Assembly (NCBI RefSeq): GCF_000745235.1
Contig: NZ_JQNL01000001.1
Location: 372,001-436,000 of the forward strand
From: Luteibacter mycovicinus
GTDB taxonomy: Bacteria; Pseudomonadota; Gammaproteobacteria; Xanthomonadales; Rhodanobacteraceae
Length of the DNA stretch: 64,000 nt
Direction of reading: 5' to 3'
The number at the start of each line of letters is the position of its first letter. The first letter of the stretch is position 1. The position numbers and the translations under genes were made by a program. A model generated the notes under the pieces. That model was given only the letters and a program-made list of their open reading frames with translations, did no database searches and was not told the origin of the DNA. Below are positions 1 through 64,000 of the stretch, piece after piece.

Positions 1-1
1 C

Positions 2-577
2 ACGCTGCTCGGCCAGAACGGCCTGCGCCGGGTGGTCATGCAACTGGTGATGCGGCCGATCCTGCGCACGGGCGAAAACGGCATCCACCATGCCGGCGAA
101 CGCCTGTGGGAGCACGCCGAGCGCTGCGCCCGCGCCTGTTCCCATCTGGGCCGTCCGGCCTGCGACCCCTTCGAGGCCTTTCTGGCCGGACTGGTCAGCC
201 ATACGGGCTCCCAGGCCATCCTGGCCGAGCTCGAGAAATACGGCGACGCGGTACCGCAGTACAGCCGCTCGTTCATCGCCGCGCTGGCCCAGCAGATGGA
301 GCGCCTGTCGCTGCATGCGGCGCGGCACTGGGACTTCCCATCCCGCGTGGTGCAGGCCCTGTCCGAGCGCGCCGATCCCGCCGACGCGGGCGCGCGCACG
401 CCGCTGGGCCGCGCCCTGATCGCGGCCAGTCGCGTGGCGATGATCGACGTCCTCATCGACCAGGGCGGCGCCGAGGCCGATGCCGTGCTGCTGGCCGTGC
501 CCGGCCAGAGCTTCACCCAGGCTCAGCTGGTGGAGTGTCAGGAAGCCGTGCGGGCGGCCAATACGGTCGAAGCTTAA
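2..577 (+). CDS. HDOD domain protein, 3' part (5' end outside window)
   Basis: The gene enters from the left edge in frame 2, so only the last 191 residues are visible. The opening residues (LLGQNGLRRVVMQLVM) match the conserved helix of HDOD domains, HD-like output domains without phosphohydrolase catalysis that often occur in c-di-GMP and stress signalling proteins. The rest is helical, with HAARHWDFP and a C-terminal segment around LGRALIAASRVA typical of HDOD proteins. The stop TAA overlaps by 4 bp the 3' end of the convergent lipoprotein gene. Whether a REC, GGDEF or EAL domain precedes it cannot be seen. The HDOD call is family recognition; the role is inference. Confidence 0.7.
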   Translation, partial: TLLGQNGLRRVVMQLVMRPILRTGENGIHHAGERLWEHAERCARACSHLGRPACDPFEAFLAGLVSHTGSQAILAELEKYGDAVPQYSRSFIAALAQQMERLSLHAARHWDFPSRVVQALSERADPADAGARTPLGRALIAASRVAMIDVLIDQGGAEADAVLLAVPGQSFTQAQLVECQEAVRAANTVEA

Positions 578-1095
578 CGGGTCGTCGCTTTCACGTCCGC
601 CCAGAGCTGATCCGCCAGTTGGGTCGACGCACCGTCGATCAGGCGCGGCACCAGCGTATCCAGGCGCGGCGCGTCCGGCTGTACCGGCAGCGACTGCTGA
701 ATGCGATAGGCCTTCGCCGTCACCACGCCACGATTGACGATCCGGCAGTTCACCGCAAGGGTGAGACTGGCGGCCGGCGGCTCAGCCTCGGCGGCGACCG
801 ATGTGGCGGTCTCCAGCCCACGGCAGTTGATGATCAGGTCGGTGATGTACTTCGGCTGCAGTGTCGTACGCAGGCGGGCCTCGACGGCCGTGGCGATGTC
901 CGGGCTGACCTGAACCTTGGGCTTGCCCTCGAGTCCGGAAACGACGACGACGCTTTCACCGCGGTTTTCGACAGTGAGCCACGGCGACGCCGGGCTGGCG
1001 GACACCAGGCGACTCATGTCGCTCTCGATCATCGACTTGCCGCCACAACCGGACAGCGCCAGGGCCGCGGCGGCCGCCAATACGTGCTTGATCAC
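574..1095 (-). CDS. Putative lipoprotein, unknown function
   Basis: This 173-residue protein starts at GTG 1095. A lysine, a hydrophobic Ala/Leu stretch and the lipobox LSGC (Cys about residue 19) mark it as a lipoprotein attached to the membrane facing the periplasm. A much longer upstream reading frame exists, but it runs through arginine-rich non-coding-like sequence and would bury the signal peptide, so the GTG start is preferred. The mature part has mixed alpha/beta character with two further cysteines (INCRG and VNCRI), possibly a disulfide. I do not recognise a family. It converges on the HDOD gene and its promoter faces the Mrr-like gene across about 190 bp. Confidence 0.65.
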   Translation of the reverse strand: MIKHVLAAAAALALSGCGGKSMIESDMSRLVSASPASPWLTVENRGESVVVVSGLEGKPKVQVSPDIATAVEARLRTTLQPKYITDLIINCRGLETATSVAAEAEPPAASLTLAVNCRIVNRGVVTAKAYRIQQSLPVQPDAPRLDTLVPRLIDGASTQLADQLWADVKATTR

Positions 1096-1284
1096 AGACA
1101 AACCCCGAATTCCCCCGATACAACCTCCCAATTTACCGGGCGAAACCACCGTCGGCAACCCGGACAACGCAGGGCGGAGAGCACGGCGGGCGCCATGCCA
1201 TGGCGGAAATCCGCCGTTGCGGAAATCCGGCGTCCCGTCCGGGTACAATGGCGGTTTGAACCTTGGCAGGGTTTTTTCCGAACG

Positions 1285-2229
1285 ATGTTTGCGGCACGAC
1301 AGACGCCAGCCCAAGCCGGTGACGCCCTCGCGCGCCTCGCCTGGCAGGATTTCGAGCATCTGCTGGCCGAGCATTATCGTAGCCAGGGTTACCTCGTTGA
1401 ACACCATACGCCTGCCACGTCACTCAAGACGCTGACGGCTGGCGTCGATCTCCGGCTGCGCCGCGGAAGCGAAACCGTCATCGTCCAGTGCAAGCACTGG
1501 GACACCGAGGAAGTGCAGCTGCAGGATGTGAACGAGCTGCTTGGCAACATGCTCAACGAGGCCGCGAGCAAGGGCGTCTTCGTCACCCGTGGGCGCTACA
1601 GCAGCGAGGCCAGGGCACTGATGCGCCGCCAGCCACGCCTGCAGCTGGTCGACGGTGACGTCCTGCGCGTGATGCTGAAGCTGCCCGATCATCTGGACAT
1701 GTCGCTTCCGGGTGCGGCCTCGGCCCCATCCGCCCGGGGCGGCAAAGGCGCGAAGCACGAGAAAACACGCGGCGCGGCGCCCCGTCGCCGGTCGTCCGGT
1801 GACGCCTCGCGTCTCGGCCCGGCCTTGCTCGTGATCGCCATCCTGGCGCTGCTCGGGTTATTCGTCTGGCACAGCATGTCGCGCCGGGAAGAGGTGGCCG
1901 CCACGGCACCGACGGACGACGCCACACCGTCCCCTTCCACGACGCCAGTGTCGGCGCAGACGCCGGCCATCGCACCGGTGGCCGCACCCGCCCCGCCTGT
2001 CGACCCGGCGGCGTCCGCCGTCGCGCCGGCGACCGGCACGCCTCCGCTCAGTGGTGCATCCGGCATCGTCAGCACGCATGGTGCGCTCGATCCGCCGTCC
2101 GCCGCGCGCGAAATCGCGGAGCGCGAACGCCTGCGCCAGCAGTCCGAGGACGCACGTAACGCACGCAGGCACGAAGACGGCATGAAGGTGCTCGAACAGA
2201 GCACGCGCGAACTGGGCTCGCACGAGTAA
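1285..2229 (+). CDS. Mrr-like restriction-endonuclease-fold membrane protein
   Basis: A 314-residue protein. Residues about 15-135 match the Mrr_cat family, a PD-(D/E)xK nuclease fold: Asp55 in AGVDLRLR and Gln68-Cys-Lys70 in VIVQCKHW form the D...QxK signature, followed by the typical VFVTRGRYSSEA segment. One transmembrane helix lies at about 178-197, then a Pro/Ala/Thr-rich linker and a charged C-terminal helix. Such proteins are annotated as membrane-bound restriction endonucleases or topoisomerase-like Mrr proteins; the substrate is unknown. The start is the ATG at 1285, because the frame is open far upstream but has no coding character there. The nuclease domain would be cytoplasmic and the C-terminal tail periplasmic if the N-terminus is inside. 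There is no methylase partner nearby, so this is not an obvious restriction-modification system. Confidence 0.8.
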   Translation: MFAARQTPAQAGDALARLAWQDFEHLLAEHYRSQGYLVEHHTPATSLKTLTAGVDLRLRRGSETVIVQCKHWDTEEVQLQDVNELLGNMLNEAASKGVFVTRGRYSSEARALMRRQPRLQLVDGDVLRVMLKLPDHLDMSLPGAASAPSARGGKGAKHEKTRGAAPRRRSSGDASRLGPALLVIAILALLGLFVWHSMSRREEVAATAPTDDATPSPSTTPVSAQTPAIAPVAAPAPPVDPAASAVAPATGTPPLSGASGIVSTHGALDPPSAAREIAERERLRQQSEDARNARRHEDGMKVLEQSTRELGSHE

Positions 2230-2369
2230 CCGATCCGTCATCTGACCGGTTCGTCATCGCGACGCGGCGTTCCGCCGCACGATTAAACGAAGTCAGGGCC
2301 GTTTCGTTCACGCCGGGACAATCCTCGCGCGCTTAGCCTGTTTGGCGACCCCGTCGCCTGGAAGCACTC

Positions 2370-4751
2370 ATGACGCTCGCGCCCGACCTGCTCCGTCGCA
2401 TGCATGCCTATTGGCGTGCCGCCAACTACCTCACCGTGGGACAGATCTACCTCCGCGACAATCCGATGCTGGACGAGCCGCTGCGCAAGGAACATATCAA
2501 GCACCGGCTGCTGGGGCACTGGGGCACGACCACCGGCCTGAACTTCATTTACACGCATCTCAATCGCGCGATCGTCGAACGCGATCTCAACATGATCTAC
2601 GTCATCGGTCCCGGCCATGGTGGCCCCGGCCTGGTCGCGCATACGTATCTGGAAGGGTCGTACACCGAGATCTATCCGCACATCGACCGCAGCGAAGCGG
2701 GCATGCGCGAACTGTTCCGCCAGTTCTCGTGGCCGTATGGCATTCCGAGCCACGTCGCGCCCGAAACGCCGGGTTCGATCCATGAAGGCGGTGAACTCGG
2801 CTACTCGCTGTCACATGCGTTCGGCGCGGCGTTCGACAACCCGGACCTCATCGTCGCCTGCGTGGTCGGCGATGGTGAAGCCGAGACCGGCGCACTGGCC
2901 ACGGGGTGGCATTCGAACAAGTTCCTCAACCCCGCACGCGACGGCGCGGTCCTGCCGATCCTGCACCTCAACGGCTTCAAGATCGCCAATCCCACCGTGC
3001 TCGCGCGCATCGAACCGGAGGAACTGCGCGACCTGATGCGCGGCTACGGCTACGAGCCGCACTTCGTCGAAGGCCACGAGTTCGAGCCGATGCATCAGGA
3101 CTTCGCGGCGGCGCTCGACACCTGCCTCGACGAGATCCGACGCATCCAGGAGGCCGCCCGCAGCGACGATGCCGCCGATGCCGTGCGCCCGCGCTGGCCG
3201 ATGATCGTGCTGCGCAGCCCCAAGGGCTGGACCGGCCCGAAGGTGGTGGATGGGAAGCCGGTGGAAGGCACCTGGCGCGCTCATCAGGTGCCCATCGCGA
3301 AGTTCGAGACCGATGAGCATCTGAAGATCCTCGAAGACTGGATGAAGAGCTACGACGCGCACGAACTCTTCGACGAACACGGCCGTTTCCGGGACGAATT
3401 CGCTTCGCTGGCACCCACGGGTCAGCGCCGCATGGGCATGAATCCCCATGCCAATGGCGGCCAGTTGCTGAAGCAGCTGCATATGCCGCACTTCCGCAGT
3501 TTCGCGGAAGACGTAAAGACACCGGGTGACCACAAGGCCGAAGCCACGCGCGTGCTCGGCAGGTTCCTGCGCGACGTAATGCGGCAGAACATGCAGACCT
3601 TCCGCCTGTTCGGGCCGGACGAGACCGCGTCGAACCGGCTCGAAGCCGTCTACGAAGCCAGCGGCAAGACCTGGCTGGCGGAATACGAAGAGGTGGATGA
3701 GAACCTCTCCCCCGCCGGCCGCGTCATGGAGGTACTGAGCGAGCACCAGTGCCAGGGCTGGCTCGAAGGCTATCTGCTCACCGGCCGCCATGGTTTCTTT
3801 TCGTGCTACGAGGCCTTCATCCACATCATCGATTCGATGTTCAACCAGCATGCGAAGTGGCTGAAGGTCACCCGGAAGATGTCGTGGCGTCCGCCGATCG
3901 CGTCGCTCAACTACCTGCTGAGCTCGCACGTCTGGCACCAGGACCATAACGGGTTCTCGCATCAGGATCCCGGCTTTATCGATCACGTGGCGAACAAGAA
4001 GTCAGAGATCGTGCGCATCTATCTTCCACCCGATGCCAACTGCCTGCTCTCCGTCGCCGATCACTGCCTGCGCAGCCGCCACTACGTCAATGTGATCATC
4101 GCGGGCAAGCAGCCGGACTGGCAGTGGCTGGATATGGAGAGTGCGATCCGTCACTGTGCCGCCGGGGCGGGCGTCTGGGAATGGGCCGGCCGTGGCGGGG
4201 AGGACCCCGACGTGGTCATGGCCTGCGCGGGTGACGCGCCGACCGTGGAGATTCTCGCCGCCGTCATGCTGCTGCGCGAGTACGTGCCGGACATCCGCAT
4301 CCGCGTGGTCAACGTGGTCGACCTGATGTCGCTGGAACAGCCGGAAGAACATCCGCACGGCATGGACGACGATGTGTTCGACGATCTGTTCACCAAAGAT
4401 AAGCCGGTAATCTTCGCCTTCCATGGCTATCCCGGCATCATCCACAAGCTGACGTATCGCCGGCACAACCACGACAACATCCATGTGCGTGGCTACAAGG
4501 AAGAAGGCACGACCACCACCGCGCTCGACATGATGGTGCTGAACAACATGGACCGCTTCCAGCTGGCCCTCGATGCGATCAACCGCATTCCGCGCCTGGC
4601 CGGTGAGCGCGAGAAGGCGACGCAGCGTTACTGGTCGGATATCCAGCGACACAAGCTGTACGTCAGTGAGCACGGGCAGGACCTTCCGGAGGTGCGCGAC
4701 TGGCAGTGGAAGGCGGAAGAGGCGGCATCGCACGGGAAGGATCCCTCGTGA
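2370..4751 (+). CDS. xfp: Phosphoketolase (xylulose-5-P/fructose-6-P)
   Basis: A 793-residue thiamine-diphosphate enzyme that cleaves xylulose-5-phosphate and/or fructose-6-phosphate with phosphate, giving acetyl phosphate plus glyceraldehyde-3-P or erythrose-4-P. The N-terminal domain carries GPGHGGPG (80-87) and the ThDP/Mg motif beginning GDGEAETG (167-174) with HSNKFLNP after it. Length and motif order fit full-length bacterial phosphoketolase. A Shine-Dalgarno-like GGAAG lies 6 bases before ATG 2370. The acetate kinase gene starts inside the stop codon (GTGA), so both are co-transcribed and probably translationally coupled. Together they turn pentose phosphates into acetate with ATP gain. 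Specificity for xylulose-5-P versus fructose-6-P cannot be read from the sequence. Confidence 0.96.
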
Positions 4752-5776
4752 GCGCCACCGGCCATGTCCTGGCCCTCAACACGGGGTCGTCGTCGCTGAA
4801 ATACGGCCTGTACCGCGTCAATGGCGACCGGTGCGAGGCGCTGCTTACCGGGCAGACGGACGGCCCCGCCGATGCCGATCCGCTGGCGGGCATCGTCGAT
4901 GCGTTATCGAAACAGTCCCTGCCCTCCCCCGATGCGATCGGTCACCGCATCGTGCACGGCGGACCTCGTGTGCGGAAGCATGCGCGTATCGACGAGGCGA
5001 TGATGACGCACCTCGACGAGGCGCGCGCGTTCGCGCCACTGCATGTGCCGCCCGCGGTAGAGATGGTGAAACGGTGCAAGGAACGTTTCCCGGACCTGCC
5101 GCAGGTGGCGTGTTTCGACACGGCCTTTCACGCGTCGATGCCGCTGGTCGCGAAGACCCTGCCCTTGCCGGCGGATCTGCGTGAGGGTGGTATCGAGCGG
5201 TATGGCTTTCACGGGCTCTCGTACGAGTCGATCGTCCGACAGCTGGGCGATGGCATTCCGTCACGGGTCGTCATTGCCCATCTGGGCAATGGCGCGAGCC
5301 TGTGCGCGGTGCGCGACGGGCGGTCCGTCGATACGACCATGGGGCTCACGCCCACCGGCGGCATCGTGATGGGGACGCGACCGGGCGATCTGGACCCGGG
5401 CGTGTTGCTCTACCTGATGCGCGAGCGTGGCTACGATGCGGAGCGGCTTGAAAAACTGGTCGATCGGGAGGCCGGCCTGAAGGGGCTTTCCGGCGGTACC
5501 AGCGACATGCGCAAGTTGCATGCGATGGATAACGAGGCGTCGAAGCTCGCGCAGGATGTGTTCGTACATGTGGCGCGGAAGCAGATCGCGGCGATGGTCG
5601 CGTCGCTCGGCGGCATCGATCTGCTCGTGTTTACCGGCGGTATCGGCGAGAACGATGCGGTAACCCGCGACGCGATTCTCGCGGGGCTGCAGTGGATCGG
5701 CGATGTTCCGTCACGGGTGATGGTGACGGAAGAAGATGAGCAGATCGCCCGCCACACATGGCACCTGACCATGTAG
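4748..5776 (+). CDS. ackA: Acetate kinase, short form
   Basis: Starts at GTG 4748, overlapping the phosphoketolase stop by 4 bp. The 342-residue product has the ASKHA signatures [13 protein letters not shown] near the N-terminus, GHRIVHGG, the [10 protein letters not shown] segment, [30 protein letters not shown] and FTGGIGEN, so phosphate transfer from acetyl phosphate to ADP is expected. Family members are usually 380-400 residues. Here the region between FTGGIGEN and the ending [10 protein letters not shown] is about 20 residues shorter than usual, and the N-terminal domain lacks an insertion seen in the E. coli enzyme. The core motifs are intact. The TAG stop is formed by the first bases of a REP palindrome shared with the convergent fumarase gene. 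Confidence 0.93.
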
Positions 5777-5849
5777 GAGCGCGCCTGCGCGCGACCGGTG
5801 ACCGGGACCGGTGCCCCTTGATCGGTCGCGCGCAGGCGCGCTCCTACAT
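5771..5849. repeat. REP pair: 27-bp perfect inverted repeat between ackA and fumA
   Basis: Arms 5771-5797 and 5823-5849 are exact reverse complements around a 25-bp loop that itself contains GGTGACCGGGACCGG. Each arm begins ATGTAGGAGCGCGCC on its own strand. The TAG in each arm is the stop codon of the converging gene: ackA on plus, fumarase on minus. The structure can form a strong hairpin in both transcripts and probably acts as a bidirectional attenuator or mRNA 3' end stabiliser, although there is no U-tract. Confidence 0.9.
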
Positions 5850-7361
5850 GACGACTACGGGAATCTTGCCGATCCTCGACTTCCATTCCTTCGGGCCGGT
5901 CTCATGCACCGACGTGCCGGCGCTGTCGACCGCTACCGTCACCGGCATGTCCTTCACCTCGAACTCGTAGATCGCTTCCATCCCGAGGTCTTCGAACGCC
6001 AGCACCCGCGACGCCTTGATCGCCTTGGACACGAGATACGCCGAACCACCCACGGCCATCAGATAAACGGCCTTGTTGTCGCGAATGGCCTCGATAGCGG
6101 CCGGACCGCGCTCGCTCTTGCCGACCATGCCGAGCAGACCGGTGGTCTCGAGCATCTGGCGGGTGAACTTGTCCATGCGCGTCGCGGTGGTCGGACCGGC
6201 CGGGCCCACCACTTCGTCACGCACCGGATCGACGGGGCCGACGTAGTAGATGAAGCGGTTGGTGAAGTCGACCGGCAGCGTCTCGCCGCGGTTCAACATG
6301 TCGATCATGCGCTTGTGCGCGGCGTCGCGACCGGTGAGCAGCTTGCCGTTGAGCAGGATCGTTTCGCCGGGCTTCCAGTCGAGCACGTCCTCACGGGTGA
6401 TCGTGTCGAGGTCGACGCGACGGCCCTTGGACGAGTCGTAGGTGAGCTTCGGCCAGTCTTCCAGCGACGGCGGATCGAGCGCCACCGGGCCGGAGCCGTC
6501 GAGCACGAAGTGCGCATGACGCGTGGCGGCGCAGTTGGGAATCAGCGCGACCGGCAGATTGGCGGCGTGGGTCGGGTAGTCCTTGACCTTGATGTCGAGC
6601 ACGGTGGTCAGGCCACCGAGGCCCTGCGCGCCGATCCCCAGTGCGTTGACCTTCTCGTACAGCTCGATGCGCAGTTCTTCGGCACGGTTGGACGGACCGC
6701 GCGCGATGAGGTCGACGATGTCGATCGGCTCCATCAGCGCTTCCTTCGCCAGCAGCATCGCTTTCTCAGCGGTGCCGCCGATACCGATGCCGAGCATGCC
6801 CGGCGGGCACCAGCCGGCGCCCATCGTCGGCACGGTCTTCAGCACCCAGTCGACGATGGAATCGGACGGGTTGAGCATCGCGAACTTGGACTTGGCTTCC
6901 GAACCGCCACCCTTGGCGGCGACGATCACGTCGACCTTGTCGCCCGGCACGATCGACACGTTGACCACGGCCGGCGTGTTGTCGCGGGTGTTCATGCGCT
7001 TGCCCGCAGGGTCGGCCAGGACCGAGGCGCGCAGCTTGTTGTCCGGATGGTTGTAGGCGCGACGCACACCTTCGTTGACCATGTCCTCGACGCCCATCGT
7101 CGCATCGTCCCAGCGCACGTTCATGCCGACCTTGAGAAACACCGTAACGATGCCGGTGTCCTGGCAGATCGGGCGGTGCCCCTCGGCGCACATGCGCGAG
7201 TTGATCAGGATCTGGGCGATGGCATCCCTGGCGGCCGGCGACTCTTCACGCTCGTATGCGGCGGAGAGGTTTTTGATGTAGTCGACCGGGTGATAGTACG
7301 AGATGTACTGGAGAGCGTCGGCGACGCTGGTGATGAGGTCGTCCTGCTTGATCGAGGTCAT
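5844..7361 (-). CDS. fumA: Class I fumarate hydratase (Fe-S)
   Basis: A 505-residue class I fumarase, the oxygen-sensitive 4Fe-4S type that interconverts fumarate and malate in the TCA cycle. The N-terminal alpha part includes MCAEGHRPICQDTG with candidate cluster cysteines, and GAGWCPPGMLGIGIGG follows. The beta part ends with the barrel-like domain containing AGPTTATRMDKF and a C-terminal FEDLGMEAIYEFEVKDMPV block. Start ATG 7361 was chosen because the upstream extension is arginine/proline-rich and overlaps the promoter region of the divergent thioredoxin-like gene. The product ends PVVVM and its TAG stop is supplied by the REP arm. I use fumA only for the class; it is not meant as orthology to one of several E. 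coli paralogs. Confidence 0.94.
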   Translation of the reverse strand: MTSIKQDDLITSVADALQYISYYHPVDYIKNLSAAYEREESPAARDAIAQILINSRMCAEGHRPICQDTGIVTVFLKVGMNVRWDDATMGVEDMVNEGVRRAYNHPDNKLRASVLADPAGKRMNTRDNTPAVVNVSIVPGDKVDVIVAAKGGGSEAKSKFAMLNPSDSIVDWVLKTVPTMGAGWCPPGMLGIGIGGTAEKAMLLAKEALMEPIDIVDLIARGPSNRAEELRIELYEKVNALGIGAQGLGGLTTVLDIKVKDYPTHAANLPVALIPNCAATRHAHFVLDGSGPVALDPPSLEDWPKLTYDSSKGRRVDLDTITREDVLDWKPGETILLNGKLLTGRDAAHKRMIDMLNRGETLPVDFTNRFIYYVGPVDPVRDEVVGPAGPTTATRMDKFTRQMLETTGLLGMVGKSERGPAAIEAIRDNKAVYLMAVGGSAYLVSKAIKASRVLAFEDLGMEAIYEFEVKDMPVTVAVDSAGTSVHETGPKEWKSRIGKIPVVVM

Positions 7362-7478
7362 GGCGCTTCGGCTGGCTCGCGGGGGCTGGCAAAGCAGCGA
7401 TTTTAGCGCACCCGGCCGGTGTAAGGTGCCGGGCGATCGACCGGTCTTCTTCCGGTACCCAGGAACCACGGAGTTTTC

Positions 7479-8444
7479 ATGCGTCAGCTACGTCACACCT
7501 TTTTCGCCCTGCTCGTCGCGCTGACCGCCTTCGCGGCGGCCACGCCCGCCATGGCCGCCCAGACCGCCCCGGAATTCGCCGGCATCGCCAACTGGCAGAA
7601 TTCCAAGCCCCTGACCATGAAGAGCCTGCGCGGCAAGGTCGTGCTGATCGACTTCTGGGCGTATTCCTGCATCAACTGCCTGCGCACCCTGCCCCACGTC
7701 ACCCGCTGGTACGACCAATACAAGGACAAGGGTCTGGTGATCGTCGGCGTTCACTCGCCGGAGTTCGCCTTCGAGAAGCAGGACGGCAACGTCCGCGACG
7801 CCATCGCGAAGTACAACATCAAGTACCCGGTGGCCCAGGACAACGATCTGGAGACCTGGGACGCCTGGGATAACCAGTACTGGCCGGCCGAGTATCTGGT
7901 CGACCAGCGCGGCAACGTCATCGCCCATCATTTCGGCGAGGGCAATTACGCCGAGATGGAAAACGCGATCCGTACCCTGCTCGGCCTACCCCGTCTTGAG
8001 GCCACCGCCGAAGCCGACAAGGACGCGCCGGACTTCACCCAGCTGGGCTCGCCGGAAATGTATTTCGGCAGCGACCGTGCGAAGAACAATGCCAGCCCGG
8101 GCGGCGACAGCGCCGGTACCCGCGATTTCACGGCGCCGTCGAGGCTGGAGCTCAACCAGTTCGCACTGATCGGCAAGTGGGAGATCGGTCGCCAGAACGC
8201 CACGCTGGTGGGCGCCAACGGTGAGATTCGCCTGCATTTCAAGGCGAAGAAGGTGCATATGGTGGCGAGCGCAAACGATGCCGTGACACTGGAGATCGCG
8301 GTGGACGGCAAGCCGATGGCGCCGGTGACCGTCCAGAAGAGCCAGCTGTACACCCTGTTCGATGGCGACGGATACAAGGACCACGTGCTGACGATCAAGA
8401 TTCCGAAGGGCGGGTTCCACGCGTTCACGTTCACCTTCGGCTAG
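7479..8444 (+). CDS. Periplasmic thioredoxin-like protein with DipZ-type C-terminal domain
   Basis: A 321-residue exported protein. The signal peptide is about residues 1-26 (ATPAMA/AQ). A TlpA/ResA-like thioredoxin fold follows, with the active site Cys64-Ile-Asn-Cys67 in WAYSCINCLRTLP; Trp/Ser upstream and the VGVHSPEFAFE strand are typical of the DipZ/AhpC-TSA-like branch. The C-terminal half (about 195-321) resembles the carbohydrate-binding-like domain at the end of mycobacterial DipZ, ending FTFTFG. There is no CcdA membrane domain, so the reductant must come from elsewhere. A Shine-Dalgarno GGAG precedes ATG 7479. The TAG stop runs directly into a degenerate REP-like sequence (TAGGAGCGGCGCC). 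The likely role is thiol-disulfide exchange in the periplasm. Confidence 0.88.
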   Translation: MRQLRHTFFALLVALTAFAAATPAMAAQTAPEFAGIANWQNSKPLTMKSLRGKVVLIDFWAYSCINCLRTLPHVTRWYDQYKDKGLVIVGVHSPEFAFEKQDGNVRDAIAKYNIKYPVAQDNDLETWDAWDNQYWPAEYLVDQRGNVIAHHFGEGNYAEMENAIRTLLGLPRLEATAEADKDAPDFTQLGSPEMYFGSDRAKNNASPGGDSAGTRDFTAPSRLELNQFALIGKWEIGRQNATLVGANGEIRLHFKAKKVHMVASANDAVTLEIAVDGKPMAPVTVQKSQLYTLFDGDGYKDHVLTIKIPKGGFHAFTFTFG

Positions 8445-8466
8445 GAGCGGCGCCAGCGCGGGTCTT
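8442..8466 (+). repeat. Degenerate REP-like sequence overlapping a stop codon
   Basis: TAGGAGCGGCGCCAGCGCGG resembles the REP core of this genome (GTAGGAGCGCGCC...GCGCG), with several substitutions. Its TAG is the stop codon of the thioredoxin-like gene. It lies just before the PadR operator. Confidence 0.5.
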
Positions 8467-8483
8467 GCCAAGAGTGTTTCTTA

Positions 8484-8518
8484 AGATATATCGTACGACC
8501 ACTACGTACGATATATCT
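8484..8518. promoter_or_regulatory. Operator-like palindrome upstream of padR-sip
   Basis: A perfect 14-bp inverted repeat, arms AGATATATCGTACG (8484-8497) and its complement (8505-8518), separated by 7 bp and ending 11 bp before the PadR start codon. It is AT-rich in a GC-rich genome. PadR regulators of the NfeR/YqjI type autoregulate through ATAT-containing palindromes at this position, so this is the probable operator of the two-gene operon. Confidence 0.8.
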
Positions 8519-8529
8519 GGAGCACCCCC

Positions 8530-9150
8530 ATGCACTTTTTCTACCACGCAAAACACCGCTTCCACGACAAGATGGCGGCCATGGCCATGGGCCGCGGCGG
8601 TCCGGGCGGCCGCTTCGGCGGCGGCCCCTTCGGCTTCGACGACCGCGGCGACGGTATGCGCGGCGGCCGCGGCGGCGGTCGTTTCGGCGGCCGCATGTTC
8701 GGCACCGGCGACCTGCGCCTCCTTCTGCTCGCCCTGATCGAAGAGCAGCCGCGCCACGGCTACGAGCTGATCCGCACCATCGAGGAGATGTTCGAGGGCC
8801 AGTACAGCCCGAGCCCGGGCGCCATCTATCCCACCTTGACCATGCTCGAAGAGCTCGGCTACGCCCGGGTCGAGGCCGAGACCGGCGGCAAGAAGCTCTA
8901 CGCGATCACCGAAGCCGGCAGCACCTTCCTTCAGGAAAACCGCGACACGCTGGAAGCCCTGACCGAGCGCCTGCAGGTCATGTCGCGCCACATGCGCCGC
9001 ATGAGCGTTCCCAACGAGGTACGCGAGGCGATGCACACACTGAAGCACCAGCTGATCAACCACCACAAGGCATGGGACGAGGCCGAGCTGCATCGCGTCG
9101 CAAAGCTGCTCGAAGCCACCGCCAGGGCCATCGCGGAGCGCAGCGCATGA
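8530..9150 (+). CDS. PadR-family regulator, NfeR (YqjI)-like
   Basis: A 206-residue transcription factor. Residues about 55-140 are a PadR winged helix (DLRLLLLALIEEQPRHGYEL, then GAIYPTL and GGKKLYAITEAG), followed by a C-terminal helical dimerisation region. The domain order and wording match E. coli YqjI/NfeR, a nickel-responsive repressor of the ferric reductase gene yqjH. The N-terminal extension here (1-54) is Gly/Arg-rich and keeps only a small histidine cluster (H2, H6, H9, H12) instead of the His/Cys-rich tail of E. coli. It overlaps the next gene by ATGA, and the palindrome just upstream is the probable autoregulatory site. Metal response is inference; the family and partner are clear. 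Confidence 0.88.
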   Translation: MHFFYHAKHRFHDKMAAMAMGRGGPGGRFGGGPFGFDDRGDGMRGGRGGGRFGGRMFGTGDLRLLLLALIEEQPRHGYELIRTIEEMFEGQYSPSPGAIYPTLTMLEELGYARVEAETGGKKLYAITEAGSTFLQENRDTLEALTERLQVMSRHMRRMSVPNEVREAMHTLKHQLINHHKAWDEAELHRVAKLLEATARAIAERSA

Positions 9151-9911
9151 GCGATATCACCGAGCGCCACGCCATCACCCGCGTCCGCCACGAACTGAAG
9201 ATGCGCAAGCTCAGCGTGTCCCGCGTGCAGAACCTGACCCCGCACATGGTGCGGGTGACGGTCACCGGGCCGGACCTCGAGGGCTTCGTCACCGCCGCGC
9301 CCGACGACCACGTCAAGCTGTTCTTCCCCGTCGACGACGGCGCGATCAACACGCCGACGATGACCCCGGAAGGCCCGGTGTTCGCCGAGGGTGTCACCCC
9401 GTCGCCCGCCCGGGATTACACGCCGCGCCGCTACAACGCCGCGCATAACGAGCTCGACATCGACTTCGTTCTGCACGGGGAAGGCCCGGCCTCGACCTGG
9501 GCGGAGCGGGTGAAGGTCGGTGACACCCTCGGTGTCGGCGGGCCGCGGGGATCGATGATCGTGCCCCACGACTTCGATCATTACGTGCTGGTCGGCGACG
9601 AAACCGCGCTGCCTGCCATCGGCCGCTGGCTCGAGGAGCTGCCTGCCTCGACACCCGTGACCGTACTCGTCGAGATCGCCTCCAACGAAGAGAAGCAGAT
9701 ACTCGCGCGGGATGTGCACTGGTTCGTGCGCGATCGCTCGTTGCCCTCACTGGACGACACGCTGGCGGCGCTGCCGATCCCGCGCGGCGATACATTCTGG
9801 TGGGTGGCCACGGAGTCGAAGCGTGCGCGATCCCTGCGTTCGCTGCTCGTCGAAACGCGCGGGATCGACAAGGACTGGGTGAAGGCGACGGGGTACTGGC
9901 AGGCCGACTGA
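9147..9911 (+). CDS. Siderophore-interacting protein / ferric-chelate reductase (NfeF/YqjH-like)
   Basis: A 254-residue FAD-binding reductase of the SIP family, which releases iron from ferric siderophores by reduction with NAD(P)H in the cytoplasm. The N-terminal FAD domain includes TPHMVRVTVTG, the flavin-binding RDYTPRRYN and a following DIDFVLHGEGPASTWAERV block. The C-terminal SIP domain shows DETALPAIGRWLEELP and ends in FWWVATESKRARSLRSLL with the typical tail. Its start codon overlaps the padR stop (ATGA), giving strong evidence for one operon under the upstream palindrome. The predicted role is iron release or metal homeostasis, with repression by the PadR protein relieved by metal. 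Confidence 0.92.
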   Translation: MSDITERHAITRVRHELKMRKLSVSRVQNLTPHMVRVTVTGPDLEGFVTAAPDDHVKLFFPVDDGAINTPTMTPEGPVFAEGVTPSPARDYTPRRYNAAHNELDIDFVLHGEGPASTWAERVKVGDTLGVGGPRGSMIVPHDFDHYVLVGDETALPAIGRWLEELPASTPVTVLVEIASNEEKQILARDVHWFVRDRSLPSLDDTLAALPIPRGDTFWWVATESKRARSLRSLLVETRGIDKDWVKATGYWQAD

Positions 9912-10041
9912 TGTCGCGGGGCCTCCGATACTCCCGCAATCACCTCCCCTGCACGACGCTTAATCGCCGCCTTCCGTGAACACATAACGTTGGCGGCGAT
10001 CACGTTACCTCTGTCTCCGTTATGGGAGTGGAGAAGTGACG

Positions 10042-12192
10042 ATGCGACGTGGAAGGAAAATACTGGCCTGGGTCATCGGGATCTTCGTCCTGCTGATCGT
10101 TGCGATCATCTTGTTCATCGCGTTCTTCGACTGGAACCGGTTGAAGCCGACGATCAACGAGAAAGTCTCGGAGGCCATCGGCCGTCCTTTCGCGATCAAT
10201 GGCGACCTTTCCGCGCACTGGTCGCGCGAGCCGGGTGAAAGCGGGCTGGTCAGCCTGATCCCCTGGCCGCACTTCGAAGCGCGTGACATCACCGTCGCCA
10301 ATCCCGACTGGGCGAAGACGAAGCAGTTCGCTACGCTCGACTCCCTCCAGTTCCGCCTCTCGCCCTTCCCGCTGATCTCGCACCGCATCGTGGTGCCGGA
10401 GATCCGTCTTGGCCAGCCGAAGATCGATCTTCAGCGGGTGAAGAACGGTGACAACACGTGGACCTTCAAGCTGCCGGAAAGCACGGGCCCGTCCGAGTGG
10501 CAGCTCGAACTCAACGCGATCGCGTTCGACAAGGGTCACATCGATTTCAACGATGCGCAGACCCAGATCGCCATGGGCATCGACGTGACGCCACTGAGCA
10601 AGGGCATCCCGTTCGACGAGATCATGGCGCAGCAGGAGACCGACTCGCGCGCGCAGGCAAAGAAGACCACGGGCGCCAGCGCCAAAGCGATGTCGAAGAG
10701 CGACGCGGACGAGAAGGACCGCAACGACGAGACCAAGAAGAAGCAGATCTATCAGTTCGCGTGGGAAGCCAAGGGCACGTACAAGAAGTCGACGGTGACC
10801 GCTAAGGCGAAGACCGGCGGCGTGCTCGCGCTCCGCGACTCGAACCGTCCCTTCCCGGTCGCGGCCGACGCGCGCTTCGGCGATACGCATGTCGCCTTCG
10901 TCGGTACCCTTACCGACCCGATCAACATGGGCGCGCTGGACGTCCGCCTGTGGTTTTCCGGCACGAGCATGTCGCATCTGTATGACCTGACCGGCGTGAC
11001 CCTGCCGGACACGCCGCCGTTCGCCACCGAGGGCCACCTCAAGGCCAATCTGAAGAAGGGCGCCAGCGTCTTCACCTATGACCACTTCACCGGCAAGGTG
11101 GGTGGCAGCGACCTGGGCGGGAGCCTGACGTTCAACACGGGCGGGCCGCGTCCGAAGCTGACCGGCGCGCTGAAGTCCAACCAGTTGCTCTTCAGCGATC
11201 TGGCCCCGCTCATCGGCGGTGGCTCGAACGAAGAAAAGGCCGAGCGCGGCGACGCGGTGAAGCAACCTAACGACAAGGTGCTGCCCGTCGAGCCGTTCAA
11301 GACCGATCGCTGGAACGCGATGGACGCGGATGTCGAGTTCACCGGCGTGAAGATCGTCCACGGTGAGCGTCTGCCGATCGACAACCTCTACACCCACCTC
11401 ATCATGAAGGACGCCGTGCTGATCCTCGACCCGCTGAAGTTCGGCGTGGCCGGCGGCACGGTCGGCAGCAACATCAAACTGGACGGATCGAAGACGCCCT
11501 TGAGGGGTGGCTTCAATCTGGGCGCCCGTCATCTGAAGCTGAAGGAGCTCTTCCCGACCTTCGCGCCGATGCAGACCAGCTTCGGTGAGCTCAACGGCGA
11601 TGCTTCCCTCACCGCCACCGGCAACTCGCCCGCCGCCCTGCTGGGCAGCTCGAACGGCGAGGTGAAGCTGCTGATCAACGACGGCGCCATCAGCAGCTCG
11701 CTGCTGGAACTCGCCGGCCTGAATGTCGGCAGCTACGCGGTGAACAAGCTCTTCGGCGATGAGGTAGTCAAGATCAACTGCATGGCCGCCGATCTGGTGG
11801 CGACCAACGGCGACATGGAGTCGCGCCTCTTCGCGCTGGATACCGAGAAGGCTCTGATCAATGTCAACGGCAATATCAACTTCCGGGATGAAAAGCTGAA
11901 CCTCGACATCGTTCCGCATACGAAGGGTTTCCGCCTCTTCTCGCTGCGCTCGCCGCTGTATGTGCACGGGACGATGAAGAACCCCTCGGTCGGCGTGCAC
12001 GCCGGGCCGCTGATCCTGCGTGCGGGCGGTGCGGCGGCGCTGGCGGTGTTTGCCGCTCCTGTCGCTGCTCTCGGTGCCCTGGCCGTGCCGGAGAGCGGCA
12101 AAGCGGATGCGACGCAGTGCAAGCCGTTGCTCGACGACATCCGGAACAACCCGCCTAAGGCCCCGCCGGCTGGGAAGACCAAGGGCCAGTAA
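10042..12192 (+). CDS. AsmA family protein
   Basis: A 716-residue membrane-anchored periplasmic protein. One N-terminal transmembrane helix (ILAWVIGIFVLLIVAIILFI) is followed by the AsmA N-terminal domain and a long beta-rich region ending with the C-terminal AsmA block (around LLINDGAISSSLLELAGLNVG). AsmA-like proteins form bridge-like beta structures linked to phospholipid transport and outer membrane assembly. A short Lys/Asp-rich low-complexity segment near residues 200-235 interrupts the domain. ATG 10042 is chosen because GGAG ends 8 bases upstream; a GTG at 10036 is an alternative. The tail is Pro/Lys-rich. REP sequence follows the stop, and the gene seems to be monocistronic. Confidence 0.88.
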   Translation: MRRGRKILAWVIGIFVLLIVAIILFIAFFDWNRLKPTINEKVSEAIGRPFAINGDLSAHWSREPGESGLVSLIPWPHFEARDITVANPDWAKTKQFATLDSLQFRLSPFPLISHRIVVPEIRLGQPKIDLQRVKNGDNTWTFKLPESTGPSEWQLELNAIAFDKGHIDFNDAQTQIAMGIDVTPLSKGIPFDEIMAQQETDSRAQAKKTTGASAKAMSKSDADEKDRNDETKKKQIYQFAWEAKGTYKKSTVTAKAKTGGVLALRDSNRPFPVAADARFGDTHVAFVGTLTDPINMGALDVRLWFSGTSMSHLYDLTGVTLPDTPPFATEGHLKANLKKGASVFTYDHFTGKVGGSDLGGSLTFNTGGPRPKLTGALKSNQLLFSDLAPLIGGGSNEEKAERGDAVKQPNDKVLPVEPFKTDRWNAMDADVEFTGVKIVHGERLPIDNLYTHLIMKDAVLILDPLKFGVAGGTVGSNIKLDGSKTPLRGGFNLGARHLKLKELFPTFAPMQTSFGELNGDASLTATGNSPAALLGSSNGEVKLLINDGAISSSLLELAGLNVGSYAVNKLFGDEVVKINCMAADLVATNGDMESRLFALDTEKALINVNGNINFRDEKLNLDIVPHTKGFRLFSLRSPLYVHGTMKNPSVGVHAGPLILRAGGAAALAVFAAPVAALGALAVPESGKADATQCKPLLDDIRNNPPKAPPAGKTKGQ

Positions 12193-12199
12193 CCCACCG

Positions 12200-12290
12200 C
12201 AGGAGCGCGCCCTGCGCGCGATGCTTTTTGCCCTGACGGGCATTGAACAAGAGCATTGCCCGGAAGGCGCGCTCCTACGGGTGCGCTGTG
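12200..12290. repeat. REP pair after the asmA-like gene
   Basis: AGGAGCGCGCCCTGCGCGC (from 12201) and the opposing GGCGCGCTCCTAC (about 12276-12288) form an imperfect inverted pair of the local REP family. It separates the AsmA gene from the DMT transporter. Reading frames crossing it are artefacts. Confidence 0.75.
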
Positions 12291-12329
12291 GCGCTTGTGG
12301 ATGCGCCACGGCCCCGGCAAGCTTCGCGC

Positions 12330-13226
12330 ATGTCGCCTTCCCGTAAAGCCCATCTCCAGATCCACTTCTGCGTCCTGCTCTGGGGCTTTACCGCCATCCT
12401 CGGCAAGCTGATCACCCTGGCCGCCCTGCCCCTGGTCTGGTGGCGAATGTTGCTGGTCTCCGGAACCCTGCTCTGCGTGCCCCGGGTGTGGCGAGCGATT
12501 CGCGCGCTTCCGCCAAAGCTGCTGCTGTCCTATGCGGGGATCGGCGTCATCGTCGCGCTGCACTGGCTGACGTTTTACGGCGCGATCAAATTGGCCAACG
12601 CCTCGGTCGCCGCGACGTGTATCGCGCTATGCCCCGCATTTCTGGCCGTGGTCGAGCCATGGGTGGCCGGACGACGTTTCGATCCACGCGAATTGCTGAT
12701 CGGTGCCGCCGTCGTGCCCGGCGTGGCGCTGGTCGCCGGCGGCGTGCCGGGTGAGATGCGGATCGGCCTCGCTGTTGGCGTGCTGTCCGCGTTGTTCGTG
12801 GCGTTCTTCAGCGCGTTCAACAAGCGGCTCATCGATAAGGCCGATTCGCTCACCGTGACCTGTATCGAGCTGGGCACGGGCACCCTGTTCCTTACCGTGC
12901 TTGCACCGTTCATGCCGGGCACGGCATTCCCCGTGCCTGATCTGCACGACGGGGCACTGATCGTTTTGTTGGCCTATGGGTGCACGCTGCTGCCCTTTGT
13001 CCTGGCGCTGACGGCGTTACGGCATCTCACCGCCTTCGCGACGCAGATGGTGACGAATCTGGAGCCGGTGTATGCGATCGTCCTGGCCGTCCCGCTGCTG
13101 GGAGAGCAGAAGGAACTGGGCTGGGCGTTTTACATGGGGGTGGCGATCATTCTGGGCGCCGTGTTTGCTCATCCTTATCTGCATAGGGGTGAGAAGGCGG
13201 AGACGTCGGATCTGGTGGTGCCTTAG
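12330..13226 (+). CDS. DMT-superfamily (EamA) transporter
   Basis: A 298-residue inner-membrane protein with about ten hydrophobic helices in two EamA repeats; the first repeat holds LWGFTAILGKLITL and WWRMLL, the second LLPFVLALTALRHLTAFATQMVTNLEPVYAIV and a closing helix. The family includes amino acid and metabolite exporters; substrate unknown. Start ATG 12330 avoids an upstream in-frame extension that is translated REP sequence. The stop is TAG, followed immediately by a REP repeat. No partner gene is evident. Confidence 0.88.
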   Translation: MSPSRKAHLQIHFCVLLWGFTAILGKLITLAALPLVWWRMLLVSGTLLCVPRVWRAIRALPPKLLLSYAGIGVIVALHWLTFYGAIKLANASVAATCIALCPAFLAVVEPWVAGRRFDPRELLIGAAVVPGVALVAGGVPGEMRIGLAVGVLSALFVAFFSAFNKRLIDKADSLTVTCIELGTGTLFLTVLAPFMPGTAFPVPDLHDGALIVLLAYGCTLLPFVLALTALRHLTAFATQMVTNLEPVYAIVLAVPLLGEQKELGWAFYMGVAIILGAVFAHPYLHRGEKAETSDLVVP

Positions 13227-13227
13227 G

Positions 13228-13282
13228 GTCGCGTGCGCGACGCGCTCCTGCAAGGGATGTCGCGCGCGGGGCGCGCTCCTAC
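13228..13282. repeat. Two tandem REP units
   Basis: Two copies in the same orientation, about 13228-13251 and 13259-13282, each running GTCGCG...GCGCTCCT. They lie between the DMT transporter and a small minus-strand ORF. Confidence 0.7.
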
Positions 13283-13310
13283 AGGAGCTTTGCGTGGGGG
13301 ATGGCGCTGT

Positions 13311-13448
13311 TTATGCCCGGCCGCGTGCGCGCATCGTGCGCTGGCGGCGCACGCGCTTACCGGAGGTGCGCACGCTGCCCTTTGGTGAGGCGGCCTTTTT
13401 TCGGGTAGACGACGGCTTGGCCGGCGTTTGCTGGCTGGATGTCTTCAC
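13311..13448 (-). CDS. Small basic ORF, 45 residues (putative)
   Basis: A GTG-initiated minus-strand ORF with a good ribosome site: GGAG 6 bases upstream of GTG. The predicted 45-residue product begins VKTSSQQTPAKPSS and continues with TRKKAASPKGSVR, ending in an Arg-rich tail. It is strongly basic with no hydrophobic segment, like the tails of nucleic-acid-binding proteins. About three quarters of its codons end in G or C, close to real genes here. It lies downstream of the terminator of the oxygenase gene, so it would need its own promoter or readthrough. It could be a small nucleoid or ribosome-associated protein, or chance. Evidence is the start site, codon use and composition only. Confidence 0.4.
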   Translation of the reverse strand: MKTSSQQTPAKPSSTRKKAASPKGSVRTSGKRVRRQRTMRARGRA

Positions 13449-13467
13449 GAGGTACTCCGGAACGAAA

Positions 13468-13499
13468 ACCGGGAGGGTCCATCGTGGGACCCTCCCGGT
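13468..13499 (-). terminator. Intrinsic terminator of the glmM-oxygenase run
   Basis: A perfect 13-bp stem (ACCGGGAGGGTCC with its complement) and 6-base loop. On the minus strand it is followed by a TTTTCG run, as in an intrinsic terminator, 21 bases after the oxygenase stop codon. Confidence 0.85.
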
Positions 13500-13520
13500 G
13501 AAAAAGCCGCTAAGGCGGAG

Positions 13521-14456
13521 TCAGATCAGTTTGATCTCGCGCAGACGTTCCTGAAGATACTCGTGCGCCGTGATCGGCTCCGGGTAGCGCTTCGGGTTCT
13601 CGGGCGTGATGCAGGACGGCAGCACGTCCAGCACGACATCCGGGTTCGGATGCAGGAAGAACGGCACCGAATAGCGCGGCTTGCGGGCGTTGGCGTTCTG
13701 CGGGTTGGTCACGCGGTGCGTCGTCGACGGGTACACGTGGTTGGTGAGGCGCTGCAGCATGTCGCCGATGTTGACGACGATGGCGTCACCCTCGGTGGTG
13801 ATCGGCAGCCACTCACCTTCACGCGTGAGTACCTCGAGGCCCTCCGCGCTCGCGCCCACCAGCAGCGTGATGAAGTTGATGTCCTCATGCGCACCGGCGC
13901 GCACGTTGGGCACGTCGTCCTGGACGATCGGCGGGTAATGGATCGGACGCAGGATGGAATTGCCCGAGTCGATCTTGTCGTCGAAGAAACGCTCCGGCAG
14001 GTCGATGTGCAGGGCCAGGGCGCGCAGCACGCGCGCGCCGAGCTGGTCCAGCGCGTCGTAGATGCCGTAGCCCTTTTCCTTGAAGTCCGGCACCTCGGAC
14101 GGCCACACGTTGGCCGGCATCACGTCGGCAAACTTCGAGTCGCGCGGGATCTCGCGACCGATGTGCCAGAACTCCTTGAGATCGGCGAACTTGCTGTCCT
14201 TGGCGGTCTCGACCTTGAACGGCGTGTAGCCGCGCGCACCGCCACCGCCGGGGATGTGGTACTGCCGCTTGGTCTCGTCGGGCAGCGCGAAGAAGCGCAC
14301 GAAGGCGTCGTACGCGCCGTCGATGGCTTCCTTCGGGATGCCGTGACCGCTAATGCCGCAGAAACCGAATTCGCGATAGGCCGCGCCGAGCTCGGCGACG
14401 AAGGCGTCGCGGTCGGTCTCGTAACGACGGATATCGAGGGTGGGAACCTTCTTCAT
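13521..14456 (-). CDS. Isopenicillin N synthase family Fe(II) dioxygenase
   Basis: A 311-residue non-haem iron oxygenase. An N-terminal DIOX_N region (1-120) precedes the 2OG-Fe(II) double-stranded beta helix. The iron ligands are His190 and Asp192 in GAHEDINF and His247 in TTHRVTN, and the co-substrate pair RxS is Arg261/Ser263. Proteins of this branch are common housekeeping-like genes in proteobacteria with unknown substrate; beta-lactam synthesis is not implied because no ACV synthetase or epimerase is near. The gene follows glmM by 18 bp on the same strand and ends at a strong terminator, so it is probably the last gene of the orn-folP-glmM run. Confidence 0.9.
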   Translation of the reverse strand: MKKVPTLDIRRYETDRDAFVAELGAAYREFGFCGISGHGIPKEAIDGAYDAFVRFFALPDETKRQYHIPGGGGARGYTPFKVETAKDSKFADLKEFWHIGREIPRDSKFADVMPANVWPSEVPDFKEKGYGIYDALDQLGARVLRALALHIDLPERFFDDKIDSGNSILRPIHYPPIVQDDVPNVRAGAHEDINFITLLVGASAEGLEVLTREGEWLPITTEGDAIVVNIGDMLQRLTNHVYPSTTHRVTNPQNANARKPRYSVPFFLHPNPDVVLDVLPSCITPENPKRYPEPITAHEYLQERLREIKLI

Positions 14457-14474
14457 GCTGCTTCCGGATTTCGT

Positions 14475-15877
14475 TCAGGCGGTTGCCTGGGCCGCCGATT
14501 TTACGGCCTCGGCCAGCTGCCCCGCCAGACGTTCCACTTCGGCCGCGTCGGCGGCCTCGATGGTGACGCGGACCAGCGGTTCGGTACCCGAAGCCCGCAG
14601 TACGACGCGCCCGCGGCCTTCCAGTACGGCTTCCACCTCGGCAAGCGCCTGCTTCACCGTGTCGCTGCCCAGCGCCGCCTTGGCGCCCTGCACGCGCACG
14701 TTGAGCATCGTCTGCGGCAGCTTGACCAGGCCGGCACGGGCCTCGCCGAAGGTCTCGCCCGTCTCGGCCAGGCATTCGAGCAGGGCCAGCGCGGCGACGA
14801 TGCCATCGCCCGTGGTGAAGCGGTCGAGGCACAGCACGTGCCCGGACGTCTCGCCGCCGAGGATGCCGCCGTGTTCCTTGAGCTGCTGCAGGACGTAGCG
14901 ATCGCCCACATTGGCGCGCACGAAGGGGATGTCCATCGCCTTCAGCGCACGCTGCAGGCCATAGTTGCTCATCAACGTGCCGACGACGGGACCCGGCAGG
15001 GATGCCTTGCGCTTCCAGTGGCGCGCGATCACGTAGAGCATGTCGTCGCCATCGGTGACCGAGCCGTCGACATCGACGATGCGGACGCGGTCGCCGTCAC
15101 CGTCGAAGGCGATGCCCAGGTCGGCCCCGCGCTCGACCACGGCTCTGGCCAGCGCCTCGGGGCCGTGGAGCCGACGCCGCGGTTGATGTTGAGGCCGTCC
15201 GGCTCGGCACCGATGGTCGAGACCTCGGCCCCCAGCTCCGTGAACACCTTGGGCGCGACCTGGTAGGTGGCGCCGTGGGCGCAGTCCAGCACCAGACGCA
15301 TGCCGCGCAGCGAGAACTCGTCGGCCACGGTGGACTTGCAGAACTCGGCGTACTTGGTCACCGCGTCGTCGACGCGGCGGGCCTTGCCCAACGCTTCGGA
15401 CGCCACGGTGGCGAAGTCCGCCTCGAGCTCGGCCTCGATCTCGGCCTCGAGCGAATCGTCCAGTTTTTCACCCTGCCCGGAAAAGAACTTGATGCCGTTG
15501 TCCTGGTGCGGATTGTGCGAGGCGCTGATGACGATACCGGCGTCGGCGCGCAGGGAACGCGTCAGGTAGGCCACGCCCGGCGTGGGCATCGGGCCGAGCA
15601 GGCGGACGTCGGCACCCGAGGCGACCAGACCGGCTTCCAGCGCGGCTTCGAACATGTAGCCGGACACGCGGGTGTCCTTGCCGATGACCACCAGCACCTT
15701 GCGGTTGGGGTCGCGGCGATCGGGACCAGCACCGGCCCCGCGGCGGTCGGCGGCGCGGCGGCGCGCCAGCACGGCACCGGCGGCGCGGCCCAGTCGCAGG
15801 ATGAAGTCGGCGCTGATCGGGTATGAGCCGACGTGGCCACGGATGCCGTCCGTACCGAAGTATTTGCGTTCGCTCAT
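14475..15877 (-). pseudogene. glmM: Phosphoglucosamine mutase, frameshifted by one base
   Basis: GlmM converts glucosamine-6-P to glucosamine-1-P for UDP-GlcNAc, peptidoglycan and lipid A, and is normally essential. The N-terminal frame (15877 to about 15160) has FGTDGIRG, the phosphoserine loop [12 protein letters not shown] and [10 protein letters not shown]. The C-terminal frame (about 15158 to 14475) resumes at [15 protein letters not shown] with metal-binding AFDGDGDR and sugar-phosphate-binding ASGTEPLVR. Reading on after STAP in the first frame gives an Arg/Pro/Trp-rich shadow. Adding one C after plus-strand position 15158 restores an uninterrupted protein of 467 residues. All active-site motifs are intact on both sides, so a base-call error at a short G/C run is more likely than a real null mutation. 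An unusual insertion ([12 protein letters not shown]) follows residue 40. Confidence 0.9.
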
Positions 15878-15948
15878 GGCTAATTCCTTTCCGGGGTTGG
15901 AAGGATACCTCCGGATGGGGGGTGCCGCGTCGTCGCCTTGTCGGCTTT

Positions 15949-16005
15949 TCGCGCGCAGGGCGCGCTCCTACGAAAGCCGCGTGTAGGAGCGCGCCCTGCG
16001 CGCGA
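15949..16005. repeat. REP pair between folP and glmM
   Basis: Perfect 23-bp inverted arms, 15949-15971 and 15983-16005, with an 11-base loop. The core is GTAGGAGCGCGCCCTGCGCG. It lies inside the orn-folP-glmM run and may set different mRNA levels for the two halves. Confidence 0.88.
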
Positions 16006-16032
16006 CCCCGGCGCCCGCGCGCGATCCCCGGC

Positions 16033-16932
16033 TCAGTCGTCGTCCGGCCAGCGCGGCATCGTGAGTTTGTCGACCCGGGCGGCGGTGTCGCCGGCCTGGA
16101 CGGCGTGCTGCACGGCCAGGGCGTCCACCGTGGCGGCCACGTCGTGGACGCGGACCAGGATGGCGCCACGCTGCACGGCGATCAGGGCGGCGGCGACCGA
16201 GCCGGAGACCCGGGCGCGCGGATCGTCACGACCGGTGATGGCGCCGATCATCGACTTGCGCGACAGACCGACGTACGCCCCGGCGCCGAGTTCCGCGAAG
16301 CGCCCCGTGGCGCGCAGCAGGGCCAGGTTATGTTCGAGGTTCTTGCCGAATCCGAAGCCGGGGTCGACCAGCACCCGCCTGCGATCGATGCCGGCCAGTT
16401 CACACGAAAACAGCCGGTCGGTCAGGAAGCGATGGACCTCGCCGACCACGTCGTCGTAATCCGGCGCGTCCTGCATGCCCCGGGGCTCGCCCTGCATGTG
16501 CATCAGGCAGACCGGCACCCGCAGATCGGCGGCGGCATCGAGCGCACCCTCACGACGCAACGCGAAGACGTCGTTGATCATGCCGGCGCCGGCGCCGACG
16601 GCGGCGCGCATCACCTCCGCCTTGGAGGTGTCTATCGAGAGCGGCACGGTGGTCGCCGCGGCCAGCCGCTCGATCAGCGGGACCACGCGACGGATTTCTT
16701 CCGCGGCGCCGACATCGTCCGCACCGGGGCGGGTGGACTCACCGCCGATGTCGAGCATGTCGGCGCCTTCTTCGACCAGACGCAGAGCGTGCTCGTAGGC
16801 GGCGTCGAGCGTGTCGTACCGGCCGCCGTCCGAAAACGAATCCGGCGTGACGTTGACGATGCCGACGACGCGCGGTCGGTCGAGGACCAGTACGCGCCCG
16901 TTGCAGTCCAGCGAGGTGGCGAAGGGATTCAT
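16033..16932 (-). CDS. folP: Dihydropteroate synthase
   Basis: A 299-residue TIM-barrel enzyme that joins p-aminobenzoate to 7,8-dihydropterin pyrophosphate in folate synthesis; it is the sulfonamide target. Motifs are GIVNVTPDSFSDGG near residue 24, the pterin-site DIGGESTRPGAD, a Lys in SIDTSKAEVM, and the phosphate-binding GLSRKSMIG towards the C-terminus. It starts 3 bp after the oligoribonuclease stop and lies upstream of glmM, an association (folP-glmM) widespread in proteobacteria. A REP pair separates it from glmM. Confidence 0.95.
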   Translation of the reverse strand: MNPFATSLDCNGRVLVLDRPRVVGIVNVTPDSFSDGGRYDTLDAAYEHALRLVEEGADMLDIGGESTRPGADDVGAAEEIRRVVPLIERLAAATTVPLSIDTSKAEVMRAAVGAGAGMINDVFALRREGALDAAADLRVPVCLMHMQGEPRGMQDAPDYDDVVGEVHRFLTDRLFSCELAGIDRRRVLVDPGFGFGKNLEHNLALLRATGRFAELGAGAYVGLSRKSMIGAITGRDDPRARVSGSVAAALIAVQRGAILVRVHDVAATVDALAVQHAVQAGDTAARVDKLTMPRWPDDD

Positions 16933-16935
16933 GGC

Positions 16936-17502
16936 TCAGCCCTGCTGCGGGCCGCCCATCGGGCCCATGAAGCGACGGTAGTAGCGAAGCTCTTCGATCG
17001 AATCGCGGATGTCGGACAGCGCGGTGTGAGCGGAGTCCTTGTTGAAGCCGCGAGCGATGTCCGGCGACCAGCGACGCGACAGCTCTTTCAACGTGGATAC
17101 GTCGAGGTTGCGGTAATGGAAGAAGCGCTCCAGCTTCGGCATCTCGCGATGCAGGAAGCGGCGGTCCTGGCAGATGGAATTGCCGCACATCGGCGACTTG
17201 CCGGCGGGCACCCACTGCCTGAGGAATTCGATGGTGGCCGTTTCGGCTTCACCCGGTGCGGTGTCGGACTCGACGGCCCGACCCCAGAGGCCCGAACGCA
17301 TATGCTGGTTACGATTCCAGGCGTCCATCTGCTGCAGGCGCGCGTCGGCATGCGAGATCGCGAAGACCGGGCCCTCAGCCAGAACGTTCAGATCCTTGTC
17401 GGTCACGATCGTGGCGATCTCCAGGATGGAGTCGTTGTCCGTGTCCAGACCGGTCATTTCCAGGTCGATCCAGATGAGGTTGTCGTCGTGCGCTGCGGTC
17501 AT
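16936..17502 (-). CDS. orn: Oligoribonuclease
   Basis: A 188-residue DEDDh 3'-5' exoribonuclease that degrades 2-5 nt RNAs and, importantly here, pGpG from c-di-GMP breakdown. Asp13 and Glu15 in [11 protein letters not shown], a central [16 protein letters not shown] block, [10 protein letters not shown] and the final [18 protein letters not shown] supply the four acidic residues and the catalytic histidine. Length is normal. It heads the minus-strand run with folP, and is divergent from sbcB across a 76-bp intergenic region that must hold both promoters. The link to c-di-GMP turnover fits the many GGDEF/EAL genes in the window. Confidence 0.96.
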
Positions 17503-17578
17503 GGGGGCTCCTAACGGTGTCGCCCAGTCTAACGGCAGTGCGCGTGGAAAGCAGGTCGACCCATGAGATGATGTGCCG

Positions 17579-19003
17579 ATGGCCGAACCGACCTTCTTCT
17601 GGCACGACTACGAAACCTTTGGCTCCGACCCGCGGCGGGACCGTCCCAGCCAGTTCGCCGGCATCCGCACCGACGCCAACCTGGAGATCGTCGGCGAGCC
17701 GCTGATGATCTACTGCCAGCCGCCGCGCGACATGCCGCCCCAGCCCGCGGCCTGCCTGATTACCGGCATCGCTCCGCAGCTGACCGCACGTGAAGGCCTG
17801 CGCGAAGCCGACTTCGCCGCCGCGATCCACGAGCAGCTGTCCGTGCCGGGTACCTGCACCGTGGGCTACAACTCGCTGCGCTTCGATGACGAGTTCACCC
17901 GGCATCTCCTGTACCGCAATTTCTACGAGCCGTACGGTCGCGAATGGGAGAACGGCAATTCCCGCTGGGACCTGATCGACCTCGTGCGCCTGTGCCAGGC
18001 GCTGCGCCCCGACGGCATCGTCTGGCCGACCCGTGAGGACGGCCTGCCCAGCTTCCGGCTCGAGCACCTGGCTACCGCCAATGGGCTCAAGCAGGACCGC
18101 GCGCACGACGCGCTGTCCGATGTCGAAGCCCTGATCGCGCTCGCCCGCCTGATCCGCCGGCACCAGCCGAAGCTGTGGGACTGGTACTTCGCCCTGCGCC
18201 GCAAACAGCGTGTCTTCGAACTGCTGGACGTGGCGGCGATGACGCCGGTGGTGCACGTGTCGTCGCGCTATCCCGCCAGCCGCCAGTGCCTGACCGTGAT
18301 CGCGCCGCTGGCGGCGCATCCGTCGCGCGCCGGAGAAATCATCGTCTACGATCTCACGGCCGATCCCGCCGATCTGCTCGCGCTGGACGACGGCGATGTG
18401 GCCGACCGCGTGTTCACGTCGCGCGCCGACCTGCCCGAAGGGGTCGAACGCATCGCGTTGCGCACGATCAAGGCGAACAACGCGCCGGCGCTTGCGCCGC
18501 TTTCCGTCCTGAAGGGTGCCGACCACACCCGCCTCGGCCTGGACATGGACGCGGTCGAACGCCATCTCGCCCTTTTGCGCCAGGCGGAAGGCCTCGCCGA
18601 AAAGGTGCGGCGCATCTACGGTCAGGCCGGCCAGTTTCCGCCGGCCGAGGATCCGGAACTCGCGCTGTACGGCGGCTTCCTGCCCGATGCGGACAAGCGG
18701 CTGCTCGCCGAAGTACGTGCCACGCCGCCCGACCAGCTGGGCTCGCGTGGCTTCACATTCCGCGACCCGCGCTACGCGGAACTGCTGTTCCGTTATCGCG
18801 CGCGCAACTGGCCCGAAACCCTCTCGGTACAGGAGCACGAGCGCTGGGAGGCGTTTCGCGTCGCGCGCCTCACCCGCAGGGGCCCGCTGACCTCGCTCAC
18901 GCTCGACGAATACCAGCTCGAACTCACCGCCCTCCGCGCCCTGCCCGGCTCCCCGCTGCCCCTGCTCGACGAGCTGGAAGCGTGGGGCCACGAACTGCTC
19001 TGA
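17579..19003 (+). CDS. sbcB: Exodeoxyribonuclease I
   Basis: A 474-residue single-strand 3'-5' DNA exonuclease of recombination and mismatch repair. The N-terminal DEDDh domain shows [20 protein letters not shown] (Asp10, Glu12), the following [10 protein letters not shown], and [15 protein letters not shown] with the catalytic His/Asp. The middle and C-terminal SH3-like and helical extensions typical of ExoI follow, including the [18 protein letters not shown] segment. ATG 17579 is preferred over GTG 17573, which is two codons upstream; neither has a strong ribosome site. DUF2461 follows after 5 bp on the same strand. Confidence 0.95.
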
Positions 19004-19008
19004 CACCC

Positions 19009-19695
19009 ATGGCCCAGACTTATTTCACGCCTGCGACCTTTCGTTTCTTCAAGTCGCTCATGCGCAACAACAACCGCGAGTGGTTCCAGGATCACAAGGC
19101 GGATTACGAGCGTCACGTACGCGAGCCGTTCCTTCAGCTGATCGGCGACCTCGACGCGCCGCTGAAGAAGATCAGCCCGCATTACCGCGCCGATACGCGC
19201 AAGGTCGGCGGCTCGCTGTATCGCATTCATCGCGATACGCGCTTCGCCAATGACAAGCAGCCGTACAAGGGCTGGCAGGGATCGCGCTTCTTTCATGAGC
19301 GCCGGCATGAGATCCAGGCGCCCGGCTTTTATCTGCATATCCAGCCGGGCGAATGCTTCGCCGGTGGCGGCATGTGGCATCCCGAGCCGCCCGTGCTGAA
19401 GAAGCTGCGCGACTTTCTCGCGGACAACCCGGATTCATGGAAGCGGGCGACGCACGGGAAGGCGTTTCGCGAGCGCTTCGAGTTCTGGGGTGAAAGCCTG
19501 ACGCGGCCGCCGCGCGGGTTCGATCCGAACCATGAGCTGATCGAGGATCTGAAGCGGAAGAATTTCGCCGCCGGGCAGAATTTCGATGAGGAGATGGCGT
19601 GCTCGTCGGAGCTGCTTCCGTTTGTGGTGGACAGCTTCAGGCGGCTCGCGCCGATGGTGGATTATCTGTGTGCGGCGCAGGAGTTGGAGTTTTGA
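19009..19695 (+). CDS. DUF2461 domain protein (TIGR02453)
   Basis: A 228-residue protein of the DUF2461 family, recognised from FFKSLMRNNNREWFQDHK, RIHRDTRFANDKQPYK and the C-terminal half with FYLHIQPGECFAGGGMWHP. The function is unknown; no catalytic mechanism is established for the family. It starts 5 bp after the sbcB stop and is probably co-transcribed. The frame is open far upstream inside sbcB, but the start must be ATG 19009 because the family begins there. A REP pair follows, separating it from the convergent VOC gene. Confidence 0.88.
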   Translation: MAQTYFTPATFRFFKSLMRNNNREWFQDHKADYERHVREPFLQLIGDLDAPLKKISPHYRADTRKVGGSLYRIHRDTRFANDKQPYKGWQGSRFFHERRHEIQAPGFYLHIQPGECFAGGGMWHPEPPVLKKLRDFLADNPDSWKRATHGKAFRERFEFWGESLTRPPRGFDPNHELIEDLKRKNFAAGQNFDEEMACSSELLPFVVDSFRRLAPMVDYLCAAQELEF

Positions 19696-19716
19696 GGGGA
19701 TCGCGCGCGGACGGGC

Positions 19717-19795
19717 GTCGCGCGCGGGGCGCGCTCCTACATAGGGTATCGGCACCGGGTGCCGCCGTACCTGTAGGAGCCCGCCTTGCGGGCGA
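19717..19795. repeat. REP pair between DUF2461 gene and yaeR-like gene
   Basis: The left unit (19717-19740) reads GTCGCGCGCGGGGCGCGCTC and the right unit (19773-19795) GTAGGAGCCCGCCTTGCGGG, so the two arms belong to two sequence variants of the family. Between them is a separate small hairpin, GGTA..GGCACCGGGTGCC..TACC. Placed between convergent genes. Confidence 0.8.
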
Positions 19796-19806
19796 TTCAA
19801 CCCGCC

Positions 19807-20196
19807 TCAGTTCTCATACAACTCAATCGGCAAATGATCCGGGTCGGCAAAGAAGGTAAACCGCTTCCCCGTAAACTCGTCCACACGAATCGGCTCGCAA
19901 TCCACACCACGCTCCGCCAACGTCGCCACGACTGCATCGATATCGCCTACCGAAAACGCCAGGTGCCGCAGCCCCTGCGCCTCCGGCCGTGACGACCGCT
20001 TCGGCGGCGACGGAAACGAAAACAGCTCGATCTGCACGCCTGGGCTCACCTCCAGGTCCAGCTTCCACGAGTCACGCGCTTCGCGATACGCCTCGTGCAC
20101 CACGCGAAATCCTAACGTGTCGGTATAAAACGCCTTCGACTTCGCATAGTCGGAGCAGATGATCGCGACGTGGTGAATGGCCTCGAGCATCCCCAT
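19807..20196 (-). CDS. VOC family protein, YaeR/GloA2-like
   Basis: A 129-residue vicinal-oxygen-chelate protein with the glyoxalase I fold. IHHVAIICSDYAKSKAFYTDTLGF, the RHLAFSVGDIDAVV repeat and the terminal DPDHLPIELYEN with candidate metal-binding His and Glu are visible. It matches E. coli YaeR in size and motifs; the reaction is not established, a dicarbonyl-related role being the usual guess. ATG 20196 lies 3 bp after the epmA stop, so ligA-epmA-this gene form one minus-strand operon. Confidence 0.85.
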   Translation of the reverse strand: MGMLEAIHHVAIICSDYAKSKAFYTDTLGFRVVHEAYREARDSWKLDLEVSPGVQIELFSFPSPPKRSSRPEAQGLRHLAFSVGDIDAVVATLAERGVDCEPIRVDEFTGKRFTFFADPDHLPIELYEN

Positions 20197-20198
20197 CG

Positions 20199-23632
<3,434 letters not shown>

Positions 23633-23655
23633 TCAAAAGCAAGGTTTCGATCCGC

Positions 23656-23661
23656 TATAAT
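23656..23661 (+). promoter_or_regulatory. -10 element of the EmrB-like transporter gene
   Basis: A perfect TATAAT, 10 bp before ATG 23672, with a weak -35 candidate (TCAAAA or GTCAAA) 17-18 bp upstream. Transcription would start within a few bases of the start codon, so the mRNA could be leaderless. Confidence 0.55.
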
Positions 23662-23671
23662 CGCCCGGATC

Positions 23672-25156
23672 ATGCCCTCGACCGACGTCATTGACACCCC
23701 CATTTCGACCGACGTCCACGCCCTACCCACCGATCGACCGGCCCTCGCTCCGGCAGAGCCGTCCAGCAAGGCGCGTTATCGCGGCCTGATCTGGCTGGTG
23801 TCAGCCGCATTCTTCATGCAGGCGCTGGATTCGACGATCGTCAACACCGCGGTGCCCGCCATCTCCCACGCGCTGGAGGTGACGCCGCTGAGCATGCGCA
23901 CCGCCCTCACCAGCTACGTACTGACGCTGGCGATCTTCATCCCGATGAGCCCCTGGCTGTGCGATCGCTTCGGCACACGCCGCGTGTTCGGCGGCGCGAT
24001 CCTGGTCTTCGCGCTGGGCTCATTGCTGTGCGGTGTGGCCCAGAGCCTGCCGCAGCTGGTCGCCTCGCGTATCGTCCAGGGCCTGGGCGGCGCGGCGCTG
24101 ATGCCGGTGGGTCGCTACGTACTGGTGCGCAGTATCGATCGCCGGGAGTTCGTCAGTTCGATGACGACGGTGGCCACCTTCGGCCTGCTGGGATCGGTGG
24201 TCGGCCCGCTGGTCGGCGGCGCGCTGGTCGAGTTCACCAACTGGCGGCTGATCTTCCTTATCAATGTCCCGGTCGGCATCGTCGGACTGCTGCTGAATCG
24301 CCGCGAGATGCCGGACTACCGGCTGGATACCGCGCACCGTTTCGATACGCTGGGCTTCATCCTGTTTGCCGGCGCATCGGCGCTGCTGCTGATGGCCGCC
24401 GAGACCGCCGGTGGCGACGGCCACTGGCCCCTCGTGCTCGGTTATGCGGTTGCCGCGATCGCGACGGGCATGCTTTACGTCCGGCATAGCCGTCGTACCG
24501 AGTTCCCGGTGAGCGACCTATCGCTGCTGAAGGTGCGCAGCGTGTGGGTTTCGCTGGCCGGCAACCTGTTCACGCGGCTGGGCGTTTCCGGCATGTATCT
24601 GCTGCTGGTGCTGTTCCTGCAGATCGGTTGCGGCTGGTCGCCCCTTGTAGCCGGCATGATGATGGTGCCGCAGGCGATCGGCTCGATCTCGGTCAAGCCT
24701 TTCATCAACCGTCTGCTCACTCAGTTCGGCTATCGCCGCCTGCTGCTCGGCAACACCATCGCCGTCTCGGCCGTACTTTGCTCCTTCGCGCTGCTTTCGG
24801 CCGACACGCCGGCCTGGGTCACCGTCATTTTCGTCTACGTCTACGGCGCGGTGATGTCCTTGCAGTACACCTCGATGAACACGCTGGCCTATGTGGACCT
24901 GGACGTGCAGTACGCCTCGCAGGCGTCCTCGATGGCCTCGACCGCGCAGTATCTGTCGATGAGCTTCGGCATCGCGCTGGCATCCTTGCTGATGGCCGGT
25001 TTCCTCGGTTCGCATAACGCCCAGGGCTATGTCTGGGCGTTCCGCTGGTCGGTCATCGTGCTCGGGCTGATCACCCTCAGTGCCAGCTGGATCTTCAGCC
25101 GTCTGCACGATCCGCGGACGGCACCCGATCGCTCTTCGACGCCTGGTAAGCCGTAA
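23672..25156 (+). CDS. EmrB/QacA-type MFS transporter (DHA2)
   Basis: A 494-residue inner-membrane drug/proton antiporter with 12-14 helices. The family motif around FFMQALDSTIVNTAVPAIS at the first helix, motif A variant CDRFGTRRVFGG and motif C-like GLLGSVVGPLVGGALVEFTNWR are present. An N-terminal cytoplasmic tail of about 40 Pro/Thr-rich residues precedes helix 1; there is no alternative start nearby. There is no adjacent membrane fusion protein or TetR/MarR regulator, so it may act alone. Its last 62 bp overlap the 3' end of the convergent photolyase gene. The promoter sits almost on the start codon. Confidence 0.92.
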   Translation: MPSTDVIDTPISTDVHALPTDRPALAPAEPSSKARYRGLIWLVSAAFFMQALDSTIVNTAVPAISHALEVTPLSMRTALTSYVLTLAIFIPMSPWLCDRFGTRRVFGGAILVFALGSLLCGVAQSLPQLVASRIVQGLGGAALMPVGRYVLVRSIDRREFVSSMTTVATFGLLGSVVGPLVGGALVEFTNWRLIFLINVPVGIVGLLLNRREMPDYRLDTAHRFDTLGFILFAGASALLLMAAETAGGDGHWPLVLGYAVAAIATGMLYVRHSRRTEFPVSDLSLLKVRSVWVSLAGNLFTRLGVSGMYLLLVLFLQIGCGWSPLVAGMMMVPQAIGSISVKPFINRLLTQFGYRRLLLGNTIAVSAVLCSFALLSADTPAWVTVIFVYVYGAVMSLQYTSMNTLAYVDLDVQYASQASSMASTAQYLSMSFGIALASLLMAGFLGSHNAQGYVWAFRWSVIVLGLITLSASWIFSRLHDPRTAPDRSSTPGKP

Positions 25157-26534
25157 GCGCGTCGTCGCGCGTGGCCTTCAGGTCGACCAGCGGGCGCGGG
25201 TAGCCCGACGCCTTCAGGAACGCTTCGTCTTCCCACGGCGCATGCACCAGGCGTCCGGGCGCATCGCGAAGCTCAGGCACCCAGCGCCGGATGTATGCCC
25301 CGTCCTTGTCGAATTTCTCCGACTGCGTCACCGGGTTGAAGATACGGAAGTACGGCGCGGCATCGGCGCCGCTGCCCGCCACCCACTGCCAGCCCAGAGC
25401 GTTGTTGGCCAGGTCCGCGTCGACCAGCGTGTCCCAGAACCACTTCGAGCCCAGCACCCAGTGCTGACGCATGTTCTTCGTCAGCAGGCTGGCGACCAGC
25501 ATGCGCACGCGGTTGTGCATCCAGCCGGTGGCCCAGAGCTGCCGCATGCCCGCATCGACGATGGGGATGCCCGTCTTGCCCTGCTTCCAGCGGCGCAACG
25601 CGTGCGCATCGCGCTTCGCCCAGGGGAATCGGTTGAACTTCGGGTTGAAGTTTTCTTTCGGGGTTTTGGGGAAGTGGAACAGCAGGTGATGCGCGAACTC
25701 GCGCCAGCCGAGCTGCCGCAGATAGGGCTCGATGTCGGGCTTTTTCTTCGTCCTTGCCGCGTGGGCGCGCAGACCCGCGGCGATCTGGAGGGGCGATATC
25801 TCACCCCAGTGCAGATGCGGCGACATCCTTGACGTGCCATGCCTCGCAGGCAGGTCGCGACCTTCCACGTAGTGGCCCACGGCATCGTCGGCAAAGAGTT
25901 CGAGCATCTCGTGAGCGCCCCGCTCGCCCGGCGTCCATTCGTCGAAGCCTCTGGCCCAGTCGAGTGTCGGCAACAGCGCCAGGTCGTCCAGCGCCATCGA
26001 CGTCGGCAGGCCCGCCAGGTGCATGGGGGACGGCGCCTCGACCGGCCCGACCTCGTCGATCCGCGTGCGGAGGTTGCGCCAGAACGGCGTGAACACCCGG
26101 TAGGGCTCGTCCTGCTTCGTGGCGATGTCCCAGGGCTCGCACCACAGCGACGCGTTGAACGAGGCGACGTCGATACCGTCCTCCTCCAGCGCCTTGCGCA
26201 CGGCCTTGTCGCGACGGATGACCTTCGGTTCGTAGAGCCGGTTGAAGTACACGGCCGTGGCGCCGGTGGCCTCGATGGCTGCGCGCAGCGAATCGAGGCT
26301 CGACCCCTGCAGAATCTGCAGCGACCCGCGATGTGCGCCAAGCGAGGCATCGAGCGCCGCGAGGGAATGGTGCAGCCACCAGCGCCCGGCGGCGCCGGGT
26401 GCCCACTCGCCCTCCTCCTCCGGGGCGTGGATGTACAGCGGCACGACGTGGTCGTGCGCCTTCATCGCCTCGACGAGAGCGGGGTTATCTGCAAGACGAA
26501 GATCGCGGCGGAACCACAGGATGGCGGTAGTCAT
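25095..26534 (-). CDS. phrB: Deoxyribodipyrimidine photolyase
   Basis: A 479-residue class I CPD photolyase, which uses blue light and reduced FAD to split pyrimidine dimers. The N-terminal alpha/beta antenna domain starts TTAILWFRRDLRLADNPAL. The FAD domain shows GTSRMSPHLHWGEISP, WREFAHHLLFHFP, and WMHNRVRMLVASLLTKNM followed by the block around ANNALGWQWVAGSGADAAPY. It ends with a short charged tail. Start ATG 26534 removes an upstream extension lacking the family sequence. The last 62 bp overlap the MFS transporter tail to tail. It is divergent from the glycine-zipper gene. Confidence 0.95.
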   Translation of the reverse strand: MTTAILWFRRDLRLADNPALVEAMKAHDHVVPLYIHAPEEEGEWAPGAAGRWWLHHSLAALDASLGAHRGSLQILQGSSLDSLRAAIEATGATAVYFNRLYEPKVIRRDKAVRKALEEDGIDVASFNASLWCEPWDIATKQDEPYRVFTPFWRNLRTRIDEVGPVEAPSPMHLAGLPTSMALDDLALLPTLDWARGFDEWTPGERGAHEMLELFADDAVGHYVEGRDLPARHGTSRMSPHLHWGEISPLQIAAGLRAHAARTKKKPDIEPYLRQLGWREFAHHLLFHFPKTPKENFNPKFNRFPWAKRDAHALRRWKQGKTGIPIVDAGMRQLWATGWMHNRVRMLVASLLTKNMRQHWVLGSKWFWDTLVDADLANNALGWQWVAGSGADAAPYFRIFNPVTQSEKFDKDGAYIRRWVPELRDAPGRLVHAPWEDEAFLKASGYPRPLVDLKATRDDALTAYQASKSDRVPSADRADG

Positions 26535-26651
26535 GCCCCTAGTATCCAGTCTTTGTGTGAAGTGTGAATCGTGCTCGCCATCCATTCAGCAGCGATGCTT
26601 AGACTGGTCCCACTACGGCACCGTCCCCGCCGTTCGAATGAGGAGTTTTCC

Positions 26652-27101
26652 ATGAACGTCAAGACCGTCCTCGGCCTTCCCCTGGCCGCCCTGCTCGCCA
26701 CGGCGGCAGTCGCGCCGGCCTCGGCCGCCACGCTGACCCGCAGCGACGGCATCTACGTCCGCTGCGACCAGTGCGGCGTCGTCCAGAGCATCGAACACAA
26801 CGTCGTCCAGGGCCGCGACCACGGCACCGCGGGTGCGGTCATCGGCGCCATCGCCGGCGGCGTCCTCGGCAACCAGGTCGGCAGGGGCAACGGCCGCAAG
26901 CTGGCTACTGTCGGCGGCGCGGTGGGCGGCGGCTTCGCCGGTAACGCGATCGGCAAAGGTGGCGGCAGCGAGAGCTACACGCTGCGTCTGAAGATGGGCG
27001 GTGGTGGGTACACCAATGTCCAGGTGAAGGATGCGAGCGCCATTCGCCAGGGCGACATCGTGGTGGTGGACGAGAACGGGAACGTGTCGCGGGTGCAGTA
27101 A
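26652..27101 (+). CDS. Glycine-zipper 2TM domain envelope protein
   Basis: A 149-residue exported protein. Signal peptide about 1-25 (VAPASA/AT), a short Cys pair (RCDQCG), then a glycine zipper typical of the SlyB/Rick_17kDa family (GAVIGAIAGGVLGNQVGRGN), and a C-terminal beta region ending in DIVVVDENGNVSRVQ. There is no lipobox cysteine at the cleavage site, unlike SlyB, so it is periplasmic or outer-membrane associated. AGGAG lies 6 bases upstream of ATG 26652. A strong terminator follows. The family is linked to envelope integrity; a precise role is not known. Confidence 0.88.
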   Translation: MNVKTVLGLPLAALLATAAVAPASAATLTRSDGIYVRCDQCGVVQSIEHNVVQGRDHGTAGAVIGAIAGGVLGNQVGRGNGRKLATVGGAVGGGFAGNAIGKGGGSESYTLRLKMGGGGYTNVQVKDASAIRQGDIVVVDENGNVSRVQ

Positions 27102-27130
27102 CAGGCGCTCCGACTTCTTCGCTATTCGAA

Positions 27131-27156
27131 GGCCGGTCTTTTGACCGGCCTTTTTT
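27131..27156 (+). terminator. Intrinsic terminator of the glycine-zipper gene
   Basis: Stem GGCCGGTC / GACCGGCC (27131-27138, 27143-27150), loop TTTT, then six T residues. It ends about 30 bp after the stop codon. Confidence 0.93.
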
Positions 27157-27224
27157 GTGTGCTTTAAGCTGAGGGCTCGGCTTCGCCATCGCGTTTGGCT
27201 TTCCGCGTTCGGGCGGCACGAGCA

Positions 27225-27464
27225 AGAGCCGGCGGGTGCCACCCTCGCGCCCACGCCTGCGGCGACCCCTCAGGGAAAGGCCGCTACCGCGGCCGTATTT
27301 CAATGGCCTACGGCCGGGTCGGGCTCCGACTGGGGGTTTTCGAGTCGGCTGTCCCTGCCTCCCCGAAAACGGCCGGTCATCCGTGACCGGCCCCCTTGCG
27401 GGCCTCTTCCAGTCGGAGCCCTCGCCTGCGGCTACCGGACGCGAGGGTGGCACCCGCCGGCTCT
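27225..27464. repeat. 240-bp complex palindromic element
   Basis: Within the 490-bp non-coding stretch 27102-27594. Outer arms 27225-27249 and 27440-27464 are perfect 25-bp reverse complements (AGAGCCGGCGGGTGCCACCC...). Inside lie a second pair GGCTCCGACTGG / CCAGTCGGAGCC (27322-27333, 27409-27420), a third pair GTTTTCG / CGAAAAC (27336-27342, 27364-27370), and separate hairpins at 27279-27294, 27305-27315 and 27371-27392. The nesting would fold as one branched structure. Reading frames here are Arg/Pro-rich and look non-coding. I see no transposase. It could be a MITE-like element or a structured RNA; the identity is unknown. Beyond it, 27465-27594 holds nothing I recognise. Confidence 0.8.
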
Positions 27465-27594
27465 TTCGGACGGTAAGGCAGCGTGGGGTCGAGCGGCGGT
27501 TCGCTCCGTGACTGGGCCGCTAGCCGAGCCCCTGGGCATCTGTAGCAGTTGAAGGTGCTTGCGCCTTATCGGCTCGCTTCCGACGATGAACTCA

Positions 27595-28527
27595 TCAAAC
27601 CTTGTTGAACTTTGAAAGTTGCGCTGGATCCGCGTCCTCGAACCTCACAACGCCAAAGTCCCTGGACGTGAGAAGGCGGCGCTTCTCCTGACCTGTCACC
27701 GTGTCTTTCTCGCCAAATAGCGCGCTGGACAAGATCCAGGCCTTCGCTGGATCTGAGTACTTGAATGCATAGGTATTCGACCATCGCTCACGGCCGCCCC
27801 CACTCGTCACGACCAGCAGTCGACCTTGCGCCAGCCATACGTAGGCTAGCGGGTCATCACCGTGCAGCCCACCACATCCTGCGCAAGGAACAAGCCGTGA
27901 ATTACTCACGGCTTTTCGCAACCGACCCTCGCCGTCGGGAACGAACAGCTCCACCGAGCGATCGGACTTCGAATCTGAACTTGCGGTCGTCACTAAAACC
28001 GCGCCCGGCGTCGAAGAGTCCGATAAAAATCCCGGTTGATACGCGTATACGGACCCGCCTGGCGGCGCGAATGCGCCATATTCGCCACGCCAGGACGGAT
28101 CGTCAGTGGCGATAAGCCGATCTATGTTTCCAGACGTCAGGGCGACCTCAAGAGCGGATGCACGGCGCGCAGTGAATACGACGGCGCAATCATTCGCCGT
28201 CAACGGCTTGCCTTGCCCGTCCTCTTTGCTATTGGCACAAACGCCATCGCGCGCAGAAATCCATGCCCGCTCACTTGCCCTCAGCTCAGATCGCTGTTCG
28301 ACCGGGAGTTTGCTCAGGAGTGTCCGGTAAGCCGCATTCAAGCGCACATCCTGGAATCCGAATTCATTACGCGAGCAGCCGATCCAATCGAGGTCAGGAC
28401 CCTCGGTAGCGTCAAGACAGGCCGCATATCCCGGACGGATGCCGATGAAGGAAGCGGCGCCCGCGACTGATTGGAGCGAAAAAAGAAGCCCGCATACGCC
28501 GACGACCCAAGCTGTTCCATGCTTCAT
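27595..28527 (-). CDS. Secreted LprI-N-like (DUF1311) protein with unknown C-terminal domain
   Basis: A 310-residue exported protein with a signal peptide of about 24 residues. Residues about 35-130 match the LprI/DUF1311 lysozyme-inhibitor-like domain: a cysteine, LNAAYRTLLSKLPVEQRSEL and RASERAWISARDGVC, ending in another Cys. The rest (about 150-310) is beta-rich with a CAGCGG pair and a tail of VRFEDADPAQLSKF, which I cannot assign. Codon use is less GC-rich than neighbours (many AAT, ATA, AAA, TCG mixes), suggesting a later arrival. It lies between a palindromic element and lpxK and starts 25 bp after lpxK on the same strand. Confidence 0.75.
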   Translation of the reverse strand: MKHGTAWVVGVCGLLFSLQSVAGAASFIGIRPGYAACLDATEGPDLDWIGCSRNEFGFQDVRLNAAYRTLLSKLPVEQRSELRASERAWISARDGVCANSKEDGQGKPLTANDCAVVFTARRASALEVALTSGNIDRLIATDDPSWRGEYGAFAPPGGSVYAYQPGFLSDSSTPGAVLVTTASSDSKSDRSVELFVPDGEGRLRKAVSNSRLVPCAGCGGLHGDDPLAYVWLAQGRLLVVTSGGGRERWSNTYAFKYSDPAKAWILSSALFGEKDTVTGQEKRRLLTSRDFGVVRFEDADPAQLSKFNKV

Positions 28528-28552
28528 GCGAACTCCAGTCAGAAAACCTTAT

Positions 28553-29536
28553 CTATGATCGCTTACGTGCGACGCACGCCGCGACTTCGTCATAAAACGA
28601 CGGCGGCAACGACGCACTCACCGGGACGCGCCACCAGTTCTCGCGCGCAAACGAACGACATTTCACCGCGTCCTTGTCAGTCATCAGGACGGGGCAACCG
28701 TCGGCGAACGTCAAGTCGTCGCGGGTGAATGCATGATGGTCGGCGAACGGGTGACCGTCCACGGCGATGCCCTGCGCGGTCAGGCTGGCGAAGAACCGCG
28801 CCGGATTGCCGATGCCTGCGACGGCATGTGCGGGGCGGCCGGCGAAGTCGGCGAGCGGTGCCGTGCGCGAGGGGTCGGCCATGTTGATCGCGATGCCGCC
28901 TTCCAGCGTCATGACGATTTCGTTCGGCTGACCGGTGTGGCCGTTGACGACGATGAAGTCGACTTGTGCGAGGCGACTGGCCGGTTCGCGCAGCGGGCCC
29001 GCAGGCAGCAGGTGGCCGTTGCCGAGGCGGCGCTCGCCGTCGATGACGCAGATTTCCACGTCGCGACCGAGGCGGTGGTGCTGCAGGCCATCGTCGGCGA
29101 GGATCAGATCGCAACCCGCATCGATCAGGAGTTGCGCGGCTTCGGGACGCTCGCGACCGATGGCGACAGGAAAGCCGCTCTGGCGGATCAGGGTGGGCTC
29201 GTCGCCGACCTTCGAGGGATCGTCGCTGCCGGTGAGCAGGTACGGGCCACGCTCGGACCCACCGTACCCGCGGCTCACGATGCCGGGCTTGAACCCGCGC
29301 TCGGCCATCGCTCTGGCCAGCGCGACGATCAGCGGTGTTTTTCCGGTACCGCCGATGGTGATATTGCCCACCACGACAACCGGCACGGACAGCTTCACAA
29401 CGCTCGATGCGTCACGTCGAAAACGTTCCGCGCGACGAGCGACAACGGCGCGGTACAACGCTTCAAGAGGCAGCGTCCACAAGGGCGGCTTCCCGCCCCC
29501 GTACCAACGCCTCTGTAACGACGTACCGAGGGCCAC
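28553..29536 (-). CDS. lpxK: Tetraacyldisaccharide 4'-kinase (lipid A)
   Basis: A 327-residue inner-membrane-associated kinase that adds the 4' phosphate to the lipid A precursor. The N-terminal membrane helix region (WTLPLEALYRAVVARRAERF) is followed by the P-loop GNITIGGTGKT (57-67), the SRGYGG segment, DDGLQHHRLGRD with catalytic Asp/His, and DKDAVKC in the C-terminal part. Start is GTG 29536, 2 bp after msbA. Last gene of the exbB-exbD-msbA-lpxK operon; kdsB, often next in related species, is replaced by the LprI-like gene. Confidence 0.95.
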   Translation of the reverse strand: MALGTSLQRRWYGGGKPPLWTLPLEALYRAVVARRAERFRRDASSVVKLSVPVVVVGNITIGGTGKTPLIVALARAMAERGFKPGIVSRGYGGSERGPYLLTGSDDPSKVGDEPTLIRQSGFPVAIGRERPEAAQLLIDAGCDLILADDGLQHHRLGRDVEICVIDGERRLGNGHLLPAGPLREPASRLAQVDFIVVNGHTGQPNEIVMTLEGGIAINMADPSRTAPLADFAGRPAHAVAGIGNPARFFASLTAQGIAVDGHPFADHHAFTRDDLTFADGCPVLMTDKDAVKCRSFARENWWRVPVSASLPPSFYDEVAACVARKRS

Positions 29537-29538
29537 GG

Positions 29539-31310
<1,772 letters not shown>

Positions 31311-31314
<4 letters not shown>

Positions 31315-31739
31315 TGGGCCGAAGCCGCCTCGGACGGCGTCGTGGCGATGGACAGGCGGGTAAAGCCGACCTGGCCCAGCGCATCCATGGCGCGCACGAC
31401 ATTCTGGTGGGGGGTCATGGCATCGGCGCGGATCACCACGAGGCGATTGCGATCGTCGCCCGCGACGCGCTGGATGGCGGTCTTGAGCGGCTCGATGCCC
31501 TCGCCCATCACTTCGTCGCTGCCGACGGAGTAATGGCCGTCGCGGTCGATGACCACGTTGAGCGCGTTGTCGGTGCCTTCGCGCGCCTCACTGTCCGCCT
31601 TGGGCAGGTTGACCTTGAGGCGCGAATGCTGGACGAAGGTGGTGCTGAGCACGAAGAACATCAGCAGGGTGAGCAGGACGTCGATCAGCGAGATCACGTT
31701 GATCTCGAAGTCGTCCTCACGGCGGGAACCGATGCGCAT
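31311..31739 (-). CDS. exbD: ExbD/TolR family biopolymer transport protein
   Basis: A 142-residue protein with one transmembrane helix near the N-terminus (INVISLIDVLLTLLMFFVLST) carrying the proton-conducting Asp, and a periplasmic domain with LPKADSEA and VIRADAMTPHQNVV. It works with ExbB to use the proton motive force. Genomic linkage to msbA/lpxK and comEC is known in xanthomonads, Francisella and others, and differs from TonB-linked exbBD. It starts 3 bp after exbB and overlaps msbA by 4 bp. Confidence 0.93.
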
Positions 31740-31742
31740 GGA

Positions 31743-32402
<660 letters not shown>

Positions 32403-32511
32403 GTGAACCCCGGAGGTACTTTTGAGTCAGGTGCGCATCATAGCAGGGCCCGGGAAAGGGACTGAGGCGCTCTTAACACTACGGCGAACGGCCAGCTCCA
32501 GAGGCCGGCTT

Positions 32512-32606
32512 TGGTAGGAGCCAGCCCTGCTGGCGAAAGGATCTTGCCTCAGTCTCCACGAAGAACCGAGGCAAGCATGAATCGCCAGCAGGGCTGGCTC
32601 CTACCA
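32512..32606. repeat. REP pair, CAGCCCTGCTGGCGA variant
   Basis: Perfect 25-bp inverted arms 32512-32536 and 32582-32606 (core GTAGGAGCCAGCCCTGCTGG) with an inner pair CTTGCCTC / GAGGCAAG. This is a second sequence class of REP, still starting GTAGGAGC. It lies between the GH92 gene end and exbB. Confidence 0.88.
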
Positions 32607-32645
32607 GGGCAGGCAAGGTCCACAGGCCCCGCCAGAGTGAAGCTC

Positions 32646-35600
32646 TCAGCGGTGGCCGAGGAACTCCACTTCGCTGATATCCACACCCGCTGCCGGGTCA
32701 GCCGCCACCAGACGCAGGCGGTACCAGGCATACGCCTTCGGCGTCGCCACGGCGAAGGCGCGCGTCTGCCGACGCCACGGCCAGGTCTCACCCTTGCGCT
32801 CATCGACCGGCGTGTAGTGCTTGCCGTCGCTGGAACCCTCCAGCACCCAGCCCGACGGATCGGCCGGCTTCGCGCTGGACGTCAGGGTCAGCATCTCCAC
32901 GGTAACCGGCCTGACGAAGTGCCAGCCGATCGCGGCACCCTTGGCATCCAGGTGAGCCGTGGTGTCCGACGTGTTGTCGAACAGCCTGGCCAGCTCGTCC
33001 GCCTTGACCGAACCGAAGGCTTTGCCGCCATCGGCGGTCAGGTCGACCAGCGGCGCAGGCTTCGCCCCCTCCGCGGTGATCGACGCCGGCAGCGCGTCCT
33101 CACCGGTGCCCCACTTCGACGGCGACGGACCCATGTCGAAGTCCAGCGTGGCGCCCCTGGCCAGCAGCTCGTGCGGCAGGGTGACCTTGTTCCATGCCTG
33201 GCCGTTGACCTTGAGGGACTGCACGTAGCGATTGGTGTCGCTGACGCCGGGCGCACGGATGTCGATGCTCGCGCCGTTTTCGAGGCGGATGGTCATGTGC
33301 GGGAAGTGCGGCGCACCGATGACGTACTCCGGCGTGCCCATGCGCAGCGGGTAGAAGCCGGCGGCGCCGAACAGCCACCACGCCGACATCTCGCCGTTGT
33401 CCTCATCACCCGGGTAGCCCTGGCCGATCTCGCTGCCGACATACAGGCGCGAAACGGCGTCACGCAGCTTGTCCTGCGTCTTCCACGGCTGGCCGGCCTC
33501 GTCGTACATCCAGATGATGTGGTGCGACGGCTGATTGGAATGGCCGTACTGGCCCATGCGGACATCGCGCGCCTCGAGCATTTCGTGGATCACGTCGCCG
33601 TAGTCGCCCACGTCGAACTTGCCCGGCGCGCTGAAGAACTGGTCGAGTTTGGCGGCCAGCGCTTCGCGACCGCCGTACAGCGCGGCCAGGCCGGCACCAT
33701 CCTGCGGTGCGTGGAACGCCATGTTCCAGGCGTTGGTCTCGGTGTAGTCGCCGCCCCAGCGGATCGGGCTGAAGTCCTTGTCGGTCCAGCGCCACTTGCC
33801 AGCCGGGTCGCGGGCGACGAAGAAGCCGACGGCCGGATCGAACAGGTTGGCGTAGCCGACCGCACGCGAGCGGTACCAGGCGGCATCGTCCGCGTAGGCC
33901 TTGTAGTCACCGGCCGCGGCCGGCTCCTTCGACAGCGCGGCGGCGAGGTTGCCGATCGCGAAGTCGTTGATATAGCCGTCCATCGACCACGACAGGCCTT
34001 CGTGCACCTTGTCGTCGGTGTAGCCGTTGAACAGCGAACGCTCGATGCCCTTGCGGCCCGTGCCCTTCACGTCACTGACCGTCGAGGCGTTGCGGATCGC
34101 CGACTGATAGAACGCCGACACATCGAAGTTACGCACGCCCTTGAGCCATGCATCGGCGAAGGCCACATCCGAACTGGTACCCACCATCAGATCGGCGTAA
34201 CCGGGCGAGGACCAGCGCGCGATCCAGCCGGCGTCGCGGTACTGCTGCACGAAACCGTCGATCATCTTGCCCGCTTCGGTCGGCGTAAACAGGACGTAAG
34301 CCGGCCACGCCGTGCGATACGTATCCCAGAAGCCGTTATTGACGTAGGGCTGGCCGTCGACCACGCGTGCGCCGGTCTGCGTCGGCGTGTTCGGGCCGGC
34401 CGGCGCGGAGAACGGGCTGGCGTAGCGCCACACCGGCCTGTCCTTCGTCCCGGTGTTTTCGTAGGCCTGGTTCGGGTACAGGAACAGACGGTACAGGTTC
34501 GAATAGAGGATCGTGCGCTCGTCGGGCGATGCCCCTTCGACCTTGATCATGTCGAGGCGGTCGTCCCAGGCCTTGCGCGCGCGTTCGCGCACGCTGTCGA
34601 AGGTATCGGCGCTCGCGATTTCCTGACCGAGATTGGCCCTGGCCTGATCGACCGAGATCAGCGACGTGGCGATGCGCATGTTGACCGTGCGATTGCCCTT
34701 CTTCGCGGTGTCGAAGCCGAACCATGCCGAGGCGGCGTCGCGCTTCTCGCCGGTCAGGCGGCCGCTCTCCGACACATCGCGGTCGAACTCGGCATAGAAG
34801 AACAGACGCGTGGCACCGGTCGACAGGCCGCTCCTGACGTCCGACCAGCCCTGAATCGCGCGATGACCCGGATCCAGGGTGACTTCGGCCTTGTCGTTGA
34901 GGTTGTCGAAAATGAGCTGCGAACGCTTCCCCGTGAAGGTGAAGCGGAACATCGCCGCATGGTCGGTCGGCGTGATTTCGGTGGTCACGCCGTTGTCGAA
35001 ACGCACGCGGTAATAGTCCGGATGCGCCACCTCGGCATCGTGGCCGAAGGCCAGCGCACGCGTTTCGCGCTTCAGCGCAGGTGCGCCCGACTCCGCCTGT
35101 GCGGGCATGACCTGAAAGGTCTGCCGCTCGCCCATCCACGGGCTAGGCTCATGCGACAGCGCGAAGGCCTCGATGCGGGGGCGATTGTCGTCGCCGTTAC
35201 GCTCCTGATACTGGTAGAGCCAGTTGGAACCGGCGTTGGTCACCGGCGTCCAGAAGTTGAAGCCGTGCGGCGTCGCCACGGCCGGGAAGTTGTTGCCGCG
35301 CGAGAAGTTGGCGTTGGCGTTGGAGCCGCGGCGCGTGTCCACGTAGTCCGTGGGGTGCGTGCTCGATACAGGCGTTGCCGTGCCGATGCGCACGTCGTCG
35401 ATGAAGCCTTCGAAGGCTTCGCCCGGCGGTGCGTCGGCGACCAGCTCGATGGAGCGGACACGACGGCCTTTGGCGACCGCGCCCAGATCCACGCTGACGT
35501 AGTTCCACTGGTCGGGATAGAGCACGCGGCCTTCGCCCTGCGCCTTCGCCGTGGCGGCGATACGGTGCTGGTCACGCGCTCCCGTGGTCGACAGGCGGGA

Positions 35601-36008
35601 GCCATCGTCGAAGACGAGATCCACGGCGACGTAGTTGGCCGGATTGGCGAGGTCGTCCTTGTTCGAGCGCGGGAAGACCAGCCAGGACAGCGTGGTGCCC
35701 TCGCCGACGCGGATATCGGTGTCGAACAGCTTCGCCGTGTTGGGCGCGCCCGTGGAGTTGCCGGCGTAGCGCAGTGAGTGCGTACCGGTGAAGCCGACAT
35801 TGGCTTTGGCCGTAAGGACGGCTTCGGCGGGCGGGCCGCCGACCAGGCTGACGTCGAGACCGCCCGGCGCCTTGTTCGCCAGCGCGGGATCACCCGGCTC
35901 GAATGAGCTGTCGAAGCGCTGATTGGCCGCGAGGGCCCCTACGGGTACCACCATAGCCGCCATCGCCAGGACGAATGCCGTCCTGCCCCAACCCTGCTTC
36001 GATCGCAT
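32646..36008 (-). CDS. GH92 family alpha-mannosidase, exported
   Basis: A 1120-residue exported glycoside hydrolase. Signal peptide about 1-27 (VPVGALA/AN). A beta-sandwich region (about 30-245) precedes the GH92 start at DYVDTRRGSNANANFSRGNN; the catalytic (alpha/alpha)6 domain follows, with GYPGDEDNGEMSAWW and GGDYTETNAWN near the metal and substrate site. The last 120 residues form a discoidin (F5/8 type C)-like carbohydrate-binding domain. GH92 enzymes are Ca-dependent exo-alpha-mannosidases acting on N-glycans or fungal/yeast mannan. Start ATG 36008 gives a proper signal peptide. It sits between comEC and exbB, which are neighbours in many relatives, suggesting insertion of an accessory gene for eukaryotic glycans. 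Confidence 0.92.
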   Translation of the reverse strand: MRSKQGWGRTAFVLAMAAMVVPVGALAANQRFDSSFEPGDPALANKAPGGLDVSLVGGPPAEAVLTAKANVGFTGTHSLRYAGNSTGAPNTAKLFDTDIRVGEGTTLSWLVFPRSNKDDLANPANYVAVDLVFDDGSRLSTTGARDQHRIAATAKAQGEGRVLYPDQWNYVSVDLGAVAKGRRVRSIELVADAPPGEAFEGFIDDVRIGTATPVSSTHPTDYVDTRRGSNANANFSRGNNFPAVATPHGFNFWTPVTNAGSNWLYQYQERNGDDNRPRIEAFALSHEPSPWMGERQTFQVMPAQAESGAPALKRETRALAFGHDAEVAHPDYYRVRFDNGVTTEITPTDHAAMFRFTFTGKRSQLIFDNLNDKAEVTLDPGHRAIQGWSDVRSGLSTGATRLFFYAEFDRDVSESGRLTGEKRDAASAWFGFDTAKKGNRTVNMRIATSLISVDQARANLGQEIASADTFDSVRERARKAWDDRLDMIKVEGASPDERTILYSNLYRLFLYPNQAYENTGTKDRPVWRYASPFSAPAGPNTPTQTGARVVDGQPYVNNGFWDTYRTAWPAYVLFTPTEAGKMIDGFVQQYRDAGWIARWSSPGYADLMVGTSSDVAFADAWLKGVRNFDVSAFYQSAIRNASTVSDVKGTGRKGIERSLFNGYTDDKVHEGLSWSMDGYINDFAIGNLAAALSKEPAAAGDYKAYADDAAWYRSRAVGYANLFDPAVGFFVARDPAGKWRWTDKDFSPIRWGGDYTETNAWNMAFHAPQDGAGLAALYGGREALAAKLDQFFSAPGKFDVGDYGDVIHEMLEARDVRMGQYGHSNQPSHHIIWMYDEAGQPWKTQDKLRDAVSRLYVGSEIGQGYPGDEDNGEMSAWWLFGAAGFYPLRMGTPEYVIGAPHFPHMTIRLENGASIDIRAPGVSDTNRYVQSLKVNGQAWNKVTLPHELLARGATLDFDMGPSPSKWGTGEDALPASITAEGAKPAPLVDLTADGGKAFGSVKADELARLFDNTSDTTAHLDAKGAAIGWHFVRPVTVEMLTLTSSAKPADPSGWVLEGSSDGKHYTPVDERKGETWPWRRQTRAFAVATPKAYAWYRLRLVAADPAAGVDISEVEFLGHR

Positions 36009-36040
36009 CACGCGTCTATCCCCTTGAGTGCGGAATCCCC

Positions 36041-36060
36041 ATTTAAATCGTTCTAAATTT
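36041..36060. promoter_or_regulatory. AT-rich near-palindrome upstream of the GH92 gene
   Basis: ATTTAAATCGTTCTAAATTT, about 33 bp before the GH92 start, is an imperfect inverted repeat with a central CG, as in LacI-family operators. It is the most AT-rich patch in the area and may combine the promoter and a sugar-responsive operator. No regulator gene is adjacent. Confidence 0.3.
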
Positions 36061-36093
36061 GGAATGTCAAACCGCGCTGCAACACGGCGCCGG

Positions 36094-38406
36094 TCACTCG
36101 CGCCAGTAGCGATCCTTCGGGCGGCGCCACTCGCGGACCCGCCGTGGACCGTTCCGGACTGGAAAATCGATGCGAACGGCACCGGTATCCGCGGTCACGA
36201 CCACGTCGCCACCGGCCGCCCGGTAACGCTGCACGACCGCGGGATGCGGATGGCGAAAGCGGTTGCGATAGCCGGCCGAAGCCACGCCGAGGACCGGAGC
36301 CACCGCGGCCAGCCACGCGTCGCTCGAGCCATGACGGCTGCCGTGATGAGCGACCGTGGTGACGGTCGGGACGTCCACGGCGAGCGACGCCGGATCCATG
36401 CGTCGCTCGGCACGATCGCTGATATCCCCGGTGAGCAACAACCTGCCCCCTTCCCCTTCGATGGAAAGGACGCAGGAACGGTCGTTGCCCGGCGTCTTGC
36501 CACTGCGCTCGCGCGGCACGACGAGGAAGCGGAAGTCGACGCCGTCCCACGACCAGGATCGATCGGCGGTACACGCCTCCGCCTCGAACGACAGCCGGCG
36601 ACGCTCGCCGGACAGGCGCTCCGCGGACGGATAGCGCGCGGCGATGGATGCCGCGCCGCCGGCATGGTCGCGATCGCCATGGCTGATGACCAGTCGGTTC
36701 ACCGGCGACAGACCCAGCGCCGTAACGGCGGGAAGCACCACGCCGCTACCGGCGTCCCGCCCTCCCGCCCATGCCGGGCCCGCGTCGTACACCAGCGTAT
36801 GCGAGCGTGTGCGCACCAGCACGGCCAGACCCTGTCCCACATCCAGCACCCATGCGCGAAACGCGCCGTGCGCCGGTTCGTCTCGCGGAGGCAGCAACAA
36901 CGGAAGGCAGAGCAAGGCACCATAACCGCGCAACGGGACACCCCGGGGAATGAACAGCCACGCCGCGCCGAACGTCGCCAGCAGGACCGGCAACAGCCCC
37001 GCTTCGGCGACGCCCAGACGTGCGGCAGGCCATTGCGCCATCAACGCCAGCCCTTGCCACAGCGCTTCCAGCAACCACGCCGCGCCGTCGAGCAAGGGGC
37101 CTGCCAGCACCGGCCACGCCAGCAGCGCGCAGCCGACGAGGCACATCGGCACGACGACGAAACTCACGAGCGGCGCAGCCACCAGGTTGGCGATGAAGCC
37201 GGCCAGCGAGGCGCTGCCGAACCACCACAGCGACATCGGCAGCAGGATGAGACTCATCGCGGCTTGCGCGGGCAACAGCTCGCCGACCCAGCCCCCCCAG
37301 CCTTGTGCGCGCGGCGCGACACAGACCATCAGGAAGCCGACGCCCGCGAACGACATCCAGAAGCCCGCCGACAGGACGGAGAGCGGCGCCACGATCAGCA
37401 CCACCAGCAACGCGAGGGCAAGCATCGTCAGGCCATGGGTCCGCTGACGAAGACATGCCGCGATACCCACTACCGCGATCATCAACAGTGTGCGCGTGGT
37501 CGGCAGCCCCATCCCCGCCAGCAGGCCGTAGACACCCGCAACGGCGAGGCCTGCGACCGACTGTGCGATGGGCCGTGGCACGCGCAGCGCCAGCCACGGC
37601 AACAGCGCATAAAGCAGGCGGACCAACAGCAGACCACCGCCGGCGGCGACCCCCACATGGAAGCCGGAAATGGCGATGAGGTGGGAGACGCCCGTCGCGC
37701 GCGCGACGTCCCAGTCCGACGCGTCGAGACCTCGCGTGTCGCCGACGGTGAGTGCCCTGACGACACGGGAACCACGCGGGCCGAGCTGCCGGTCCAGCGC
37801 ATCCGCGATCGCGGATCGCCATCCGTCGACGCACGTGCCTGTCGCCAGTCGTTCGTTGCCTGCCGAGGGGCGCACGTAGCCCGTCGCCACCACACCCCGT
37901 TGCAGCGCGCCGCGCTCCGCATCGTTGCCCCCGGGATTGAGCGAACCGCGTGGACGACGCAGACGTACGGTGAGTCGCCATCGCTCGCAGGCGCGCGGCG
38001 CTGCCTCGGCCCGGTACCACGTGAGACGGAGTTTGCCCCGCAAGGCCGCGTCGTTGCCGGTGGCGTCGTCAGGAACGAACACGAAGCTGGTGTCGGCATC
38101 GATGCGGCGGGGTAGCTCGATGACATGTCCGACGAGTGTGACATCGTCGCCTTCGCGCTCACGCGGCAGCCTTGCCTCGAAGGCTCGCACGCCGTGCAGT
38201 GCCGCCCATGCCGCGAAGGCCGACACGAGGGCGACATGGCATAAGGCCGGGCGTCGTCGCGCACGCAGCGCCGCGCAGAGCGATACGCACGCCGTGAGCG
38301 CACATACCGGCCACGGAGGAAGCGACCGCGCCGCTTGCACCCACGTGCAACCAAGCAGCGCGGCGACCGCCACGGTAATGAGGGAGACAGCAGGGACGCG
38401 AAACAC
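36094..38406 (-). CDS. comEC: DNA internalisation protein ComEC/Rec2
   Basis: A 770-residue polytopic membrane protein forming the DNA uptake channel of natural competence. An N-terminal hydrophobic region and OB-like DUF4131 domain (about 20-200) lead into the Competence domain with many helices (GVSHLIAISGFHVGVAAGGG is the typical entry). The C-terminal metallo-beta-lactamase-like domain (about 520-750) has HGDRDHAGGA and VAHHGSRHGSSDAW, consistent with nuclease activity on the incoming strand. Start is GTG 38406; no better start is close. It probably starts the ancestral comEC-exbBD-msbA-lpxK order. Confidence 0.93.
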   Translation of the reverse strand: MFRVPAVSLITVAVAALLGCTWVQAARSLPPWPVCALTACVSLCAALRARRRPALCHVALVSAFAAWAALHGVRAFEARLPREREGDDVTLVGHVIELPRRIDADTSFVFVPDDATGNDAALRGKLRLTWYRAEAAPRACERWRLTVRLRRPRGSLNPGGNDAERGALQRGVVATGYVRPSAGNERLATGTCVDGWRSAIADALDRQLGPRGSRVVRALTVGDTRGLDASDWDVARATGVSHLIAISGFHVGVAAGGGLLLVRLLYALLPWLALRVPRPIAQSVAGLAVAGVYGLLAGMGLPTTRTLLMIAVVGIAACLRQRTHGLTMLALALLVVLIVAPLSVLSAGFWMSFAGVGFLMVCVAPRAQGWGGWVGELLPAQAAMSLILLPMSLWWFGSASLAGFIANLVAAPLVSFVVVPMCLVGCALLAWPVLAGPLLDGAAWLLEALWQGLALMAQWPAARLGVAEAGLLPVLLATFGAAWLFIPRGVPLRGYGALLCLPLLLPPRDEPAHGAFRAWVLDVGQGLAVLVRTRSHTLVYDAGPAWAGGRDAGSGVVLPAVTALGLSPVNRLVISHGDRDHAGGAASIAARYPSAERLSGERRRLSFEAEACTADRSWSWDGVDFRFLVVPRERSGKTPGNDRSCVLSIEGEGGRLLLTGDISDRAERRMDPASLAVDVPTVTTVAHHGSRHGSSDAWLAAVAPVLGVASAGYRNRFRHPHPAVVQRYRAAGGDVVVTADTGAVRIDFPVRNGPRRVREWRRPKDRYWRE

Positions 38407-38482
38407 CGTTGGTCATCGACTCGGAGAGTCGCCAGCGTAGGTGGCGACGACCTCAGCGTGGTCCGCGTTGCGGCGTCAGCGT

Positions 38483-39151
38483 TTACCGATCGCGATTGCC
38501 GCGGCGATCGTTACGCGCGCCATTGTCGTCCCGCATACGCTGCCCGGGAGGGTGCGCATTGGGGTTGCCGCCGGCAGGACGGTCACCGCCGTGCCAGCCG
38601 CCGGGCGGCGGCGGACGGTTACCGCCTCCGGCACCGCCGTTTTGCGGCGGACGCTGGCCCTGCCAACCGCCAGGCCGTTCGCCGCCGGGACGGCCACCTT
38701 GCCACCCCCCGGGGCGATCGCCACCGGGACGGCCACCCTGCCAGCCGCCGGGACGATTTCCCCCTTGCCAGCCGCCGGGCGGCCGGTGATCGTCATCGCC
38801 ACCGTGCCAGCCGCCGGGAGGCGGTCGCCGATCGCCGCGACCCGGAGGCGGGCCGCGATGCCCGTCGCGGTCGAAGTAATTTCCATCGCGCCCGCGGTAA
38901 TACCGACGACCGCCATAGTCGTACCACACCGCCCCAACCGTGACGCCCGAATAGCAGCAACCCGGACCGTAGCCATAGCCATTGTCGTAGTAGCCGTAGC
39001 CGGGATCGACGACCGTCGTCGTGGTCTCTTCACCGTAGTAGGCGTCTCCGCCCGAGCCGTTACGGACATAGCCGTAGCCCGGGTCGTAGTAGCACCCGGT
39101 GAGCGGAAGGCAGACAGCCAGGGTCAACAACAAGACGCGCGCGGTACGCAT
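38483..39151 (-). CDS. Repetitive lipoprotein rich in PGGWQGGRP
   Basis: A 222-residue lipoprotein: signal peptide with lipobox LTGC, Cys20 the lipidation site. Residues 21-100 are Tyr/Gly-rich (YDPGYGY, YYDNGYGYGPGC); from about 105 to 200 the chain is a low-complexity run of PGGWQGGRP-type units, then a basic Arg/Asn-rich tail. It has no recognised domain. Such Tyr/Gly lipoproteins in xanthomonads are anchored in the outer membrane and probably extend into the periplasm or bind peptidoglycan. GAGG lies 6 bases before the ATG. A long ORF on the opposite strand is a shadow created by the repeats. Confidence 0.75.
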   Translation of the reverse strand: MRTARVLLLTLAVCLPLTGCYYDPGYGYVRNGSGGDAYYGEETTTTVVDPGYGYYDNGYGYGPGCCYSGVTVGAVWYDYGGRRYYRGRDGNYFDRDGHRGPPPGRGDRRPPPGGWHGGDDDHRPPGGWQGGNRPGGWQGGRPGGDRPGGWQGGRPGGERPGGWQGQRPPQNGGAGGGNRPPPPGGWHGGDRPAGGNPNAHPPGQRMRDDNGARNDRRGNRDR

Positions 39152-39216
39152 GGGGAACCTCGGCAGATGGCGCTTTGGACACTGCGCTCGCGCGATTGAA
39201 TGGCCGCTAAAACGAG

Positions 39217-39239
39217 AAGGGCCGCACGTGGCGGCCCTT
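39217..39239 (-). terminator. Intrinsic terminator of the histone-like gene
   Basis: Stem AAGGGCCGC / GCGGCCCTT with a 5-base loop, followed on the minus strand by CTCGTTTT. It lies about 20 bp after the stop of the histone-like gene. Confidence 0.75.
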
Positions 39240-39260
39240 GCCTTTCATTCAGGCTGCATC

Positions 39261-40373
39261 TCAGCCCTTGTCTTTCTGCTGATCGCCGCGCTCGTGCGCC
39301 GCGTTGGCGTGAGTCGCTTCCGCCGATGGCGACTTCGGTGCTGGATTGGGCTCATTGCCTGGCTGCACGGCCGGCGTACCGTTGCCGTTTTCGCCCGTGG
39401 GCCATGTCGGTGGCTGACGATCGCGTTCGCGCTTGGCATCGAGCAACGCCTGGATATGCGCTACCGCTTCTTCCTGGCTGATGTGCTGAACCGGCTCGTC
39501 GGCCGAAGGCTCAGCGGCGGGTGAAGGTGCTGGAGCGGGTGTCGGAACGGGTTTCGGACGCGGCCTGGGGGCGGCCTTCGCGACGGGCGTCGGGCTGGCG
39601 CCCGACGTGGGCTTAGGCGCCGGCGCTGGCGCCGATGTCGGTGTCGCCTTCGGCTTCGCCACTGACGGGGACGCCTGACGTGCGGCCCTGGTTTCCGGTG
39701 CCCGCTGGACGGGCTTGTGCTCGACGGGGTGCGCAGCGGACGAACGCGGCGCGGACTTCCTGGACGCGGCTGCCGCCGTAGCCGACGTCGTCGGGACCGC
39801 CGCTTTCTTCGCCGGTGCCTTACGTACGACCGACTTACTCGCGGACTTCTTTACCGCCGCCTTTTTTGCCGGGCTCTTGGTGGCGGCGACGTTCCGGGCC
39901 GGCGCCTTTGTTGCGACCTTCTTCGCGGCAACGACCTTGCGGGCGGGCGCCTTCTTCGCCGCCGACTTGCGCGTCGACGGCCGGTTGGCGACCTTCTTCG
40001 CGGCGGCTTTCTTGCCTGCGACCTTACGCACAGCGGTTTTGCTGACGGCTTTCTTCGCAGCGACCTTGCGGGTCGGCGCTTTCTTCGCCGGCGATTTCTT
40101 TACGGCCGCCTTCTTCACAGCCGCCTTCTTCGCCACCGACTTCCTGACGGCCGACTTCTTGACGGCGGTTTTCCTGACCGCGCCCTTCTTCGCCGCCGTT
40201 TTTTTCGCTACCGTCTTCTTAGCGGCCGTCTTCTTCGCTGCCGGACGTGCGGCACTCTTACGGGCCGTCTTCTTCGCGGCGGCGGAGACGCCGGCCTTCC
40301 TGACGGCGGTCTTCTTCGTGGCCGTCTTCTTTGCCGCGGACTTCTTCGCGGCGGACTTGCGGGTCGTAGCCAT
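39261..40373 (-). CDS. Histone H1-like (AAKK-repeat) protein
   Basis: A 370-residue protein. Residues 1-220 are almost only Lys, Ala, Arg, Val, Thr and Ser in KKTAAKK/KKAAVKK units, like eukaryotic H1 tails and bacterial AlgP/Hc-type proteins, and would bind DNA non-specifically. Residues 225-330 are Pro/Ala-rich. The C-terminal part contains EEAVAHIQALLDAKRERDRQ, a short amphipathic helix, then an Asn/Pro-rich end. An AGGAGG site precedes ATG 40373; the 47-residue upstream extension has no such composition. Repeat count is expected to vary among strains through slippage. The role is probably nucleoid organisation or regulation; there is no direct evidence here. Confidence 0.85.
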   Translation of the reverse strand: MATTRKSAAKKSAAKKTATKKTAVRKAGVSAAAKKTARKSAARPAAKKTAAKKTVAKKTAAKKGAVRKTAVKKSAVRKSVAKKAAVKKAAVKKSPAKKAPTRKVAAKKAVSKTAVRKVAGKKAAAKKVANRPSTRKSAAKKAPARKVVAAKKVATKAPARNVAATKSPAKKAAVKKSASKSVVRKAPAKKAAVPTTSATAAAASRKSAPRSSAAHPVEHKPVQRAPETRAARQASPSVAKPKATPTSAPAPAPKPTSGASPTPVAKAAPRPRPKPVPTPAPAPSPAAEPSADEPVQHISQEEAVAHIQALLDAKRERDRQPPTWPTGENGNGTPAVQPGNEPNPAPKSPSAEATHANAAHERGDQQKDKG

Positions 40374-40545
40374 GCGTTCATTCCTCCTGCGGTAGTAGCC
40401 GACGCGAACCACCCCACCGGGGGAAACCCGCGTGCATGCCGGACGACTCAAAAGTGATAGGTCTTCGTCGCGGACAACCGCATGATGTATCAGCCGTCGC
40501 CCGAAGTCACACAAATCCGTCGGAAAGAATTCAGGTTCGGGGTGA

Positions 40546-41148
40546 TCAGAACCGCGGATTCATCAGCGTCTGCAGGAAATACGGCAGCACGCGCGGCTCC
40601 AGTGCGATCGTAAAGATGACGCCATAAGCCGCGCCCCACAGGTGCGCGCTGTGGTTGACGTTGTCACCGCCGCGCTTGTCCATGTAGATCGAATAGACCA
40701 CGAAAAGAACGGCATAGAGGATCGCCGGCATCGGCACGATGAACACGATGATGCGTGCCCAGGGCTGGACCAGGATGAACGCGAAGAGGATGGCGGAGAC
40801 CGCACCCGACGCCCCCAGGCTGCGATAGCCCGCGTTGCGACGGTTGGCCATGTATGACGGCAGGATCGAGAAGACCAGCGCACCGATGTAGAAGGTGACG
40901 AAGCCCAGCGGCCCCATCTCCTGCGTGAACAGCTGCTCCATGCTGCGGCCGACGAAGTACAGCGAGAACATATTGAAGAACAGGTGGCCCACATCCGCGT
41001 GGACCAGGCCATAGGTCACCAGCCGGTAGTACTCACGGCTTCGCGACAGGGCCGGCGGCCAGAGGATGAGGTCGTCCAGCAGGCGCTGGTTGCGGAATGC
41101 GACAATCGAGACCACGCAGGTCACGAGGATGATGATCAGCGTAATCAT
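40546..41148 (-). CDS. Rhomboid family intramembrane serine protease
   Basis: A 200-residue six-helix membrane protein. The catalytic Ser114 lies in LGASGAVSA and His169 in HSAHLWGAAYG; HADVGHLFFNMFSL in helix 2 supplies the oxyanion-side His and Asn (about 55, 59). The dyad spacing fits active rhomboids, which cut membrane proteins within the bilayer. Substrates are unknown. Start ATG 41148 places helix 1 at the N-terminus; the longer reading frame upstream is not hydrophobic. It is divergent from the PhzF-like gene. Confidence 0.9.
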   Translation of the reverse strand: MITLIIILVTCVVSIVAFRNQRLLDDLILWPPALSRSREYYRLVTYGLVHADVGHLFFNMFSLYFVGRSMEQLFTQEMGPLGFVTFYIGALVFSILPSYMANRRNAGYRSLGASGAVSAILFAFILVQPWARIIVFIVPMPAILYAVLFVVYSIYMDKRGGDNVNHSAHLWGAAYGVIFTIALEPRVLPYFLQTLMNPRF

Positions 41149-41261
41149 GCCTGGAACAGTGTCCTTCAGGGGTCGAACCAGCGCGCATCTTCGCGCTTGC
41201 GGGGCCCGATGTCGAATGATGCGGCTATCATGTCGCCCTCCCCACCGCTCCGGTCCCACCG

Positions 41262-42137
41262 ATGCCTTCGATCCGTTACAAGCAGCTCGACGTCTTCGCC
41301 GCCCGTCACGGCGGCGGTAATCCGCTCGGTGTCGTCATCGAAGCGGACGGCTGGTCGGACGCGCGCATGCAGCGCTTCGCCCACTGGACCAACCTGGTCG
41401 AAACCACGTTTCTGATGCCCGCGCGCGCCGCCGGTGCGGATTATCGTGCGCGCATCTTTACGCCGACCAAGGAGATCCCCTTCGCCGGCCACCCGACGAT
41501 CGGCAGCGCGCATGCCGCGCTCGATGCCGGCCTGGTGAAACCCGATGCCGCCGGCGTCATCTGGCAGGAATGCGGCGCCGGCGTGCTGCCGATCCGCGTC
41601 GAGGGCGAAGGTCCCTCGCGTGAACTCTTCGTGCAGTCGCCGAAGGCACGCATCGTCGGTGACGCATCGCACGGCGGCGAGACCCTGTCCGCCGTTCTCT
41701 ACGGCGTGCAGCTAGGCGCACTGCCTCCGGCCTGTGTCGAAGGTGGCCGTCGCTGGTGGGTCGCTGAATTCGCCGACGAAGCCGCGCTGCGAAGCTGGCG
41801 CCCCGACCACGCCGCCATCCGCGGTCTCGCCCTGGCCACCGATACGCTGGGCCTGTGCGTGTTCGCACGCTCGGCCGAGGGCCTGGCCGTGCGCGCGTTC
41901 CCCGCCGGCGTCGGCATCGTCGAAGACCCCGCATCGGGCGCCGCCAACGGCCTGATCGCTGCCTACGTCGCCGAGCGCGACCAGACCGGTCAGCTGGCGA
42001 AGGGCTACATCGTAAGCCAGGGTCGCGAAGTCGGGCACGACGCACGCATCATCATCCGCATCGACGGCGAGGCCGTGTGGGTCGGTGGTCGTACCAACAC
42101 CATCATCGACGGCCACGTGGACTGGATGGACGTCTGA
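41262..42137 (+). CDS. PhzF family isomerase-fold protein
   Basis: A 291-residue protein of the PhzF/diaminopimelate-epimerase fold with two similar halves. The N-terminal block [16 protein letters not shown], Glu47 in NLVETTFLM (the conserved catalytic acid of PhzF) and [13 protein letters not shown] are present, with [17 protein letters not shown] in the second half. No other phenazine genes are near, so the substrate is unknown; most genomic PhzF-like proteins are not phenazine enzymes. DUF188 follows after 2 bp on the same strand. Confidence 0.88.
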
Positions 42138-42139
42138 TC

Positions 42140-42592
42140 GTGAACATCTGGGTCGACGCCGACGCCTGCCCCGCCGTCATCAAGGACATCCTGTTCCGTG
42201 CCGCCGAGCGCGAGCAGGTCGAGGTCACCCTGGTCGCCAACCAGTGGATCCGCACACCGGCCTCCCGGTTCATCAAGTCGATCCAGGTTCCGGGCGGCTT
42301 CGACGTCGCCGACGACGAGATCGTCCGCCGCGTGCATCCGGGCGACCTCGTGGTGACGCAGGACATTCCGCTGGCGGCTTTCGCGATCGAGAAGGGCGCA
42401 CTGGCGCTGCATCCGCGCGGCGAGATGTACACGAAGGACACAATCGCGGCGCGCCTCTCGATGCGTAACTTCATGGAAGAGCTCCGCGGATCGGGCGTCG
42501 ACACCGGTGGGCCCGCTGCGATGCATCCACGCGATCGGCAGAACTTCGCGAATGAACTCGATAAATGGTTGGCTCGGCGGAAGAAGAGCTGA
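42140..42592 (+). CDS. DUF188 (YaiI/YqxD) family protein
   Basis: A 150-residue protein with the PIN-like DUF188 fold. The signature DADACP at residues 6-11, [16 protein letters not shown] in the centre and [13 protein letters not shown] match the family, whose function is unknown though a nuclease-like site is suspected. Start is GTG 42140, 2 bp after the PhzF-like stop, so the two are one operon. A complex palindrome follows directly. Confidence 0.9.
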
Positions 42593-42614
42593 GGAGCTTT
42601 GCGTTGTGGCACGG

Positions 42615-42931
42615 GTGCCGTTGGGTGCCATTCTCGTCGCTAAGTCCTCCTACGGCCTTCGCCTTCGTGCGGAAGCGCTCCGGGAACGACACCCAACGGC
42701 ACCCTCCAGCCCTTGACGCCGCCGGTCGGAGAGCGTCGAGCACAGCACCGACATGCCAGCATACGGCGGCGTTGCGGGGATGCCCCGAGTGCAACGCACG
42801 CTCGGCTCGGCTCGCCAAAACAACCTGCGGCAGCGCTGGAGGGGAGTCGTCGGCTGCCGTTCCTGGAGCGCTTCCGCACGAAGGCGAAGGCCGTAGGAGG
42901 ACTTAGCGACAGGAACGGCAGCCGACGACTC
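42615..42931. repeat. Nested palindrome: inverted pair of a 45-bp core within divergent stems
   Basis: This fills the 359-bp non-coding gap 42593-42951. Core A (42637-42681) and core B (42865-42909) are exact 45-bp reverse complements. Each core sits in its own stem: A between 42615-42627 and 42690-42702 (GTGCCGTTGGGTG and complement); B between 42844-42864 and 42911-42931 (21-bp perfect). The stem sequences differ between A and B, but each is self-complementary. More nested pairs lie between: CCCTCCAGC (42702-42710) with 42835-42843, and ACGCCGCCG (42716-42724) with 42764-42772. No coding frame is convincing. Identity unknown. Confidence 0.85.
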
Positions 42932-42951
42932 CCTGCCCCAACGCCGAGCCG

Positions 42952-43809
42952 TTAAACCCCAGTGACCTCATCCAGCCGTAAAGTCAGGCACTTGGCGGCG
43001 CCGCCAGACTTCATGAACTCATCCAGCGCCACCTCGACAAGCATGAAACCCGCGCCCTCCAGCCGCGACCGCAGATCCGGCCCCGCACGATTGAGGATCA
43101 CGACCTTGCCGAGGTTCACCGCATTGCAGGCGAAATCGATCGCATCGTGCTCGCTGACCGGAATGCGCAGATGCGGCGCGATATGCTTCTCGATCGACGC
43201 CAGGGACGCCGCATCGAAAGCATCCGGGAAGTACAACGTGTAGCCGCCCGCCAGCGGACAGAAACACGTGTCCAGGTGGTAGAAACGAGGATCCGCGAGC
43301 TTCAGCGGAATGACTTCGATATCCAGACGCGTCGCCAGTTCGGATGCTGCCAAGGGATCGGAGCGATGGCCGTGCCCCATCCACAAACGACGCGACACAC
43401 CGCGGTCGAACAACGCATCACCCGCCCCTTCGAAGAAGACGTCTTCAGCGATATCGACGATGTCGAATCCATGACGTGAGAACCACGCCCGGGCATGCGC
43501 TTCCTCGCCCTGCCGTTCGGCATAGCGGAAGCGGCTCGGTACAAAAGCATTGCCGAACACGAGGCCCGCGTTGGCCGCGAAGCACATATCCGGGAGCCCT
43601 TCCACCGGCGGCTGGAGAGCCACGTCGGCATGGCGCGACACGGTGTCGCGCAGCGCGTCCCACTGGCGGCGCGAGCGCTCGCTGGTGGTGTCATGCACAT
43701 GGTCGGTCATCCACGGATTGATGACGTAGCTGACCTCGAAGAATGTCGGAGCGCACATCAGCACGCGTGGAACCGTGCGCTCGATCGTCGGGGACATCGT
43801 TTCTGCCAT
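42952..43809 (-). CDS. Arginine deiminase/amidinotransferase-fold enzyme (CtlX/DDAH-like)
   Basis: A 285-residue enzyme of the guanidine-group-modifying superfamily. The catalytic triad is visible: His178 and Asp180 in FYHLDTCFCPLAGG and nucleophile Cys274 in SGGAAKCLTLRL near the C-terminus, with PDMCFAANAG and an Asn/Asp substrate region near 75. It resembles the CtlX/dimethylarginine dimethylaminohydrolase branch that hydrolyses or transfers guanidino groups; free arginine deiminase is also possible. ATG 43809 is used; ATG 43797 is an alternative. The start codon lies in one arm of an inverted repeat (43798-43859). It is followed by the palindromic element, with no operon partner. Confidence 0.85.
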   Translation of the reverse strand: MAETMSPTIERTVPRVLMCAPTFFEVSYVINPWMTDHVHDTTSERSRRQWDALRDTVSRHADVALQPPVEGLPDMCFAANAGLVFGNAFVPSRFRYAERQGEEAHARAWFSRHGFDIVDIAEDVFFEGAGDALFDRGVSRRLWMGHGHRSDPLAASELATRLDIEVIPLKLADPRFYHLDTCFCPLAGGYTLYFPDAFDAASLASIEKHIAPHLRIPVSEHDAIDFACNAVNLGKVVILNRAGPDLRSRLEGAGFMLVEVALDEFMKSGGAAKCLTLRLDEVTGV

Positions 43810-43859
43810 GGACGGGATGCGCCTGTATGGGGGAACGAACCCCCATCATGGCAGAAACG
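43798..43859. repeat. Inverted repeat over the start codon of the amidinotransferase-like gene
   Basis: Outer 13-bp arms CGTTTCTGCCATG (43798-43810) and its complement (43847-43859), inner arms ATGGGGG / CCCCCAT (43827-43833, 43840-43846). The start codon is inside the left arm. It could be an operator or a 5' UTR structure, or the read-through terminator region of the upstream small gene. Confidence 0.6.
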
Positions 43860-43871
43860 GCTACCGGTCCG

Positions 43872-44153
43872 TCAGTGCATTTTGCCGAGAATCGCCTTGA
43901 CCGATTCCGACGAGAAATGCAGTTCCTTCAATGCCTCTTCGAGCGAGTCGCGCGAGTTCACCTCGCTTTCGACCTGCTCGCCGACGCTGGCCGGCGAGAC
44001 GTGAACGTAGCGGTCGCCCTCCTGGTAGGCGATGCCTTCGTCGTGGAAGTTCTGCTTCGTCAGTACCTTGAAGGTGTGGTCGTTGGATTCCTTGATCGTG
44101 ACCGAGCGGCCTTCGTGTTCTCCCTCGTAAACCGTCTTCCAGGTTGCCGACAT
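43872..44153 (-). CDS. Hypothetical 93-residue protein
   Basis: A small acidic cytoplasmic protein starting MSATWKTVYEG at 44153, with GEHEGRSVTIKESNDHTFKV suggesting a beta-hairpin followed by a C-terminal helix (RDSLEEALKELHFSSESVK). No signal peptide, membrane segment or known motif is seen. A longer frame adding eight residues exists, but GGGAACGAAG upstream of 44153 supports this start. It is isolated: the amidinotransferase-like gene lies 62 bp downstream and the dehydrogenase 99 bp upstream on the same strand. I do not recognise a family. Confidence 0.7.
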   Translation of the reverse strand: MSATWKTVYEGEHEGRSVTIKESNDHTFKVLTKQNFHDEGIAYQEGDRYVHVSPASVGEQVESEVNSRDSLEEALKELHFSSESVKAILGKMH

Positions 44154-44252
44154 GACTTCGTTCCCAAGACAGCACAACAGCGTGCGAGCCCCATTGTTGC
44201 GGACCCGTCGGACTGGAGATTGTGAAGACTTGCGTAAATCGGCTCTAACGTT

Positions 44253-45134
44253 TCAGTCCTTGAGGTGGGCGCGGGCCGCCGCCACGCGGGCCATGCCTGC
44301 CCAGTCGATGTCGCCGTCGCCCTGTGCCAGCGACTCCAGCAGCGTGTCGTGCAAGAGGCTGGCCAGCGGCATGGGCACACGCTCGGCGTCGGCCGCCGAA
44401 CGGGCCAGACCCACGTCCTTGAAGCCCAGGCTGAGCTTGAACCCCGCCGGTTCGTAGGTGTTCTTCGCGATCTGGCCGCCGTAATTCTTGAAGACCGGCG
44501 CGGCGAACAGCGAATTCGACATCACCTCGAGGAAGTCGGCGGCCGAGACGCCGTGAGCGCGGGTGAGCGCCGTGGCCTCGGCCATGCTTTCGATGGCTGC
44601 GCCGATCATGAAGTTGCCGCCGATCTTGACGATGACCGAGCGGATCGGGTCGTCGCCCATCGGCCAGATCTTGCCGGCAAGCAGATCCAGCAGCGGCTGC
44701 ACCGTGGCGACGGCATCCGGCTTGCCGGCGACGACGATGTTGAGCGCGCCGGCGGCAGCCACGTCGGGACGACCGAATACGGGCGCGGCGACGAAGCCCA
44801 GGCCGCGCGTCTCGTGCGCTTCGACCAGCTCACGCGCCAACGCGACGGAGATCGTCGCGTGGTTCACGTGGACCGCCCCCCTGGGCAAGGCGTCGAGCAC
44901 GCCGCCGTCGATCAGCACCTGGCGCACGGCCGCGTCGTTGGCCAGCATGCCGTGAATGACCTCGGCGCCCGCGGCGGCTTCGGCCGGGGTGGCGGCGACC
45001 GTGGCGCCCTGCTCCGCCAACGGCTTCGCGGCATCGGCCGAGCGATTCCAGACGGTGACTTCGTGGCCGGCCTTGATGAGGTTGGAGGCCATGGCCGCGC
45101 CCATGGCGCCGAGGCCGAGAAAACCGATACGCAT
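44253..45134 (-). CDS. NAD(P)-dependent beta-hydroxyacid dehydrogenase
   Basis: A 293-residue dehydrogenase of the 3-hydroxyisobutyrate / tartronate semialdehyde reductase family. The N-terminal Rossmann domain opens GFLGLGAMGAAMASNL; the catalytic Lys170 and Asn174 are in VKIGGNFMIG, and the substrate region MLANDAAV and HVNHATIS are conserved. The C-terminal all-alpha domain completes the fold. The acid substrate cannot be chosen from the sequence. It starts 12 bp after the flavoprotein gene on the same strand and is probably co-transcribed. Confidence 0.9.
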   Translation of the reverse strand: MRIGFLGLGAMGAAMASNLIKAGHEVTVWNRSADAAKPLAEQGATVAATPAEAAAGAEVIHGMLANDAAVRQVLIDGGVLDALPRGAVHVNHATISVALARELVEAHETRGLGFVAAPVFGRPDVAAAGALNIVVAGKPDAVATVQPLLDLLAGKIWPMGDDPIRSVIVKIGGNFMIGAAIESMAEATALTRAHGVSAADFLEVMSNSLFAAPVFKNYGGQIAKNTYEPAGFKLSLGFKDVGLARSAADAERVPMPLASLLHDTLLESLAQGDGDIDWAGMARVAAARAHLKD

Positions 45135-45146
45135 GTCGTGCTCCTG

Positions 45147-46322
45147 TCAGACGGCCAGGCCGGCGGCATGTCCGCAAGCCCAGGCCCATTGGAAGTTGTA
45201 GCCGCCGAGATGGCCGGTCACGTCGAGAACCTCCCCGACGAAATACAGGCCCGGATGTCTTTTCGACATCATGGTGGAGGAAGACACCTCATCGGTATCG
45301 ACACCACCGAGGGTGACTTCGGCGGTCCGGTAACCTTCGGTGCCGCTGGCGACGATGGGCCAGTCGGCCAATTGTGCGCCGATATCGTTCAGCTCGGCGG
45401 CGCGGTATTGACGCATGGGCTTATTGGGCAGCCAGATCTCGCAGAGGCGCTCGGCCAGACGGCGCGGCAGCAGCGACGACAGCACTGTCTTGAGCTCGGC
45501 GGCCGGACGCTCGGCCTGCCCCTGGCGCAAGGCCTCGGCGGCGTCCACGTCCGGCAGCAGGTTGACCCGCAGGTCGGCACCGGGCTGCCAGTACGAGGAG
45601 ATCTGCAGGATCGCCGGGCCACTGACGCCGCGATGGGTGATGAGCAAGGCATCACGGAACGAGGTATCGCCAACCGTCGCTTCGACGGGAAGTGCCACGC
45701 CAGCCAGTCCGTCGAAGCGTTCCTGGTGCTTGCCGCTGAGCGTCAGCGGCACGAGACCGGCGCGCAGCGGCAGCACGGCATGACCGAACTGCTTCGCCAC
45801 CTCGTAACCAAAGCCGGTGGCCCCGAGGCTGGGAATCGACAACCCGCCCGTGGCGATCACCAGCGACGCGGCGCGCACAGGGCCCAGCGGCGTGTCGCAG
45901 GCGAAGCCACCGTCGGTCGCACGCAGCCGCGATACGCCGCAGTTCGTCTCGACACGCACGCCCGCCGCGGCGCATTCGTCCAGCAGCATGCGCACGATCA
46001 GCTTGGACGATTCGTCACAGAACAGCTGGCCCGGCGACTTCTCGTGCCAGGCGATCCTGTGGCGGTCGACCATGGCGATGAAATCCCACGGCGTGTAGCG
46101 CGCCAGCGCGGACTTGCAGAAATGCGGGTTGGCCGAGAGAAAGTTGGCCGGCGTGGTGGCGGTATTCGTAAAATTGCAGCGGCCGCCGCCGGACATCAGG
46201 ATCTTCTTGCCTGCCCGGTTCGCATGGTCGACCACCAGCACGCGCCGCCCACGGCCGCCCGCGACGATGGCCGTCATCAGGCCCGCCGCGCCTGCCCCGA
46301 TGACGAGTACGTCGTATTCCAT
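45147..46322 (-). CDS. HI0933/YhiN family FAD-dependent oxidoreductase
   Basis: A 391-residue flavoprotein. FAD-binding GAGAAGLMTAIVAGGRGRR at residues 8-26 is followed by the family signature KKILMSGGGRCNFTN and, near the end, GLYFVGEVLDVTGHLGGYN. The middle holds an inserted helical domain characteristic of this family. The function is not established, although some members are tied to tRNA or redox processes. It overlaps no neighbour; its promoter faces yajQ across 81 bp. Confidence 0.9.
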   Translation of the reverse strand: MEYDVLVIGAGAAGLMTAIVAGGRGRRVLVVDHANRAGKKILMSGGGRCNFTNTATTPANFLSANPHFCKSALARYTPWDFIAMVDRHRIAWHEKSPGQLFCDESSKLIVRMLLDECAAAGVRVETNCGVSRLRATDGGFACDTPLGPVRAASLVIATGGLSIPSLGATGFGYEVAKQFGHAVLPLRAGLVPLTLSGKHQERFDGLAGVALPVEATVGDTSFRDALLITHRGVSGPAILQISSYWQPGADLRVNLLPDVDAAEALRQGQAERPAAELKTVLSSLLPRRLAERLCEIWLPNKPMRQYRAAELNDIGAQLADWPIVASGTEGYRTAEVTLGGVDTDEVSSSTMMSKRHPGLYFVGEVLDVTGHLGGYNFQWAWACGHAAGLAV

Positions 46323-46403
46323 GCGTGGTTTCCGTGGTGCAAACGCACATGGTACCGCCGTCGCGTAAACTTGGTCATCGCCACCTTAGACAAGGACCCC
46401 GCC

Positions 46404-46886
46404 ATGCCCTCCTTCGACATCGTTTCCGAAGTCGACAAACACGAGCTCGCCAACGCCATCGACCAGGCCAACCGCGAAGTCACCACGCGCTTCGACCTGA
46501 AGGGCACCTCGGCGAAGATCGAGCAGGAAGAGAACGTCCTGACCCTGCGTGCCGACAACGAGTTCCAGGTCGGCCAGATCATGGACATCCTGCGCGCCCG
46601 CCTCTCCGCGCGGCAGATCGACGTGCGCTCGATGGACGTCGGCAAGGTCGAGACCAACCTGGCCGAGGGCCGGCAGAAGGTCACCATCAAGCAGGGGATC
46701 GAGCAGCCGGTCGCGAAGAAGATCATCGCGAAGATCAAGGAAGCGAAGCTGAAGGTCGAGGCGCAGATCAACGGCGAGAAGATCCGCGTCACTGGCAAGA
46801 AGCGTGACGACCTGCAGACGGCGATGGCGCTGCTGCGCAAAGCGGACGTGGAAATTCCGCTGCAGTTCGAGAATTTCCGCGATTGA
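46404..46886 (+). CDS. yajQ: YajQ family nucleotide-binding protein
   Basis: A 160-residue two-domain protein with MPSFDIVSEVDKHELANAI at the start and TTRFDLKGTSAKI, KQGIEQPVAKKIIAKIK in the later part. In Xanthomonas campestris the ortholog binds c-di-GMP and affects virulence and biofilm gene expression, so this fits a c-di-GMP effector. The open frame extends far upstream, but the family starts at ATG 46404. It converges on a GGDEF gene, and a REP element lies in between. Confidence 0.94.
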   Translation: MPSFDIVSEVDKHELANAIDQANREVTTRFDLKGTSAKIEQEENVLTLRADNEFQVGQIMDILRARLSARQIDVRSMDVGKVETNLAEGRQKVTIKQGIEQPVAKKIIAKIKEAKLKVEAQINGEKIRVTGKKRDDLQTAMALLRKADVEIPLQFENFRD

Positions 46887-46896
46887 GGTGACGGGT

Positions 46897-46941
46897 GTCG
46901 CGCGCGGGGCGCGCTTCTACAGAGGCCTTGCGCGCTTCTAC
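46897..46941. repeat. REP units between yajQ and the propeller-GGDEF gene
   Basis: A full unit GTCGCGCGCGGGGCGCGCTT (46897-46920) and a partial copy (46928-46941, GCGCGCTTCTAC). The partial copy supplies the TAG stop of the minus-strand GGDEF gene (read as GTAGAAGCGCGC on that strand). Confidence 0.75.
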
Positions 46942-49900
46942 AGCCCCGCGATGCGGCTCCGGTTGCGGCCGTCGTTCTTGGCCTCGTACAGCGCCTCGTC
47001 CGCGCGTCCCAGCAGCGAATTGAGCGACTCGGGCGACCGCCACATGGCGACGCCCGCACTCACCGTGATGCGGATCCGGTAGTCCCCGTGCACGATCGTC
47101 ATCGCGCCGAGCGCATGACGCACGCGCTCGGTGATATCCAGCGCATGCTCGGCCAGCGCGCCCGGCAGGCAGAGGATGAACTCCTCACCGCCGAAGCGCC
47201 CCGCGAGATCGTCCGCGCGGCACATCGACGAGATCACGCGCATCGTCTCGCGGATCACCGTATCGCCGGCCAGATGGCCGAACGTATCGTTGACCGACTT
47301 GAAGTCGTCGATATCGAGCAGGACCACGCTGAACGGAATTCCGTCCGTGGACGCCCCCTGGCGTACGCGCTCGGCCTGTTCGAGGAAGCGGCGACGGTTG
47401 AGCGAGCCGGTCAGTTCGTCGGTGCCGGCGAGGTGATCCAGCCGCTCGTTGGCCGCCTTCAGATCCCTCGTGCGCGCGTCGACCTGGACCTGCAGCAACT
47501 CGGCGCGACGGCGCAGGTACAGCGTGCGCAGATAGACCAGCCCGAAGAACGCGACGACGCCGAGCGCCACGCCGGCGAGCAGCGTCCACGGGCTTTCGTA
47601 CCAGCGCGGCACCACCGTCACGCGAACGGACGACTCCACGGTACGCCCATCCAGCCCGCGCATGGTCGCGCGCAGTCGCAGGGTGTAGCTGCCGCTGGCG
47701 AGGTTGGTATAGATCGCACTGGGCGGCAGGCCACGGGCCACCTCGTTCCAGCCACCATCCGCGTCGTCCATGCGATAGGCGTAATGGGTTTCCGACGGCG
47801 CCCGGAAGTCCAGCAGCGCGAAGTCCACACGTAGCCGCCGGCCATCGCCATCGAGTGTGATGTGGCCGCCATCGTCAGGCAGGTCGGCGAGTGGCAGCGG
47901 TTTGTCGTTGGTCGACACATGCGTGATGGCGAGACGCGGCGGCGGCACATGCGGGGCCACCCAGTACGGACGGACCACGGTCAGGCCGCCCAGACCGCCG
48001 AACATCAGTTCGCCGCCCGGCGCCTCGGCGGCGGAGCGATGGATGTAGCTCGGAATACGCAGGCCGTCACGGATACCCAGGTCGGAAACGCGGCGGCTGT
48101 TCGCATCGACCATCGCTACACCGTTGGCCATCGAGGCCCAGATGCGATCGTCGTGATCGACCAGCAAGGCGTTGATCTTGGTATTGACCAGACCCTCGCG
48201 CGCACCGATCACGCCGAAGCGGAACGGTCCTTCCGGCTTGAAGTCGTCGAGGTAGGCGATGCCGCCGAACGTCCCGATCCACAGGCGGTGGTGCGAATCG
48301 AACGCCAGCGAGCCGGTGTAATCGTGCGGCAGGCTGGTCGGGTCGGCCGGGTCGTGATGCAGGTTCACGAAGCCGGGCTTGCCGTCATACGCGATGCTGA
48401 TACCGCTGATGGTGGAGAACCACCACGCCCCGGGCATGCGCGTGATGTAACGCACCTGGTCGCCGACCAGACTCTTCGGATCGGACGCGTCGTGGCGCAT
48501 CTGCACCAGCGCGCCGGTCGCCGTGTCGTAGCGGAACAGGCCGTCATAGCAGCCGATGAGGATATCGTCGCCATCGCGCTGCATCGACAGGATCAGCTTG
48601 CCGTCCAGGCTCGGGATCACCGAGCTCTTCAGCTCGAAGGTCTCAGGATCGATCCGCGAAATGCCCTGCGCGCCCGCCCAGATCGACCCGTCGGGCGCCA
48701 CGACGAAGGCCTGCACGTCGCGCTCGGCCTGCTCGCCACCGAGTTGCAGGTGACGCATGCTGCCCTTGCCCAGGTCGAGCAGATCGATGCGGCCCATGCC
48801 GAGGCCGAGCCAGACCCTTCCGCGCGGATCGACGAATACGGAGTGCACGTTGGCGTTGGACAGCGTGTGGGTCTCCAGCGGAGACGGCAGCACGGAAAAC
48901 ACCTTGCGACCGTTCGGGTCGTAGCGCGCCGCGCCGAGTTCGGTCGCGACCCAGATGTTGCCCGCGGTGTCCTGGTAAATATCGCGGGTAATGTCGCCCG
49001 GCAGCGACGACGGCATCGCCGCGTCGTGGCTGAGCGGACGCAGGCGACCCGTGTTCATGTCGAAGGTGACAACCCCCGCCCCATCCGTCGCGGCCCAGAG
49101 CACGCCCTGCGGCGTCTCATGGAACGCGCGTACGGTGCGCCGGTGGGCGAGGCTGTTCTTGCCCGACAGGCCCGGCACCGCATGGCCCTTCCCGGCGGTG
49201 TCGATGTAGATCGCCCCGGACTGCCCGGTGCCCACCCACAGCTGCCGCTTGCTGTCGGGCAGCAAGGCCCAGACCTGATCGTGCAGGATCTCGTCGATCG
49301 CCGGGTCCGACGAGACGACGCGCTCGAAATGACCGCCGCGACGACGCACGAACAGGCCGTTATCCGCCCCGGCCCACAGATTGCCGACTGCATCCTCCGC
49401 CACCACGAAGGTGCGCGGCAGCATCTCCTTCTCGTCGCCCGGCAGCCCCGAGACGCGCTCGATGTGGCCGCTGGTCACGTCGATGCGATCGATGCCGCCT
49501 TCCGTCGCGACCCAGTACACGTTGGGCTCGCGCGACGCGGCGATCGAGAAGATCTTCGCGTGCGATGTCCCGCCGGGACCCACCGGATAGACGTGGAAGC
49601 GCATCGTCTTCGGATCGAAGCGCACGAGGCCACCGGTGTTGGTGCCGATCAGCAGCCCGCCGTCGTCCAGCGGCATCAGGGCGCGCACGTAGGCGTCGGG
49701 CAGCACGGCGCCCGCATAGGAATCGGGCTCCTGCCCGAACACCTGCGTGCGATAGCCGTCGTAGCGGACCAGGCCACCGAACGTGCCGATCCATATCAGC
49801 CCGCGCTTGTCCTGCACGATGGCGGTGGTGGTCGAATGGGGCAAGCCATCCGCCACGCCCAGCGTGTCGAACCACGAGGTCTCGTAGACCGCCCACGGAT

Positions 49901-50048
49901 CCACGCCCACCGTCGACGCGTTCCCCGTCGGAGTAACCTGCGCGGAGACCGCCGAAGCGACGACAAAGCACAGCAGGGCCGCGAAGGCGACCAGACGTGC
50001 TCGGAGGCGCGGTGAGCGAACGGGCCGCGGTGCGCGGTCAGCCAGCAT
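46938..50048 (-). CDS. Two-component-propeller sensor diguanylate cyclase
   Basis: A 1036-residue membrane sensor. After a signal/anchor helix, about 650 residues form the Reg_prop beta-propeller repeats (LIWIGTFGGLVRYDG, WVATEGGIDRID and similar), then a Y_Y_Y domain (AYRMDDADGGWNEVARGLPP), one transmembrane helix (LAGVALGVVAFFGLVYL), and a C-terminal GGDEF domain with an active GGEEF motif and an intact inhibitory site RADD five residues before it. The periplasmic propeller is expected to sense a saccharide or oligomer, as in HTCS proteins, while the cytoplasmic part makes c-di-GMP. It is downstream of and overlaps the EAL gene; start 50048 chosen for the shortest overlap. Confidence 0.9.
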   Translation of the reverse strand: MLADRAPRPVRSPRLRARLVAFAALLCFVVASAVSAQVTPTGNASTVGVDPWAVYETSWFDTLGVADGLPHSTTTAIVQDKRGLIWIGTFGGLVRYDGYRTQVFGQEPDSYAGAVLPDAYVRALMPLDDGGLLIGTNTGGLVRFDPKTMRFHVYPVGPGGTSHAKIFSIAASREPNVYWVATEGGIDRIDVTSGHIERVSGLPGDEKEMLPRTFVVAEDAVGNLWAGADNGLFVRRRGGHFERVVSSDPAIDEILHDQVWALLPDSKRQLWVGTGQSGAIYIDTAGKGHAVPGLSGKNSLAHRRTVRAFHETPQGVLWAATDGAGVVTFDMNTGRLRPLSHDAAMPSSLPGDITRDIYQDTAGNIWVATELGAARYDPNGRKVFSVLPSPLETHTLSNANVHSVFVDPRGRVWLGLGMGRIDLLDLGKGSMRHLQLGGEQAERDVQAFVVAPDGSIWAGAQGISRIDPETFELKSSVIPSLDGKLILSMQRDGDDILIGCYDGLFRYDTATGALVQMRHDASDPKSLVGDQVRYITRMPGAWWFSTISGISIAYDGKPGFVNLHHDPADPTSLPHDYTGSLAFDSHHRLWIGTFGGIAYLDDFKPEGPFRFGVIGAREGLVNTKINALLVDHDDRIWASMANGVAMVDANSRRVSDLGIRDGLRIPSYIHRSAAEAPGGELMFGGLGGLTVVRPYWVAPHVPPPRLAITHVSTNDKPLPLADLPDDGGHITLDGDGRRLRVDFALLDFRAPSETHYAYRMDDADGGWNEVARGLPPSAIYTNLASGSYTLRLRATMRGLDGRTVESSVRVTVVPRWYESPWTLLAGVALGVVAFFGLVYLRTLYLRRRAELLQVQVDARTRDLKAANERLDHLAGTDELTGSLNRRRFLEQAERVRQGASTDGIPFSVVLLDIDDFKSVNDTFGHLAGDTVIRETMRVISSMCRADDLAGRFGGEEFILCLPGALAEHALDITERVRHALGAMTIVHGDYRIRITVSAGVAMWRSPESLNSLLGRADEALYEAKNDGRNRSRIAGL

Positions 50049-51588
50049 AGGCCATCGTCGGGTCGAGGTAACGACTGAAGGCATCCGCGGTCATCGGCCG
50101 GGCGAAGAAATAGCCCTGGCCGATGTCGCAGCCGAGATCGCGCAGCCAGTCGGCCTGCGCTTCGGTTTCGACGCCTTCGGCGATCGTCTGCATGTTGAGC
50201 TTCTTGGCGAGGCCGACGATCGCTTCGGTGATTTCGCGATCCGCCAGATTGAGCGAACTGCCACGCACGAACGACTGGTCGATCTTGATCGTGCCCACCG
50301 GGAGTTCCCGAAGGTGACCGAGGTTCCAGTAACCCGCGCCGAAATCGTCGATCAGCAGATCGAACCCGTGCGAACGCAGCTTGACCAGCTGGCGCATGGT
50401 CTCTTCCGGCTGGCGCATCGCCGTGGATTCGGTGAGCTCGAAACGGATACGCATCGGATCCACGCCATACGAGCGCACCACGCGATGCAGCGTTTCGACG
50501 AAGGCCGGGCGGGTCAGCTCGTGCATGGACAGGTTGATCGCCACGTAGTCGACCGCGATGCCGGCGGCATCCCAGGCCTTGACCTGCGTGAGCACCGCGC
50601 GCAGCACGTATTCGCCCAGCGCGTGGATCAGGCCGGAGCGCTCGGCCACCGCGACGAAGACGGCCGGAGGCACCTGGCCGCGCGTGGGATGGTTCCACCG
50701 GGCCAGCGCTTCGACGCCGGCCAGCGTGCCGTCGCGCAGGTGACGCTTAGGCTGGTATTCGACACCCAGGTTGCCCTGCTGCAGGGCTTCACGCAGTTCG
50801 ACGGTGAGCGCGACGCGCTCGCGGGCCTGCTCGAGCATGCCCTCCTCGTAGAAGCGAAAGTCGGCCTTGCCGGTTTCCTTTACCGCGTACATCGCTGCGT
50901 CCGCGTTGCGGATCAGCATGTCGGCCACCGTACCGTCCTTGGGCGATACCGCGACGCCGATACTCGGGCTTACCGCAACGAACTGGCCGGCCACGCTGAC
51001 CGGCTGCGATACGAGATCCAGCACCTTCCGGCAGACGCGAACAAGGTTTTCCATACCGCCATAGGCCTGCACCACCACGACGAATTCGTCGCCACCGAAG
51101 CGCGCGACCGTGTCGCGCTCACGCACACTGCTGCGCAGGCTGGTGGCGACCGCCTGAAGGAAAGCATCGCCCGCTTCATGGCCGAGCGTGTCGTTAATGG
51201 ATTTGAAGCCGTCCAGGTCGATGAACATGACCGCGAGCGAGTCGTCGGAGGAGTCGGCCAAGGCCTGTTCCAGCGTCTGCAGCAGGAAGGCACGGTTCGG
51301 CAGCCCGGTCAGCGTGTCGTGATACGCGTGAAAGGCCAGCACCCGGCGAGCCTGCTCGCGCGGATCGCGCAGGCGGCTGCGCAACTGGCGGCGCTGCCCC
51401 ACCAGCCAGACGATGGCGGCAGTGGCCACCGCGACGACGACGATCAGACTGACCACCCAGCCCGGTCCAGCGCCAACGGTGCCGAAATTGGCACAGCGCG
51501 TACCGTCGCCCGACCCCGGAAGGGTCCAGCGGGCACACTTCGATGCGGCCAGGTGCAGGCCACTCTCGACGCTACGATGGTTCAACAC
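50038..51588 (-). CDS. GGDEF-EAL dual-domain c-di-GMP protein
   Basis: A 516-residue protein with a single membrane helix (44-63), then a GGDEF domain (intact GGDEF at 165-169, I-site R156-E-R-D159) and an EAL domain (VEALARW, NLSMHE, ELTEST, DDFGAGYWNL, IKIDQSF and AEGVETE). Both catalytic motifs look complete, so it could make or break down c-di-GMP; the balance is unknown. No sensor domain apart from the short N-terminus. GTG start with GGAG 4-5 bases upstream. The downstream propeller-GGDEF gene overlaps by 11 bp, so both belong to one transcript with a FliA-like promoter upstream. Confidence 0.92.
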   Translation of the reverse strand: MLNHRSVESGLHLAASKCARWTLPGSGDGTRCANFGTVGAGPGWVVSLIVVVAVATAAIVWLVGQRRQLRSRLRDPREQARRVLAFHAYHDTLTGLPNRAFLLQTLEQALADSSDDSLAVMFIDLDGFKSINDTLGHEAGDAFLQAVATSLRSSVRERDTVARFGGDEFVVVVQAYGGMENLVRVCRKVLDLVSQPVSVAGQFVAVSPSIGVAVSPKDGTVADMLIRNADAAMYAVKETGKADFRFYEEGMLEQARERVALTVELREALQQGNLGVEYQPKRHLRDGTLAGVEALARWNHPTRGQVPPAVFVAVAERSGLIHALGEYVLRAVLTQVKAWDAAGIAVDYVAINLSMHELTRPAFVETLHRVVRSYGVDPMRIRFELTESTAMRQPEETMRQLVKLRSHGFDLLIDDFGAGYWNLGHLRELPVGTIKIDQSFVRGSSLNLADREITEAIVGLAKKLNMQTIAEGVETEAQADWLRDLGCDIGQGYFFARPMTADAFSRYLDPTMAYAG

Positions 51589-51693
51589 ACCACGCTCCGG
51601 CCCGGTATCCGGGGCACGTCTTGCTTTAAAAACGGAACGACTGCGCCCGGGAGCCTGGAAACACGCCAGGCGCGAAACGACATCTCCCTAGGT

Positions 51694-51721
51694 CTAACGG
51701 CCACCACCGCCCCCGACTTTA
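51694..51721 (-). promoter_or_regulatory. Sigma-28 (FliA)-like promoter of the GGDEF-EAL operon
   Basis: On the minus strand TAAAGTCG, 12 bases, GCCGTTAG. The flagellar sigma consensus is TAAAGTTT-N11-GCCGATAA; here the TAAA to GCCG distance is one longer than usual. About 100 bases of leader follow to the GTG start. Confidence 0.45.
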
Positions 51722-51847
51722 GCCCTGCGTGAGAAAAAGAACGCCATCACTGATCGGATGATGATAGACCGGCAAAAAAACGCAATCCGCCTGACGACCT
51801 GCCTTTCCGAAAATGTGCACTACCTGCGTACTTGTCCGGAAGCCGGC

Positions 51848-53902
51848 TCAGTTCCCACTGGCCGGCAGATAGCGATCGAACCAGGCCAGGGCGCGGGCCA
51901 GCACGTCACGGCGGTTCTCATCGCGCGCAAAGCCGTGACCCTCGCCCGGGTAGACCACCAGCGAAGTCGGCACGTTCTGGGCGCGCAGCGCATGCCAGAA
52001 CTCAAACGACTGCGGGGCGGGCGTCTCGGCGTCACGCTCGCCGACCACGATCAGCGTCGGCGTCTTCACCTGTTTGATGAAATTGATGGCCGAACTCTTC
52101 GCGTAGACAGCCGGATCGTCATACACCGACGCACCGAAGTACGGCGTCATCCACTGGTCGATGAGGTTCTGGCCGTAATAGCTCTGCCAGTTGGAGATTC
52201 CCGCACCCGCGACCGCCGCGCGGAAACGGTTGGTCTGGGTCACTCCGAACATCGTCATGAAGCCGCCGTAGCTCCAGCCCGTGAGGCCGAGGCGCTTGTC
52301 GTCGACCGGGTGATTCTTCTCGATCGTATCGACGCCCGCGAGAATGTCGCGCATGTCGCCGTAGCCGAAATCCTTGCGGTTGGCCTGGACGAACGCCGCG
52401 CCCTGCCCGTAGCTGCCACGTGGGTTGGGCATGAACACGAAATAGCCCAGCGCGGAAAGCGGCGCACCGCCGTAGCCGACACCGGGCCAGCGCGGCGTGA
52501 CCGCCGCGGCAGGACCGCCGTGCACCGAGACGATCATCCCGTAGTGCTTTTTCGGGTTGTAGTGCGCCGGATACAGCAGCCAGCCCTGCACCTCGTGGCC
52601 TTCGAAGGTCCACGAGATCGATTCGGCCTTGCCCCACGACGGCTTGAGCGCGGCGTTGAATGAGGTCACCGCCACCGGCGTGTGCGCGGCGGCGAGCGTG
52701 GCGACCTGTACCTCATAGGCCTTGTCGAACGAACTGCCGACGAACGCGGCCTTGGTGGCCTTCGCATCCAGCGACAAGGACATCGAGAGGCGACCGTCAC
52801 CGATCGTCATGGGCAGATCGAACAGGCGGGTCGCCGTGGCGACGCCTTCAGCCGGCAGCGCATAACGGGACACGCGGCTCGACCCGCCCGTGTGCTCACC
52901 CACCAGCAAGGCGTCGTTCGCCGTCCAGGTGAGCCAGGCCGGCGTGGTGTGGATATCCGGAGTGACGTCCACGGGCGCGGCACCGCCGGTGGCCGGGACC
53001 GTCCAGATGTCACCACCGGTCGAGCCCTGATCGCTCATGAGGCCGCCGATGAAGGCGATGCGTGAGCCGTCCGGCGAGAAGCGCGGCACGGCCACCTGCA
53101 GCCCCTTGAGCGGACCGCTGAGCGTCGCGGTGTCGACGACGACGTCACCCTTGCCACCTTCGGTCGACGGCTGGACGTAGAGTTTGGCCACCCACCAGTT
53201 GTTGTCTCCCGGCGGCTCGGCCGCGACGTACGCGATGCGCGCACCGTCGGCCGAGAAGCTGAACTCGTAGACGTGCAGGCCAGCGGGCGTGAGGACGTGG
53301 ACGTCCCCGCCCGCCGCGTCGACGCTGGCCACCTGCTGCACTTCGATACCCTCGACGCCGACTTCGCCCAGCTGCGGCTTCGCCGCCGCGGTGGCGCTGG
53401 CGCGGCGGGTCGCGTTCGGCACGTAGAGGAAGCCAAGCTGCTTACCGTCAGCGCGCCATTCGAGGCCGCTGACGTAGCCGGTAAGGTGGGTCAGCCGCAC
53501 GGGCGCGGCGCGGGTACCGGTGTCGACGGTGTAGATGTCGTTCTGCTTGCCCTCCTCCACGCCCGGGGCGCTGCCCGCGCAATCGGACAGGAAGGCGAGA
53601 TGGCGGGAGTCGGCGGCCCAGGCGACCGAGGTCTCGCTGCACCCCTTGCTCGCGGTGATGCGGTGCGCATGCTGGCCCTGCGCGTCGGCGACCTCGATCA
53701 CCGGTTTGCCATCGGTCTTCACCGCCCAGGCCAGCTGCCTGCCATCGGGCGAAAGCGCGACTGACTCGATCGTGCGGACCTTGGCCAGCGACGAGAGGAT
53801 GGCCGCGATACGCGGGTCATCGGCGGATTTCGTCGGGGTGTCGGCGAGGCTGGCCTGGGTAAAGGCGAGCGCGACGGCCGCGGCGATCCACTTCGTACGC
53901 AT
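51848..53902 (-). CDS. S9 family prolyl-oligopeptidase-type peptidase, exported
   Basis: A 684-residue exported serine peptidase. A signal peptide (1-20, ASLA/DT) leads to a beta-propeller (WD40-like) gate built of repeats such as VALSPDGRQLAWA, then the alpha/beta-hydrolase domain: nucleophile Ser in LTGWSYGGFMTMFG, Asp in IVVGERDAETPAPQS and His in YPGEGHGFARDEN. It resembles dipeptidyl-peptidase / acylaminoacyl-peptidase types acting on short peptides in the periplasm. Gap 51589-51847 upstream of its stop end carries only the promoter of the neighbouring operon; its own promoter is in the 53903-54095 gap. Confidence 0.93.
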   Translation of the reverse strand: MRTKWIAAAVALAFTQASLADTPTKSADDPRIAAILSSLAKVRTIESVALSPDGRQLAWAVKTDGKPVIEVADAQGQHAHRITASKGCSETSVAWAADSRHLAFLSDCAGSAPGVEEGKQNDIYTVDTGTRAAPVRLTHLTGYVSGLEWRADGKQLGFLYVPNATRRASATAAAKPQLGEVGVEGIEVQQVASVDAAGGDVHVLTPAGLHVYEFSFSADGARIAYVAAEPPGDNNWWVAKLYVQPSTEGGKGDVVVDTATLSGPLKGLQVAVPRFSPDGSRIAFIGGLMSDQGSTGGDIWTVPATGGAAPVDVTPDIHTTPAWLTWTANDALLVGEHTGGSSRVSRYALPAEGVATATRLFDLPMTIGDGRLSMSLSLDAKATKAAFVGSSFDKAYEVQVATLAAAHTPVAVTSFNAALKPSWGKAESISWTFEGHEVQGWLLYPAHYNPKKHYGMIVSVHGGPAAAVTPRWPGVGYGGAPLSALGYFVFMPNPRGSYGQGAAFVQANRKDFGYGDMRDILAGVDTIEKNHPVDDKRLGLTGWSYGGFMTMFGVTQTNRFRAAVAGAGISNWQSYYGQNLIDQWMTPYFGASVYDDPAVYAKSSAINFIKQVKTPTLIVVGERDAETPAPQSFEFWHALRAQNVPTSLVVYPGEGHGFARDENRRDVLARALAWFDRYLPASGN

Positions 53903-54095
53903 GGGGTGACCTGGTGTGTGATTGAGGTGTGAAAACTATCACGACACTCATTACTCTCGCGAGCACCCGTTCGCTGGTGGCCGTCTGGGAGATGTGACCG
54001 AAGCCCGCCTCCGGCGGGAGACAGGCTCGGGTGGGAGCCCGGCTCCGGGAGACAGGCTTCGTCGGGGCCCAACCCTGTCGGCGAGCTGGACTCCG

Positions 54096-54386
54096 TCAGG
54101 CCAGCAAGTGGGAAAACTCCGGATTGCGCTTGAACCAGGTCGCCGCATAGGAACAAGCGGGCTGAACCTTCCAGCCCCTGGCCTCTGCGGCCTGCACGGC
54201 GGATTTCGTCAGGATGGAGGCAATGCCCCGCCCGCCCACGGGCGATGGCACACCGGTGTGCGTGATCGTCATCACGTTGCCGGCGAGGCGGTACTCCACC
54301 TCGCAGGTGTGACCGTCCACCACGGTCGTGAACACCTGGTTTTCGGTGTCATGCGTAATTTCCAGCGGTTTCGCGTTGTCGCTCAT
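54096..54386 (-). CDS. GNAT-fold N-acetyltransferase-like protein (YjdJ type)
   Basis: A 96-residue single-domain protein of the short GNAT family: a central beta-hairpin (VEYRLAGNVMTITHTGVP), acetyl-CoA binding loop VGGRGIASILTKSAVQAA, and the final CSYAATWFKRNPEFSHLL. The family is very small and its acceptor is unknown. Divergent from osmC. The 190-bp gap on its downstream side (53903-54095) has several GGGAGACAGGCT-like direct repeats but no clear function. Confidence 0.85.
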   Translation of the reverse strand: MSDNAKPLEITHDTENQVFTTVVDGHTCEVEYRLAGNVMTITHTGVPSPVGGRGIASILTKSAVQAAEARGWKVQPACSYAATWFKRNPEFSHLLA

Positions 54387-54484
54387 CGGTCATCTCCATC
54401 AGAAGGACAGCCGCACCTTCGCATTCTCTGGATGGGCGGGCCGTTAAGGTCAGGCGATCATCCCCCCACCGAAGGAGAATCTCC

Positions 54485-54910
54485 ATGCAGAAGTCAGGCT
54501 CAGCGGTCTGGAAAGGCGGCATCAAGGATGGCCAGGGCACGATCTCCACCCAGACCGGCGTACTGAAGGAAGCCCCCTACGGCTTCAAGTCGCGCTTCGA
54601 AGACGGCCCGGGCACCAACCCCGAGGAACTGATCGGCGCCGCGCACGCTGGCTGCTTCTCGATGGCGCTGTCGCTCATGCTCGGCAACGCCGGCCTCACC
54701 CCCGACAAGATCGAGACGAAGGCCGACGTCACCCTCGACAAGGACGGCGAAGGTTTCTCCATCACCAAGGTGCATCTCACCGTGAAGGCGAAGATCCCCG
54801 GTACGGACCAGGCCGGCTTTGAAGCCATCGCCAGGCAGGCGAAGGAAGGCTGCCCGGTATCCAAGGTGCTGAATGCCGCGATCAGCATGGACGCCACCCT
54901 CGAAGCGTAA
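54485..54910 (+). CDS. osmC: OsmC family peroxiredoxin
   Basis: A 141-residue organic-hydroperoxide reductase. The two catalytic cysteines are Cys57 in AHAGCFSM and Cys123 in EGCPVSKVL; the helix and N-terminal strands SGSAVWKGGIKDGQG fit OsmC rather than Ohr. It detoxifies lipid hydroperoxides with a dithiol reductant such as lipoyl domains. A ribosome site AGGAG lies shortly before ATG 54485. It is monocistronic; a GC-rich hairpin follows. Confidence 0.94.
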   Translation: MQKSGSAVWKGGIKDGQGTISTQTGVLKEAPYGFKSRFEDGPGTNPEELIGAAHAGCFSMALSLMLGNAGLTPDKIETKADVTLDKDGEGFSITKVHLTVKAKIPGTDQAGFEAIARQAKEGCPVSKVLNAAISMDATLEA

Positions 54911-54919
54911 ACTGCTCCG

Positions 54920-54941
54920 GCCGCCGGCCCCGGCCGGCGGC
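54920..54941 (+). terminator. Hairpin after osmC
   Basis: GCCGCCGGCC and its complement form a 10-bp stem with a 2-base loop, followed by CTTCC without a real T-run. Probably a weak or Rho-assisted terminator. Confidence 0.4.
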
Positions 54942-54969
54942 TTCCCTGGCCGACAGGATCGAACCCAGC

Positions 54970-55947
54970 GTGCTGATCATTCACGAACACGGCCAACGCC
55001 AGCCCATCCGCTGGACAGCGGACATGGGCAGGCCGAAAGCTCCCATCTGGGTCGACCTCTTCGATCCCAGCGAAGACGAGAAAAAATGTGCCGCCGAGAT
55101 CTCCGGCCTGCGCATTCCGGAACGGGCGGACGTCGACAACCTCGCCCTGTCCAGCCGTATCCGCACGGACGACGACGCGATGTACCTGTCGATCCCGTAT
55201 TTCGCGGATGTCGATCCCGACGCCCCTAACGGTACCGGCCATCGCCCTTCTCCCGTCGGCATCGTAGTCACCGGGCATGTCCTGATGACGCTTCGCTTCC
55301 AGACCTCGCCCGCCTTCGACCTGGCGGCGCGGAGCTGCGATGAGCAGCACTGGGATTCCAGCGCCGACGTGCTGGCGACGCTGATCGAGGCGATCGTCAA
55401 TCTCGCGGCCAGGCGCATGGAGGACGTCTCCGCCGATCTGAAACAGCTGTCCGACCGCGTCTTCACCACCGAGCGCCTGGGCACGCCCGCCCTGCGCGAC
55501 TGCATGCTCGAGGTCGGCCGGCTCGAGGGCGAGCAGGCACGCAACCGCTCTTCCATGCTGGGCGTGCAGCGTATCGTCTCGTTCGTCAGGGCCAAGCAAC
55601 CCGAGTGGATGTCCGATCAGGTCGAGGTCCGCCTGCGCGTGGTCGATCACGACCTTCGCACCCTGGACGAGTTCGACGATCAGCTGACCAACAAGCTGCA
55701 GTTCCTGCTGGATGCGAGCCTGGGCTTCATCAGCACGGACCAGAACCATGTGATGAAGGTGCTGACGGTGACCTCCGTGGCGACCATTCCTCCGGTGATC
55801 CTGGCCGGCGTCTGGGGCATGAACTTCAAGCACATGCCCGAGCTGGACTGGACCTTCGGCTACCCGATGGCGATCGGCGCGATCCTGCTGAGCATCCTGT
55901 TGCCCGTGCTGTTCTTCAAATGGCGGGGCTGGCTCGAAGGCGACTGA
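54970..55947 (+). CDS. CorA-type Mg2+/divalent cation transporter
   Basis: A 325-residue member of the CorA family. The long cytoplasmic N-terminal alpha/beta domain ends in two C-terminal membrane helices with the channel signature GMNFKHMPELDW (GMN motif) between them, followed by a short Trp/Arg tail. GTG 54970 is the start. It transports Mg2+ or other divalents; the branch is the shorter ZntB/CorA-like type and the direction cannot be read from the sequence. It begins 60 bp after osmC. Confidence 0.93.
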   Translation: MLIIHEHGQRQPIRWTADMGRPKAPIWVDLFDPSEDEKKCAAEISGLRIPERADVDNLALSSRIRTDDDAMYLSIPYFADVDPDAPNGTGHRPSPVGIVVTGHVLMTLRFQTSPAFDLAARSCDEQHWDSSADVLATLIEAIVNLAARRMEDVSADLKQLSDRVFTTERLGTPALRDCMLEVGRLEGEQARNRSSMLGVQRIVSFVRAKQPEWMSDQVEVRLRVVDHDLRTLDEFDDQLTNKLQFLLDASLGFISTDQNHVMKVLTVTSVATIPPVILAGVWGMNFKHMPELDWTFGYPMAIGAILLSILLPVLFFKWRGWLEGD

Positions 55948-56035
55948 GCGGCGTCTCTAGCGCAGTCCTTCACGATCGTGAAGGCCTGTAAACCTGACGT
56001 ACGTCGCATTTTTTTACATTGGGCCGTCTTTTCCC

Positions 56036-56062
56036 TAAAGTTCGCGGCTGCACTGCCGTTAG
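56036..56062 (+). promoter_or_regulatory. Sigma-28 (FliA)-like promoter of the diguanylate cyclase gene
   Basis: TAAAGTTC, exactly 11 bases, GCCGTTAG: seven of eight bases in the -35 and six of eight in the -10 match the FliA consensus TAAAGTTT-N11-GCCGATAA, with the canonical spacing. The start codon lies about 130 bases downstream. Confidence 0.7.
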
Positions 56063-56201
56063 CACCCTTGAGGGTCGCCCGGTGGAAGCCGGTCGAAACG
56101 ACACGGGGCTGCCATCCGGCGCGCCCGACTCGGGGGAGGAAGTGTTCGGTGCCAGTCAGTAGTCACTATCGCGTTCGCCACGCCTCGTCGTGGGGTCGTC
56201 C

Positions 56202-57275
56202 ATGAAGACGCCGTGGCATGCCATGACGGGCGGCCTTCCCGAGACGCGACTGCTGGCGTCGGTGGCCGAGTTCACCCACCACCGCGATATCGACGCCCTG
56301 GACCACAGCCTGGTCCTCTCGCTGGCCGAGCTTATGCCGGTCAACAGCGTCACCTTGTGCAAGCGTGGCGAGAGTCTGCAACAGCCCATCGAGTCGATGG
56401 TGGTCTGCGGCCGCAAGAGCGAGGGCGGATTCGTCGTCAACGCGCTGGAACCACCGCGCGAGGGCGACCCGGTCGACACCATCGTCTGCGCGATGGAAAC
56501 CCTCGAAGCGATCAGCGACGTCACCGACAACGGTGACTGCCGCCTGGTCATACCCATTCAACGCGACGGGTCCGCGATCGGCGCCCTGATGCTCGAGGCC
56601 GACGATTCGCTCGACGCCGTCCGTGTGATGGTCGAAGGCTTCGCGCGCATCTACGGCAACTACATCGCCCTGCTAAACGAGAGCGAGCGCGACAAGCTGA
56701 CCGGCCTGTACAACCGCCGCAGCTTCGAACAGCGCCTGCGCCGCCTGCTCAAGCTCAGCCGCCAGCGTGCGCGTGCCGCCGTGGGCGGCGAGGACGAACG
56801 CCGGGGCGGCGTGCGCGACGACGACAGCAAGATCTACCTCGCCATCCTCGACATCGACCACTTCAAGCGGATCAACGACACCTACGGTCACGTCTACGGC
56901 GACGAAGTCATCCTGATGCTGGCCCAGCAGATGCGCGCCAGCTTCCGCCAGAGCGACGTGCTCTTCCGCTTCGGCGGCGAAGAGTTCGTCATGCTGATCG
57001 CCGCGGAAAACGAATACGTGGCGCAACACGCGCTGGACCGCTTCCGGCAGTTCATCGCCGATCACACGTTTCCGCAGGTCGGCCACGTCACTGTCAGCAT
57101 CGGCTATGCGCGGATCACCGAGAACGACTATCCCGAAATCGTGCTCGATCGCGCGGACAAGGCGCTGTACTTCGCCAAGGAGAACGGGCGCAACAGCGTC
57201 TACGGCTACGAAAGCCTGACCCAGCGTGGCGAGCTCGCCGCGCCCGTCGCCCTCGGCAGTATCGACCTCTTCTGA
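56202..57275 (+). CDS. GAF-like / GGDEF diguanylate cyclase
   Basis: A 357-residue cytoplasmic protein. Residues 1-150 form a GAF-like sensing region (LVIPIQRDGSAIGALMLEAD is typical), and the GGDEF domain (about 165-340) has FRFGGEEF, an intact I-site (RQSD) and an Arg/Asp-rich insertion near residue 195 (GGEDERRGGVRDDD). It makes c-di-GMP and should be feedback inhibited. The FliA-like promoter suggests expression with late flagellar genes. ATG 56202 is chosen over GTG 56190. It converges on alkB. Confidence 0.9.
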   Translation: MKTPWHAMTGGLPETRLLASVAEFTHHRDIDALDHSLVLSLAELMPVNSVTLCKRGESLQQPIESMVVCGRKSEGGFVVNALEPPREGDPVDTIVCAMETLEAISDVTDNGDCRLVIPIQRDGSAIGALMLEADDSLDAVRVMVEGFARIYGNYIALLNESERDKLTGLYNRRSFEQRLRRLLKLSRQRARAAVGGEDERRGGVRDDDSKIYLAILDIDHFKRINDTYGHVYGDEVILMLAQQMRASFRQSDVLFRFGGEEFVMLIAAENEYVAQHALDRFRQFIADHTFPQVGHVTVSIGYARITENDYPEIVLDRADKALYFAKENGRNSVYGYESLTQRGELAAPVALGSIDLF

Positions 57276-57285
57276 CCACGTGATG

Positions 57286-57300
57286 GCCCGCTAAGCGGGC
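57286..57300. terminator. Short bidirectional hairpin between DGC and alkB
   Basis: GCCCGC TAA GCGGGC, overlapping the last codons of alkB. Too small to be certain; it could end both convergent transcripts. Confidence 0.3.
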
Positions 57301-57908
57301 TTCGTCGGATAATGCCGCCCCGCGGCCCTGCCGCGTGGTCGCACCCGGAATGCCAGACTGATCCTCGGCCCGACCTCGCCGCGCGACTTCGGGATGCCGT
57401 GGTCGTAATGGAACTGCGTGGCATGGCTCATTGTCAGCAGGCTGCCCGCCTCCAGATCCAGATCGAAGCTGCGCTTCGCCCCTTCGCGCTCACGCAACGT
57501 CATCCGCCGCGTCGCACCTAACGACAGCAGCGCGATCGGCTCGCCTTCCGCGATCTCGTCGATATGGTCGTTATGCGGCGCCACACTGTCGCGACCGTCG
57601 CGATAAAGGTTGAGGCCCACGGAAGTGAACCGCACCCCGGTGGCGGCGATCGCTTCGCGAGCAGCCTCGGCCAGGGGCGACGGCAAGGACGGATCGTCCA
57701 GCACGTAATGCTGCACCAGCCGCGGTACGTCCACTTCGCGCCCGTACATCTCACGCCGCTGCGCCTGCCATGGGATCGTCGACATCAGCGTGTCGAACCA
57801 TCGCGCCGCCATCGGGGACGCGATAAGGCCCGGCTCGTACGCGAACCGCCCGTGCTCATCGTCGACGATCACGAGCGGTCCGGCAGCGAACAGCGAGCCC
57901 TGGGTCAC
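57291..57908 (-). CDS. alkB: AlkB family Fe(II)/2-oxoglutarate dioxygenase
   Basis: A 205-residue DNA/RNA demethylase. The iron site is His112-x-Asp114 in APHNDHIDE and His170 in QFHYDHGIP; the 2-oxoglutarate-binding pair Arg182 and Arg188 lies in GPRISLAFRVRP. It repairs 1-meA/3-meC lesions. The start is GTG 57908, 7 bp after the sodC stop; upstream frames extend into sodC and lack family sequence. sodC and alkB are likely one transcript, linking oxidative and alkylation defence. Confidence 0.9.
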   Translation of the reverse strand: MTQGSLFAAGPLVIVDDEHGRFAYEPGLIASPMAARWFDTLMSTIPWQAQRREMYGREVDVPRLVQHYVLDDPSLPSPLAEAAREAIAATGVRFTSVGLNLYRDGRDSVAPHNDHIDEIAEGEPIALLSLGATRRMTLREREGAKRSFDLDLEAGSLLTMSHATQFHYDHGIPKSRGEVGPRISLAFRVRPRGRAAGRHYPTKPA

Positions 57909-57915
57909 GTCGCCC

Positions 57916-58443
57916 TTACTTGATGACGCCGCACGCGATGCGCGCACCACCGCCGCCCAGCGGTTCCGGCTGGTCGGCGTAGTTGTCGCCACCGGCGTGG
58001 ATCATCAGCGCATGGCCCTTCAGCGTCGCCAGCGTCTTGAGGTGCGGCGCGGTTACCGGCGTGGTGTCGGTACCATCGGCGGCAATCTCGATGCGCGGCA
58101 GGTCGCCCTCATGGCCCATGGCATCCGGACCTTCGTGCTTGCCGGTCTTCGCCGGGTCGAAGTGACCACCTGCAGCGAGCGCGGCGCCCTTCTTGCCGTC
58201 CTTCTCGCCCGGGTCGCAGCTGGCCTTCTCGTGCAGATGGAAGCCATGCGTGCCCGGCGGCAGGCCCTTGAGGTCCGGCGTGAACACGAGACCGCCGGCG
58301 CTTTCGGTCACGGTCACCTTGCCGACGGACGCGCCCGCGCCATCGGCGGTCACGGCGGTCAGCGGTACCACCACACTCTTCTCGGCAGCCTGAGCGGCGG
58401 CACATACGAACAGGCCAGCGGCCACGATTGCGATCTTTCTCAT
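57916..58443 (-). CDS. sodC: Cu-Zn superoxide dismutase, periplasmic
   Basis: A 175-residue exported enzyme. Signal peptide about 1-19 (AAAQA/AEK). The copper ligands are in [10 protein letters not shown], the Zn loop is [25 protein letters not shown] and the final block [20 protein letters not shown]. The disulfide Cys pair (SCDPG, RIACGV) is conserved. The gene starts at the second of two adjacent ATGs, 6 bases after AGGAG. It precedes alkB. Confidence 0.95.
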
Positions 58444-58557
58444 CATGCACTCCTGTGGAATCGAGGTAACCCCGGGATACTGCACCCGGCGTAGACGGCA
58501 CGTCCATAACCCACAGGCGACAGGCTTCCCGCTGCGGACGCCGCGAAGCAGCTGCCC

Positions 58558-59259
58558 CTACCTGCCAAACATCCGTGCCTTATCCGCCTCATCCAGCGCA
58601 CGCCACTCACCGGAAGGCAGCCCGTCCAGCGACAGTCCACCCAGCGTCGTACGCTCGAGCGTCACCACGTGATTGCCCACCGCCGCGAACATCCGCCGCA
58701 CCTGGTGATAACGGCCTTCCGTCAGCGTCAGACGCACATGACGCGGCCCCAGCACCTCCAGCGTCGCCGGAAGCAGCGGTTCGGTTTCGCCGTCCAGCAT
58801 CAACGTGCCGGCGGCGAACGTATCACCCTCGTCGCCACGCAGATCCTCGGCCAGCGTCGCTTCGTACACCTTGGCCAGCGAGGCCTTCGGCGAAATGATC
58901 CGGTGCAGCAGCGGACCGTCATCGGTGAACAGCAGCAGGCCCGACGTCTCCCGATCGAGGCGGCCGACCGTCGACAGTACCGGATTGCGCAACGCGAAGC
59001 GGGGTGGCAGCAGGTCGTAGACCAGGCGGCCGACGTCCTTGCGCGAGCAGGTGTAGCCGCTGGGTTTGTTGAGCATCAACAGCAGGCCCTGCGGCGGGTC
59101 CAGCGGTTCGCCGTCGAAGCGCACGTCGGCGTGTTCGACCTTGTCGTCGGCGTAGAGCACCTCGCCCGCGGGATCGGTGACCAGACCTTCGCGGAACATG
59201 GATGCGACTTGCTTGCGGCTGCCATAGCCTAGATTCGCCAACAGGCGGACGAGCTTCAT
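58558..59259 (-). CDS. rsuA: 16S rRNA pseudouridine(516) synthase-like protein
   Basis: A 233-residue pseudouridine synthase of the RsuA/RluB/E/F family. The N-terminal S4 RNA-binding domain (MKLVRLLANLGYGSRKQV) is followed by the catalytic domain with VGRLDRETSGLLLFTDDG (catalytic Asp) and GRYHQVRRMFAAVGNHV. RsuA versus another member is not certain; the S4 entry, absence of an extended tail and rsmC linkage support RsuA. Its ATG overlaps the rsmC stop (ATGA), so both rRNA-modifying genes are coupled. Confidence 0.9.
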   Translation of the reverse strand: MKLVRLLANLGYGSRKQVASMFREGLVTDPAGEVLYADDKVEHADVRFDGEPLDPPQGLLLMLNKPSGYTCSRKDVGRLVYDLLPPRFALRNPVLSTVGRLDRETSGLLLFTDDGPLLHRIISPKASLAKVYEATLAEDLRGDEGDTFAAGTLMLDGETEPLLPATLEVLGPRHVRLTLTEGRYHQVRRMFAAVGNHVVTLERTTLGGLSLDGLPSGEWRALDEADKARMFGR

Positions 59260-60320
59260 CGACGGGGCTCCTGTGCTTCGATGACCTTGAAGCCGTCGCG
59301 TTCGACGACCGTGCGGACGCGGGCGAATGCCGCGTCGAGTGCCGCCTCGTAAGCGAGGTGGCGATTGGCGACCATCCAGAACCGGCCGGTCGGCGCCAGC
59401 GCGCTGGCGGCGGTGGCGATGAAGGCGCGGCCGAGTTCCGGCTGGTCCGCGCGTCCCTGATGGAACGGCGGGTTGGAAAGAATGGTGTCGTACCCGGTAT
59501 CGATGCCGTGGGTCACATCGGCCCACCGCACCGACGTGGCGATGCGGCGATTCGCGTGGGCGACCGCTTCGGCGAGGTTGGCCGTGGCGGGGGCGATGGC
59601 GCGACCTTCCGCTTCGTAGAGATCGGCGGCGACGATGCCCGGGCAACGCGCGATCGCCGCGCAGGCGAGATAGCCGAAGCCCGCACCAAGGTCGGCCAGG
59701 CGACCATGCAGGTCATCCGGCAGCACCTCGGCGAGCAGCGCGGACGCCGTGTCGATCCGATCCCAGGCGAACAGACCGCGGCGGCTCATGAAGCGACCTT
59801 CTTCGATCGTTTGTGGCGCATCGAAGGCGAGCCATTGCTCCATCAACGCGATGTCGGGCTCGACGCCCGCGCGCGTCCAGAACACCCGGCATTTGTGCTT
59901 GGACAGCTGACGGACACCGCCGACCAACGCGGCGAGATCGGCCTCGGCCGTTCTGGCGCCTTCGCTGTTCGGCACACTGGCCACGACGATGCCGTCGCGT
60001 CCCACGCGACACATGGCCTGTGCGAACAGGGCCCGGCTCTCTTCGCGCTGACGGGTCGGCAGGATCATCACGACACGGAACGCGCCCTCCGGCGGGTCGG
60101 AGACGACCTCGAAGCCGGAGCGCGCCAGCGCATCGGCCGCAGGCTTGAATGATTGCTGCATCACCCAGCCGGGACGGCGCCGCTCGCGGAGGACGAAGCC
60201 GTCGCGCGCACGCAGGAACAGCACGCGCCCATCGGCCGGCCACGCCAGTTCACCCGTGATGAACGGGACGAACAGGGCGTCGAGTGCGGCTTCGGATGCG
60301 GTTCCGGCGGACAACGCCAT
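59256..60320 (-). CDS. rsmC: RsmC-like 16S rRNA (guanine-N2)-methyltransferase
   Basis: A 354-residue protein with a degenerate N-terminal and an active C-terminal methyltransferase domain. The SAM motif LADLGAGFGYLAC and the catalytic NPPFHQG (motif IV) are clear. RsmC methylates G1207 of 16S rRNA; related RlmG cannot be excluded. ATG 60320 with GAGG just upstream is preferred over TTG 60329. It overlaps rsuA by 4 bp. Confidence 0.88.
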   Translation of the reverse strand: MALSAGTASEAALDALFVPFITGELAWPADGRVLFLRARDGFVLRERRRPGWVMQQSFKPAADALARSGFEVVSDPPEGAFRVVMILPTRQREESRALFAQAMCRVGRDGIVVASVPNSEGARTAEADLAALVGGVRQLSKHKCRVFWTRAGVEPDIALMEQWLAFDAPQTIEEGRFMSRRGLFAWDRIDTASALLAEVLPDDLHGRLADLGAGFGYLACAAIARCPGIVAADLYEAEGRAIAPATANLAEAVAHANRRIATSVRWADVTHGIDTGYDTILSNPPFHQGRADQPELGRAFIATAASALAPTGRFWMVANRHLAYEAALDAAFARVRTVVERDGFKVIEAQEPRR

Positions 60321-60371
60321 GGACCTCAATGCGACGGGATGGCCGCCGATTCTAGCGCGAGCGGGCCCCGC

Positions 60372-61925
60372 TCAGCTGCTGCAAGAGAGCATCGAGCAGC
60401 CCACGCGGTCGCGTGCCCAGTCCGGACGGCGGCCGGCGAGGTGGTCGCGACCGGGCTGTTCGTCGTAGGGGCGACGCAGTGTGTCGAGCAATTCGTGGAC
60501 ACCGGCGTAGTCGCCCTGCTCCGCCCGGTCGATGGCCTGCTGGGCGAGATAATTGCGCAGCACGTAGCGCGGATTGCTCGCGTGCATCAACGCCAGGCGC
60601 TCACCCGGCGTGCCTTCGTCGTTCTTCACCCGCTCCGCATAGCGGGTCAGCCAGGTCGCCAGCGCGTCGCTGACCGCCGCGCGGCCCGCCTCGGTATAGA
60701 ACGCGGCACCGACCGTGCCGACGGCCGGTTCGTCGAGGTCGAGCGCCGCGAGGTCGCGGAAGAAGATCGTCATGTCCAGTTCGCCCGCCGTCAGCAGGCC
60801 ACGCAGGTCGGCGACCAGCGCGTCGTCGCCTTCGTGGGTACCGATGAGGCCGAGCTTGGCGGCCGAGAACGCGGCGTCGGTGGCCTCGAAGACCTCCACG
60901 TAGCGGTCCAGCCCGGCCTGAAGGGCCCCGGTCCCCTCGAACAGCGGCGCCAGGGCCTGGGCCAGACGCTGCAGGTTCCAGTACGCGACCCGCGGCTGGT
61001 GGCCGAAGCGGTAGCGGCGGTTGGCGCGGTCGGTGGTGTTCGGTGTCCAGTCGGGGTCGAAGTTGTCCACCCATCCGTAAGGACCGTAGTCGATCGTCAG
61101 GCCCAGAATCGACAGGTTGTCGGTGTTCATCACGCCATGGACGAAGCCCACGCGCATCCAGTGAGCCATGAGCTTCGCCGTGCGCTCGCAGACCTCGCCG
61201 AAGAAGGCGCCGTAGCGCCCGGCGTCGGGCAACCCGGCGAACGCGGGGAAATGCGTGCGGATGGTGAAGTCGACCAGCTGGCGCAGCAGCGCCACGTCGT
61301 TGCGCGAGGTCGGCAGCTCGTACGAGCCAAAGCGCAGGAAGGACGGAGCCACGCGGCAGACGATGGCGCCCGGCTCGAGCGCGGGATGGCCGTCGTACAT
61401 GACGTCCCGGAGCACCTCGTCACCGGTCGCCACCAGCGACAGCGCCCGGGTGGTCGGCACGCCCAGGTGGTGCATGGCCTCGCTGCAGAGGAACTCACGG
61501 ATGGACGAGCGAAGCACGGCACGACCATCCGCGCCACGCGAATACGGTGTACGACCCGCGCCCTTCAGCTGCAGCTCCTGGCGGCCGTCGTGGGCCGTCA
61601 GGACCTCGCCCAGCCCGATCGCGCGTCCATCGCCCAGCTGGCCCGCCCAGTGACCGAACTGATGGCCGCCATAGGCCATCGCATAGCCCTGCATGCCCGG
61701 GAGTAACGCGTTGCCGCCGAACACCTCGGCGAAGTCCGCGGCGTCCGGATCGATACCCAGCATCGCGGCCACCTCGTCCGACACGGCGACCACGCGCGGG
61801 GCCGCCACCGGTGTGGGCGCCACCCATGAATAGGCGGCGCCCTCCACCTGCCGGGGAGCGTTCAGCGACGAGGGGTCGGCCGGCAACTCACGGACGAAGG
61901 CGTTGTCGAAGCGGAGGTCTGTCAT
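60372..61925 (-). CDS. selO: Protein AMPylator SelO (YdiU)
   Basis: A 517-residue pseudokinase-fold enzyme that transfers AMP from ATP to protein Ser/Thr/Tyr in redox regulation. Recognisable blocks are [52 protein letters not shown] with the metal-binding residues, and [15 protein letters not shown]. The C-terminus ends GCSMLSCSS: in some orthologs the last Cys is selenocysteine, here it is a normal Cys codon. Start ATG 61925; an upstream extension is not family-like. It is divergent from the unknown secreted protein. Confidence 0.93.
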
Positions 61926-62076
61926 CGGCGGTGAGGGGTCATGCGTTTGGGGATCTCTGAAATATCCGGCCGGACCGGCGCGAAACAAGGCGCCCATCGG
62001 TGTTCCGCCATCGGTCGCCACAATAACTTGCCGACTCGTGCAAACTAGCGCCCCCGACCACCCCGCCCTGGATGTC

Positions 62077-62736
62077 ATGCGTCCGATCCGCACCCTGGCC
62101 AGCCTGCTCAGCGTCACCCTGGCCACCGCCGCGGGTGCCGAGCCCGTGGCCGTGCCGCGAAGTGACAAGACACTCGTCGAGATCGTCAACGCGACCATGG
62201 GCACCCTGCCGAACGCCGTCGACGCCCTGTCGCGCAAATTGCCCGGCGGCCTGCACGCCACCGCCGATGCGCCGCCGCAGATCGTCCGCAGCCAGCCCTT
62301 CGTGACCCGCGACGGTTACCGCGTCAGCGCCTTCGAGGCACGTGGTTTCAACGAGGGCGGCGACGTGCCGATGGTCCGCTTCACGTCGATCCAGCTCGAG
62401 CAGCGTCCCTGCTTCGCCCATGCCGAGGTGGCCGGAAGTTTTCATGCCACGGCGTCGGAAACGAACCTGCCGACGGCGCCATCGATGCTTCCCAACCGGT
62501 ACACCGTGCTGCAGATGCCCTGGGGACGGCTGTCCTTCGGGACATCGCAGGAAAGCGGCGGCTGCGTCATCGCCATCGTCGGCGACGCGACGGGCGGCGC
62601 CATGGGTACGCGCATGCCGCTGCCGCTGCCGCAGCCGACGAGCATGCCCGGCATGCCCGACCTGCGGCGCACGTGGCCGATGCCGGCCGACGCCTACCCT
62701 CCCGATACGGCGGTGCCGGTCGAAGGCAGCAACTGA
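62077..62736 (+). CDS. Secreted hypothetical protein
   Basis: A 219-residue exported protein. Signal peptide about 1-23 (ATAAGA/EP). Residues 70-170 are beta-rich with one Cys pair (RPCFAHAEV and GGCVIAIVG). The C-terminal 60 residues are Pro/Met-rich ([17 protein letters not shown]) and probably disordered. No family recognised. Start ATG 62077 gives a good signal peptide. Its last 43 bp overlap the 3' end of the convergent EAL gene. Confidence 0.72.
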
Positions 62737-64000
62737 GCCACGCGTTCGATGCGATCTTCGGGCACGCCCGGGGAAAACAGATAACCCTGCAGCTCGTCGC
62801 ACCCCGCCTCGCAGAGGAAGGCCCGCTGCTGTTCGGTTTCCACGCCCTCGGCGACCACGGATAACCCGAGCGCCGCGCCGAGGTTGGACACCGCACGCAC
62901 GATGGCGGCCGAGTCTTCCGCCGTCGGCGCCATCTGCACGAACGAGCGGTCGATCTTGACCTTGTCGACGTCGAGGTCCTTCAGCAGCGTCAGGCTGGAA
63001 TAGCCGGTGCCGAAGTCGTCCAGCGAGACACGCACGCCGACCTGGCGCAGTTGCTTGAGAAGGCGCACCGCCATGCCATCCGCATTGACGATGGCCGTCT
63101 CCGTGATTTCGAGCTCGAGACGGCTCGGTGGCAGACCGGTCCTCTTCAGCACACCCAGCACCATGTCGGCAAAACCGTCGTCGCGCAACTGCACGGCGCT
63201 GACGTTTACCGCGACGAAGAGGTCGTCCACCCCCACTACGCGCGCGCACGCCGTACGCAGCACCCACTCGCCCAGCCGGTCGATCAACCCGGTTTCCTCG
63301 GCTACGGGAATGAACTGCACCGGCGGTATCACACCCAGACGCGGATGCCGCCAGCGCGCCAGTGCTTCCAGACCGATGATCTTGCCGTCGCTCGCACGCA
63401 CGATCGGCTGGTAGTGGCAGCTGAGGCCTTCGCCCGTGACCAGCGCGTCGTCGAGCAACCGCTCCACGTCGCGGCGATGGGCCAGTGCCGCATCGAGCTC
63501 ATCGTTGTAAAGCACATACCGGTTGCGCCGCTTCTTCGCTTCGTACAGCGCACTGTCCGCCTTGCGCGCCAGTTCGCCGCCGGCGACGGCGCTCGCGTCG
63601 GCGGTGATGACACCCACCGAGGTACCGACGAACGCCGTGGTCGACAGCACGCCAAAGGGCCTGGCCGCCAGTTTGACGAAGCTTGCGGCCATCGTCTCCG
63701 CATCGAAGTCGTCCCGTTCCTCCACGAGCACGGCAAACTCATCGCCGCCGATACGTGCGACCGTATCGGCCGCATCGACCACCTCACGCAGACGCTTGCC
63801 GAACTGGATCAGCAGCTCGTCGCCGGCGAGGTGGCCCCAGGTGTCGTTGACCTTCTTGAACCCGTCGAGGTCGAGGTAGAACAACACCGAACGCGCGCCA
63901 CCCGAAGCCGCTTTCGCGATGGCGGATTCGATGCGGCTGAACAGCGCCGTGCGATTGGACAAACCGGTCAGCGCGTCGTGGCAGGCCAGCCAGCGCACAT
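62694..64000 (-). CDS. GGDEF-EAL protein, C-terminal part (N-terminus outside window)
   Basis: A minus-strand gene cut by the right edge; 434 residues are visible. The GGDEF domain has an intact GGDEF motif (ARIGGDEFAV), but the inhibitory I-site Arg is replaced (DAAD instead of RxxD), so no product feedback is expected. The EAL domain has all key motifs: GLEALARW, NVSAVQL, EITETAI, DDFGTGYSSL, KIDRSF and AEGVETE. It may act as synthase or phosphodiesterase. It overlaps the unknown secreted gene by 43 bp tail to tail. Confidence 0.92.
   Translation of the reverse strand, partial: VRWLACHDALTGLSNRTALFSRIESAIAKAASGGARSVLFYLDLDGFKKVNDTWGHLAGDELLIQFGKRLREVVDAADTVARIGGDEFAVLVEERDDFDAETMAASFVKLAARPFGVLSTTAFVGTSVGVITADASAVAGGELARKADSALYEAKKRRNRYVLYNDELDAALAHRRDVERLLDDALVTGEGLSCHYQPIVRASDGKIIGLEALARWRHPRLGVIPPVQFIPVAEETGLIDRLGEWVLRTACARVVGVDDLFVAVNVSAVQLRDDGFADMVLGVLKRTGLPPSRLELEITETAIVNADGMAVRLLKQLRQVGVRVSLDDFGTGYSSLTLLKDLDVDKVKIDRSFVQMAPTAEDSAAIVRAVSNLGAALGLSVVAEGVETEQQRAFLCEAGCDELQGYLFSPGVPEDRIERVAQLLPSTGTAVSGG

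Follow-up and report, generated by a model that had tools for sequence, protein, structure and literature searches.

A dispersed paired-hairpin repeat between convergent genes of Luteibacter mycovicinus, and its relation to bacterial palindromic repeats

The gap between two convergent genes

The window, by which we mean the whole stretch of 64,000 nucleotides of Luteibacter mycovicinus that was analysed, contains two convergent genes, whose products we take to be a YaiI/UPF0178-like protein (upstream gene) and an arginine deiminase/dimethylargininase-like protein (downstream gene), and the 359 nt that separate their stop codons (42593-42951) are occupied over their whole length by a left and a right hairpin together with their flanks (Table 1). 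The preliminary description of this gap had reported two identical inverted copies of one 45-bp core, each within its own self-complementary stem, and both statements hold: the copies match at 45 of 45 positions (0 expected, 100 shuffles), and the arms are complementary at 100% in the right hairpin and at 88% in the left one. The stem lengths then given, 13 bp for stem A and 21 bp for stem B, have to be corrected, as the arms of both hairpins measure 24 nt. Two of the left-hairpin "mismatches" become G.U pairs when the strand opposite to the core of that description is read, and it is this strand that is called sense here, the folding z-scores being stronger on it (right hairpin -10.4, left hairpin -7.7) than on the non-sense strand (-9.0 and -5.4, respectively). 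The whole gap may also be folded into one large hairpin (z -19.6), so that the two separate hairpins are not the sole fold available to it.

By-eye comparison with other copies identifies the GCCGAGCCG of the right outer flank as an outer box (described below) that has been shortened, and by the same comparison the left outer flank seems to be a truncated version of the outer box region. Scans for promoters and terminators gave no matches, and behind the stems there is neither a T tract nor a terminator-like site. Rfam release 15 gave 0 matches over the whole window, and a relaxed search of the element returned 8 sub-threshold matches, mostly to animal or plant microRNA models, the best of them at 38.8 bits against 168; a known Rfam family was therefore rejected, none matching at threshold.

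Table 1. Features of the paired element and of the sister element in the window
Feature	Position	Strand	Remarks
Outer box GGCTCGGCTTCGCCATCGCG	27174..27193	+	precedes sister element
Sister family B hairpin	27224..27465	sense strand -	about 243 nt, two GGA loops
Upstream gene	42140..42592	+	150 aa, convergent with downstream gene
Left outer flank	42593..42612		begins right behind TGA (42592) of upstream gene
Left hairpin unit, type-2 stem	42613..42704	sense strand -	24-nt arms, 44-nt core
45-bp core, left copy	42637..42681	+	44-nt core is 42637-42680
Spacer between left and right hairpin units	42705..42841		137 nt
Right hairpin unit, type-1 stem	42842..42933	sense strand +	perfect 24-nt arms, core as in left unit
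45-bp core, right copy	42865..42909	-	44-nt core is 42866-42909
Right outer flank	42934..42951		contains GCCGAGCCG, reaches stop codon of downstream gene
Downstream gene	42952..43809	-	285 aa, convergent with upstream gene

Family A, its outer boxes and a sister family

Searched with the core pattern (up to 3 mismatches), the genome gives 27 matches, the two of the window included, and the reversed control gives 0; a covariance model built from these 27 matches (alignment A1), the E-values of which are rough, finds 28 units in sense orientation, together with 25 weaker antisense matches that all coincide with units already counted. The unit of this repeat, which we call family A, is a 92-nt hairpin with 24-nt arms and a 44-nt core. 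Ten pairs of units lie within about 300 nt, the sense strands pointing outward in all ten, and when the units are typed by the top of the stem (19 of type 1, 9 of type 2), nine of the ten close pairs have one of each; the pair in the window is the only one of these nine with identical cores. Of 17 unit groups, 10 are enclosed by convergent genes and 4 by co-directional + genes, the settings of the other 3 being different or unclear, according to a crude gene caller based on codon bias whose calls are doubtful at two sites (830416 and 2407560). A lone unit (743209) has a + gene on either side, both of them opposed to its sense strand, and several copies are located, as judged by eye, behind separate terminator-like T tracts. 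Family A is, then, a dispersed, non-coding repeat with facing pairs of two stem types, found mostly past the 3' ends of genes and often accompanied by the outer box. Elsewhere in the window, a weak match of the model (28.7 bits, 15951-16003) overlaps two facing GTAGGAGC REPs.

Further copies exist in related genomes too, in 10 besides this one: units were found in 11 of 61 relatives (this genome included) and, when 233 genomes from the bacterial family were searched with stricter filters, again in 11, within 2 of 26 genera. The named scan gave 38 stretches, 31 of them in Luteibacter or Pinirhizobacter soli; the remaining 7 belong to metagenome bins of distant groups and are taken for probable chance matches. 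The distribution of family A is patchy, within Luteibacter and Pinirhizobacter. The upstream gene of the window was located at 18 loci in relatives, with the downstream gene also present at 10, within 200 nt at 8 of these, and none of the 18, the 10 with both neighbours included, carries a unit; several relatives have REPs in the corresponding gap, and as the gap sequences of the relatives are unalignable, the insertion point and a target duplication are not readable at this site. The only own unit site with shared neighbours, over about 65 loci of the retrieved relatives, is the acyl-CoA dehydrogenase/ptsI site, where units occur in 3 of 23 genus loci: in this genome as a short unit pair, in G006 as a pair surrounding a gene with an XVIPCD domain, and in G012 as a pair surrounding a duplicated gene, the remaining genomes having different genes or REPs. 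Unit sites are mostly not common to different species.

The 20-nt outer box has 23 copies in the genome with 2 mismatches allowed (reversed control 0), and 22 of them lie outward of a hairpin by 21-34 nt: 12 accompany hairpins of family A, the other 10 those of a second family, B. From many unit ends the full box is absent. Family B is present in 19 of 23 genus genomes, and in this genome 20 copies are near full length, 18 of which form 9 facing pairs, with two stem types in all five of the pairs read. In the window it lies in the stretch 27174-27532, where a strand of 242 nt folds with a z-score of -12.0. Many of its pairs are changed on both sides across species (34 of 78 when 17 units, hand-picked from those retrieved in 7 genomes, are aligned), and all 17 units have GGA in two hairpin loops, the stems of which vary. 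GGA in hairpin loops is the type of site recognized by the RNA-binding proteins CsrA/RsmA; against the rsmX model of Rfam, family B scores a sub-threshold 21 bits (E 0.07, cut-off 56).

As regards the genes found inside such pairs, a 1.56-kb stretch of G002 (L299, 484-2044) has perfect inverted outer boxes at both ends and in its interior a Tlde1-domain protein, with a unit-like hairpin on the left (44.9 bits) and a family-B-like stem on the right, and in G006 (L094, 1761-4993) a family A pair encloses a gene that seems to be broken and has domains of the peptidoglycan-binding and XVIPCD kinds, as well as a 203-aa protein without Pfam hit. RHS-repeat proteins adjoin family A units at L096 (G015) and L099 (G004), and shorter box-bounded elements of G021 (L303-L305, L307), with stems resembling those of A and B, are perhaps deletion forms or further types. 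The wide pair 1035928-1038213 carries a small ORF of 86 aa without significant Pfam match and a secreted protein of 259 aa (304 with the longer start), without Pfam hit, which has 43 uncharacterised relatives. That family A units systematically bracket toxin genes is no more than a lead: at 16 additional unit loci, all in other genomes, the ORFs were judged by eye, and most of the neighbours look ordinary. An autonomous copy was sought between units or boxes; the wide pairs inspected carry other genes, with no transposase recognised.

Pairing, folding strand and conservation

From two copies only, the preliminary description had deduced that the changes in the stems are compensated and that the fold is kept rather than the sequence, and the 27 copies of alignment A1 bear this out. 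In them the paired fraction of the stem cells is 98.1% (shuffles 88.1%), the number of pairs changed on both sides is 14 (shuffles 8.5) and that of double-changed cells is 94 (shuffles 30.3), values which none of 500 shuffles equals, although the counts come from related copies with kinship ignored and are inflated by relatedness; with the partner slid by 1-3 columns as a control, 27-58% is paired. The cross-species set comprises 81 distinct units of several species, drawn from the first 90 rows of alignment A2 (rows 91-132, antisense and a few weak matches, were removed before the pair count), and in this alignment, which was fitted to the covariance model, the 24 stem pairs read in sense give 1717 Watson-Crick pairs, 138 G.U, 19 A.C, 55 others and 15 gaps, G.U outnumbering A.C at 16 stem positions and A.C outnumbering G.U at 3. 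The 27 own units have 53 G.U against 2 A.C on the sense strand. Within the core, one pair changes on both sides across the 81 units (G-C in 62, A-T in 19), and another is G-C in 45, C-G in 29 and G-U in 6.

A bias towards G.U arises from the folding of a single strand, and neither mutation alone nor a cruciform should produce it; with G.U so far in excess of A.C, what is preserved seems to be the fold of one strand, either RNA or ssDNA, rather than a cruciform. In ssDNA, G.T pairs also outdo A.C; as both RNA and ssDNA tolerate G.U(T), the polarity cannot choose between them.

Same-type copies at different sites (27 of the 28 units, unit 585475 being omitted) have an identity of 0.94 in the core and 0.82-0.86 in the stems, and of 0.55-0.57 in the 60-nt flanks, against 0.49 for shuffled flanks. 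The flanks have therefore decayed while the hairpins were kept, which points to selection acting on the resident copies; more broadly, old copies with intact hairpins suggest either such selection or gene conversion of the cores. Gene conversion could preserve the likeness of the cores without selection, and it may have acted on the window pair, whose cores are identical.

Spread, retention and relation to known repeats

The explanation that we prefer, with a probability of roughly 0.5, is that family A is a dispersed paired-hairpin repeat which spread in Luteibacter-like lineages as non-autonomous elements, and whose resident copies owe their retention to a function of the hairpin as RNA. The preliminary description had proposed a structured repeat, a mobile palindrome or an RNA gene, and of these the dispersed repeat is established by the 28 units; that the pairs may be mobile we infer from their patchy, site-specific presence, and with less assurance a role of the resident hairpins at the RNA level may be proposed. 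The pairs would have been moved by some activity not their own. Once they were resident, the read-through transcript of each convergent gene would include the far unit as its sense strand, on which G.U pairs are tolerated, just before entering the opposite gene in antisense; there the far unit could fold and become the target of a binding protein or of a nuclease, and this binding or cutting would end or mark the read-through from both sides. This explanation is favoured by the 10 of 17 groups placed between convergent genes and by the GGA loops of sister family B, and weakened by the orientation of the lone unit 743209 and by the promoter and terminator scans, which gave no match.

A possible, if doubtful, alternative is a mobile element of ssDNA in which the hairpins would mark the ends to be recognised by a nuclease or transposase (cf. 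IS200/IS605, REP), only those copies that fold being multiplied, and it is with the same reserve that the two stem types might be regarded as left and right ends. The facing two-type pairs with outer boxes, the patchy distribution over sites mostly not common to species and a G.T polarity compatible with ssDNA would all be accounted for. However, no candidate enzyme accompanies the units: the REP transposase gene is present in 22 of 23 genus genomes, with or without family A, and its 25 loci (Y1_Tnp) have no outer box and give, with the unit model, one weak match (29.1 bits, L248); moreover, flanks that have decayed next to hairpins 98% paired call for selection after insertion. As to these loci themselves (L036, L247-L270), they represent one REP transposase gene found in most Luteibacter genomes, the REP-tag pattern occurs at 24 of the 25, and the REPs adjoining the gene keep a GT(A/G)GGAGC tag with a stem that varies between species.

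Bacterial palindromic repeats are for the most part interpreted as parasites, in ssDNA form, of enzymes of the RAYT type. Membership of the REP/BIME/REPIN class, with mobilisation by RAYT, would agree with intergenic palindromes in facing mixed pairs and with the REPs that fill the same gap in several relatives, but we consider it improbable: at the foot of the unit, which reads GGG...CCC in the aligned copies, there is no GTAG or CGTC tag (GTAG lies inside the core in only part of the own copies), the RAYT loci are without units, barring the one weak match, and in REPINs (PMC3116915) it is the spacer that varies between conserved arms, while family A does the opposite. Mobilisation by RAYT was rejected, the presence of the transposase being unlinked to that of the units and its loci lacking boxes. 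Very improbable is an ordinary bidirectional intrinsic terminator serving the two genes: strong hairpins between convergent genes would suit it, but it was rejected because the scan found no terminator pattern and no T tract after the stems; moreover, several copies lie behind separate T tracts, as judged by eye, and a conserved 44-nt apex would be superfluous. A local inverted duplication at this site only, foreseen in the preliminary description for the case of a core without further copies and stems without conservation, would explain the identical cores and has practically no probability, being ruled out by the 27 core matches of the genome, with 28 units whose stems covary, and by partners' stems less alike (mean 0.71) than those of same-type units at other sites (0.82), so that the pairs are not local duplications.

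A wider conjecture, which we hold to be rather unlikely, would unite A and B in a single superfamily of facing RNA hairpins with box ends, travelling through Luteibacter genomes, with ends and lower stems in common and the apical domain exchanged; the B copies would serve as a CsrA/RsmA sponge dispersed over the genome, and genes for antibacterial weapons, together with likely immunity genes, would travel in some of the box-ended pairs.

No description of family A was found among the open-licence PMC papers searched with selected terms, and the passages of PMC12306157 consulted name neither Luteibacter nor Rhodanobacter, Dyella or Xanthomonad-. Family A resembles bacterial palindromic repeats, yet it matches none of the families checked. 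MITEs and the ERIC-type palindromic repeats of enterobacteria are non-coding, with TIR-like ends, and lie near gene ends; family A is likewise non-coding and inserted near gene ends, and its outer boxes may be TIR-like, although many unit ends have no full box; no parent transposon was found for it, and no target duplication was seen in gaps that are unalignable between relatives. With REP/BIME sequences and their RAYT it has in common the high copy number of intergenic palindromes, the inverted mixed pairs and the compensated variable stems, and its layout is that of the BIME, alternating intergenic palindromes of two kinds (10 of 10 inverted, 9 of 10 two-type); REP elements are 20-40 bp long with a GTAG or CGTC tag (PMC3733652), whereas family A, at 92 nt, carries no tag, has a 44-nt apex that is invariant and is not linked to RAYT. 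To REPINs and to the R0, R1 and R2 repeats of P. fluorescens, which PMC2718517 gives as hairpins of about 80-110 bp dispersed between genes, it is close in size and location, although the REPIN order of kept arms and varying core is reversed in it. Family B, for its part, shares GGA in hairpin loops with the CsrB/RsmX-type RNAs and differs from them in being dispersed, each unit of about 243 nt having two GGA loops and a single long stem that closes it. Family A inverts the usual conservation, with a fixed apex and a free but paired stem, its G.U polarity reveals the folding strand, no RAYT-type enzyme is attached to it and its sister family, in which the GGA loops occur, is much larger. With it, the old question whether REP-like sequences persist at gene ends as RNA becomes testable.
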